NCBI GenBank assembly: GCA_030145105.1
Contig: JAQYWF010000006.1
Location: 1 to 36,423 of the forward strand
DNA: 36,423 nt
DNA from: Desulfosarcina sp.
Lineage (GTDB): Bacteria; Desulfobacterota; Desulfobacteria; Desulfobacterales; Desulfosarcinaceae
Direction: 5' to 3'
The notes beneath the pieces are model-generated. The model was not told the DNA's origin. It did not search any database and saw only the letters and a list, made by a program, of their open reading frames with translations. A program made the position numbers and the translations under genes. Below are positions 1 to 36,423 of the stretch, piece after piece (within the stretch, counting starts at the first letter, position 1; each line of letters opens with the position of its first letter).

Positions 1-2
1 AT

Positions 3-104
3 TCATATGTCTTTAATGGATTCCAAGTTCTCAACGGTTTGGTTCCTGGGGAATCCGAGTTCATTATAGACCTGTTCAATGATATCGCGTTTCGTCAGTG
101 CCAT
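3..104 (-). pseudogene. ihfA: Integration host factor alpha, N-terminal fragment ending at a premature stop
   Basis: The 33-residue product starts MALTKRDIIEQVYNELGFPR, which matches the N-terminus of IHF alpha, a DNA-bending HU/IHF-family subunit of about 95-100 residues. The start is supported by GGAG 8 bases upstream. The frame ends in TGA after ESIKDI, exactly where family members continue the second helix towards the DNA-binding beta arms, so this frame cannot make a working protein. Position 1 is the window edge, so I cannot see whether the rest of the gene continues in another frame (a frameshift) or is absent (a truncation). It lies on the presumed element side of the tRNA-Glu scar at 538-582. 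Identification of the family is fairly sure; pseudogene status is probable. Confidence 0.65.
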
Positions 105-154
105 GGGTGAATCTCCGTATCAGTGATGGTGGAAACAGTAGGTGGGAATATATT

Positions 155-169
155 ATTGATCGCATCAAT
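155..169. promoter_or_regulatory. Inverted repeat upstream of the ihfA fragment
   Basis: ATTGAT-CGC-ATCAAT is a perfect 6-bp inverted repeat with a 3-base centre, about 50 bases upstream of the ihfA start. Its position fits an operator or promoter-proximal protein site, but no factor can be named. Confidence 0.3.
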
Positions 170-385
170 ACCCTGTTGTTTCAAGGGTTTAGTGTTCCTT
201 GACAATTTGGTAGGTGGGGGATAAAGCTCATGGCACTATTATGTCACGAGTTGCATATCGATCAGATAGGTCCTATTTTGTATGAGGAAAGATGCTTACA
301 GATGATGAAGTCCGGTTGGTTGAAGAAGTGGTGATGGGGTGGATTGGGGGATAGACCAAATAGAGTGGGGCAGGGGGCCAGAAAA

Positions 386-479
386 TTCACTGAGTGAAAA
401 ACTGAGTGTAAATGGTATAGGGTATTCTGGTTTTTCCATATTTTTGCCCACATATTCCCGCAAATATTCACTCAATGAA
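386..479. repeat. Two copies of a TTCACTSARTGAA palindrome
   Basis: TTCACTGAGTGAA at 386-398 is a perfect palindrome around a central base. A near copy, TTCACTCAATGAA, lies at 467-479, and a half-related ACTGAGTGTAA at 401-411. The flanking bases 105-537 hold no convincing gene. Repeated 13-bp dyads could be binding sites of a regulator or recombinase near the element end. Function is unknown. Confidence 0.4.
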
Positions 480-537
480 ATTACAAAATTACAGTAACTT
501 ATCGATATTTAATGTCTATGCAATTTGGTGTTGGGAG

Positions 538-582
538 CCTTTCACGCCGGCGACAGGGGATCGAATCCCCTTGGGGACGCCA
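538..582 (+). pseudogene. 3' fragment of tRNA-Glu(TTC), probable attachment-site remnant
   Basis: The bases run from the anticodon loop CTTTCAC (anticodon TTC at 541-543) through a T arm AGGGG-ATCGAAT-CCCCT to GGGGACG and an encoded CCA at 580-582. This matches the 3' half of bacterial tRNA-Glu. The 5' half is missing: only two of five anticodon-stem pairs can form with the bases before it, and no D arm or 5' acceptor strand is present. The T loop has A where tRNAs have an invariant T54, so it is decaying. tRNA 3' ends are classic integrase targets, and such a fragment is what remains at the distal end of an inserted element. By that logic the element lies to the left and the native tRNA-downstream DNA, with its terminator at 634, to the right. 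Confidence 0.75.
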
Positions 583-608
583 CTTTTTAAATATACGTGA
601 TTCCCTAC

Positions 609-719
609 TTACTGGCCGTTTGCGCGGTTTCTTGCCGCACAAGCGGCTTTTTTGTTTTTAAGCTGGAAAGTTCGATTCCAACCAAATTTTCCCCCTACAG
701 GTGGAGGGAAAAACGCCAT
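609..719 (-). CDS. Possible 36-residue ORF with strong but sequestered ribosome-binding site
   Basis: An ATG at 719 follows a perfect GGAGG (bases 727-731 on the opposite strand) with 7-base spacing. It opens a 36-codon frame beginning MAFFPPPVGGKFGWN and ending in a basic tail rich in Lys, Arg and Ala. The Shine-Dalgarno bases and start codon lie inside the hairpin at 718-742, which would limit translation. Against it being a gene, its C-terminal codons are the reverse strand of the terminator hairpin at 634-652, and I recognise no family. It could equally be a chance frame across structured non-coding DNA. Confidence 0.2.
   Translation of the reverse strand: MAFFPPPVGGKFGWNRTFQLKNKKAACAARNRANGQ
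634..652 (+). terminator. Rho-independent terminator downstream of the tRNA-Glu fragment
   Basis: GCCGC-ACAA-GCGGC is followed directly by TTTTTTG. Its position about 50 bases after the tRNA CCA end suggests it is the original terminator of the tRNA-Glu transcript, left in place after the 5' part of the gene was separated from it. Confidence 0.75.
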
Positions 720-742
720 AGGGTCTCCTCCGGGGAGCCTAT
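687..742. other. Two adjacent hairpins in the non-coding stretch 583-1032
   Basis: The first hairpin has arms TTTTCCC (687-693) and GGGAAAA (706-712). The second pairs ATAGGGTCTCC (718-728) with GGGGAGCCTAT (732-742) with one mismatch and one wobble, followed by TTTTT. Apart from these, the hairpin at 836 and the small ORF at 609-719, I see no gene between 583 and 1032. Confidence 0.4.
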
Positions 743-835
743 TTTTCTGGCCTATGCTATGGCCAACAGATATGGCCTTTAATCCTTTGCAGTAAGCGTC
801 ATGCAACCAATTCTGATGCCTGGTTATTTGAAATG

Positions 836-860
836 CTAACTGTTACGTTAGTATTTTTTT
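836..860 (+). terminator. Terminator-like hairpin with T tract
   Basis: CTAAC-TGTTAC-GTTAG (836-851) is followed by TA and seven T (854-860). The stem is only 5 bp and AT-rich, so termination would be weak. No gene ends just upstream, so it may serve the leader of the gene starting at 1033. Confidence 0.3.
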
Positions 861-1032
861 GACATCATTGGCACCTTGAGCACTTGCCAGTTATTACTTC
901 GTGATTAGTGTATTCGTCGTATAGATGGTTAATTTTGTGTCTCCAATGGAGTCCCGCCGTTCATCGCCTCAACCGATGCAATTGGGTTTGTTTCCATTAT
1001 TAAAAATATCAACTAAAGAAAAGGAGTATGAA

Positions 1033-1443
1033 ATGATGTCAAGAAAGATTGTTGGGCTTGTTTTAGGTATCTTGTTTCTGGCTACTATGCCGGCTGTCGC
1101 CGGGCAGGACCTCGTGAAGGTTGTGGCTGATGGTTGCAAGGCAGAATTAGAAACATATTGCAAAGATGTTACTCCCGGAGAGGGTCGAATCCTGGCTTGC
1201 CTCTTTGCCCATGGTGATAAGCTTTCTGGAAAATGTGAGTATGCGCTGTACGACGCCTCCGTGCAACTGGAGCGGGCCGTGGCTGCCTTGGGTTACGTGA
1301 CCAACGAGTGCGCGGATGATCTCGATAAGTTTTGCAGCGGTGTTGCAGCTGGCGAGGGACGGCTGTTAGATTGTATAGAAAAGAATGACAAAAATGTAAG
1401 TTCTCGGTGTAAGGATGCAATGAAAGAGGTCGGATTGAAATAA
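1033..1443 (+). CDS. Secreted cysteine-rich repeat protein (GLG1/Cys-rich FGFR repeat type)
   Basis: The 136-residue product starts at the ATG at 1033, placed by AAGGAG 6 bases upstream; an in-frame start at 925 lacks a site. A signal peptide covers about residues 1-23 (hydrophobic core, AVA-G). The mature part holds two tandem repeats with four cysteines each, following C-x6-YC-x-D-x2-PGEGR-x3-CL and a later KC/RC, the pattern of the cysteine-rich repeats of Golgi apparatus protein 1 (PF00839), also found in secreted bacterial proteins. All eight Cys could form disulfides, so an oxidising periplasm or outside location is likely. It probably shares a transcript with the SYLF gene 30 bases downstream. 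The bacterial function of these repeats is unknown to me. Confidence 0.8.
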   Translation: MMSRKIVGLVLGILFLATMPAVAGQDLVKVVADGCKAELETYCKDVTPGEGRILACLFAHGDKLSGKCEYALYDASVQLERAVAALGYVTNECADDLDKFCSGVAAGEGRLLDCIEKNDKNVSSRCKDAMKEVGLK

Positions 1444-1473
1444 TAATAACCTTAAAAAGAAAAGGAACATCTA

Positions 1474-2052
1474 ATGATCAAAATCTATCGTTTCCCGATT
1501 ATAACATTGACGGTTATCTTGGCCGTGGCGATGTCAATTCCAGCAATGGCAGACAGTTATACGGATACCATTGCGATTTACAAAAAGTCCCCCGCGGTCC
1601 AGCCTTTTTTTAAGAACGCATACGGATATGCGGTTTTCCCGACTATCGGCAAGGGTGGGTTCGTCGTCGGTGGTTCCTATGGAAAAGGACAAGTCTACCA
1701 GGGCGGCAAGGTCACGGGCGAAGCATCTTTAATCAAGGGGTCCATCGGTTTTCAGGCCGGCGGTCAGGCATTCAGCCAGATGATCTTTTTTGAAGACAAA
1801 CGTGCCTATGATGAATTCACCAGCGGAAACTTTGAGTTTGACGGCACGGCCTCCGCGGTTGCCATCACGGCCGGCGTTCAAGGCAAGGCCGGTAGTGAAG
1901 GGGCCACGGCCAGTGCCAGTGCCGGGCCTGCCACCGCCGCACAGGCGGAAACAAACTATTACAAAGGCATGGTCGTTTTTACACAAGCCAAAGGTGGGTT
2001 GATGTACGAGGCGTCCATCGGTGGTCAGAAGTTCAGTTTCACGGCAAAATAA
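1474..2052 (+). CDS. Secreted SYLF-domain (Ysc84/DUF500) lipid-binding protein
   Basis: The 192-residue protein has a signal peptide of about 26 residues (ending PAMA-D). The rest is a SYLF domain: FFKNAYGYAVFPTIGKGG, GGSYGKGQVY, a QAFSQMIFFED segment and a closing GLMYEASIGGQKF. Eukaryotic SYLF proteins bind phosphoinositides; bacterial ones are exported and of uncertain role. A Gly/Ala/Ser-rich stretch near residues 130-155 may be a flexible loop. AAAGGAAC lies 7-9 bases before the ATG. It is the second gene of a two-gene unit with the Cys-rich protein and ends before the terminator at 2160. Confidence 0.85.
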   Translation: MIKIYRFPIITLTVILAVAMSIPAMADSYTDTIAIYKKSPAVQPFFKNAYGYAVFPTIGKGGFVVGGSYGKGQVYQGGKVTGEASLIKGSIGFQAGGQAFSQMIFFEDKRAYDEFTSGNFEFDGTASAVAITAGVQGKAGSEGATASASAGPATAAQAETNYYKGMVVFTQAKGGLMYEASIGGQKFSFTAK

Positions 2053-2159
2053 TGAGACAACGGCACGGTTGGTGAATCACTGGGTGAAACCTGTGATTGA
2101 TTAAAAAAATTTTAAAGTTCGCTGATTACCGTTTTCTTCCAAGACGGATGATTTGACTC

Positions 2160-2195
2160 AAAAGGCCAACTACAAGGTGTCGTGGTTGGCCTTTT
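2160..2195. terminator. Bidirectional terminator between converging genes
   Basis: AAAAGGCCAAC (2160-2170) and GTTGGCCTTTT (2185-2195) form a perfect 11-bp stem with a 14-base loop. T-rich arms on both strands let it end the SYLF transcript (+) and the AsmA-like transcript (-). Confidence 0.8.
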
Positions 2196-2285
2196 CAGGT
2201 CAGCGGCCATTTTGTGTGAAGCGATGATAGGTGGATTACAACGGGGTCGTGCTTTCCTCCTGCCGATTGGTCGGTTCCCGACGTA

Positions 2286-4295
2286 TTACTTGCATCCCAC
2301 AGAAGGTTTTGCTGATCTGTCCTCAGGGCCAATGGGAATGGCACAGACATCATTGCCGTCTGCCGGCAGTTCTTGGCTGAACAATCGCTTGAATGTGCTT
2401 GTCACCGGACTGGCTATGAAGTTGACGGTGGTCCCCAATAGGCCACCTGGCTGTATGCCCACGCCAAAATCAGTGAAGTTGCCTTTGACTTCGACGGGTG
2501 TTGCCAGGCTGAAATATTCGGCCTTTTTGGGGATAGGGGCCATTTTTAAATCGATGTGCCCATCTTTGAAGTTTATCTGCCCTTTGCCGCAGATTCTGAT
2601 TTTTGTCGTATCGATCAAAAAAACGTCTGGTTCCAGAACACCGTCTTTCATGGTCCAGCGGCCTACCAGACAATTGATCTGTGATTGGTTCTCTTTGTTT
2701 CTGGAAAGAACGGCTGCAATCACGTTTACCGCCCACAGGTCGATGACACCTGCCTTGAGGTTTTCCAAGCGACCGGAAAAATTAAAATATCCATTGCTGC
2801 TAGCCATGAGATTGTTAAAACTGTCGGCCGAAGATTTCAGATCCACGTCGAGATTGATGATGCCACCCATGTCCGCCTTCGGCTTTGCTCGCCGTACCGG
2901 CACACCAAAGTCGAAATTTTCTATCGTCGCCCTCACCGACGCTTCCGGGGCCGATTTTTCCGGCTTGAGCGATGCCGCCATAAAGAATGAGCCTCCGGGA
3001 ATGTTTAGTTTCACCGGGTCTGCGGTAAAACGTCCGTCTTTCAGGGTGACCGTCAACACACCACTACCCAGTTCATCCTTTCCGGACATCACCTTATCGG
3101 CCTTCACATCCATCCGGACGTTGAATTTGGCCAACACCTCCGGACTAAGCAGTTTACCGGTTCCGACCGCCTCAGACGCTTTTCCTCGGTTTTCCTCTGC
3201 TACCGATTGCTTCGGGTCGCTTTTTTCCGGCGACCACTCACCGACATCAAAATCGTTGAGTTGAATCAATGGCGATTCCAGTTCGAGGGTCACCTCCGGC
3301 TTGTCGCCGGATTTCTCGGCGGTCATCTTTCCGGTCAATTGGCTGTTTCCGACCTGGATCAAAAAATCAGTTAGCTCGATCCGTTCCCGACCCATTGAAA
3401 GCTCGGCTGCAGCTTTGTAGGACTTCAAGGGCGGCAGGTCTAATCCCAACAATCCGTTCAGATTGTCCAAATGATCTCCAGCCGCTGATGCTTTTAAATG
3501 CAGGTTTTTGGTTGCCTTGGCCAGATCGAGAGTGCCTGCAAAATTGAACCGGGTTTTTGCGATTTGGGTATCAATCGCCATGCGTGATCTGCTTTCTTCG
3601 ATCAGTTCCTGCAGGGAGCCAATTTCGATCTCAGTCGTGTATGGTTCATTTAGCAGTTTTCCCTTCATTGAAAGAATGAAAGGCTTTCCGGGCAACATGG
3701 TCCCGGTGCATTCGTCTATTTTGAATTGCATCGGTTCCGCCATACCTGGCCGGTGATAATCCACCGCGATGTCCGCCAGATCCAGCTTGGCCAGCACCAA
3801 AGAATCGGATGTCAGCTCCAGCTGATTTTCTCTGATGGACGGTTTCGGCTCGGGCGGGGCTTCAGATTTACCTTCTGCCAGGGTCTTCGAGGACCAGTTG
3901 ACCGCTCCTTGCTTGTTTTCCACGAGCGTGATTGAAATCCCTTTGACGCTGAATTTGGCTACCTTGATCTTGCCCATGAGAAGCGGGAGCACATGCACGC
4001 GGATCTCGGCGCTTTTCATGTTGAGGAAATCACCTTTTTCAAAGTTTTTGGGATTCGATATTCGCAAACCCTCGACTGAAAAAACTGGCCGAAGGGAGGT
4101 GCTGATCACAATTTTATCGTCAATCTTTACCGTGCGGCCAAGAGCCAATGATGCGGCCGACTCCACCATGCCTTTGTGGCTGCTCAAATCTATAGGAATA
4201 CGGATGATTGACAGGAGGATTAGGATCAAGAGCAGAGATGCGATCAAGCCGCCGATAATATAAAGGATCCAACGGAGAGGTTTAAATACACGCAT
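2286..4295 (-). CDS. AsmA family envelope protein
   Basis: The 669-residue protein has one N-terminal membrane anchor (about residues 10-32: hydrophobic, Leu/Ile-rich) followed by a long periplasmic part. The N-terminal domain shows typical AsmA features: LGRTVKIDDKIVISTSLRPV, then GLRISNPKNFEKGDFLNMKSAEIRV, and KFSVKGISITLVENKQGAVNW. A C-terminal AsmA region contains SSNGYFNFSGRLENLKAGVIDL and KGQINFKDGHIDLKM. AsmA-like proteins are related to the TamB/VPS13-type lipid conduits and influence outer-membrane assembly or lipid transport; the exact job here is not shown by the sequence. The ribosome-binding site before ATG 4295 is weak. It faces the SYLF gene across a shared terminator. Confidence 0.85.
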   Translation of the reverse strand: MRVFKPLRWILYIIGGLIASLLLILILLSIIRIPIDLSSHKGMVESAASLALGRTVKIDDKIVISTSLRPVFSVEGLRISNPKNFEKGDFLNMKSAEIRVHVLPLLMGKIKVAKFSVKGISITLVENKQGAVNWSSKTLAEGKSEAPPEPKPSIRENQLELTSDSLVLAKLDLADIAVDYHRPGMAEPMQFKIDECTGTMLPGKPFILSMKGKLLNEPYTTEIEIGSLQELIEESRSRMAIDTQIAKTRFNFAGTLDLAKATKNLHLKASAAGDHLDNLNGLLGLDLPPLKSYKAAAELSMGRERIELTDFLIQVGNSQLTGKMTAEKSGDKPEVTLELESPLIQLNDFDVGEWSPEKSDPKQSVAEENRGKASEAVGTGKLLSPEVLAKFNVRMDVKADKVMSGKDELGSGVLTVTLKDGRFTADPVKLNIPGGSFFMAASLKPEKSAPEASVRATIENFDFGVPVRRAKPKADMGGIINLDVDLKSSADSFNNLMASSNGYFNFSGRLENLKAGVIDLWAVNVIAAVLSRNKENQSQINCLVGRWTMKDGVLEPDVFLIDTTKIRICGKGQINFKDGHIDLKMAPIPKKAEYFSLATPVEVKGNFTDFGVGIQPGGLLGTTVNFIASPVTSTFKRLFSQELPADGNDVCAIPIGPEDRSAKPSVGCK

Positions 4296-4390
4296 GACGA
4301 TACCCGCTTCTGGTGATGAATTTTAAATGTCACAATACAAAATCAATTGAATTTAGGCATTTGATGCAAGTCCTGAATCGGATCACGGTT

Positions 4391-4738
4391 CTAGCGGCCC
4401 ATGTTACGGTTATATGCATCGAGCATGCGATTGATGAGATCAGGGTCTCTGGACGTAATGCCACTGGTATTGAACTTTACACGCACGCTACCGTCTGCCT
4501 GGGTACGCAGATTCGCCGTCACATCGATGCCGTTACGTGTGCCACCCATGATGCCCGCAGCACGATCCTCGCGGGTAATCGGCACGCCCTGATCGGCGAA
4601 GGCGGCTTGCGCAGCCTCCCATGAACGGTCGAAGCTGTTGACCGGCGTAGTTGAATAAACGCCGGGTGCGGCCTGGTGATAAGTGCAACCGCCAAGCAGC
4701 GTGGCGACCAATACGAGGGCTGCCAGATGCAGCTTCAT
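4391..4738 (-). CDS. Small uncharacterised lipoprotein, third gene of the DUF3300/DUF2950 cluster
   Basis: The 115-residue product begins MKLHLAALVLVATLLGGC with a lipobox cysteine at residue 18. ATG 4738 overlaps the stop of the DUF2950 gene as ATGA, and AAGGTG lies just before it, so translation is coupled; a longer frame from 4756 lacks such support. The mature part contains SFDRSWEAAQAAFADQGVPI, an R-x2-GIMGG segment and a C-terminal LINRMLDAYNRNMGR. It resembles small lipoproteins predicted to have an alpha/beta fold with unknown function. Cotranscription with DUF3300 and DUF2950 genes is the main clue to its role. Lipoprotein call is strong; function is unassigned. Confidence 0.75.
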   Translation of the reverse strand: MKLHLAALVLVATLLGGCTYHQAAPGVYSTTPVNSFDRSWEAAQAAFADQGVPITREDRAAGIMGGTRNGIDVTANLRTQADGSVRVKFNTSGITSRDPDLINRMLDAYNRNMGR

Positions 4739-5634
4739 GGATTCACCTTGTGCCAACTGCTATCAGGATTGAACAGGGTCATGGCGCTTGCGACAGCATC
4801 GCTTTCCGTTCCCAGATCTTTTTCGTAAATGACACCGTCATGGCTGACGATGAAGCTCATCACGCCGCTTTCGTCATATTCTGCTGGCCATGCCACCAAT
4901 GCGAATCCGGCGACCAGACGGCCATTAATGATGTAATTGTAGGCACCTCCTGGTGCGCTACTACCCTGTGCTGTGAGGATACGGTACTGATACCCCTCGT
5001 AGTCATAGCCTTGCTTGTCCTCACCATAAAGCGGGCCCAACGGGCTGGGTTCCTCACCTTCAAGCGCAGCCCAGTAGAGCCCGTTTTGCTTTCCGGGTGT
5101 GCTGATGATTTGTTGTGCATATTCGAGCGCACCGTCGCCGTTACGATCCACGCGCGCATATTCCTTTTGCGCATCGTAGTAGGCCAGCACGGCCTGCATT
5201 GTCGCCAGCTCGTTACGACCGATGCGGCGTGTCCGGATCTCGTCTGCAGCAGCTAGCGTGTCAAACCGCCAGGCACCCTGCTTTTCGATCAGCGGAATGG
5301 GCAGCACCCATTCCTGCGTGCCCACCGCCAGATGTGCTGTTTGCGCTGAGTTGGACACAATTTTGTGCGCCTCGGCCCAGGCTTTGAGGAAGGCGTCGAC
5401 ATCTTTGTCTTCAATGTTCTCTGTAGGGATGAAGTTTTTCCAGTCATTCCCCAGTACAACGCGTAGCGCAGCATGATCATTTTTCGCAATCGCATCAACC
5501 AGCGCTGTTGCCGCGGCATCTGCTGTGGGATAGGCCTGTTGCGCAGCCACTGGCATCGACGCGAACAGCACCATTCCTGCCAAAACTGACGCCAAGAAAC
5601 CATTCGACTTCATACGTGTTTTATTGCTCATCAT
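4735..5634 (-). CDS. DUF2950 family secreted protein
   Basis: The product of about 299 residues has a signal peptide ending near PVAAQQAYP. The body matches the DUF2950 family: ATALVDAIAKNDHAALRVVL near the N-terminus, NELATMQAVLAYYDAQKEYA in the middle, and GYQYRILTAQG, GRLVAGFALVAWPAEYDESGVMSFIV and GVIYEKDLG at the end. I chose the ATG at 5634 because GGTGGGGGG lies 7 bases before it; an in-frame start at 5661 also exists. DUF2950 genes commonly sit beside DUF3300 genes in proteobacteria, as here (36-base gap). No biochemical function is established to my knowledge. Codon and protein style resemble gamma/betaproteobacterial members, hinting at transfer. Confidence 0.85.
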   Translation of the reverse strand: MMSNKTRMKSNGFLASVLAGMVLFASMPVAAQQAYPTADAAATALVDAIAKNDHAALRVVLGNDWKNFIPTENIEDKDVDAFLKAWAEAHKIVSNSAQTAHLAVGTQEWVLPIPLIEKQGAWRFDTLAAADEIRTRRIGRNELATMQAVLAYYDAQKEYARVDRNGDGALEYAQQIISTPGKQNGLYWAALEGEEPSPLGPLYGEDKQGYDYEGYQYRILTAQGSSAPGGAYNYIINGRLVAGFALVAWPAEYDESGVMSFIVSHDGVIYEKDLGTESDAVASAMTLFNPDSSWHKVNP

Positions 5635-5669
5635 GTTTGTTCCCCCCACCTTTGTACCCATAGGTGCAC

Positions 5670-7025
5670 TTAGCGTCTACCTCCGCCACGACTCGAGCGC
5701 CCACCGCTGGAGCGGCCGCCCCCCCGGCTGTGGCTGCTGGCTGATTGACGGCTGGCGCTACCCCGACTGACCTGATGGCGACTCTGCGACGTATTGCTCG
5801 CACCCTTGAACGCATTTTCACTGCCCCTGTTCGATGACGAACGTGATTGATTCGCCCGGCTGCGATCCGCATTCTGCGCCTTGGCGCGCTCCTGGCTACG
5901 ATCCATGTTTTGTGATGGGTTGCGTGTTTGGTTGCGATCCGGGTTTTGCGTTGCCTGATTGGCACGATCGCGTGTTTGCGGATCGTTACGCAGCTTCTCG
6001 CGCCCAGCCGCCGGGTCAGCACCACGATTCTTCAGGGTTGTCTCCGCCTGCTGACGGCTGGCATCACGTTGTGTGTCACGACCCCGGGAGTCAGCCCGGT
6101 TCTCAGCACCTGCAACCTTGCGGTCGTATTGTTGGCGTGTCTTGTCATCGCGATACGGCACCCCTTTGCGGTTGGCCGCGTTGTGCTTCCAGTTGGTGTT
6201 GCTTTTATTCACGTTGTTGATTCGATTGTTGACGTTGATATTGTTGTAGCGGTTGACATTGATATTGACGCTGCCGTGGCCGTGCCTCCAGTTGCAGCCG
6301 CCCCACAGGCCGTTGTGAATACCAACGATCGCCGCACCCCACACAACGCCGGCAACAAACGCGCCACCCGGATAGTAATAACGTGGCGGCGCCCAGTAAT
6401 AAGGCGGATAGGCGGGATACCACCATGCGCCATAAACCACCGTTGGCTGATACACCGGCACATACACTGTCTGCGGCTGTGCGGGTTCGATGATGATCAC
6501 CGACTGGTCGCTATCAGTCTGCGTGCTGACTTTTTGTTGTTCATTGGTCTCAAGGTTGCCTGCTTCTTGTGCCTTATTGCGCAGAAACTGCACCCGATCC
6601 ATGACTTGGGAAGGCTGGGCGAGAAAGGCATCACCCAGTCGTTGAACATCAACTGGCTTGGCGCTCATCATGGCAAGTACCTGCGGAAAGGCCACCAGCG
6701 ACTTTACACTCGGATCCCAAGATTGGTCAGCTACCGCATTGACCGCTGTATCGCCCTGCTGATCGGGATTCGCTTCGGACCACTTGGCCGCTTCGACGAC
6801 ATCGGCCGGATAAGTAGCGGCCATCAGCACCTGGGCCAGCAGTGAGTCCGGATACAGTGCGATAGGTGCAAGCATCTGATCCAATTCCTCATTGCTGAAA
6901 GTTGCTGCTTCATCAGCGGCATGAGTAGCGGACGCAGCCAACACAAAAAGCAGGCTGGCCAAGAAAAAAAAGAACTGCCTCGTCGCTCGACTCAACGCCA
7001 GGCGTGAAAAACTCAGGAAGGTCAT
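5670..7025 (-). CDS. DUF3300 family secreted protein with long basic Arg/Asn/Ser-rich tail
   Basis: The 451-residue protein starts at ATG 7025, supported by CGGAG 8 bases upstream; the longer frame to 7196 runs through promoter DNA. A signal peptide covers about 38 residues (ends ATHAAD). The DUF3300 core follows: SNEELDQMLAPIALYPDSLL, then AQVLMAATYPADVVEAA, W-S-EANPD, a QTVYVPVYQP strand and a Tyr/Pro/Trp-rich PPYYWAPPRYYYP segment. After an Asn-rich stretch (VNINVNRYNNINVNNRINN) comes a low-complexity, strongly basic tail rich in Arg, Gln, Ser and finally Gly-Arg-Ser repeats. Such a tail could bind polyanions such as LPS, DNA or polyphosphate; that is inference. It leads the three-gene unit with DUF2950 and the small lipoprotein. 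Confidence 0.85.
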   Translation of the reverse strand: MTFLSFSRLALSRATRQFFFFLASLLFVLAASATHAADEAATFSNEELDQMLAPIALYPDSLLAQVLMAATYPADVVEAAKWSEANPDQQGDTAVNAVADQSWDPSVKSLVAFPQVLAMMSAKPVDVQRLGDAFLAQPSQVMDRVQFLRNKAQEAGNLETNEQQKVSTQTDSDQSVIIIEPAQPQTVYVPVYQPTVVYGAWWYPAYPPYYWAPPRYYYPGGAFVAGVVWGAAIVGIHNGLWGGCNWRHGHGSVNINVNRYNNINVNNRINNVNKSNTNWKHNAANRKGVPYRDDKTRQQYDRKVAGAENRADSRGRDTQRDASRQQAETTLKNRGADPAAGREKLRNDPQTRDRANQATQNPDRNQTRNPSQNMDRSQERAKAQNADRSRANQSRSSSNRGSENAFKGASNTSQSRHQVSRGSASRQSASSHSRGGGRSSGGRSSRGGGRR

Positions 7026-7197
7026 GATTCGTCTCCGTCGATTAAACGCCAACACAAGGGTGTTGACACACGATGTTACCCAGATAGTTAATTGTGTGCC
7101 CCACCGAATACACTCCAGATGGATTGCGCAGGCCGTTTCATTAGGGAAAAGATGATAAAACGCCAACAAAGATAAGAACTTGCTTTTTTTGCGCAAG

Positions 7198-7227
7198 TAA
7201 ATATGTCAAACGATGCTCGTGTGTCAA
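7198..7227 (-). promoter_or_regulatory. Probable sigma70 promoter for the DUF3300 cluster
   Basis: On the - strand TTGACA (7222-7227) and TATTTA (7198-7203) are separated by 18 bases, about 170 bases upstream of the DUF3300 start. The leader contains a hairpin ACTTGC...GCAAGT (7178-7198). The 11-mer TTGACACACGA, which includes this -35 box, recurs inverted at 7063-7073. Confidence 0.45.
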
Positions 7228-7275
7228 TGAATAAAAAGACAACATTTATAGAAGATTAGGCCATTTTCCACCATC

Positions 7276-9195
7276 TCACTGCAAACGGCCAATGCTGTCC
7301 AGGTGCTCCAGCAGAATTCGCCGGACCTCTTCAATCACCAGCGGGTGTTCCTGGCTGGAGTGGCCGCTGCGGACGATGAATTCCGATTCCACGTAATCGA
7401 CATGCGCACTGGTGTACTTGACGACCCCGTCTTTGCCGTCCGGCGGATTTTCATCACCGTCGATGGCAATGATGGAATGCCCCGTTATGCCGGGGGCGAG
7501 GGGGATTTCCGCCAAGGCAAGCAATCCGGGATTATCGGGGGACATGCCGTCAAGGCTGGTCGGCAGGCTGCCCGTTTCTTCAAATCCGGTGACACCCATT
7601 TTATTAGCTGTAAGAACAAGGGAAGTCGCCTGCTTGACCACATCCACGGGCAACGACACGATCTTTTTTACCATCCGTCGGATCCAGCCGCCGGCGAGAT
7701 AGCTGCCCCGGTGAGGCGTCGAGATAAAGACAACCCGGCTCACAAACGGCAGTGGTGAGTAAACCAGGTAACGCTCGACCATGGCCCGATCGGCCTCCGA
7801 TAGGTCGAGCTCGTCCAAGCCTTTGTGGGTTGCCGCTCGGACAATGGCGTCCCCGGTTTCCACCGCCGTTATCTTGGTCAGAAGCCCTCCCTGGCTGTGC
7901 CCGACGACAACCATCTCCTTCAGGGCGGTGTCTTGGCCTTCTGGATCAAGGGTTTCCACCATCCGGGACAACGATTCACGGAATTCACGCATGGAAAGAA
8001 CGATCTGCTTGCCGCTGTCGTAGAGGTAAAACCAGAACTGGTATTTATCCCACAGGACCGGGTCCGAGCGGAGCGTATTGAACATTTCGGCCCACCAAAC
8101 CGGGCTGCTGAAGGTCCCGTGGACGAAAACAACCGGGATCCGTCCAGGACTGTAGGGCTGCACCGGATAAATACCGCTCTTTACCACCGCCCCTTTGAGA
8201 AACTGCAGTTCCCCGATATCCCAGAAGAATGGCTGATTGAGGCCGTAAGCCAGCTGGGCGGCCAGGTCGTTTTCCAAAGGAACCTGTTGGTCATTGACCG
8301 CCACAGCCCTTTTTTCATAGGAGGAGTATAGTTCCACCCGACCCTGGACCCCTTCCCTGAGGTTCCGGATATCGCCCTCGACCCGCAAAAAAAGAGTCCC
8401 GGGTACCGATTTGACCACCGGCCAGTCGGGAGTTTTCTTTCCCACGGCGACAAAGGGTGCGCCGAGTCCCGGGCGCCGATCCCTGACGGTGAGTCCGTAA
8501 ACGGACAATCCATCGGCAGGAATGAATGTTTCGAAGCTTTCCAGATCATAGGGGAACCCGTCGTGACGAAGTTCGAGAAATATAGATCCCACCGGTAGTT
8601 CCTGCAAACCGACTTGAGCCTTGTTTCCCTCTTTTCGCAAGACCAGGGCCTGGGAAAGGGCGGTGTTGTACAAATCACAGGCCACCCGAAACCGGCGATC
8701 GTATGGTCCCGGGAGTTCTCCTCCCCGTTCCCCTAGCAGATAATAATAGGCATAAACCGCCGACGCCAGGTAAAATCGCTTGGCCCTCTGGAGGTGGGCC
8801 GGGCCAGTGCCGCTGCTGGCCTTGTTGGCGCTCATGCGGGCCTTGTCGGCGATCAGGTATGTTAGTTCGGATAGGGCGTAGAGTAGATCGCGGCGCTCGT
8901 CTTCACTGGCCTTGTCATGCAGGATCTCGATGGTCCCGTCGGGATCCTCACTGAACCGTTCCTCAAGAAAAAAACGATGCAGCACAAGTGCCGAGGCATG
9001 GCTGTAATCATCTTGCTTGATAGCGTTCAGATTGATTTGTTCATAGGTCTGCCTAACGCCCACTACACGGGTCCCGATGGGTGTGGCGCAACCGGATAGA
9101 AAAAGCACAAGCAACACGGACGACAAGAGCGCAAATCGCCACTTATTGCCGACGAAGGTCCGTTCAGATTTCCAGGCAATGCGATGAAGTTTCAC
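7276..9195 (-). CDS. Lipase-like alpha/beta hydrolase lipoprotein
   Basis: The 639-residue protein has a GTG start preceded by AAAAGG, a hydrophobic N-terminus and lipobox LFLSGC with Cys 36, so it is membrane anchored, probably periplasm-facing. Residues about 40-200 are helical with no family I recognise. The hydrolase half starts near residue 350: IPVVFVHGTFSS (oxyanion region, about 354-363), then the nucleophile elbow VVVGHSQGG with Ser 434, and VFISTPHRGSYLA typical of lipase/PGAP1-like folds. Candidate acid and His residues lie near the C-terminus (GDENPPDGKDGVV; SGHSSQEHP). It likely cleaves an ester of a lipid or another envelope acyl compound. It is the second gene after the DUF4105 membrane protein (26-base gap), suggesting a joint role in lipid or lipoprotein acyl chemistry. 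The substrate is unknown. Confidence 0.8.
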   Translation of the reverse strand: MKLHRIAWKSERTFVGNKWRFALLSSVLLVLFLSGCATPIGTRVVGVRQTYEQINLNAIKQDDYSHASALVLHRFFLEERFSEDPDGTIEILHDKASEDERRDLLYALSELTYLIADKARMSANKASSGTGPAHLQRAKRFYLASAVYAYYYLLGERGGELPGPYDRRFRVACDLYNTALSQALVLRKEGNKAQVGLQELPVGSIFLELRHDGFPYDLESFETFIPADGLSVYGLTVRDRRPGLGAPFVAVGKKTPDWPVVKSVPGTLFLRVEGDIRNLREGVQGRVELYSSYEKRAVAVNDQQVPLENDLAAQLAYGLNQPFFWDIGELQFLKGAVVKSGIYPVQPYSPGRIPVVFVHGTFSSPVWWAEMFNTLRSDPVLWDKYQFWFYLYDSGKQIVLSMREFRESLSRMVETLDPEGQDTALKEMVVVGHSQGGLLTKITAVETGDAIVRAATHKGLDELDLSEADRAMVERYLVYSPLPFVSRVVFISTPHRGSYLAGGWIRRMVKKIVSLPVDVVKQATSLVLTANKMGVTGFEETGSLPTSLDGMSPDNPGLLALAEIPLAPGITGHSIIAIDGDENPPDGKDGVVKYTSAHVDYVESEFIVRSGHSSQEHPLVIEEVRRILLEHLDSIGRLQ

Positions 9196-9221
9196 AGTCT
9201 AAGCCTTTTTTTGCATCAGGA

Positions 9222-10217
9222 TCATGGTGGCGAATCCATGCCAGGAAGCCCTTGCCGGATTATTTTGGAAAAAGCGGGGTCTTGGCCCGCCGCCTGGGCC
9301 TTTTTGTTGATGATGCTTCGCTGTTTGAGTATCTTGAAGGGTATGGATGTGTCTACGACCCCTTTCTCGTAGGCCAATTCGTCGAGATAGCCGTTGGCCA
9401 GTATCCGCCAGTCCCACCAGACCTCGCCGGCATACGGCCGGGTGTGGCCGCGAATTTCGGTCGTACAATTACCGGTCAAGGCGTTGTACCATTCGGGTTT
9501 TTCCTTCAAACGGTTGATGTAGCGGATGTAACCCATAAAAATCTGCCTGGCGACCTCAAGGGATGAGCCCTGCAGACGATACAGGTAAACGGTCTCCCCC
9601 TGACGGTAGTTGGTCCTCAGGCGGATCAGATCACGCTCGTCTGCCACCACGTAAAAGAGTTCGTACTGCCTGAAAAAACCCTTGATGGTGGAGTACGCTT
9701 CACCGACTTCCATGCGGGTCTCAATGGAGATGCACAGGTAGCTGCCATCATCGAAGCCAAAGCTGACCAGTGTATGCACAATCGTTTCAAGGCCCCAGTC
9801 GCTCAAGAAAAGATCGAAACTCCGAAGCCTGGACAGGTTGAAGGTCTTGTTATAATAGTCAATGGTATAGTCCGTTTCCGTCCGGTAATCGGAATTGCGG
9901 ATGTTGTGCACCGTGATCGCATCCCCATCGACAGTGGCGTAAGGCAAGACCGCCACATTCGGCTGCCAGTTGCGATCGTTGGACGGTTGCATGGACAGCC
10001 ACCCGATGAGGACCACGGCAAACAGGCCCAAAAAGGCCATTACCGCTTTTCGTCTTGGACGAAGCAACAGCAGCAGGGCGGCGGAGGCCACTACGAAAAG
10101 GCCGGCGCCTATATAGCGCAGCGGGGTTGGCAAATAGGAGAAAAAGATCGCCAGACTACCCCAGGTGATCATGGTGATCAACAGTATAAAAAGGGATAGG
10201 TATTTGATTGCCTTCAC
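9222..10217 (-). CDS. DUF4105 (Lnb N-terminal domain-like) membrane protein
   Basis: The 331-residue protein starts with GTG. Three hydrophobic segments lie at about residues 5-27, 33-52 and 58-76, followed by a periplasmic DUF4105 domain. That domain has NIRNSDYRTETDYTIDYYNK, a histidine at about 148 in IVHTLVSFGFDDGSYLCIS, and YNALTGNCTTEI with Cys 251. The His and Cys positions fit the papain-like/NlpC-type thiol centre of this family (PF13387), which includes the lipoprotein N-acylating enzyme Lnb of Bdellovibrio. Unlike Lnb-type proteins I recall, there is no extra C-terminal membrane region. It precedes a lipase-like lipoprotein on the same transcript. A transacylase or thiol hydrolase role is inferred, not shown. 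Confidence 0.75.
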   Translation of the reverse strand: MKAIKYLSLFILLITMITWGSLAIFFSYLPTPLRYIGAGLFVVASAALLLLLRPRRKAVMAFLGLFAVVLIGWLSMQPSNDRNWQPNVAVLPYATVDGDAITVHNIRNSDYRTETDYTIDYYNKTFNLSRLRSFDLFLSDWGLETIVHTLVSFGFDDGSYLCISIETRMEVGEAYSTIKGFFRQYELFYVVADERDLIRLRTNYRQGETVYLYRLQGSSLEVARQIFMGYIRYINRLKEKPEWYNALTGNCTTEIRGHTRPYAGEVWWDWRILANGYLDELAYEKGVVDTSIPFKILKQRSIINKKAQAAGQDPAFSKIIRQGLPGMDSPP

Positions 10218-10296
10218 ATCTTCTCACCGAGATCGTCAAAATAATGGTATAGCGGTGTCAACCCCCAGGGCGTTGTAGACAACGTTGTCGTATTCA

Positions 10297-11943
10297 TTAC
10301 CAGTCCGGCCGTCGCCAATCCCGGCGCTCCTTGTCGTCAACAGGCAATTCGACCGATTCCGGCTCAAGCAATCCGCCCCAACTGGTGCGCTGGATCATCG
10401 CATCTCTGTTTTCTACCGAAAGGATTTCTTCACCTTCCCTGATTTGCCAACCGCCTCCCAGCGCTTTGTAGGTAGCCACAAGGTTCGTGCCCACCTGGCC
10501 GCTGACTTCAGTCAAACGATCTGCCTGGGTGGCCAGAAAACGTTGAGAATCCAATACGCGTTGATAGTCAACGAGCCCCTCTTTGTATTGCAGCGAAGAT
10601 ATCGTTACCGATCGTTGGGCCGCATTGACGCTCTCTTTCAGAAACCGCTCCTCTTCCTTGGCCTGCGTAAAGGCGACCATCGCATCTTCGACTTCCCGTT
10701 GGGCGTTTAACACCGTATTTTTGTAACTGACCACCAGCTGTTGAAGGCGTGCATCTTCTACCCGCACACGGTTTCGGATGCGTTCGTAATTAAGAATATC
10801 CCAGTTGAAACCCGGTCCGGCGGTCCAGAACAAACTCTTATAGCTGAATAGATCACCCAGCGAATTCTGGCCGGATACCGAACTTGCGTCTGATGAATTC
10901 CATCCAATACTTCCAAATAGAAAAAATTGAGGATACAGGTTTGCTTTGGCGATTCCGATCTGAGGACTTTGGGTGGCGATTTGCAACTCGGTCAACCGGA
11001 TGTCGGGTCGACGCCTGAGAAGATTATTCGGAATGTCAACAATAACTGTCTCGGCGGCTACCGGAATATCAATCGGCCCACTTAGCAACTCTTTCAGTTC
11101 TCCCGGCAGCATACCGAGTAAGATGGCCAGTGCGTTCTGGGCTTGACGCAGTCCGGATGCCAGTTGGGGGACCAGGGCTTGGGTGTCGGTCAACAACATC
11201 CTGGCCTGGGTCACATCCAGCTCCGAGACGGCGCCCTCTTTGAATCGGACGTCGGCAATCCGCAGGGATTGCGCCTGCAACTTGACATTTTCCTCGGCGA
11301 TCGCCAACCGTTTCTCCAACGTGCGGATCAGGATGTACGTGCGCGCGACTTCGGCCGTCAAGGATACGAGAACGTTGTCATAGCTGGCGACGGTGGCCTC
11401 CAGGTTGGCGACGCCGGATTGTACCGAACGGCGATACTTGCCCCAAACGTCCAACTCCCACGCCGCATCGAACCCGAGGCTCAATGAATTGAAATGATTG
11501 TCGACAAAGGGGGTGTCGGTACCTATACTTGCTTTGTTGGTTGTCAGGTCTCCAGAAACCGATTGCTGCTGAGGGTACAAGCGGCCGACCGCAATCCCCA
11601 ATTGCGCACGCGCCTCATAAATACGGATGCCGGCGATCTGCAGGGAAAGGTTCTGCTGATAGGCTTTCTCGACCAGATTGTCGAGCACGGGGTCGTCAAA
11701 CACTTGCCACCAGTTACTGTAGTTGGTTTGACCGGCACGCAAGCCAGGTGCTTGTGTCTCCTTCCAGTCATTCAGCAGCGGTGCCTCCGGTTTCACAAAA
11801 TCCGGTCCGACCATGGTGCAACCACTCGCCATCAGGGCAATGGTTGTCCATACCAGCATCCAGGATCTCAATGTCGGACGTCGTTTTCTAAACCGGTTTA
11901 TCGGTCTTTGAATGATTGCCACATCGCCTATATCATTATTCAT
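10297..11943 (-). CDS. NodT-family outer-membrane efflux lipoprotein (TolC-like)
   Basis: The 548-residue channel starts at ATG 11943, preceded by CAGGAGAG; an upstream in-frame extension to 12147 runs through a structured leader. Lipobox MASGC gives Cys 42, then the NodT motif MVGPDFVKPEAPLLNDW. Two OEP repeats follow, with long helices (NLSLQIAGIRIYEARAQLGI, NAQREVEDAMVAFTQAKEEE), the RRRPDIRLTELQIA motif and the typical LNAQ/YKEGLVDYQRVLDSQR end. Such proteins form trimeric barrels with a periplasmic alpha tunnel and are the exit duct of RND pumps. It is downstream of the RND pump gene and adaptor gene, so the three form one efflux system, although a 335-base spacer suggests separate or tuned expression of the channel. 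Confidence 0.9.
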   Translation of the reverse strand: MNNDIGDVAIIQRPINRFRKRRPTLRSWMLVWTTIALMASGCTMVGPDFVKPEAPLLNDWKETQAPGLRAGQTNYSNWWQVFDDPVLDNLVEKAYQQNLSLQIAGIRIYEARAQLGIAVGRLYPQQQSVSGDLTTNKASIGTDTPFVDNHFNSLSLGFDAAWELDVWGKYRRSVQSGVANLEATVASYDNVLVSLTAEVARTYILIRTLEKRLAIAEENVKLQAQSLRIADVRFKEGAVSELDVTQARMLLTDTQALVPQLASGLRQAQNALAILLGMLPGELKELLSGPIDIPVAAETVIVDIPNNLLRRRPDIRLTELQIATQSPQIGIAKANLYPQFFLFGSIGWNSSDASSVSGQNSLGDLFSYKSLFWTAGPGFNWDILNYERIRNRVRVEDARLQQLVVSYKNTVLNAQREVEDAMVAFTQAKEEERFLKESVNAAQRSVTISSLQYKEGLVDYQRVLDSQRFLATQADRLTEVSGQVGTNLVATYKALGGGWQIREGEEILSVENRDAMIQRTSWGGLLEPESVELPVDDKERRDWRRPDW

Positions 11944-11982
11944 AGCGGGCTCTCCTGTATAACCACATATGTCGGAGCGGTC

Positions 11983-12181
11983 GGTGAAAATATTGGCCCC
12001 AATCTTTACCCCAACGATGCAAAAGCGGGAGGGTTTCAGAGCCAAGGCGCCGAGGGTGACGCCGTAGTCCTTTAGTGCAATCCCTTGGTAACGCGGGATC
12101 TGGAATCCTCCCGCTTTCCCGAGAGGGTAAAAACATGAGAAAATCATTGTTTTTGCAGGAATTCACATCAGGTGGATTCCT
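11983..12181 (-). promoter_or_regulatory. Structured leader in front of the outer-membrane channel gene
   Basis: Several inverted repeats lie in the 335-base spacer between the pump and channel genes. AGGAAT/ATTCCT occupies 12157-12162 and 12176-12181. A perfect 11-bp long-range pair AAAGCGGGAGG/CCTCCCGCTTT is at 12022-12032 and 12107-12117. An imperfect 14-bp-arm hairpin GGTGAAAATATTGG/CCAATCTTTACCCC spans 11983-12012, just before the ribosome-binding site. This looks like a folded 5' leader or an interspersed palindromic repeat. I recognise no riboswitch class. Confidence 0.4.
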
Positions 12182-12191
12182 GAACATCCGG

Positions 12192-12208
12192 TAAAATGAA
12201 ACATTTTA
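12192..12208. promoter_or_regulatory. Palindrome, candidate operator between pump and channel genes
   Basis: TAAAATG-AAA-CATTTTA is a perfect 7-bp inverted repeat with a 3-base centre, about 70 bases beyond the end of the RND pump gene and at the upstream end of the structured leader. It could be a regulator site or, with AT-rich arms, a weak terminator. Confidence 0.35.
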
Positions 12209-12278
12209 TCTATATTTACATAATGTTAAAATAATTTTCACATGTTTTTATGCAACGATGGGGTTTATTGTCACAAGT

Positions 12279-15200
12279 TCAAGCAGGCACGTTATCAGCC
12301 GTGAGTTTAACCCGAAAAAAGATGCTGTAGAGCGCCGGAACATAATTTAGCGTAAATAAACTGCCGATGCCCAACCCGAAAAACATCACGCACGCCATTC
12401 CGAAAAAAAGCGGATCATGGTTGAGAATCAGCGGCGAAAAGCCCAGCATCGTCGTCGAAACCGAAAGCAGGATCGGCCTGAATCGGCTGACGGCCGAGTT
12501 TACGACCGCATCGTAGGGGTTCTGTCCGTTACGAATATTTTCCTCGATTTTATCGATCAACACGATGCCGTTGTTGACGATGGAGCCAGCCAGAGCCAAC
12601 AGGCCGAGGATCACCATGAAACCGAAATCGGCCTGCATCACCAGAAGGCCAACCACGGCACCGACCATGACCAGCGGCATGGTCAGGATGATGATCGCGG
12701 CCCGGCGGATAGAGTTGAACTGCCATACCAGCAGAAACACGATACCGCCAAAACAGGGCAGCATCCATTTCATCAGATTCCTTTGGGCTTTGGCAGAATC
12801 CTCTAATTCCGCCCCGACCGCCCAGTAGTGGTTGACCGGAAAGTTCATATTGTCCAGGGTCGGCTTCATGGCGGCAAAGAGTTCGGATGCCAGCAACGCC
12901 TGGTTTTTCGCGCTGACCGTTATGGTGCGCTCCTGATTGTAGCGCATGATGCGGTTTAGTTCGCCTTCGACATGCACATCGGCAACCTGGCTGAGCGGCA
13001 CGCTGTCGCCGGATTCGGTGCGGATGCCCAGCGTACGCAGGCTGTCGGGAGAATCCCGTTCGGTTTCAAAGCCGCGCCCGACGATGGGGATTTCGACATT
13101 GCCTTGATAGAAATTAGTGGCTGTCAACCCATCGACAAAGAACTCCAGGGTGTCGGCCACATCCTTGGATGTCACTCCCGCACGGCGGGCGCGGGCTTGA
13201 TCGACATCCGCTTTGACCGAATACACCCGGTTGTTCCAATTCTGTTTGATATCGATGGTCCCAGGTATCTTACGAAGCGCATCCATTAATTGCCGGCCCT
13301 GCTCCTCCAGCAAATCTATCGCGGGTCCACTGAGCCGGATTTCAAGCAGACCGGTTTCACTGGCCCCGAGCCACATGGATTTGACTCTTCCGCGCATGTT
13401 GGGGAAATGGCTTTCGATGTAATGCCGCGTGCGCTGGACGAGTATGGGAACATCTTCACTCGCCTTGGTATTGACAATTACAAACCCGACAAACGGGTCC
13501 GGGTCCATCGGTGACAGTGAAAGGAAAAAGCGCGGTCCGCCGTTGCCGACATAGGCGATGGTTCCCGTAATTTCGGGATTTTCCTGTTCGTCCTCCAACC
13601 AGGCGCTGAGTTCTCTTACCGACCTGTCGGTCTCCTCGATGCGTGTCCCGGCGGGAAGATCCAGATAGATCAGGTACTGGTTGCGGTCCCCACTGGGAAA
13701 AAAGGCCTGCGATATGAATGTCGCCGCATAAAGTGAGACCGCAAAAATACCTCCTGTAACGGCAATCACCAGGAACCGGTATCGCAGAGAGAACTTCAGA
13801 ATCTGGCGATAGATGCGATAGAATCTGCCCTGATAGGGATCGTCCGGCTTCTGCGGGTCGGTGCCTTTGGAGGGTTTTACTTTTAAAAACCAGAAACACA
13901 TACTAGTAGAGGAAAACATGGAGAAAAACCACGACCCCATCAGCAGGATGATCATCACCGAACCCAGCGAGGAGGTGTAGTCACCAGTCGAACCGATTTG
14001 GAGCAAAATCGGGCCGAAGGCGAAGACGGTCGTAAGCGTGCTGGTGAGCAAGGGCAGCGTGAGGGCGTTACCGGTTTTTAACACGGCGTCCTTGCGCGGC
14101 ATTCCTGATTCCAGATTCACCTTGATATCGTCGGACACCACGATGGCGTTGTCCACGAACATGCCCAATGCGATGATCATCGTGGCCAGCGACATCCGCT
14201 CCATGTCGATTCCCAGGGTATACATGGTCAAAATACCGAAAAGCATGACCAGTGGGATAAAGGAGCCGACAATCAACCCGGTTCTGAACCCCAGCAGCAG
14301 CATGACCACCACCAGGACGATCGCCACGCTTTCGATGACATTGATCACCATGCCCTGGACGGCGGTTTTGATGAGCTCGGGCTGGTAGGTGGCAAAATCG
14401 AGTTTGTAACCCCAGGGAAGGGATTGCTCGATCTCCTGGACTCTTTTCTTCAGTCGTTCGCCGAACTCGACGGCGTCAACCCCGCTGAGGATGTAGATCC
14501 CCAGAACAATGGCCTGATGACCGTTGTAGTATGCCGGGTTGTGAATCGGCTCCACATAGGCTTTTCTAACGGTAGCGATGTCGCGCAGGGGGATCGTTGC
14601 CTGGGTGCCGGAAATCGGGATAAGGACGTCTTCGATTTCCGCGATGGACGTGAATCGGCCCTGGGTTTCCACTGCGATTTCCACACCGCTGACATTGATC
14701 CGGCCACCCGGCAAAAGAATATTCTGCTCCCGAAGACTCTGCCCGATAATGGCCATATCGATTCCCAGCTGCGCAATCTTGGCGCTGGATGCTTCGACGT
14801 AGATGCGTTCATCCTGTACGCCGGTGAGATCGACCTTCATGATCCCCTTCATGAGATTGAGCCGTTCTCTGATCTGACGGGCGGTTTCGTGCATTTCCGC
14901 CATGGAAAACCCGTCACTCCACAGCGCAATTGTGGCCACGGTGGTGTCCCCGACCGTATCGTTGACCACCGGTCCTATCGTGCCTTCCGGCAGCTCGGGT
15001 TTGACATCGGCCATCCGGTTGCGCAGCAGTTTCCATGTCGCCGGGAGCTGCTCGGAAGGCACTTCATCCTTGATGGTGACGTGGATCAGGCATTCGCCGA
15101 CTTTGGACGTGGAATCATAAATCTCATCGACCTCGCCCATGCTCCGAAGTTCCTCTTCGATGGGCCGGGTAATCAAGCGCTCGATATTTTCCACAGGCAT

Positions 15201-15362
15201 CCCGGGATATTTTGCCGAAATCACCGCCTCGCGAATCGTTATGAATGGATCCTCCAATTTCGGGAGGTCGATAAACGCGTAAATACCGCCGACAATCACC
15301 AGTAACATGGTCATGATGACGGTTCGTGAATTATTCAGGGCAAATCCGGTGATCCCATTCAT
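12279..15362 (-). CDS. RND efflux pump, AcrB/HAE1-type inner-membrane permease
   Basis: The 1027-residue length and architecture are full size for the family: one N-terminal membrane helix (SRTVIMTMLLVIVGGIYAFI), porter domains (YPGMPVENIERLITRPIEEE), six helices, a second periplasmic half and six more helices. The helix-4 proton-relay region reads LGMFVDNAIVVSDD, with one of the two AcrB aspartates kept and the second position Asn, as in many HAE1 subgroups. A second-half signature is GSIVNNGIVLIDKIEENIR. It uses the proton gradient to export hydrophobic compounds, with substrate not predictable. AAAGGAAC precedes the ATG. The adaptor gene ends 26 bases upstream and the NodT channel gene follows. 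Confidence 0.92.
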   Translation of the reverse strand: MNGITGFALNNSRTVIMTMLLVIVGGIYAFIDLPKLEDPFITIREAVISAKYPGMPVENIERLITRPIEEELRSMGEVDEIYDSTSKVGECLIHVTIKDEVPSEQLPATWKLLRNRMADVKPELPEGTIGPVVNDTVGDTTVATIALWSDGFSMAEMHETARQIRERLNLMKGIMKVDLTGVQDERIYVEASSAKIAQLGIDMAIIGQSLREQNILLPGGRINVSGVEIAVETQGRFTSIAEIEDVLIPISGTQATIPLRDIATVRKAYVEPIHNPAYYNGHQAIVLGIYILSGVDAVEFGERLKKRVQEIEQSLPWGYKLDFATYQPELIKTAVQGMVINVIESVAIVLVVVMLLLGFRTGLIVGSFIPLVMLFGILTMYTLGIDMERMSLATMIIALGMFVDNAIVVSDDIKVNLESGMPRKDAVLKTGNALTLPLLTSTLTTVFAFGPILLQIGSTGDYTSSLGSVMIILLMGSWFFSMFSSTSMCFWFLKVKPSKGTDPQKPDDPYQGRFYRIYRQILKFSLRYRFLVIAVTGGIFAVSLYAATFISQAFFPSGDRNQYLIYLDLPAGTRIEETDRSVRELSAWLEDEQENPEITGTIAYVGNGGPRFFLSLSPMDPDPFVGFVIVNTKASEDVPILVQRTRHYIESHFPNMRGRVKSMWLGASETGLLEIRLSGPAIDLLEEQGRQLMDALRKIPGTIDIKQNWNNRVYSVKADVDQARARRAGVTSKDVADTLEFFVDGLTATNFYQGNVEIPIVGRGFETERDSPDSLRTLGIRTESGDSVPLSQVADVHVEGELNRIMRYNQERTITVSAKNQALLASELFAAMKPTLDNMNFPVNHYWAVGAELEDSAKAQRNLMKWMLPCFGGIVFLLVWQFNSIRRAAIIILTMPLVMVGAVVGLLVMQADFGFMVILGLLALAGSIVNNGIVLIDKIEENIRNGQNPYDAVVNSAVSRFRPILLSVSTTMLGFSPLILNHDPLFFGMACVMFFGLGIGSLFTLNYVPALYSIFFRVKLTADNVPA

Positions 15363-15388
15363 TTTCAGTTCCTTTTGTCCCAGGCGCT

Positions 15389-16489
15389 TTACGGTTGCAG
15401 CAATTTCACTTCCATCCCATCGGCCAAGAAACTTACCCCGGCCACGGCAATAATGTCCCCGGTGGTCAGCCCCTCTGAAATAATTGCTTTTTTTCTATCC
15501 ATCCCGGCGGCGTGCACCGGCGTCTTTTTAACCGTCGATGTCTGGTTATCATATACAAAGACAAATCCCTGGTTCGATTCCTGAGCAGGCAGGATAGCCT
15601 GGAGGGGAACTAGGTAACCAATTGCCAGTTGTGTATCCGTAGTGATGAGATTCGCCTCTGCCGTCATACCGGGCAATATTTTTTCATTGGGATCGTTCAG
15701 TTCCACCTTGACCGGAAAGGCGTTGGACTGAATGGCAGCGCTGCCGATGTATGATATGCGGCCGTTTGCCGACTCACCCGGTAGTGTGGGAAAGGTGATC
15801 GTCGCCTTGGCATCGATGGTGATCCGGTCGATGGCGGTTTCTGGAACGGCCAACTGGATTTCCCTTTTTCCCGTGGCGTTGATGTTAAGTATTTCCTTTC
15901 CCGCCGCCACTTCTTCGTGCGGCTGGACCGACCGCGAAGCAATCGTGCCGTCATAGGGGGAAAACAGCCTGGTTTTACGCAGATCGCGGTTGGCCAAATC
16001 CAGTTTGGCCATCTGATAATTGACCGCACTCGCGGCGGACTTGAAATTAAATTCGGAGACATCCAGATAACTCTTGGCGCCGGCGCCCTGTTCGTAAATC
16101 CGCTTATGGCGCTCATATTGCGCCTTGGTCTTGGTTACATTGTCCCTGGCCTTGGCCAGCTCGGCCTTGGCCGCATCCACATTCAGCTGGTAGGACTCCG
16201 GGTCGAGTTCGGCGAGCACCTGTCCCTTTTCGACTCGGTCTCCAATATCGACGTTCACAGCAGCCACCTGCCCACCGACCTCAAAGCTGAGCCCGGAGGA
16301 GTCGACCGCGGCGACGAGCCCGGAGAATTTGAGTATCTGCCCGGCAGGTTGATCACTGACGGTAATCGTCTTGATGGCTCGGACCGCCTCAATAATTTCA
16401 GTTTTTTCTTTGCATGCCGTCAGGGCAACCAATAGGCAAAGAAGCCAGACCATCCGCCTTAACGTCTGTTTTGGCATAGTAAACCACAT
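15389..16489 (-). CDS. RND efflux periplasmic adaptor (membrane fusion) lipoprotein
   Basis: The product is 366 residues from ATG 16489, chosen because GAGG lies 9 bases upstream (an in-frame TTG at 16504 and an ATG at 16477 are alternatives). Lipobox VALTAC gives Cys 26. Then come the barrel-sandwich half motif (SFEVGGQVAAVNVDIGDRVE followed by KGQVLAELDP), an alpha hairpin rich in Ala/Lys, the second lipoyl half (TRLFSPYDGTIASRSVQPHE) and the beta-barrel/membrane-proximal domains (PVKVELNDPNEKILPGMTAE). It links the pump to the outer-membrane channel. It is the first gene of the efflux unit; no TetR/MarR-type regulator gene is adjacent. Confidence 0.9.
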   Translation of the reverse strand: MWFTMPKQTLRRMVWLLCLLVALTACKEKTEIIEAVRAIKTITVSDQPAGQILKFSGLVAAVDSSGLSFEVGGQVAAVNVDIGDRVEKGQVLAELDPESYQLNVDAAKAELAKARDNVTKTKAQYERHKRIYEQGAGAKSYLDVSEFNFKSAASAVNYQMAKLDLANRDLRKTRLFSPYDGTIASRSVQPHEEVAAGKEILNINATGKREIQLAVPETAIDRITIDAKATITFPTLPGESANGRISYIGSAAIQSNAFPVKVELNDPNEKILPGMTAEANLITTDTQLAIGYLVPLQAILPAQESNQGFVFVYDNQTSTVKKTPVHAAGMDRKKAIISEGLTTGDIIAVAGVSFLADGMEVKLLQP

Positions 16490-16553
16490 TTTTTTTAGCC
16501 TCAATTGTTGGTATTGGGTTTAGGGTTGCATCGTCTAACAATAAAAGTCTATG

Positions 16554-16763
16554 CTACTTCATCGCCTGCTTCCGTTGAGATTCGGTAGGGTGAAAATGAT
16601 GTGTGACACCAGCTAAGTTTTCATCATCGATTTCGGGCAGCTGCCTTTTGATATCCAAAACGGTTTCAAAGGCATGACCGCCCGAACGAGTTATACAAGC
16701 CACAGCAAAACCGATCAAGTCCTGCTGTTTCAATCCAACCGGTGTTGTGTCCGCTTCTCGGTG
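16554..16763 (-). pseudogene. Coding-like remnant without a start codon
   Basis: This frame is open for 69 codons and ends in TAG at 16554-16556. It reads like protein (for example LKQQDLIGFAVACITRSGGH, then AFETVLDIKRQLPEIDDENL) but has no start codon, and a TGA closes it upstream at 16764-16766. The frame next to it opens with an ATG near 16780 and could be the front part before a frameshift. I recognise no family. It occupies most of the 365-base gap before the efflux adaptor gene; otherwise I see nothing there. Confidence 0.25.
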
Positions 16764-16854
16764 TCACCAGTCCCATCTCTCCTAAGGCACGATGGCTACG
16801 TTAAGCATGACGTTGATCCGACCGCCTGCCGACTATCGGCCAGGCAAGGGAACC

Positions 16855-17157
16855 ATGAATCTGGCAAAAATAGTCATTGGCTTTCTATTGCTGTTTATCA
16901 TCAATGATTCTGCTATTGCCGACACTTCTAAATTCTCAGGAACCTTTACACTTGATTCAACCGTAGGATCTCCGGTTTGTAAACAATCAACAGGTTCAAC
17001 GGTTAGTGGAGGTGCTTACAGTAAAAGAAAAGAAGATTACTATCTGTAAATTCCAACCGTTGAGAGGCAGGAGATATATACGTTTACAAAAGAAAATGGA
17101 GACGTGTATACAAGGACGATCAAAGTTCTCGATCCCTATAGATTCCGATTTTATTAG
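16855..17157 (+). pseudogene. Small secreted protein gene interrupted by an in-frame TAA
   Basis: From ATG 16855 (AAGGG nearby) the frame encodes MNLAKIVIGFLLLFIINDSA and continues for 64 residues, with a clear signal peptide ending near SAIAD, then stops at TAA 17047-17049. The same frame stays open for another 35 codons to TAG at 17155-17157, and its translation (IPTVERQEIYTFTKENGDVY and then TRTIKVLDPYRFRFY) is protein-like. One base change (TAA to AAA, Lys) would give a single secreted protein of about 100 residues. No family is recognised. The alternative is a genuine 64-residue secreted peptide followed by a chance open frame. Confidence 0.45.
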
Positions 17158-17235
17158 AAAAAAACAACTTCCACTTTTTTAAATTCAGTGTCGTTTAGTT
17201 AATTGATGGAAAATGAATCAGCCGAACCATATTTA

Positions 17236-17481
17236 TCATCTTCTGGGCGCTGGCCTGGGCACAGGACGCGCAGGCAGTTGCGATGCATGCCGGGGCGGGG
17301 AAGGGGTGACGATGACATCGCGGTGATAATAACCCGCGCCGTAGCCTCTGTAATAAACTCCGCCCACGACCTGGTTTTGCTGGTAGTCGTATGGACTGTC
17401 CAAGGCGCAGCCGGTTGCCAGCAGTGCCATCGCCACCACCAGCAAAACAAACGGCCTGTGTTTGTGACCATATCGCTTCAT
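17236..17481 (-). CDS. Small Tyr/Pro-rich lipoprotein coupled to the VOC gene
   Basis: The 81-residue product has a hydrophobic N-terminus and lipobox LLATGC with Cys 25. The mature 57 residues contain DSPYDYQQNQVVGGVYYRGYGAGYYHRDVIV (given here only as a landmark: aromatic Tyr/Gly-rich) and a Pro/Arg-rich end RPVPRPAPRR. The ATG overlaps the stop of the VOC-domain gene as ATGA, so it is probably translated by coupling. Short, Tyr-rich lipoproteins of this kind are common in proteobacteria and of unknown function; an envelope-surface or structural role is only a guess. Confidence 0.65.
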   Translation of the reverse strand: MKRYGHKHRPFVLLVVAMALLATGCALDSPYDYQQNQVVGGVYYRGYGAGYYHRDVIVTPSPPRHASQLPARPVPRPAPRR

Positions 17482-18374
17482 GGCTTGTTCTCCGCGTTGT
17501 TTTCATCCGTCCATTGTGCAACGGCCAGCGCTGCACCCAGAGGATCCAGAAATACGGCTACCTTTCCGTTCCGAACCGTCGGGCTTGGGGGCACCACGAC
17601 CCTGCCGCCGGCTCGCTCGATACGTGCCAGGGTTTGCTGCAAATCCTTCACGCGGACATAGGGAAGCCACGTGGAAGGCAGATCCTTGCGTTCAAGCTCG
17701 AGCACCGCGGCCCGAGGGTATCCACCGGCCACCAGGCGTATTTCGGGCCGGTCTCCGATATCCTCCTGCCGTTCGATCGTGTACGCGCCGATGGGACGAT
17801 AGAAATCCGCCATCAGTGAGCTGTCTTTGGCCCAAAGTTCGATCCAGAGCCACGTGTTGTATGATGGCAAGACATCGGGCGGATCGCCGTCAGTCGCATG
17901 GATCACGCCGAAGATTGCACCCTCACGGTCCTGCAGCACAGCAACCGCACCGCGCCCCGCAAGATTCTTGGGTGGCACCAGCACCCTGCCGCCGGAAGTG
18001 GCTGCCTGATCGGCGGCGTGGTCCAGGTCGGGAACGGACATGAACGCCAGCCATCTTGCGGATCGATCGGCATCGGCAGGTTTATCATAGGAGACGATCC
18101 CGGCGATGGGTCGTCCGTCTACACGGATGAGGGTGTAGGCATCCTTGCCGGTTCCGTAAGTTTCGTATTGCCATCCGAAAACTTCCCCGTAGAAGCGCTT
18201 CTCAATGTCGACATTGTCGGCTATCAAATCCGCCCACACCCAACGCCCCTGGAGATGAACGTCGGTCGGCAATTCGCTGATGGCCGGCCATCGGGGTGTG
18301 GCCGCCGTGCATCCGCCGATCAGCAGCAGGGCTGCACCGGCCAGCGCCAGCATTCCTTTTGGAAAATGTCTCAT
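17478..18374 (-). CDS. Lipoprotein with two VOC (glyoxalase-like) domains
   Basis: The 298-residue protein starts at ATG 18374, behind GGAGG with 7-base spacing. Lipobox LLIGGC gives Cys 22. Two VOC domains follow: residues about 45-160 (WVWADLIADNVDIEKRFYGE and VFGWQYETYG; GGRVLVPPKNLAGRGAVAVL) and about 170-290 (WLWIELWAKDSSLMADFY; GGRVVVPPSPTVRNGKVAVF). VOC proteins are usually cytoplasmic metal-dependent lyases, dioxygenases or resistance proteins, so membrane anchoring outside the cytoplasm is unusual. Metal ligands cannot be assigned with confidence. The next gene downstream, a tiny lipoprotein, overlaps by ATGA, and a 15-codon ORF overlaps upstream in the same way. Confidence 0.8.
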   Translation of the reverse strand: MRHFPKGMLALAGAALLLIGGCTAATPRWPAISELPTDVHLQGRWVWADLIADNVDIEKRFYGEVFGWQYETYGTGKDAYTLIRVDGRPIAGIVSYDKPADADRSARWLAFMSVPDLDHAADQAATSGGRVLVPPKNLAGRGAVAVLQDREGAIFGVIHATDGDPPDVLPSYNTWLWIELWAKDSSLMADFYRPIGAYTIERQEDIGDRPEIRLVAGGYPRAAVLELERKDLPSTWLPYVRVKDLQQTLARIERAGGRVVVPPSPTVRNGKVAVFLDPLGAALAVAQWTDENNAENKP

Positions 18375-18418
18375 CCCTGCACCTCCATGATCGTCAATAC
18401 AACAATGCAAACTCGCAT
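18371..18418 (-). CDS. Possible 15-codon leader ORF coupled to the VOC gene
   Basis: ATG 18418 follows AAGGAGAAGAATC, the best ribosome-binding site in this area, and encodes MRVCIVVLTIMEVQG before a TGA that overlaps the VOC start as ATGA. The stop-start overlap and strong site suggest a translated leader that helps start the VOC gene. The hydrophobic, Val/Ile-rich peptide gives no clear attenuation signal such as a run of one amino acid. Confidence 0.4.
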   Translation of the reverse strand: MRVCIVVLTIMEVQG

Positions 18419-18629
18419 GATTCTTCTCCTTCCGCAATGTTCCTTTTTCTGATGTTCCTCATGGTTAGCGTGAGTCCATTTCGAACATCTTGCCAGAACG
18501 GTCGCAGGTAAAACGGCACCTCACCAGAACTTGCCTTATCGTCGCCGCGAATGCCGAGGACCAGCCCGGGATGCAGGGGAATGAACGGCATGGCAATGAG
18601 GTGCAGGCGCTGGAACTCACCGTCGCCTT

Positions 18630-18659
18630 CCAGGGCCGGGCTGTTCAGCCCGGCCCTGG
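18630..18659. repeat. Perfect 13-bp GC-rich hairpin
   Basis: CCAGGGCCGGGCT-GTTC-AGCCCGGCCCTGG is a flawless stem with a 4-base loop in the gap between the solute-binding protein and VOC genes. No T tract follows on either strand, so it is not a standard intrinsic terminator; an RNA-stabilising or REP-like element is possible. The rest of the 385-base gap (18419-18802) holds only a start-less coding-like frame on the - strand. Confidence 0.5.
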
Positions 18660-18802
18660 CAAAGTCTGTCCAAGAAATGGTCGTGGTGCAGATGCGCCCG
18701 GTCCATCGGTGGTCGGTGCAGTTTGGTCTGTAAGATGGGTATGGGCATCGCTTTACGGTTTCAGTATTGTCGGGAAAGTCTTGTGCTTATGAATAGGGGC
18801 AT

Positions 18803-19603
18803 CTAAGGCAATTCGTCAACCCACTTGCCTCCGGTGAGCCACTTCTTGTGCATTTCCTGCAACTGGCCACTGCCTTGCAGCAATATCAAGAAATTCTGCA
18901 CCCAGTTGACCAGCAGGGTATCTTCGGGCATGGCTATGCCCAACGGTTCGAAGCTGAGGGGCGCTTTTCCGGCCAACAGCCCCTTGTCCTGGTGTCGGTA
19001 GGCGGTCAATGCACAGAACGGGTAGTCGGCAACAATGACATCAACCTTTTTTTTCAATAACAGGTCAATGGCCTCATCATATGAAGCCGTGGGGATCAGC
19101 TTGGCCTTGGACATAAGCGCCTCGGCGTACTGCTGACTGGTCGAATTCTTCAGCGCGGCAATGCTGACTTCCGGCGCATTCAACCCCGTGGCCTGCTGCA
19201 GGGTGGCATACCGATCGAGCAAAGTCAGAATTCCCTTGCCGGAAACCAAGTAAGGCCCCACGAAAACAACCTTGCGATTTCGTGTTGGGGTGATGGTCAT
19301 ACTCGAAAGGATCATATCCACCTGCCCGGCCTCCAGCGCCGGCAGCAGGTCGGCAAACGGCAGGATCTTGAATTTAACCTTGACTCCGAATGCATCAGCC
19401 ATTGCCCGCGCGATATCGGCGTCGAGCCCGATAATTTCGCCCTTTTTGGTGACGGCCGTCAAGGGCGGTTGCGCGCCGCTGGTGCCGATAACCAGCTCTC
19501 CCGTTTTCACGATTCGATCCATAGCGGGACCGGCCGAGACGGTGACGGCCATGAACAGCGTTAGCACTAACAGCAATGAGACGGCAAGACCTGTTTTCTT
19601 CAT
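18803..19603 (-). CDS. ABC-type amino-acid solute-binding protein (SBP family 3)
   Basis: The 266-residue protein has a signal peptide of about 24 residues (ends VSAGP). The fold of family 3 periplasmic binding proteins is visible: RIVKTGELVIGTSGAQPPLT, GEIIGLDADIARAMADAFGV, VDMILSSMTITPTRNRKVVF, then a second lobe with SYDEAIDLLLKKKVDVIVAD and EPLGIAMPEDTLLVNWVQNF. Ligands of this family are polar amino acids or similar small solutes. AAGGAG lies before the ATG. No permease or ATPase gene is adjacent, so it either serves a transporter encoded elsewhere or acts as a sensor. It has its own promoter (19741-19769) and a leader with tandem repeats. Confidence 0.85.
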   Translation of the reverse strand: MKKTGLAVSLLLVLTLFMAVTVSAGPAMDRIVKTGELVIGTSGAQPPLTAVTKKGEIIGLDADIARAMADAFGVKVKFKILPFADLLPALEAGQVDMILSSMTITPTRNRKVVFVGPYLVSGKGILTLLDRYATLQQATGLNAPEVSIAALKNSTSQQYAEALMSKAKLIPTASYDEAIDLLLKKKVDVIVADYPFCALTAYRHQDKGLLAGKAPLSFEPLGIAMPEDTLLVNWVQNFLILLQGSGQLQEMHKKWLTGGKWVDELP

Positions 19604-19619
19604 TGAGACTTCTCCTTTT

Positions 19620-19657
19620 CATGTGGATAGGGTTGAATCATGTGGATAGAGTTGAAT
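19620..19657. repeat. Tandem 19-bp repeat in the solute-binding protein leader
   Basis: CATGTGGATAGGGTTGAAT (19620-19638) is followed at once by CATGTGGATAGAGTTGAAT (19639-19657), with a single difference. The pair sits between the promoter and the ribosome-binding site of the - strand gene starting at 19603, so it could hold two copies of a protein site or arise from slippage. Confidence 0.6.
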
Positions 19658-19740
19658 GTCCATATGACCGCAGGGTATGCATTCGCACACGCTGGCACTT
19701 GCATCGCCACGATCTAAAATGGCGACCTTCACCGCAGCCC

Positions 19741-19769
19741 TATATAAAACGAAAAGCGGTAGATGCCAA
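19741..19769 (-). promoter_or_regulatory. Sigma70-type promoter of the solute-binding protein gene
   Basis: On the - strand TTGGCA (19764-19769) and TATATA (19741-19746) are 17 bases apart, an ideal layout. It would start transcription near 19734, giving a leader of about 130 bases. Confidence 0.6.
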
Positions 19770-19821
19770 TATAAAATTAATTTGGCGTTAACAAACGTTT
19801 TGATATGACGGCCCGGCCGCG

Positions 19822-19848
19822 TTGACAATGGTCTGTGCTTTATATTAA
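19822..19848 (+). promoter_or_regulatory. Possible trkA promoter
   Basis: TTGACA (19822-19827) is followed 15 bases later by TATTAA (19843-19848), about 45 bases before the trkA start. The spacing is short for sigma70, so this is tentative. Confidence 0.35.
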
Positions 19849-19893
19849 AGCATTCAGCACTTATTTTCATCAGGCAAGAAAAGGATTGCATTA

Positions 19894-21300
19894 ATGCTTA
19901 GCAAAAAAAGATCGTTGGCGGAAAACATTCTGATACTGGGTCTGGGTGGCGTGGGTACCTACCTGGCCAAACGGTTGGTTCATGAAGGCTATGCCGTTAC
20001 TGCCATCGAACCGGACGGTCGGTTGATCCGCCATATAGAAGGGCAACTGGACGCCCGGCTGATTCAGGGGTCGGCCATGAGTATCGGCTGCTGGCGTGAA
20101 GCCAGGGCTCAAAACATCGACGTGCTGATTGCCGTCACCGATAACGATGCGGTCAACATGCTATCGGCGATGATTGCCGACCGGTTCGGCATCCCACTGA
20201 AGATTGCGCGGGTCCGTTCGATGGATTTCGATAACATGGATTCCGTGCTCAACGCCGATGACCTGAAAATCGATTTGATCATTCACCCGGAAGAGTTGGC
20301 TGCGCAGGAAATTGTCCGACTGGTCAAACGGACGGCCGGCAATGAGATCATCGATATCGCCGATGGCCAAACTCAGGTGATGGCCACCCGTGTCAACGAT
20401 GACTCGCCCCTGGCCCACCAGAAACTGAAAACCCTTTCCATGACTTACAACACCTTTCCATTCAGGGTCGTGGCCATTGCCAGGGGGATTACCACCATCC
20501 TTCCCGGCGGGGATCATGAAATCCTTCCCCAGGATCAGGTGCTGATCATGGCTTCGAAGAAGGATCTACCTCAATTGATGGCTTTGACCGGGGTTGAACA
20601 GCAGCGACGGCACCGGGTGATGATCCTGGGTGGCGGTCTGGTGGGTTGCCGGGTGGCCGAACTGATGGGCAAAGACGTTCGGGTGAAAATCGTTGAAAAG
20701 GACGAAGCCGTGGCCGCCGATCTGTGCCATCACTTGACGGATGTCGAGGTGCTTCACGGCGACGGTTCCGATGCCGAGGCCCTCGAGCAGGCCGGTTTGA
20801 CAGACATGGACACCTTCATCACGGCCACCGGTGAGAATGAAACCAACATCATGAGCTGCATGCTGGCCAAACACCTGATGAACACGAGCACTGGGGGCGC
20901 CCGCAGCAAGGATCGCAAAACCATCTCACTGGTGAATAAAGAGGAATATATAGTCCTGGCCGCCACCAGTGGTTCGGATATCGCCCTGAACAAGAAAGTG
21001 CTGGCGGCCAACGAGATTTTGAAGTTCATACGACGCGGGGAATTGCTGTCGGTCGCGCACCTTCACGGCTTTGACGCTGAAGTGGTGGAGATCCTGGCGG
21101 CACCGGGTTCACCCATCACGCGAATCCCGCTTTCCAAAATCGATCCGGCTTTTCACGGAAAAATACTTATCGGCGGTGTTTACCGGGACGACCAATGGAA
21201 AATCGCCGTGGGTGATACCCGCATCCTGCCCAATGAACGCGTGATCGTCATCTGCAAATCGCTGCACTTAAAGGATGTGCATAAGCTTTTCTTGGGCTAA
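19894..21300 (+). CDS. trkA: TrkA, NAD-binding regulatory subunit of the Trk K+ uptake system
   Basis: The 468-residue protein has the doubled layout of TrkA: Rossmann domain 1 with ILILGLGGVGTYLAKRL (Gly 16/18/21) and the acidic strand-2 end AIEPD, an RCK-C domain, then Rossmann domain 2 with VMILGGGLVGCRVAELM and IVEKDE, and a second RCK-C. TrkA is a cytoplasmic ring that binds NAD(H)/nucleotides and gates the membrane channel TrkH, whose gene converges on this one. AAAAGGA precedes the ATG. The two genes meet tail to tail around a shared hairpin, so they are transcribed separately rather than as an operon. Confidence 0.93.
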   Translation: MLSKKRSLAENILILGLGGVGTYLAKRLVHEGYAVTAIEPDGRLIRHIEGQLDARLIQGSAMSIGCWREARAQNIDVLIAVTDNDAVNMLSAMIADRFGIPLKIARVRSMDFDNMDSVLNADDLKIDLIIHPEELAAQEIVRLVKRTAGNEIIDIADGQTQVMATRVNDDSPLAHQKLKTLSMTYNTFPFRVVAIARGITTILPGGDHEILPQDQVLIMASKKDLPQLMALTGVEQQRRHRVMILGGGLVGCRVAELMGKDVRVKIVEKDEAVAADLCHHLTDVEVLHGDGSDAEALEQAGLTDMDTFITATGENETNIMSCMLAKHLMNTSTGGARSKDRKTISLVNKEEYIVLAATSGSDIALNKKVLAANEILKFIRRGELLSVAHLHGFDAEVVEILAAPGSPITRIPLSKIDPAFHGKILIGGVYRDDQWKIAVGDTRILPNERVIVICKSLHLKDVHKLFLG

Positions 21301-21306
21301 CTGATT

Positions 21307-21379
21307 GTTTCTGGTTTCTGGTCTATCGTTTCTGGTTGAAACCACTAACCAGAGACCACAAACCGGAAACTGTTTTTTT
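21307..21379 (+). terminator. Branched terminator built of 7-base units, between trkA and trkH
   Basis: A 17-base arm GTTTCTGGTTTCTGGTC (21307-21323) pairs, with one mismatch and wobble pairs, with GACCACAAACCGGAAAC (21354-21370). Inside, TCTGGTT (21331-21337) pairs with AACCAGA (21347-21353). TGTTTTTTT follows (21371-21379). The stretch reads as degenerate 7-base units: TTTCTGG three times on the left and CCAGAAA-like units on the right. Confidence 0.7.
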
Positions 21380-22889
21380 ATCTTTTCCAGAACGAAGGGT
21401 AGAAAATCACCAGCGCAGAGAACATCTCCAGTCGCCCGACAAGCATGTTCCAGGAAAGAAACCACTTGCCCGCATCGGAAATAAAGGCATAATTTTCCGA
21501 CGGCCCAACCGCACCAAAACCCGGCCCGATGTTCATGAGGGCGGCGAGGACCGAACTCATGGCAGTCGTATAATCCATATCGTCGGTGAGCACCATCACA
21601 CATCCGCCCGCCAGCACCATGAAAATATTCACGATGAAATAGCAGATGGACAGGTGAATGATGGCGTCATCCACCGGGCGCTGGTTCAGACGCACGGAGA
21701 TGACGGACATGGGCTGGAAAAAGATTTTTTTGATGGCGGCGGACATGAATTTGCACAGGACCACATAGTGGACGATCTTGATACCGCTTGTGGTCGACCC
21801 GGCACAGGCGCCGATAAAGCACACGGCATACAAGAACATCTGGGATGCCTGGGGCCATTGTTCGTAGTCGGCGGTGGTAAAACCAGTGGTGGTCAACAGG
21901 CTGGTCACCTGAAAAGTCCCATAGCGGATGGCATCCATCAGGCCGTAGGTGTTCTCCTTCCACAGTATCCAGGAGACCATGCCGCAGAAGAAGAGCATGA
22001 GCCCCACATACCAGCGAAACTCGGTGTTGATGCCCAGCGCCCGCCAATCCCCCCGGACGATCTGATAGAAAAGCACGAACGTCATACCGCCAAGAAACAT
22101 AAAGAGAATGATTACCCAGTCGAAATAGGCGTTGTTGTAATGCCCGATGCTGGCATTCCACGGTGAGTAGCCGGACGTGGACACGGTGCCGAAAGCGTGG
22201 CACAGTGAATCGAACAGGGACATCCCACCGATACAGAGCAGAAGGATCTCGGCCAGGTTCAACACCATGTAGATGATCCATAGGCGGACCATGGTGTCCC
22301 GGTTGCGGGCATGGAATTTCTCCTTGGTAAGGACCTGGCCCGGCGATGACTCCGCCCGGAAAATGCGTAGCCCGCCCATGCCGTGGGGCAGGAATATGAC
22401 CGTCAGGGTCAAAAACCCCATACCCCCCAGCAGATGGGTCTCGCTGCGCCAGAACAGCAGCCCGTGGGGCACCACCTCGATGTCCGTCAGGATGGTGGCG
22501 CCGGTTGTGGTGTAACCGGACATCATTTCGAAAAAGGCATCGGTGAAAGACGGGATGGACCCGTGGATCATGAAGGGAATGGCACTCAGTGCAGAAACGA
22601 CGACCCAGCCGAAAGCGGCGATGAATATGCCGTCTTTGATACTCAGGTCAAGGTGTTTCCTGAAGCGCCACCATAACGGAATCCCCATCAAGAGAATCAA
22701 TGCGGCAGAAACAAGCAGCGCCAAAAAATCCCCTTCACGGTATATCAGTGAGCAGACCAGGGGTAAGAGCATGGAGATGCCCGTGACCATGAACAGGGTG
22801 CCGAAAACGTGAAGAATGGAAAACAGGTGCATGGTGTTGTTCGATTGAAAATATGGGTCTGTGAAAATAGTGGTCCAGCGGCAGTTCAT
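21378..22889 (-). CDS. trkH: TrkH family K+ uptake channel
   Basis: The 503-residue membrane protein has the four selectivity-filter repeats of the SKT superfamily: SGYTTTGATIL, FGTVSTSGYSPW, LLTTTGFTTADY and a last LMNIGPGFGAVGP loop, plus the conserved GACAGSTTSGIKI segment before the gating region. It conducts K+ across the inner membrane under TrkA control. ATG 22889 has AAGG about 10 bases upstream; ATG 22832 is possible but has no site. It is encoded tail to tail with trkA and head to head with cinA. Confidence 0.92.
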   Translation of the reverse strand: MNCRWTTIFTDPYFQSNNTMHLFSILHVFGTLFMVTGISMLLPLVCSLIYREGDFLALLVSAALILLMGIPLWWRFRKHLDLSIKDGIFIAAFGWVVVSALSAIPFMIHGSIPSFTDAFFEMMSGYTTTGATILTDIEVVPHGLLFWRSETHLLGGMGFLTLTVIFLPHGMGGLRIFRAESSPGQVLTKEKFHARNRDTMVRLWIIYMVLNLAEILLLCIGGMSLFDSLCHAFGTVSTSGYSPWNASIGHYNNAYFDWVIILFMFLGGMTFVLFYQIVRGDWRALGINTEFRWYVGLMLFFCGMVSWILWKENTYGLMDAIRYGTFQVTSLLTTTGFTTADYEQWPQASQMFLYAVCFIGACAGSTTSGIKIVHYVVLCKFMSAAIKKIFFQPMSVISVRLNQRPVDDAIIHLSICYFIVNIFMVLAGGCVMVLTDDMDYTTAMSSVLAALMNIGPGFGAVGPSENYAFISDAGKWFLSWNMLVGRLEMFSALVIFYPSFWKR

Positions 22890-22943
22890 ATCTCACGTGC
22901 CTTGAAAAAGCAAAAGGTCTGTTCCTTTGCGGTGAATGTTTCG

Positions 22944-22973
22944 TTGACACCATCGTCCTGGTGTCGCTATTGT
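22944..22973 (+). promoter_or_regulatory. Probable cinA promoter with a palindrome in its spacer
   Basis: TTGACA (22944-22949) and TATTGT (22968-22973) are 18 bases apart, about 50 bases before cinA. The perfect inverted repeat GACACCA-TCGTCC-TGGTGTC (22946-22965) overlaps the -35 box and spacer, a position suited to a repressor. Confidence 0.45.
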
Positions 22974-23024
22974 CCAATGCGATGATCCTATTCGAAAAAT
23001 CAGAACCCATAAGAAAGCGGTCAA

Positions 23025-24278
23025 ATGAAAGCGGAAATTCTGGCGACGGGAGATGAAATCAGATCAGGCGCCCTGGTGGACAGCAACTCGGCGTTTATCT
23101 CGGAAAGGCTGGAGGAGATCGGTATCGAGGTGGTACGCCACACCTGCGTGGGGGACGATCTGTCCCTGTTGGTATCCACCCTCCGTGAGATCGGCGATCG
23201 TGTGGATATGGCGGTCGTCACCGGTGGGCTGGGGCCCACCACCGATGATCTCACTGCCGAAGCGGCTGCGGGCGCGGCCGGTGTGGAACTGACATTAAGT
23301 CAGACCGCCTTTGAAAACGTCGAGAGCTTTTTCAAGAAGTTCAACCGTCCCATGACCGACTCTAACCGCAAGCAGGCGCTGCTTCCCGATGGCAGCAAAT
23401 TAATGTACAATCCGGTGGGCACCGCACCTGGATTTTCCCTGAAAATAGAGAAATGTCTGTTTTTCTTTCTTCCGGGGGTGCCCTATGAAATGAAACGCAT
23501 GCTGGCAGAGCATGTGATTCCTGAAATGCTTTCCCTGCAGGGCGACGCGGCCATGCATAGCCGGGTGAAGACCATTACCACCTTCGGACTGCCTGAATCG
23601 TTGGCCGGTGAAAAAGTGGCCGGCGTGGAAGCCGCCTTCCCAGGTATCAAGCTGGGCCTTCGTGCCAATTTTCCGCAGATCCAGGTCAAGCTATACGGGC
23701 GGGAGATAAATCTGGCCATGCTGGATCAACGGATGGCCGAAGCGGGTCAATGGGCGCTGGAACGGTTGGGACGAAATGTGATATCTGAAAACGGCGAGCG
23801 GATGGAAGGCGTGGTGGGCAGACTGCTGTTGGAAAGATCGGCCTCTATCGGCCTGGCGGAAAGTTGCACCGGTGGGCTGCTGGCCAACTGGCTGACCAAT
23901 GTGGCCGGCAGTTCGGCCTATTTTTTCTTTTCGGGCGTCACCTATTCAAACAAGGCCAAGATCGATGTGCTGGGTGTCAAGCCCGAAACCTTGGAAAGAC
24001 ATGGCGCGGTTCACGAAGAAACGGCCCGGGAGATGGCCGAAGGGGCCCGGCGATTGGCCGGCAGCACCTACGGGCTTTCCACCAGCGGCATTGCCGGTCC
24101 TGACGGTGGAACCGAAGACAAACCGGTGGGAACCGTGTGTGTCGGATACGCCGGACCGGATCGATCTTTCGGTCGTCGGCTGTACTTCCCTTTCGGAAAA
24201 CGCCTGATGAACAAGAAAATCTTTTGCATGGCGGCGCTGGATATCCTGCGCAAGGAGTTGTTAGGAATTGGCGGATAG
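23025..24278 (+). CDS. cinA: CinA family protein (ADP-ribose pyrophosphatase / NMN amidohydrolase type)
   Basis: The 417-residue protein has the standard two-domain form. The N-terminal MoCF/COG1058 domain has EILATGDEIRSGALVDSNSA and TGGLGPTTDDLTAEA; the C-terminal PncC domain has GLAESCTGGLLANWLTNVAG, then SSAYFFFSGVTYSNKAKIDV, and STSGIAGPDGGTEDKPVGTV. In studied members the N-domain cleaves ADP-ribose-like pyrophosphates and the C-domain deamidates nicotinamide mononucleotide in NAD recycling. The name comes from competence-associated homologues; DprA is encoded about 6 kb away. The final codons run up to the tandem repeat before manC. Confidence 0.92.
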   Translation: MKAEILATGDEIRSGALVDSNSAFISERLEEIGIEVVRHTCVGDDLSLLVSTLREIGDRVDMAVVTGGLGPTTDDLTAEAAAGAAGVELTLSQTAFENVESFFKKFNRPMTDSNRKQALLPDGSKLMYNPVGTAPGFSLKIEKCLFFFLPGVPYEMKRMLAEHVIPEMLSLQGDAAMHSRVKTITTFGLPESLAGEKVAGVEAAFPGIKLGLRANFPQIQVKLYGREINLAMLDQRMAEAGQWALERLGRNVISENGERMEGVVGRLLLERSASIGLAESCTGGLLANWLTNVAGSSAYFFFSGVTYSNKAKIDVLGVKPETLERHGAVHEETAREMAEGARRLAGSTYGLSTSGIAGPDGGTEDKPVGTVCVGYAGPDRSFGRRLYFPFGKRLMNKKIFCMAALDILRKELLGIGG

Positions 24279-24320
24279 GTTGACCGCTTCGTTTGCTGAT
24301 CAGCTCCAAGTTCAAAGCCG

Positions 24321-24369
24321 AACCCAGAACCCAGAACCCAGAACCCGGAACCCAGAACCCAGAACCCAG
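24321..24369 (+). repeat. Seven tandem copies of the 7-base unit AACCCAG
   Basis: Seven head-to-tail units of AACCCAG fill 24321-24369; only the fourth differs (AACCCGG). The array lies between the cinA stop and the manC ribosome-binding site. Its CCAGAA core is shared with the 7-base units of the trkA/trkH terminator 3 kb away. Confidence 0.9.
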
Positions 24370-24381
24370 AAAGGTTTGTCG

Positions 24382-25818
24382 ATGATTCTACCGGTAATTC
24401 TTGCAGGCGGCAGCGGTACCCGACTCTGGCCGCTTTCCCGAGCCCTTTATCCCAAGCAACTCATCAGTCTGGTTGACCACCACACCATGCTTCAAAATAC
24501 GATCCTTCGGCTGGACGGCTTGGATGGTGCACAAAAACCCATCGTGATATGCAATGACGAATACCGGTTCATGGTGGCCGAGCAGCTTCGCCAGATCGAC
24601 ATCGAGGCCGAATCAATCATTCTGGAACCGGTGGGCAGAAATACCGCTCCCGCCCTGGCCGTGGCGGCCATACGGGCAATGAAGACGGGTGACGATCCCG
24701 TGCTGTTAATCCTGCCGGCCGATCACCACATTCAGTTGACCGCTGAATTTCAGCGAGTGCTCGATTCGGGCCATGCATACGCCCAGGCGGGCCGGATGAT
24801 TACCTTCGGCATTGTTCCGGATAAGCCAGAAACCGGATACGGTTATATTAAAAGGGGTGACCCGTTACCCCCGGCAGACGGGGATGCAACGGCCGTAAGC
24901 ATTGCGGCTTTCGTGGAAAAACCGGACCTGGCAACAGCCCGACGATATGTGGCCTCAAAAGCCTATTGCTGGAATAGCGGCATGTTCATGTTCAAGGCGT
25001 CACAGGTCGTAAAGGAACTGGATCGGTTTGTTCCCGATATTGTCGCTGCCTGTCGGGAAGCCATCGATAAGGGGCGGTCCGACCTTGATTTTTTCCGGCT
25101 CGATAAAGCGGCTTTTGCTGCCTGCCCCAGCGATTCCATCGATTATGCCGTGATGGAAAAAACAGATAGCGGTGCCATGCTGCCCATGGCGGCAGGATGG
25201 AACGATCTGGGATCGTGGGAAGCCCTCTGGCAGGTTGGAGAGAAAGATGATCTGGACAATGTGGTCAAGGGAGATGTGGTCCTGCACGATGTCGGGGATT
25301 CCTACCTGCACGCCGAACACCGCCTGATCGCAGCGGTGGGATTGAAGGATCACATCGTTGTGGAGACCTCGGATGCGGTGATGATTTCCCCCCGGGACCG
25401 GGTCCAGGATGTCAAAGGGCTGGTGGATCAACTCAAGTCCCAGAATCGGGAAGAGACACGAACGCATAAGCGGGTCTACCGGCCGTGGGGCACGGTGGAT
25501 CAATTGGTGGCAGGGACCCGTTTCCAGGTGAACCGGATCACGGTCAAGCCAGGCGGTGTGTTGTCTCTTCAAAAACATTTCAACCGGTCCGAGCACTGGA
25601 TCGTTGTTCGCGGGTCTGCACAGGTCACCAAGGCCGACGAACAGCTATTGCTCAAAGAGGACAGTTCAACCTACATTTCCGCCGGTATTGCCCATCGACT
25701 TGAAAATCCGGGGAAAATCCCGCTTGAACTGATCGAGGTGCAGACAGGCGGGTATATTGGAGAGGATGACATCGCCCGGCTTGAGGATATTTACGGCCGG
25801 CACCGGCAGGATGGATGA
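24382..25818 (+). CDS. manC: Mannose-1-phosphate guanylyltransferase / mannose-6-phosphate isomerase
   Basis: The 478-residue protein starts at ATG 24382, which opens MILPVILAGG and has AAAGG upstream; a longer frame to 24268 would translate the tandem repeat. The nucleotidyltransferase domain has GGSGTRLWPLSR (residues 9-20), LPADHHI, AAFVEKPDLATA and WNSGMFMF. It makes GDP-mannose from mannose-1-phosphate and GTP for polysaccharide or LPS synthesis. A C-terminal cupin (from about residue 370: RPWGTVDQLVAGTRFQV) is the type II phosphomannose isomerase. Its metal motif reads QKHFNRSEHW where the family usually has H-x-H, so one ligand His is Asn 401. No other sugar genes are nearby. Confidence 0.92.
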   Translation: MILPVILAGGSGTRLWPLSRALYPKQLISLVDHHTMLQNTILRLDGLDGAQKPIVICNDEYRFMVAEQLRQIDIEAESIILEPVGRNTAPALAVAAIRAMKTGDDPVLLILPADHHIQLTAEFQRVLDSGHAYAQAGRMITFGIVPDKPETGYGYIKRGDPLPPADGDATAVSIAAFVEKPDLATARRYVASKAYCWNSGMFMFKASQVVKELDRFVPDIVAACREAIDKGRSDLDFFRLDKAAFAACPSDSIDYAVMEKTDSGAMLPMAAGWNDLGSWEALWQVGEKDDLDNVVKGDVVLHDVGDSYLHAEHRLIAAVGLKDHIVVETSDAVMISPRDRVQDVKGLVDQLKSQNREETRTHKRVYRPWGTVDQLVAGTRFQVNRITVKPGGVLSLQKHFNRSEHWIVVRGSAQVTKADEQLLLKEDSSTYISAGIAHRLENPGKIPLELIEVQTGGYIGEDDIARLEDIYGRHRQDG

Positions 25819-25822
25819 ATGT

Positions 25823-26263
25823 TTATCGACTGTGAACCAGCAGGGTCACCGGTCCGTCATTGACGATGTTGACCTGCATCGTCGCCCCGAATCGGCCGGT
25901 GTGGGTGTCGACACCCAGCTTTTCCATAATTTCCACGAAATACTGGTAGAGCCGCTGGGCCAGAACCGGTTCGGCGGCATTGATGAAGGAAGGCCGCCTG
26001 CCTTTGCGGCAGTCCGCCAGCAGGGTGAACTGGGAGACCACGAGTATTTGCCCCCCCATATCCATCAATGAGCGGTTCATTTTTCCTTGTTGGTCTTCAA
26101 AAATGCGCAGGTTGGCAATTTTGGCGGCCAGGTATTCGGCATCAGCTTCCGCATCACCGTCGGCCACCCCCAAAAGGACATTGAGGCCAGGGCCGATGGC
26201 GTCCACCACCGCTCCGTCAATGGTGACGCTGCTGCTTATGACTCGCTGAACCACGGCGATCAC
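25823..26263 (-). CDS. dtd: D-aminoacyl-tRNA deacylase
   Basis: The 146-residue protein begins at a GTG ([16 protein letters not shown]) and is the usual family length. It carries the signature motifs [20 protein letters not shown] with [17 protein letters not shown], and NDGPVTLLV at the C-terminus, which form the cross-subunit active site. It removes D-amino acids (and Gly from tRNA-Ala) from mischarged tRNAs in the cytoplasm. It follows tex by 12 bases and is the last gene of the long - strand run; manC converges on it with only 4 bases between stops, and no separate terminator is visible. Confidence 0.93.
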
Positions 26264-26275
26264 TGGTGACCCTTT

Positions 26276-28573
26276 CTATCGGTCGGGTGTTTTTCTAAAG
26301 GCGTCGGCAAATGGGTTGTTGAAGGGTGCTGGCGATGCCGGTTTGGGCGCGGTTTTGGGTTTGGGCCGGTTGCCGACCGGCCGCTTTTTCCGGGGATGAT
26401 CGGCCTTGGGTTTCGGTTCCGGTCTTTTGCCCGGTTCACTTTTCATGGATAGCGAGATGCGTTTGCGGGGCAGATCTACCGCCATCACGGTGACGGTGAC
26501 TTTTTGCTGAACACTGACCACATCTGACGGGGTTTTCACGAATCGGTCACTCAACTCGCTGATGTGGACCAACCCGTCCTGGTGAACACCGATGTCTACG
26601 AATGCGCCGAAATTGGTGACGTTGGTGACGATTCCGGGAAGCTTCATGCCCGGTTCGAGGTCCTGGATGGCAGAGACGTTCGCGTCGAAAGAGAAATGCT
26701 CGAAGGGTTCCCGGGGATCCCTGCCGGGTTTGGCCAACTCGTCCAGGATGTCGGTAAGGGTCGGCAGTCCGATCGTATCGGTGACATAGCGGTTCAGATC
26801 AATTTTTTTGCGCAGGCCTGCATCGTTCATCAGGTCGGCCACGCTGCGGTCCAGGTCACCGGCCATGGCCTGGACCACCGCGTAGCTTTCCGGGTGGACC
26901 GCACTGGCATCCAGCGGGTTTTTGCCGCTTTTGACGTGTAAAAAACCGGCGCATTGTTCGAAGGCTTTAGGCCCTAGCCGTTTGACCTTTTTCAGGTCTT
27001 CGCGCCCGGTAAAGGCGCCATGTTCGTCCCGGTGGCTGACAATGTTTTTGGCCAGTTGCGGCCCTAAGCCGGATACATAAGTGAGCAACTGTACGCTGGC
27101 CTGATTCACTTCCACCCCCACGCCATTGACACAGCTGGCCACCACGTCGTCCAGGGACCCTTTCAGGGCGAACTGGTCTACGTCGTGCTGGTATTGACCC
27201 ACGCCGATGGATTTGGGGTCGATTTTGACCAATTCGGACAATGGGTCTATCAGCCGGCGGCCGATGGAGACGGCGCCACGCACGGTAAGGTCGTGGTCGG
27301 GAAATTCCTGGCGGGCGATTTCGGATGCCGAGTACACCGATGCACCGCTTTCGTTGACCATGATCACCGGCAGCGATTGCGCATCGACGGTTGCCTCGAC
27401 GAAGGCCTGGGTCTCCCGGCCGGCAGTGCCGTTGCCCACGGCTACCGCTTCGATATTAAATTGATGGCATAATGCGGAAAGGGTCTGCGCGGCGACGGCT
27501 GCCTGTCGCTCCGAGGTGTGGGGGTAAATGGTGTCGTTGTGCAGCAGTTTTCCCTGACGGTCCAGGCACACGATCTTGCAGCCTGTGCGAAAACCTGGGT
27601 CGATGCCCATGACCCGTTTGGCCCCCAAAGGGGAGGCCAGCAGCAGTTGGCGAAGATTGGCGGCAAAGACGCGAATGGCTTCTGCATCGGCCCGTCCTTT
27701 GATGGCTACCCGTACCTCGGTTTCCATGGATCGGGATAGTAGGCGTTTATAGGCATCATGGGCCGCGGTCCGCACCTGCTCGGCGTCGGGGCCGTCGCCC
27801 GTTATGAAAAGATCCTCTAAAATGGCGATGGCCAGTTCCGGTGGCGGTGCAATGGACAGACCCAGTATCTCCTGTTTTTCTCCGCGACGCATGGCCAGGA
27901 TCCGGTGGGATGGTGCCGCTGCCACGGGTTCCTCCCATTGGAAATAGTCTTTGTACTTGGCCCCATTGCTCTCTTTGCCGGCCGCCACCTGACTGCGGAT
28001 GAACGCTTTCTCAAAAAACAGGTCGCGAACCCGTGACCGGGCCCGCTGGTCTTCGTTAATCGTTTCGGCAATGATGTCCCGTGCGCCGGATAGGGCTGTT
28101 TCAACGGAATCTACGGTTTTTTCAGGGTCAAGAAAGCCGTCGGCCAGTGCGACCGGGTCCGCACCCGCTTGGGCCAGAATGGCCAGGGCCAGCGGTTCCA
28201 ACCCCTTTTCGCGGGCAATGGTGGCCTTGGTTCGTCGCTTGGGCCGGTAGGGCAGGTAGATGTCCTCTAAATGGCTCATCGTCTCAGCGGCATGCACCTG
28301 GGCGTTGAGCGTCTCCGTCAGATGGCCGTGCTGCTCCAGAGAATTCAGGATGGTTTCCCGCCGGCTGTCCAATTCCTGCAACTGGGACAGTCGGTCCCGG
28401 ATGGCGGATACGGCTACTTCGTCCAGGCTGCCGGTGGCCTCTTTGCGGTAGCGGGCAATAAAGGGCACCGTGGCCCCGTCTTCCAACAGCTGCGCAACCG
28501 ATTTGATCTGTGCCTCATCCAAGCGCATTTCCGTGCTGATGAGGCCAATATGGGAGTGGTGTTTTGGGTTCAT
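26276..28573 (-). CDS. tex: Tex family S1 RNA-binding transcription accessory protein
   Basis: The 765-residue protein starts at ATG 28573 (MNPKHHSHIG), preceded by AGGAAA; an extension to 28699 would overlap topA. The domains occur in order: Tex N-terminal helical region (VPFIARYRKEATGSLDEVAV), YqgF-like RNase H fold (KRVMGIDPGFRTGCKIVCLD near residues 320-340), helix-hairpin-helix (YVSGLGPQLAKNIVSHRDEH), and a C-terminal S1 domain (GIVTNVTNFGAFVDIGVHQD, then GLVHISELSDRFV). The tail is Lys/Pro/Arg-rich. Tex-type proteins bind RNA and resemble the core of eukaryotic Spt6. It lies 17 bases after topA and 12 before dtd, so the three are probably cotranscribed. Confidence 0.93.
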   Translation of the reverse strand: MNPKHHSHIGLISTEMRLDEAQIKSVAQLLEDGATVPFIARYRKEATGSLDEVAVSAIRDRLSQLQELDSRRETILNSLEQHGHLTETLNAQVHAAETMSHLEDIYLPYRPKRRTKATIAREKGLEPLALAILAQAGADPVALADGFLDPEKTVDSVETALSGARDIIAETINEDQRARSRVRDLFFEKAFIRSQVAAGKESNGAKYKDYFQWEEPVAAAPSHRILAMRRGEKQEILGLSIAPPPELAIAILEDLFITGDGPDAEQVRTAAHDAYKRLLSRSMETEVRVAIKGRADAEAIRVFAANLRQLLLASPLGAKRVMGIDPGFRTGCKIVCLDRQGKLLHNDTIYPHTSERQAAVAAQTLSALCHQFNIEAVAVGNGTAGRETQAFVEATVDAQSLPVIMVNESGASVYSASEIARQEFPDHDLTVRGAVSIGRRLIDPLSELVKIDPKSIGVGQYQHDVDQFALKGSLDDVVASCVNGVGVEVNQASVQLLTYVSGLGPQLAKNIVSHRDEHGAFTGREDLKKVKRLGPKAFEQCAGFLHVKSGKNPLDASAVHPESYAVVQAMAGDLDRSVADLMNDAGLRKKIDLNRYVTDTIGLPTLTDILDELAKPGRDPREPFEHFSFDANVSAIQDLEPGMKLPGIVTNVTNFGAFVDIGVHQDGLVHISELSDRFVKTPSDVVSVQQKVTVTVMAVDLPRKRISLSMKSEPGKRPEPKPKADHPRKKRPVGNRPKPKTAPKPASPAPFNNPFADAFRKTPDR

Positions 28574-28590
28574 TGAGTTTCCTGCTGTTC

Positions 28591-30879
28591 TCAAGTCGGT
28601 TCGGCGGCCGGCCGGCGGTGACGGCAGTCGCGGTTGGGGCAGACGTGTAGGGTGCCGTCCCGTTTGGTTGTTTTTTCGACCATGTAGGCATTGCCGCATA
28701 CGGGGCAGGGGATTGCCACCGGCTTATCCCAGCTGGCAAAACTGCATTTCGGATACTGGTTGCACCCGTAGAAGATTTTACCCCGTTTGGATGATTTTTC
28801 CACAATCTCGCCGTCACATTCCTTTTCGGGGCAGGCGACACCGGTGGGCTTGGCATTGGATCCACCGTTAAGGGACTGGGTATGTTTGCATTCCGGGTAG
28901 CCGGTACATGCGAGAAAATCCCCATATCTGCCCCGTTTCACCACCATGGGTTTGCTGCAAAGCTCGCAGACTTTATCGGTCGCTTCGCTTTGTTGAACCG
29001 GTGCCACCGGTGCGATGATCCCTTTTTCATCCCGCTCGTAATCGCTGGAGTAGGTGCATTCCGGATAACCGGAACAGGCTAGGAAATGACCGTTTTTTCC
29101 CATCTTGATGCGCAGGGGGTTTTTTTGACACAATGGGCAGGACAGGTCTGTGGGCATACCCACGCCCTTGACGCTGAGCATGCTTTCTCCGGCCTCTGCC
29201 AGTTTGCGGCTGAAGGGGCCGTAAAACTGGTTGAGGATGGTCAGTGCCTCCACCTCCGATTGTTCCACCCGGTCCAGGTCAGTCTCCAGGCGGGCGGTGA
29301 ACTCTACATCGAGGATTTCCGGGAAGCTGGCAATCAGCAGATCGTTGACGATGAATCCCAATTCCGTGGGTTTGAAATACCTGTTGATCAACTCCACGTA
29401 GCCCTTGCCCCGAATGGTGGAGAGAATGGCCGCATAGGTGCTTGGCCGGCCGATGCCGTTTTCTTCCAGCTCTTTGACCAGGGATGCTTCTGAAAATCGT
29501 GGCGGGGGTTGGGTAAAATGCTGCTTGGGATCGATTCCCAGCAGTTCCAGAAGAGACTTTTCAGCCAATTCTGGCAGCGGCTGGCTTTTCTTGTTGCTTT
29601 CCGCTTCGTCATCGGCGCTTCGATACACGGCGAGAAAGCCGGGGAATTTTACCGAGGAGCCGCTGGCAGTGAACGTATAGTCACCGGTGGCGATGGAGAG
29701 GGTCTTCTGGTCGATGAGCGCCTGGGCCATCTGGGATGCTACGAAACGCTGCCATATCATGGTGTATAGGGCCAGCTGATCTTTGGACAGATAGCGTTTG
29801 ACCTGATCCGGCGTCTGATGGACCGAGGTCGGGCGAATGGCTTCATGGGCGTCCTGAGCCTTGTTCTTATTCTTGAAAAAGCGTGGCCGGTCGATGGCGT
29901 ATGCCTTGCCGAACCGCTGGTTGATCAACGCTAAGGCTTCCTGCGCCGCCTCGTCGGCGATGCGGGTGGAGTCGGTCCGCATGTAGGTGATCAAACCCAC
30001 GGGCTCACCCGGCCCCAGGTCGATGCCTTCATAGAGCTGCTGAGCCACCATCATGGTTTTTTTGGCGGAAAAGCGAAGTTTTTGAATTGACTCCTGCTGG
30101 AGTTTGCTGGTGATAAAGGGTGGCAAAGGGTTGCGCCGTGTGGTCCGTTTGATGACTTTGTCAACGACAAATTGAGCGGACTCCAGGTCCTTTAGGATGG
30201 CCCTGGCTGAGGCTTCATCGGGAATTTCGATTTTTTCCCCATTTTTGCGCACCAGCTTGGCCTTAAAAGCCGGCGGTACCATTCCCTTCAGATTGGCGGT
30301 GATGGACCAGTACTCCACGGGTGTGAATGCCTGAATGGCCCGTTCCCTGTCGCAGATAATACGTACGGCCACGGACTGCACCCGGCCGGCACTGAGGCCA
30401 CCTTTCACCTTTCGCCACAGTAAGGGCGAGATCTGGTAACCCACCAATCGGTCCAGGATGCGGCGGGTCTGCTGGGCTTCATATTTGTCCCGGTCCATAT
30501 CCCGGGCATTTGTCATGGCCTCGAGAATCGCTTTTTTGGTCAGTTCGTGAAACAGCACCCGGTGAAAATTTCGGCCCTTTTTTTTGAGCACTTCGGATGT
30601 GTGCCAGGCAATGGCCTCCCCCTCGCGGTCCGGGTCAGGGGCGAGATAAATGTCTTTCGCATCGCCGGCGGCCGACTTCAATTGGCTCAGCACTTTTGTT
30701 TTCCCCGGAATCGTCTTGTATTGCGGAGCGAAGTCGTTTTCGATGTCGATGCCCAGGTCTTTGCTGGGCAGGTCCTTGATGTGTCCAACGGTTGCGGCCA
30801 CGTTATAGTCGTTGCCGAGATATTTTTTTATGGTTCTGACCTTTGTGGGTGATTCTACGACCACCAGGGGTTTACTCAC
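28591..30879 (-). CDS. topA: DNA topoisomerase I
   Basis: The 762-residue type IA enzyme relaxes negative supercoils. The TOPRIM domain has VVVESPTKVRTIKKYLG and the metal motif DPDREGE (residues 82-88); the catalytic Tyr 299 is in GLITYMRTDSTR; KGGLSAGRVQSVAVR binds the DNA gate. The C-terminal end holds four tetracysteine zinc ribbons: CPLC/CSGYPEC, CELC/CTGYPEC, CPEKEC/CNQYPKC and CPVC/CPNRDC. This gives single-strand DNA binding and RNA polymerase contact in studied enzymes. It starts 10 bases after dprA, the classic dprA-topA pairing. Confidence 0.95.
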   Translation of the reverse strand: MSKPLVVVESPTKVRTIKKYLGNDYNVAATVGHIKDLPSKDLGIDIENDFAPQYKTIPGKTKVLSQLKSAAGDAKDIYLAPDPDREGEAIAWHTSEVLKKKGRNFHRVLFHELTKKAILEAMTNARDMDRDKYEAQQTRRILDRLVGYQISPLLWRKVKGGLSAGRVQSVAVRIICDRERAIQAFTPVEYWSITANLKGMVPPAFKAKLVRKNGEKIEIPDEASARAILKDLESAQFVVDKVIKRTTRRNPLPPFITSKLQQESIQKLRFSAKKTMMVAQQLYEGIDLGPGEPVGLITYMRTDSTRIADEAAQEALALINQRFGKAYAIDRPRFFKNKNKAQDAHEAIRPTSVHQTPDQVKRYLSKDQLALYTMIWQRFVASQMAQALIDQKTLSIATGDYTFTASGSSVKFPGFLAVYRSADDEAESNKKSQPLPELAEKSLLELLGIDPKQHFTQPPPRFSEASLVKELEENGIGRPSTYAAILSTIRGKGYVELINRYFKPTELGFIVNDLLIASFPEILDVEFTARLETDLDRVEQSEVEALTILNQFYGPFSRKLAEAGESMLSVKGVGMPTDLSCPLCQKNPLRIKMGKNGHFLACSGYPECTYSSDYERDEKGIIAPVAPVQQSEATDKVCELCSKPMVVKRGRYGDFLACTGYPECKHTQSLNGGSNAKPTGVACPEKECDGEIVEKSSKRGKIFYGCNQYPKCSFASWDKPVAIPCPVCGNAYMVEKTTKRDGTLHVCPNRDCRHRRPAAEPT

Positions 30880-30889
30880 TGGATACCTC

Positions 30890-32023
30890 TTATTTAGCGT
30901 TGTGTTGTTTCAATTGTTGCCGATCGATGCCGGGCGTCAGGCAAAACCGTTTGCCAGGTGATTGGACTACCAGCCCTTTGAGTTCCAGCTGAAGCAGCAG
31001 TCCGGACAGCCGGCCTGACGAAAGTGTCAGACGCCTGGCCAGGTCATCGATGTGAACGGCGTCGGCTTCAAGACTATCGATAACCATGGCTTCGTCATCC
31101 GTCAATGTCGGTGTTTCCGGTTTCGATGGCTTGGGGGCTGGCTTTTGATGGGGCTGAACGTACTGAAATTCATCCAGAACATCCCCGGCATGCACCACCA
31201 ATTTGGCACCGGCTTTGATCAGGGTGTGAGTACCGACGCTTTTAAACGAGTGAATGTTTCCGGGGACGGCAAACACCTCTCGATTCTGCTCGGCGGCCAA
31301 GCGGGCAGTGATCAACGAGCCGCTTCGGCCAGTGGCCTCCACCACCACCGTGCCGTGGCACATGCCGCTGATGATCCGGTTGCGGGCAGGAAAATGGTGG
31401 GCGTTGGGGCCGGTGTCGAGGGAAAATTCGGTGATTACTGCACCATTTTCGGCGATCTGGTGGAACAACCGCGTATTTTCCCTGGGATAAATCTGATCCA
31501 GGCCGGCACCTAAAACGGAGACCGTACAGCCACCAGCGGCGATGGCGCCTGAATGGGCTGCGGTATCCACCCCCCTGGCCATACCGCTGACGATATTTAC
31601 CTGCTGCCTGACCAGATCCATGCAAAGCTGTCGCGTGGTGGCGATGCCATAGCCGGTGGCATTGCGGGACCCCACAACGGCGATGTTAAGCCCGGTGGCC
31701 GGCAACGACCCATAAACGTATAAATATGGCGGCGGGTCTGGAATCTGGTGCAGGAGCGGGGGGAAACAAGGATCTGTCTGGGTGACGATGGTGTATCCTT
31801 TTTGTCGGACCGCTTCCAGTTCCCGGTCAACCGCATCCGGAACCCGGTGACGTGGTATGGTTGCGGCCAGACGAGCGGTAACCCCTTGGACCGCCTGCAA
31901 TGCAGGACTGTCTGCGCACAGCACGGCTTCGGGCGATCCGAACTGCTCCACCAGCCGTCGAAACAACAGATTGCCGACCCCTGGTACGCTTTTCAGGGCA
32001 AACCAGGGTCGAAGAGAAGACAT
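30890..32023 (-). CDS. dprA: DprA, DNA-processing protein (RecA loader)
   Basis: The 377-residue protein has a SAM-like N-terminal region (FALKSVPGVGNLLFRRLVEQ), the Rossmann core with IAVVGSRNATGYG, VSGMARGVDTAAHSGAIAAG and FPARNRIISG, and a C-terminal winged helix (about residues 305-365, VHIDDLARRLTLSSGRLSGL). DprA binds incoming single-stranded DNA and loads RecA in natural transformation and is also widely kept in non-competent bacteria. Its ATG follows the secF TAG directly, and AGAAAATAG precedes it, so it is translationally linked to the Sec genes. Confidence 0.95.
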   Translation of the reverse strand: MSSLRPWFALKSVPGVGNLLFRRLVEQFGSPEAVLCADSPALQAVQGVTARLAATIPRHRVPDAVDRELEAVRQKGYTIVTQTDPCFPPLLHQIPDPPPYLYVYGSLPATGLNIAVVGSRNATGYGIATTRQLCMDLVRQQVNIVSGMARGVDTAAHSGAIAAGGCTVSVLGAGLDQIYPRENTRLFHQIAENGAVITEFSLDTGPNAHHFPARNRIISGMCHGTVVVEATGRSGSLITARLAAEQNREVFAVPGNIHSFKSVGTHTLIKAGAKLVVHAGDVLDEFQYVQPHQKPAPKPSKPETPTLTDDEAMVIDSLEADAVHIDDLARRLTLSSGRLSGLLLQLELKGLVVQSPGKRFCLTPGIDRQQLKQHNAK

Positions 32024-33058
32024 CTATTTTCTCCGGGTCTGCCATGCCAGCAGGATGGGGGTGGCCACAAAGATTGACGAATAGGTGCCGACCAGGACTC
32101 CAACCAAGAGGGCAAAAGAGAAATCGTGGATAATTCCGCCGCCAAGGACAAACAGGGAGATGACGACCACCAGGGTGGTCAGTGAGGTGAGTATGGTGCG
32201 GCTCAGGGTTTCATTGATGCTTTTGTTTAAAATCGTGGCCAGAGGCTCTTTGTGATACTTGCGCAGGTTTTCCCGGATGCGGTCAAATACGATGATGGTG
32301 TCGTTGAGCGAATAGCCGATGATGGTCAGCAGCGCGGCCACGATGGGCAGGGTGAATTCCTTGTCGAAGATGGAGAAGATGCCTATGGTGATGGTCACGT
32401 CGTGGATCAAGGCCACAATTGCACCCATGGCGTACTTGAATTCGAAAAACCAGAAGATGACCAAGGAGACAATAAGGGCCGCCAGCATGAGAAAGGGTAT
32501 GGATACGTGGAACAGGGAGAGCAGGTAGACAGCTCCCATGATGGCTGCTGCCACGATGGCGCTTTTGGCCCATTTCAGCTCGAAACGGCCGGAGATGTAG
32601 ACGGTGATGAAGAGCAGGGCGTAAAACATGGCGAACAAGGCTTTTTCGCGCAGGTCCTGGCCAACTTGGGGGCCTACCATTTCCACCCGTCGAATTTCCA
32701 CTGGTACATCGGTGGCGTCCTTAAGGTATCGCTCGATTTTTTCGGACAGGCCTTCCATGGCAGTCGTGGTGGCATCTGTTCGGATGAGATACTCATTGTC
32801 TTCTGCTTGGCCGAATTGCTGGACGGCCGATGCGGCCAGCTCCATGTTTTGCAGACCTGATTTAATCCCGTCGATGGTGACGGGGGCTTCGAATTTGACT
32901 TGGACGAGTGTGCCGCCGGCAAAGTCGATCCCGTAACGTGGCCCCCTGTTTATCACCAGTGAGCCGATGCTGATCAGAATCATCACCAGCGATAAAACGA
33001 AGGCGATTTTGCGTTTCCCGATGAAATCGATATTGATACCCGGTTTGATAAACTGCAT
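32024..33058 (-). CDS. secF: SecF, Sec translocon accessory membrane protein
   Basis: The 344-residue protein has the N-terminal INIDFIGKRKIAF, a first membrane helix, a periplasmic domain with YGIDFAGGTLVQVKF, and five further helices. The conserved helix-4/5 motifs GYSLNDTIIVFDRIRE and ETLSRTILTSLTTL are present. With SecD it uses the proton gradient to pull exported proteins through SecYEG and to free them on the outer face. AAGGAC lies before the ATG. secD ends 73 bases upstream and dprA starts at the next base after its stop. Confidence 0.95.
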   Translation of the reverse strand: MQFIKPGINIDFIGKRKIAFVLSLVMILISIGSLVINRGPRYGIDFAGGTLVQVKFEAPVTIDGIKSGLQNMELAASAVQQFGQAEDNEYLIRTDATTTAMEGLSEKIERYLKDATDVPVEIRRVEMVGPQVGQDLREKALFAMFYALLFITVYISGRFELKWAKSAIVAAAIMGAVYLLSLFHVSIPFLMLAALIVSLVIFWFFEFKYAMGAIVALIHDVTITIGIFSIFDKEFTLPIVAALLTIIGYSLNDTIIVFDRIRENLRKYHKEPLATILNKSINETLSRTILTSLTTLVVVISLFVLGGGIIHDFSFALLVGVLVGTYSSIFVATPILLAWQTRRK

Positions 33059-33131
33059 GAATCAAGTCCTTGATTGTGGTTTTGCGTTGCCGGCCAAGGT
33101 GCAATTGCCTGCTCGGACCGGGGCGTCTGGC

Positions 33132-34709
33132 TTAGATGCTGATGGTTCGAACCTTACGATTGATCAGAAAATAATCGAATATGGCACGGGTCAGCACCAG
33201 CGCGGTGAACAGGCTGGCCACCACCCCGAGACTCAAGGTGACGGCGAAACCTTTGACCGGACCGGTGCCGAATTGAAACAGCACCAAGGCGGCGATCAGG
33301 GTGGTAACGTTGGCATCCAGAATGGTCAAGGTGGCCCGGGCATAGCCGGCGTCCACAGCGGCCCTTGGGGTTTTGCCCAGGGTCATCTCTTCTCGGATGC
33401 GTTCGAAGATCAGCACGTTGGCGTCTACGGCCATGCCGATGGTCAGGATGATGCCGGCGATGCCGGGCAGGGTGAGCGTGGCACCGAATCCGGCCAATCC
33501 GCCGGCGATGAGCAGGATGTTGAGCATCAGGGCGAAATCGGCTACGACCCCTGATCCTTTATAGTAGACCATCATGAACAGGATAACCAGAATGCCGCCC
33601 ACACACATGGAAATCAGGCCCATGCGAATGGAGTCGGTACCCAAAGAGGGGCCGACGGTTCGCTCTTCCAGAATCTGGACGGGTGCCGGCAGCGCGCCGG
33701 CACGCAGCACGATGGCCAGATCCCGGGCTTCTTCGGTAGTAAAATTCCCAGTAATTCGGGCCTCTCCGCCGGCAATTTTGTCCTGGATGACCGGGGCGGA
33801 GTAGACATTGTTGTCCAGCACGATGGCCAGGCGCTTTTTAATGTTGTCTGCGGTGATGCGCTCGAATAGCCGGGCCCCTTTTTTGTCGAAGGTGATGGAG
33901 ACATACGGCTCGTTGTACTGACTGTCGATCTGCACCCGGGCATCGGTCAGATAAGCCCCGGTGAGGGAGGTGCGCTTTTTGATCAGATAGGGAATCTTCT
34001 GGACGCGGCGGGTAGCCGGGTCTTCTTTGGTTTCGTAAAGGATCTCGCTGCTGGCGGGTACGTTTCCGCTCAGGGCGGCGTCCACGTCGTGATCCTCGTC
34101 CAGCAGTTTGAACTCCAGCAGAGCGGTCTTTCCGATCAGTTCTTTGGCCCGCTGGGTGTCTTTGATGCCAGGCAGCTGGATCAGGATGCGTTGTTCTCCC
34201 TGAATGCGGATGTCGGGCTCACTGACCCCAAACTGGTCAATGCGGTTGCGGATGGTCTCAAGGGCCTGATCCACTGCCAGCTTGCGGATATGGTCGGCTT
34301 CCTTGTCGGGAAGGTCCAGGACGATCCTCAGCACGCCGTCTTTGACGGTCCGGTCGGCAATCCGAAGATCGCGGAATTCTTCGTCCAGCAGCTCTTCGAA
34401 AGGCTGGACGTTGTCCCCTTCAGCGACGTTAACGGCCAACTTGACCGTTTCCACCCGTTCGATGCCAAGGGTCCGAATCCGTTCTTTTTTCAACAGCGTC
34501 CGCATCTCCTGGCCGACCCGTTCGATGGTGTTTTCAACCGCCTTATCCACATCCACCTCCAGCACTAGGTGCATGCCACCTTGAAGATCGAGGCCCAGGT
34601 TGATTTTTTTATGGGGCCAGACGCCGGGTTGAAATGTCGGAATCACATAAACCACAGCGGCTAAAATGACCGCTGCAATCACGATGAGTCGCCACGAAAG
34701 ATTCTTCAA
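33132..34709 (-). CDS. secD: SecD, Sec translocon accessory membrane protein (TTG start)
   Basis: The 525-residue product is read from TTG at 34707-34709, giving (M)KNLSWRLIVIAAVILAAVVY, the family's usual N-terminus, with AAAGGA 8 bases upstream; the ATG/GTG options further upstream add a non-homologous leader. Visible parts are the first membrane helix, the P1 domain (LGLDLQGGMHLVLEVD; VSEPDIRIQGEQRILIQLPG), a PVQILEERTVGPSLGTDSI junction and five membrane helices with GMAVDANVLIFERIREE, which carries the conserved Asp. It works with SecF and YajC at SecYEG. Confidence 0.93.
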   Translation of the reverse strand: MKNLSWRLIVIAAVILAAVVYVIPTFQPGVWPHKKINLGLDLQGGMHLVLEVDVDKAVENTIERVGQEMRTLLKKERIRTLGIERVETVKLAVNVAEGDNVQPFEELLDEEFRDLRIADRTVKDGVLRIVLDLPDKEADHIRKLAVDQALETIRNRIDQFGVSEPDIRIQGEQRILIQLPGIKDTQRAKELIGKTALLEFKLLDEDHDVDAALSGNVPASSEILYETKEDPATRRVQKIPYLIKKRTSLTGAYLTDARVQIDSQYNEPYVSITFDKKGARLFERITADNIKKRLAIVLDNNVYSAPVIQDKIAGGEARITGNFTTEEARDLAIVLRAGALPAPVQILEERTVGPSLGTDSIRMGLISMCVGGILVILFMMVYYKGSGVVADFALMLNILLIAGGLAGFGATLTLPGIAGIILTIGMAVDANVLIFERIREEMTLGKTPRAAVDAGYARATLTILDANVTTLIAALVLFQFGTGPVKGFAVTLSLGVVASLFTALVLTRAIFDYFLINRKVRTISI

Positions 34710-34847
34710 CGCTTCATTCCTTTCATGATATACACGCCAAAGCCCCAGCCGCCGTGTCACCCCTTGACCGACCGCATGGGAAACTGCGATCGACGTGGGT
34801 TGATGGTCCGGTGGCAATGGGGCTTTTCAGGAGAAACCGATTTGAAT

Positions 34848-35222
34848 TTAGGCTTTGCCGTTGTCGGTTTTGTCTTTCTTGACTTTTTTTGGCGCGGCCG
34901 CGGGCGGGGAGGTCTGCATCAGCGCGGTCACACTGGCTCGGTTGACTTTTACGCGCACCTTTTCTGCGATTTCAACTGTCAGCGCGCTTTCCGAGATGCC
35001 GGTGATCCGACCGTGAAGGCCGCCACTGGTGATAATTCGATCACCGGTTTTCAGATTGTCAATCATCTGCCGGTGCTCTTTGGTCTTTTTCTGCTGGGGA
35101 CGGATGAGCAGAAAATAAAAGATGACAAACATGAGAATCAGCGGAATAAACGACGCGAATCCTCCCGAACCACCTGCGGCGCCATCACCTCCCATTCCTC
35201 CCATTGCGTATGCAATATTCAT
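34848..35222 (-). CDS. yajC: YajC, Sec translocon accessory subunit
   Basis: The 124-residue product starts at ATG 35222 (MNIAYAMGG), with AGGAGG upstream at 11 bases, longer than usual spacing; an in-frame TTG at 35231 is too close to that site. A Gly/Ala-rich start is followed by one membrane helix (FIPLILMFVIFYFLLIRPQQ) and the YajC core RQMIDNLKTGDRIITSGGLH and GRITGI. The Lys-rich tail is typical. YajC associates with SecD-SecF. The gap 35223-35412 before it, after rng, may carry a promoter; I could not define one. Confidence 0.93.
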   Translation of the reverse strand: MNIAYAMGGMGGDGAAGGSGGFASFIPLILMFVIFYFLLIRPQQKKTKEHRQMIDNLKTGDRIITSGGLHGRITGISESALTVEIAEKVRVKVNRASVTALMQTSPPAAAPKKVKKDKTDNGKA

Positions 35223-35412
35223 CGGTATCAAAACCTCCTGTCAGATATTTAAAACCTAAAGTGGGTGCCAGTGTGCTGAGAAATTCGCATTCACCGACGC
35301 TACGCTAATTTGCCGATCGTAAAAGTGGCGCTGATATACTGCAAATCATCCGTCACGTCAAATGGTTCTTGTGGACGGCCATCCACCGGGAGACTGAAAT
35401 GGCCGGAAAGGC

Positions 35413-36423
35413 CTATATGGGTGGGGTCTCAGCGGCTTTGGTTTTTTTGTCGTAGGCAACCTCCATTTGGCCGGGAATCAGGTCATCCCGGCCGATAATG
35501 GTGATTCCTATCGCCCGTTTACTCTCCAGGTCACTCAGTTCTTTGCGTTTGCGGTTGAGCAGATAGGTCGCCACCGGGGCGGGTAATTGTGCCGTGACCT
35601 GAAAGATATCCGCTTTTAGGGTGTCCAGTTTCAGCTTTCTTAAAAAACTCAACCCCAGGGATTCCGTGGACGACACCTGGCCTTTCCCGCAGCAACGCGA
35701 ACAGGTTTCCATACTGCCAAAATCGATGGATGGCCGCAGGCGCTGGCGGGAGAGCTCCAGCAGGCCAAATTTTGAAATTTTACCGATTTTCACCCGTGCC
35801 CGGTCCTGTTTCATGCTGGCGCGAAGGGTTTTTTCCACCTGGTTGCGGTGCTTTTGTTCGCGCATATCGATAAAATCGACGACGATGAGGCCCCCCAAAT
35901 CACGGATCCTGAGCTGCCGGGCGATTTCGACCGCGGCTTCGAGGTTGGTCATCAAGGCAGTCTCTTCGACATTTTTTTTCTGGGTGCCTTTGCCGGAATT
36001 GACGTCGATGGCCACCAACGCTTCGGTTCGCTCCAGCACCACCGATCCGCCGGACTTGAGTGTAACCCGGTTGTCGAAAATAGTCACGATCTGATCTTCC
36101 AACTGGAACCGGGTGAAAAGGGGTTTATCCGATTTATGGAGCTTGACGATGCCGGTCTGTTTCGGTGCGATGATGTGGATGAAGCTTTTCACCTCCTGGT
36201 GGACGGCTTCATCGTCGATCAGAATTTCCTTGATGTCGGGCGTAAAGTGGTCTCGGATGGAGCGGACGGCCAGGTTCCGATCCTTGTAGAGGGCTGAGGG
36301 CGCTTGCGCCTTTACGGCCCGGGCGGTGATGCTTTTCCACAGACGCAACAGGTATTGGAAATCCTTGGCCAGCATGGTTTTGGTGCACCCCTGGCCGGCG
36401 GTGCGGATAATGATGCCGAAACC
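35413..36423 (-). CDS. rng: Ribonuclease E/G family endoribonuclease, 5' end outside the window
   Basis: The visible C-terminal 336 residues start at the window edge with GFGIIIRTAGQG, so the S1 and RNase H-like N-terminal parts are off the end. The DNase I-like catalytic subdomain has the two metal-binding aspartates in ALVAIDVNSGKGT and GGLIVVDFIDM. The Zn-link is ETCSRCCGKG, close to the CPxCxG consensus with Ser in place of Pro. The short C-terminal domain without an Arg-rich scaffold fits RNase G rather than RNase E. It cleaves 5'-monophosphorylated RNA in rRNA maturation and mRNA decay. It lies upstream of yajC by 190 bases on the same strand. Confidence 0.92.
   Translation of the reverse strand, partial: GFGIIIRTAGQGCTKTMLAKDFQYLLRLWKSITARAVKAQAPSALYKDRNLAVRSIRDHFTPDIKEILIDDEAVHQEVKSFIHIIAPKQTGIVKLHKSDKPLFTRFQLEDQIVTIFDNRVTLKSGGSVVLERTEALVAIDVNSGKGTQKKNVEETALMTNLEAAVEIARQLRIRDLGGLIVVDFIDMREQKHRNQVEKTLRASMKQDRARVKIGKISKFGLLELSRQRLRPSIDFGSMETCSRCCGKGQVSSTESLGLSFLRKLKLDTLKADIFQVTAQLPAPVATYLLNRKRKELSDLESKRAIGITIIGRDDLIPGQMEVAYDKKTKAAETPPI

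Follow-up and report, generated by a model that had tools for sequence, protein, structure and literature searches.

DUF4105 is the former Pfam name of the domain now called Lnb_N (PF13387). In the accessible part of PMC12994826, the acyltransferase Lnb is the only characterised DUF4105 protein named (the available parts of PMC12345273 and PMC13251419 give further background on Lnb), and DUF4105 is assigned to the permuted NlpC/P60 (LRAT-like, YiiX-like) lipid enzymes as one of their clades. The same text describes Tox-Act1, a T6SS effector of the sister clade of DUF4105, as a phospholipase with PG and PE as substrates. The accessible part of PMC10318531 suggests that DUF4105 proteins may support resistance transporters.

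Here we describe a DUF4105 gene next to the gene of a lipoprotein with a predicted lipase fold, in a window (the whole stretch of DNA analysed) of 36,423 nucleotides. The DUF4105 protein shares with Lnb of Bacteroides (PF13387 plus PF25221; NCBIfam NF051878) the Lnb_N domain, the NC-T cysteine and a membrane anchor, and with Tox-Act1 and the permuted NlpC/P60 enzymes, as far as they are described in the text available, a histidine that precedes the cysteine. Unlike Tox-Act1 in that description, it is membrane-anchored and has a lipase-fold lipoprotein as its partner. A literature search, mostly short of full text, returned no description of this pair.

Methods

We surveyed 80 named hydrolase loci and a set of class genomes. 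The two surveys are not independent, since some genomes occur in both; L088, G329 and G066, for example, are the same genome. Alignment A2 holds 21 class-set DUF4105 rows and omits the G076 and G246 proteins and L068, which is truncated and stops before the Cys251 position in a class alignment. A3 covers 34 of 38 DUF4105 loci (L104, L116, L135 and L138 were near copies, truncated or split), and A4 includes 47 of the 80 hydrolase loci. L102, L104, L113, L116, L135 and L138 were left out of the distance correlation. Short partial hydrolase matches in G150 and G162 were not scored as carriers; G237, whose DUF4105 gene is apparently broken into two frames, was scored as paired. Of the 42 loci lacking DUF4105, 41 (all but L131) entered the genome search for Lnb_N proteins. 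Domain families were compared with hhalign on the domain alone; a whole-alignment run paired hydrophobic helices, an artefact.

Results

The two genes lie on the same strand with DUF4105 upstream and a gap of 26 bp, and from this common strand and short gap we infer that they are cotranscribed. Promoter and terminator scans gave counts close to chance (14 against 11.7 expected and 20 against 17.3 expected, respectively). PADLOC matched neither protein to a defence system, and a defence-system reading of the pair was set aside on this basis. The positions of the genes and of their predicted features are collected in Table 1.

Table 1 Positions of the two genes and their predicted features in the window.
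Feature	Position	Strand	Details and basis
DUF4105 / Lnb_N protein gene	9222..10217	-	331 aa, GTG start; ORF, PF13387, AF2 model
Three predicted N-terminal membrane helices, residues 2-74 (DUF4105 protein)	9996..10214	-	hydropathy and AF2 model
His148 codon, putative catalytic His	9774..9776	-	predicted strand 146-155; invariant in A2 and A3
Cys251 codon, NC-TT motif, putative nucleophile	9465..9467	-	starts predicted helix 251-263; invariant in A3
Alpha/beta-hydrolase lipoprotein gene	7276..9195	-	639 aa, GTG start; ORF, AF2 model
Lipobox Cys36 codon (LSGC-ATP), Ala at +2	9088..9090	-	A4 alignment
N-terminal region without Pfam match, residues 47-307	8275..9057	-	helices 47-183, then strands 196-307 (AF2)
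Alpha/beta-hydrolase domain, residues 341-638	7282..8175	-	AF2 model; structural matches mostly inside 334-636
Ser434 codon, GHSQGG nucleophile elbow	7894..7896	-	48/48 rows; between strand 428-433 and helix 435-441
Asp589 codon, putative catalytic acid	7429..7431	-	48/48 rows; after strand 571-577
His612 codon, putative catalytic His	7360..7362	-	48/48 rows; after strand 604-608

The initial annotation had described a membrane-anchored DUF4105 protein with an NC-TT cysteine and a candidate histidine, and our analyses agree. A Pfam scan of the window protein matched Lnb_N over its cut-off at residues 121-273 (E=7.7e-33). Hydropathy placed membrane helices at residues 7-25, 33-51 and 58-76, and the AF2 model (mean pLDDT 91.7) has helices at 2-25, 31-51 and 55-74. 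His148 and Cys251 were kept in every row of both alignments (21 of 21 in A2, 35 of 35 in A3). In permuted NlpC/P60 thiol enzymes the catalytic His comes before the Cys, with the Cys at the start of a helix and the His on a strand. The predicted model has this layout, with His148 on its strand and Cys251 opening its helix, and its topology fits a common Cys251/His148 site. Structure comparison of the domain gave weak matches, the best VIA match being Aichivirus 2A (Z 4.6 over 103 residues, rmsd 3.3), tied with unrelated chains. Foldseek returned no match for the model at E 0.001, and single-sequence and profile searches of the protein against solved structures found nothing significant.

We compared the protein with Lnb itself. 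Both have an Lnb_N domain in which a His and a Cys are conserved, and Cys251 aligned directly with the NC-T cysteine of Lnb proteins (hhalign probability 41.7%). His148 aligned with the invariant Lnb histidine only through the profile of a long class of Lnb_N proteins (17.9% between this family and the long class, 94.6% between Lnb and the long class); a global hhalign variant of the family against Lnb was uninformative. The long-class proteins (DUF7843-Lnb_N-DUF7840, ~630-660 aa) share the Lnb_N domain and both aligned residues, but differ in their flanking domains and have one N-terminal hydrophobic stretch rather than three helices.

The membrane part also differs from that of Lnb: the C-terminal 5TMH_Lnb domain (PF25221) was absent from the DUF4105 protein, in which Lnb_N was the sole Pfam match and the predicted helices are N-terminal, whereas two scanned proteins from the phylum of genome G291 carried both domains. 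An NCBIfam scan of the protein returned no family at E 0.01, and so no match to the Lnb model NF051878. In the 16 genomes with both genes, this model had no match at the paired gene; it matched elsewhere in three of them (G048, G051 and G165) at 20-22 bits, in frames of 642-655 aa. It had no match in the genome of the window, and reached 195-322 bits in 16 genomes of the G291 phylum, themselves under the 550-bit cut-off.

The canonical N-acyltransferase Lnt was found in the genome of the window (G000:C15, 365 bits, ORF of 625 aa). This frame has the Glu, Lys and Cys motifs expected of Lnt. All but one of the 22 DUF4105-bearing class genomes had Lnt at E 1e-98 or better, and the exception is an 80% complete genome. 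Lipoprotein N-acylation therefore already has its enzyme. Lnb does not always replace Lnt, however: of the 16 genomes of the G291 phylum with an Lnb-type protein, 6 also have Lnt over its cut-off. Architecture, the NCBIfam model and co-occurrence with Lnt together rule out calling the protein Lnb by domain name alone, and the Lnb-type identity hinted at in the initial annotation was not supported. The protein is thus a putative thiol enzyme that is related to Lnb but built differently, and its partner is a lipoprotein of lipase fold.

It could still be an auxiliary Lnb-like N-acyltransferase that works beside Lnt on a subset of lipoproteins, perhaps including the partner lipase. The shared domain and NC-T cysteine, with the histidine linked through the third class, would suit such a role, as would the coexistence of Lnt and Lnb in the G291 phylum and the presence of the lipoprotein, mostly adjacent, in 16 of the 22 class genomes with DUF4105. 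The missing 5TMH_Lnb domain, the lack of an NCBIfam Lnb match in protein or genome and the near-universal Lnt argue against it, and we consider it doubtful.

The partner gene encodes, as initially annotated, a 639-residue lipoprotein with a GHSQGG centre and an N-terminal third that cannot be assigned. The lipobox LSGC lies at residues 33-36 after a predicted helix (4-34), as in a lipoprotein signal peptide. All 48 rows of A4 have Cys36, and 35 of them have Ala37. By the E. coli sorting rule, Ala at +2 directs a lipoprotein to the outer membrane, which is thus probably where the protein is sent. A Pfam scan of the window protein found no match in the N-terminal third, which nevertheless contains a Tyr176-Asn177 pair kept in 48 of 48 rows. 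Pfam alpha/beta-hydrolase models matched the protein weakly, under their cut-offs.

The GHSQGG motif (residues 432-437) did not vary across the 48 rows of A4; in A1, Gln435 was replaced by Met in 1 of 20 rows. A putative Ser-Asp-His triad is conserved. Its Asp589 and His612 were chosen by order and model position, as His598 was also present in 48 of 48 rows and Asp549 in 45. In the AF2 model (mean pLDDT 89.7) the hydrolase domain has a predicted lipase fold with a nucleophile elbow. The top structural matches were lipases and phospholipases at Z 18-20, led by the lipase BlEst2 (Z 19.6 over 221 residues). BlEst2, the P. aeruginosa lipase and PlaB align over 209-221 residues and share the GHSQGG elbow and the Ser-Asp-His order, but differ from the window protein, which is a lipoprotein with an additional N-terminal region of ~260 residues, helical and then stranded. 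Sequence and profile searches against solved structures gave nothing significant, with no match below E 0.02.

The neighbourhood survey confirmed that the pairing is conserved. A DUF4105 gene lay within 400 bp of the hydrolase gene in 34 of the 80 hydrolase loci, always on one strand, upstream in 30 and downstream in 4. At 42 of the 80 loci the available stretch held no DUF4105 gene, which a contig end explains in some cases. Among 291 class genomes, 19 had a full-length hydrolase and 16 of these also had DUF4105, against 1.4 expected (Fisher P=8e-19, a nominal value because the genomes are related); six genomes had DUF4105 without the hydrolase and three the hydrolase without DUF4105. No Lnb_N protein of any kind was found in 21 of the 45 genomes searched, which were picked mostly for having no pair at the locus. 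The many loci and genomes with one gene and not the other suggest that each enzyme can work alone. The distances of the two proteins correlated with each other (r=0.69) when calculated over 28 of the 34 pairs of adjacent genes. The pair was seen in Desulfobacterota, Verrucomicrobiota and Lentisphaerae, as the records name these phyla, and no fusion of the two genes occurred among the DUF4105 matches of the 80-locus survey.

A writer and eraser relationship, in which the lipoprotein would strip ester-linked chains from lipoproteins or from acylated products made by the DUF4105 protein, is in line with the weak matches of hydrolase relatives to palmitoyl-protein thioesterase (7 of 48) and a PGAP1-like domain (34 of 48). 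These weak matches are general to the fold, however, and the hydrolase also occurs at loci without the partner; we consider this explanation improbable.

Other neighbours of the hydrolase gene were a changing set. Ysc84/SYLF-domain genes (10 of 80 loci against 0.17 expected) and DUF3313 genes (12 of 80 against 0.15 expected) were enriched, the expected counts being approximate, since some loci and genomes are related to one another. Of these, 7 of the 10 SYLF loci and 6 of the 12 DUF3313 loci are paired; both genes accompany the hydrolase with or without DUF4105 and so have little bearing on the pair. FadL-type proteins occurred in 6 and MlaA in 2 of the 80 loci. In the window, an AsmA-family gene lies downstream of the pair.

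The window also has an RND pump beside the pair. Its RND-type channel, pump and adaptor clusters recurred in 3, 3 and 2 of 29 class loci (window counted), and RND-like pumps, adaptors and channels, judged by eye, were present at 5, 4 and 3 of the 80 named loci. As it is not a regular neighbour, the pump was ruled out as a partner. With RND genes this rare near the pair, the transporter role suggested in the accessible part of PMC10318531 is at most weakly borne out here.

The changing neighbour set and the partnerless hydrolase loci would also be expected if the two genes had no functional link and were passengers that history had placed side by side in accessory envelope-gene islands. DUF4105 is, however, by far the commonest neighbour of the hydrolase gene, lies close to it and occurs on either side of it, and we regard independent passengers as very improbable.

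Discussion

The initial annotation proposed a two-enzyme acyl-transfer or lipid-remodelling module. This remains reasonable given the conserved pair, the His and Cys and the lipase fold, once the hint of Lnb-type N-acylation is set aside. We tentatively favour a putative module that remodels the acyl chains of envelope phospholipids. The DUF4105 protein would be a thiol enzyme of the permuted NlpC/P60 type on the periplasmic side. It would load an acyl chain from a phospholipid onto Cys251 and hand it on either to water or to an acceptor that is not a lipoprotein. The partner lipoprotein, whose probable location is the outer membrane, would hydrolyse either the acylated product or the remaining acyl chain. 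Acting together, the two enzymes may retailor phospholipids between the inner and outer membranes or turn them over.

For this remodelling module we counted the pairing in both orders, the co-occurrence, the correlated distances, the invariant residues and the lipase-type structural matches, and also the chemistry of Tox-Act1 and Lnb as given in the accessible literature, the SYLF, DUF3313, FadL, MlaA and AsmA neighbours and the presence of Lnt elsewhere in the genome. Against it we counted the partnerless loci and genomes, the weak structural matches of the DUF4105 protein, the independence of SYLF and DUF3313 from DUF4105 and the irregular RND pump.

Outer membrane phospholipase PldA clears mislocalised phospholipids from the envelope. 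In the same manner, both enzymes could simply hydrolyse, without acyl transfer, and so rid the envelope of phospholipids that are foreign or misplaced and of other acyl esters. The lipase and phospholipase folds matched by the hydrolase, the phospholipase activity reported for Tox-Act1 in the available text and the MlaA and FadL-type neighbours at a few loci are consistent with this. Lnb is, by contrast, a transferase in the accessible descriptions, and otherwise the data do not separate hydrolysis from transfer; we consider simple clearance rather unlikely.

A relay of the two enzymes across the envelope is a further, unlikely reading. Here an inner-membrane thiol acyltransferase derived from Lnb_N, acting on substrates other than lipoproteins, would be joined by a lipoprotein lipase in the outer membrane that carries the reaction to its end, and the two would make or turn over a hitherto undescribed acyl lipid.

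The Lnb_N domain now takes its name from a single function, the N-acylation of lipoproteins in Bacteroides. The family described here would be a separate branch in which the catalytic residues are kept and the membrane part has changed, present beside Lnt and tied to a lipase-fold lipoprotein. DUF4105 proteins should accordingly not be annotated as Lnb from the domain alone. The pair provides a defined set of two genes for asking what else Lnb_N thiol chemistry may do to the lipids of the envelope.

The pair and its surroundings

The initial annotation had described a membrane-anchored DUF4105 protein beside a 639-residue lipoprotein, and domain scans bear this out. Pfam places PF13387 (formerly DUF4105, now Lnb_N) on residues 121-273 of the 331-aa protein (E=7.7e-33), and hydropathy and the predicted model locate three hydrophobic helices at its N-terminus, ahead of Lnb_N. 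The N-terminus of the 639-aa protein is a lipoprotein signal (LSGC-ATP); its matches to the alpha/beta-hydrolase models of Pfam all fall below their cut-offs. A gap of 26 bases separates the two genes. The window holds the only hydrolase match in its genome; a second Lnb_N protein (G000:C448:11796-12884, locus L075; 363 aa, 39% identical) is also encoded there.

Features of the window around the gene pair
Feature	Position	Strand	Remark
DUF4105 protein, 331 aa	9222-10217	minus	ORF
Hydrolase lipoprotein, 639 aa	7276-9195	minus	ORF
RND efflux set (adaptor, pump, outer membrane channel)	10297-16504	minus	directly upstream of pair
DUF3300 then DUF2950	4735-7196	minus	downstream of hydrolase
Ysc84/SYLF gene	1474-2052	opposite to pair	weak match; ~5 kb from hydrolase; one of three in genome

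An AsmA-family gene also lies just downstream of the hydrolase on the minus strand. AsmA proteins are phospholipid carriers. PMC8593681 treats AsmA relatives in phospholipid transport. The order of DUF3300 and DUF2950 is the one that PMC4653623 gives as universal in root nodule bacteria.

Conservation of the pairing

A genome-neighbourhood survey upholds the proposed pairing. Of 291 genomes belonging to the class of the window, 19 encode the full-length hydrolase (two more with short partial matches were left out of this count) and 22 encode the DUF4105 protein. The two coincide in 16 genomes versus 1.4 expected under independence (Fisher P=8e-19, nominal because the genomes are related), with the hydrolase alone in three and DUF4105 alone in six. 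By coordinates, the genes are adjacent in 14 of the 16 (15 pairs, three in reversed order); in the remaining two they lie 3 kb apart and on different contigs, respectively. A shorter, lipoprotein-like second hydrolase (L056:11371-12660, 430 aa), which clusters with the hydrolase family, adjoins the pair in genome G059.

Genome contigs were also scanned with a hydrolase profile. The best 80 of 275 confirmed loci bear titles from Desulfobacterota, Verrucomicrobia, Lentisphaerae, Methylococcales, a planctomycete, a Nitrospirales bacterium and others. A same-strand DUF4105 gene was found at 38 of these 80. In 34 of them it is no more than 400 bp away, upstream of the hydrolase in 30 and downstream in 4; in the other four the distance is 0.8 to 1.2 kb. 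The examined stretch of the remaining 42, some cut by contig ends, had no DUF4105 gene, and it was absent at all ten loci among the 80 whose titles are of Methylococcales type (Methylococcus, Methylomonas, Methylotetracoccus, Crenothrix and the like). An Lnb_N protein was encoded somewhere in 24 of 45 genomes drawn mostly from those 42 loci. For 28 of the 34 adjacent pairs, DUF4105 and hydrolase pairwise distances were correlated (r=0.69, permutation p=0.0001), which is expected for co-inherited genes and alone is no proof of joint function.

SYLF is a lipid-binding domain. Envelope genes other than DUF4105 also recurred within the same best 80 of 275 loci, DUF3313 in 12 and Ysc84/SYLF in 10, versus about 0.15 and 0.17 expected from gene density in 45 genomes; these expectations are rough because the loci include relatives and cluster names rest on one scanned member each. 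Paired loci hold 6/12 of the DUF3313 and 7/10 of the SYLF occurrences. Since both occur with and without DUF4105, they are associated with the hydrolase, not with the pair. FadL-type (6), sulfatase (6), MscS-type (3) and MlaA (2) genes were found at fewer of the 80 loci. Relatives do not regularly carry the RND pump next to the pair, either at class loci or among the best 80. A conserved gene (cluster 22), which we take to resemble larC, lies near the hydrolase without DUF4105 at loci L129, L142 and L144.

Candidate catalytic residues and predicted folds

Cys251 and His148, proposed earlier as the DUF4105 active site, are invariant in 35/35 rows of the alignment from the loci and 21/21 rows of that from the class genomes. 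Ser434, Asp589 and His612 are present in 48/48 hydrolase rows. AlphaFold2 modelled both proteins (mean pLDDT 91.7 for DUF4105, 89.7 for the hydrolase). In the DUF4105 model, Cys251 is the first residue of helix 251-263 and His148 sits in strand 146-155. In permuted NlpC/P60 enzymes the Cys opens a helix and the His is on a strand, and the modelled placement follows the same layout. DUF4105 is placed among these enzymes in PMC12994826.

The DUF4105 model had no good structural match; the best (Z 4.6, residues 124-277) was Aichivirus 2A, tied with unrelated chains. Aichivirus 2A is presumably an H-box/NC relative of LRAT, a kinship that would fit the DUF4105 protein, though Z 4.6 is too weak to establish it.

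In the hydrolase model, Ser434 lies between strand 428-433 and helix 435-441. The domain matched BlEst2 (Z 19.6 over 221 residues), a Streptomyces lipase (19.0), PlaB (18.7) and a P. aeruginosa lipase (18.1); below these lipases and phospholipases, other alpha/beta hydrolases matched at Z 17 to 18.

Comparison with Lnb

Lnb is described as the N-acyltransferase of Bacteroides in PMC12994826, PMC12345273 and PMC13251419. Our comparison set comprised 16 Lnb_N proteins from 61 genomes in the phylum of G291, a genome titled as Sphingobacteriaceae. Each of these proteins has hydrophobic stretches at its C-terminus, and in both of those scanned the Lnb transmembrane domain, PF25221, is C-terminal. 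Against the NCBIfam Lnb model the 16 genomes score 195-322 bits, short of the 550 bits set as its cut-off. In contrast, the window protein carries its three helices N-terminally, and Pfam found no PF25221 in it. NCBIfam gave no match for this protein and no Lnb-model match in its genome. Across the 16 class genomes with both genes, the Lnb model never matches the paired gene and scores another gene at 20-22 bits in three.

The window's genome encodes a canonical Lnt (365 bits), and of the DUF4105-bearing class genomes 21/22 have one with an E-value of 1e-98 or better. Lnt exceeds the cut-off in 23 of 24 Lnb_N-bearing genomes reached via loci (at least one, G329, is also in the class set), versus 6/16 in the G291 phylum. 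Some of the 24 encode the long type DUF7843-Lnb_N-DUF7840. This third architecture was assigned by domain scan at L167, L168 and L170 and by length only at L169 (proteins about 630-660 aa), and these genomes also have Lnt over the cut-off. That the DUF4105 protein is an auxiliary lipoprotein N-acyltransferase seems unlikely, given the missing PF25221 and NCBIfam Lnb matches and the Lnt encoded elsewhere in its genome.

With hhalign, the DUF4105-family Cys aligned directly with the Lnb Cys (probability 41.7%), and the His reached the Lnb His via the long class (17.9% for family to long class, 94.6% for Lnb to long class). The paired family is related to Lnb and likely shares its chemistry, a claim that reaches chemistry, not substrate.

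Proposed function

A thiol acyl-transfer-type enzyme and a lipase-fold lipoprotein are both known kinds of enzyme. The open-licence literature searched yielded no description of an Lnb_N branch with N-terminal helices that coexists with Lnt and is tied to a lipase-fold lipoprotein. We consider it rather unlikely that the pair serves plain phospholipid clearance. We tentatively favour the pair as a possible acyl-lipid remodelling module of the envelope, with confidence tempered because each enzyme also occurs alone. The DUF4105 protein would be a helix-anchored thiol enzyme performing acyl transfer or acting as a phospholipase, the hydrolase would be a lipase tethered by its lipid tail, and the two may act on one common lipid pool.
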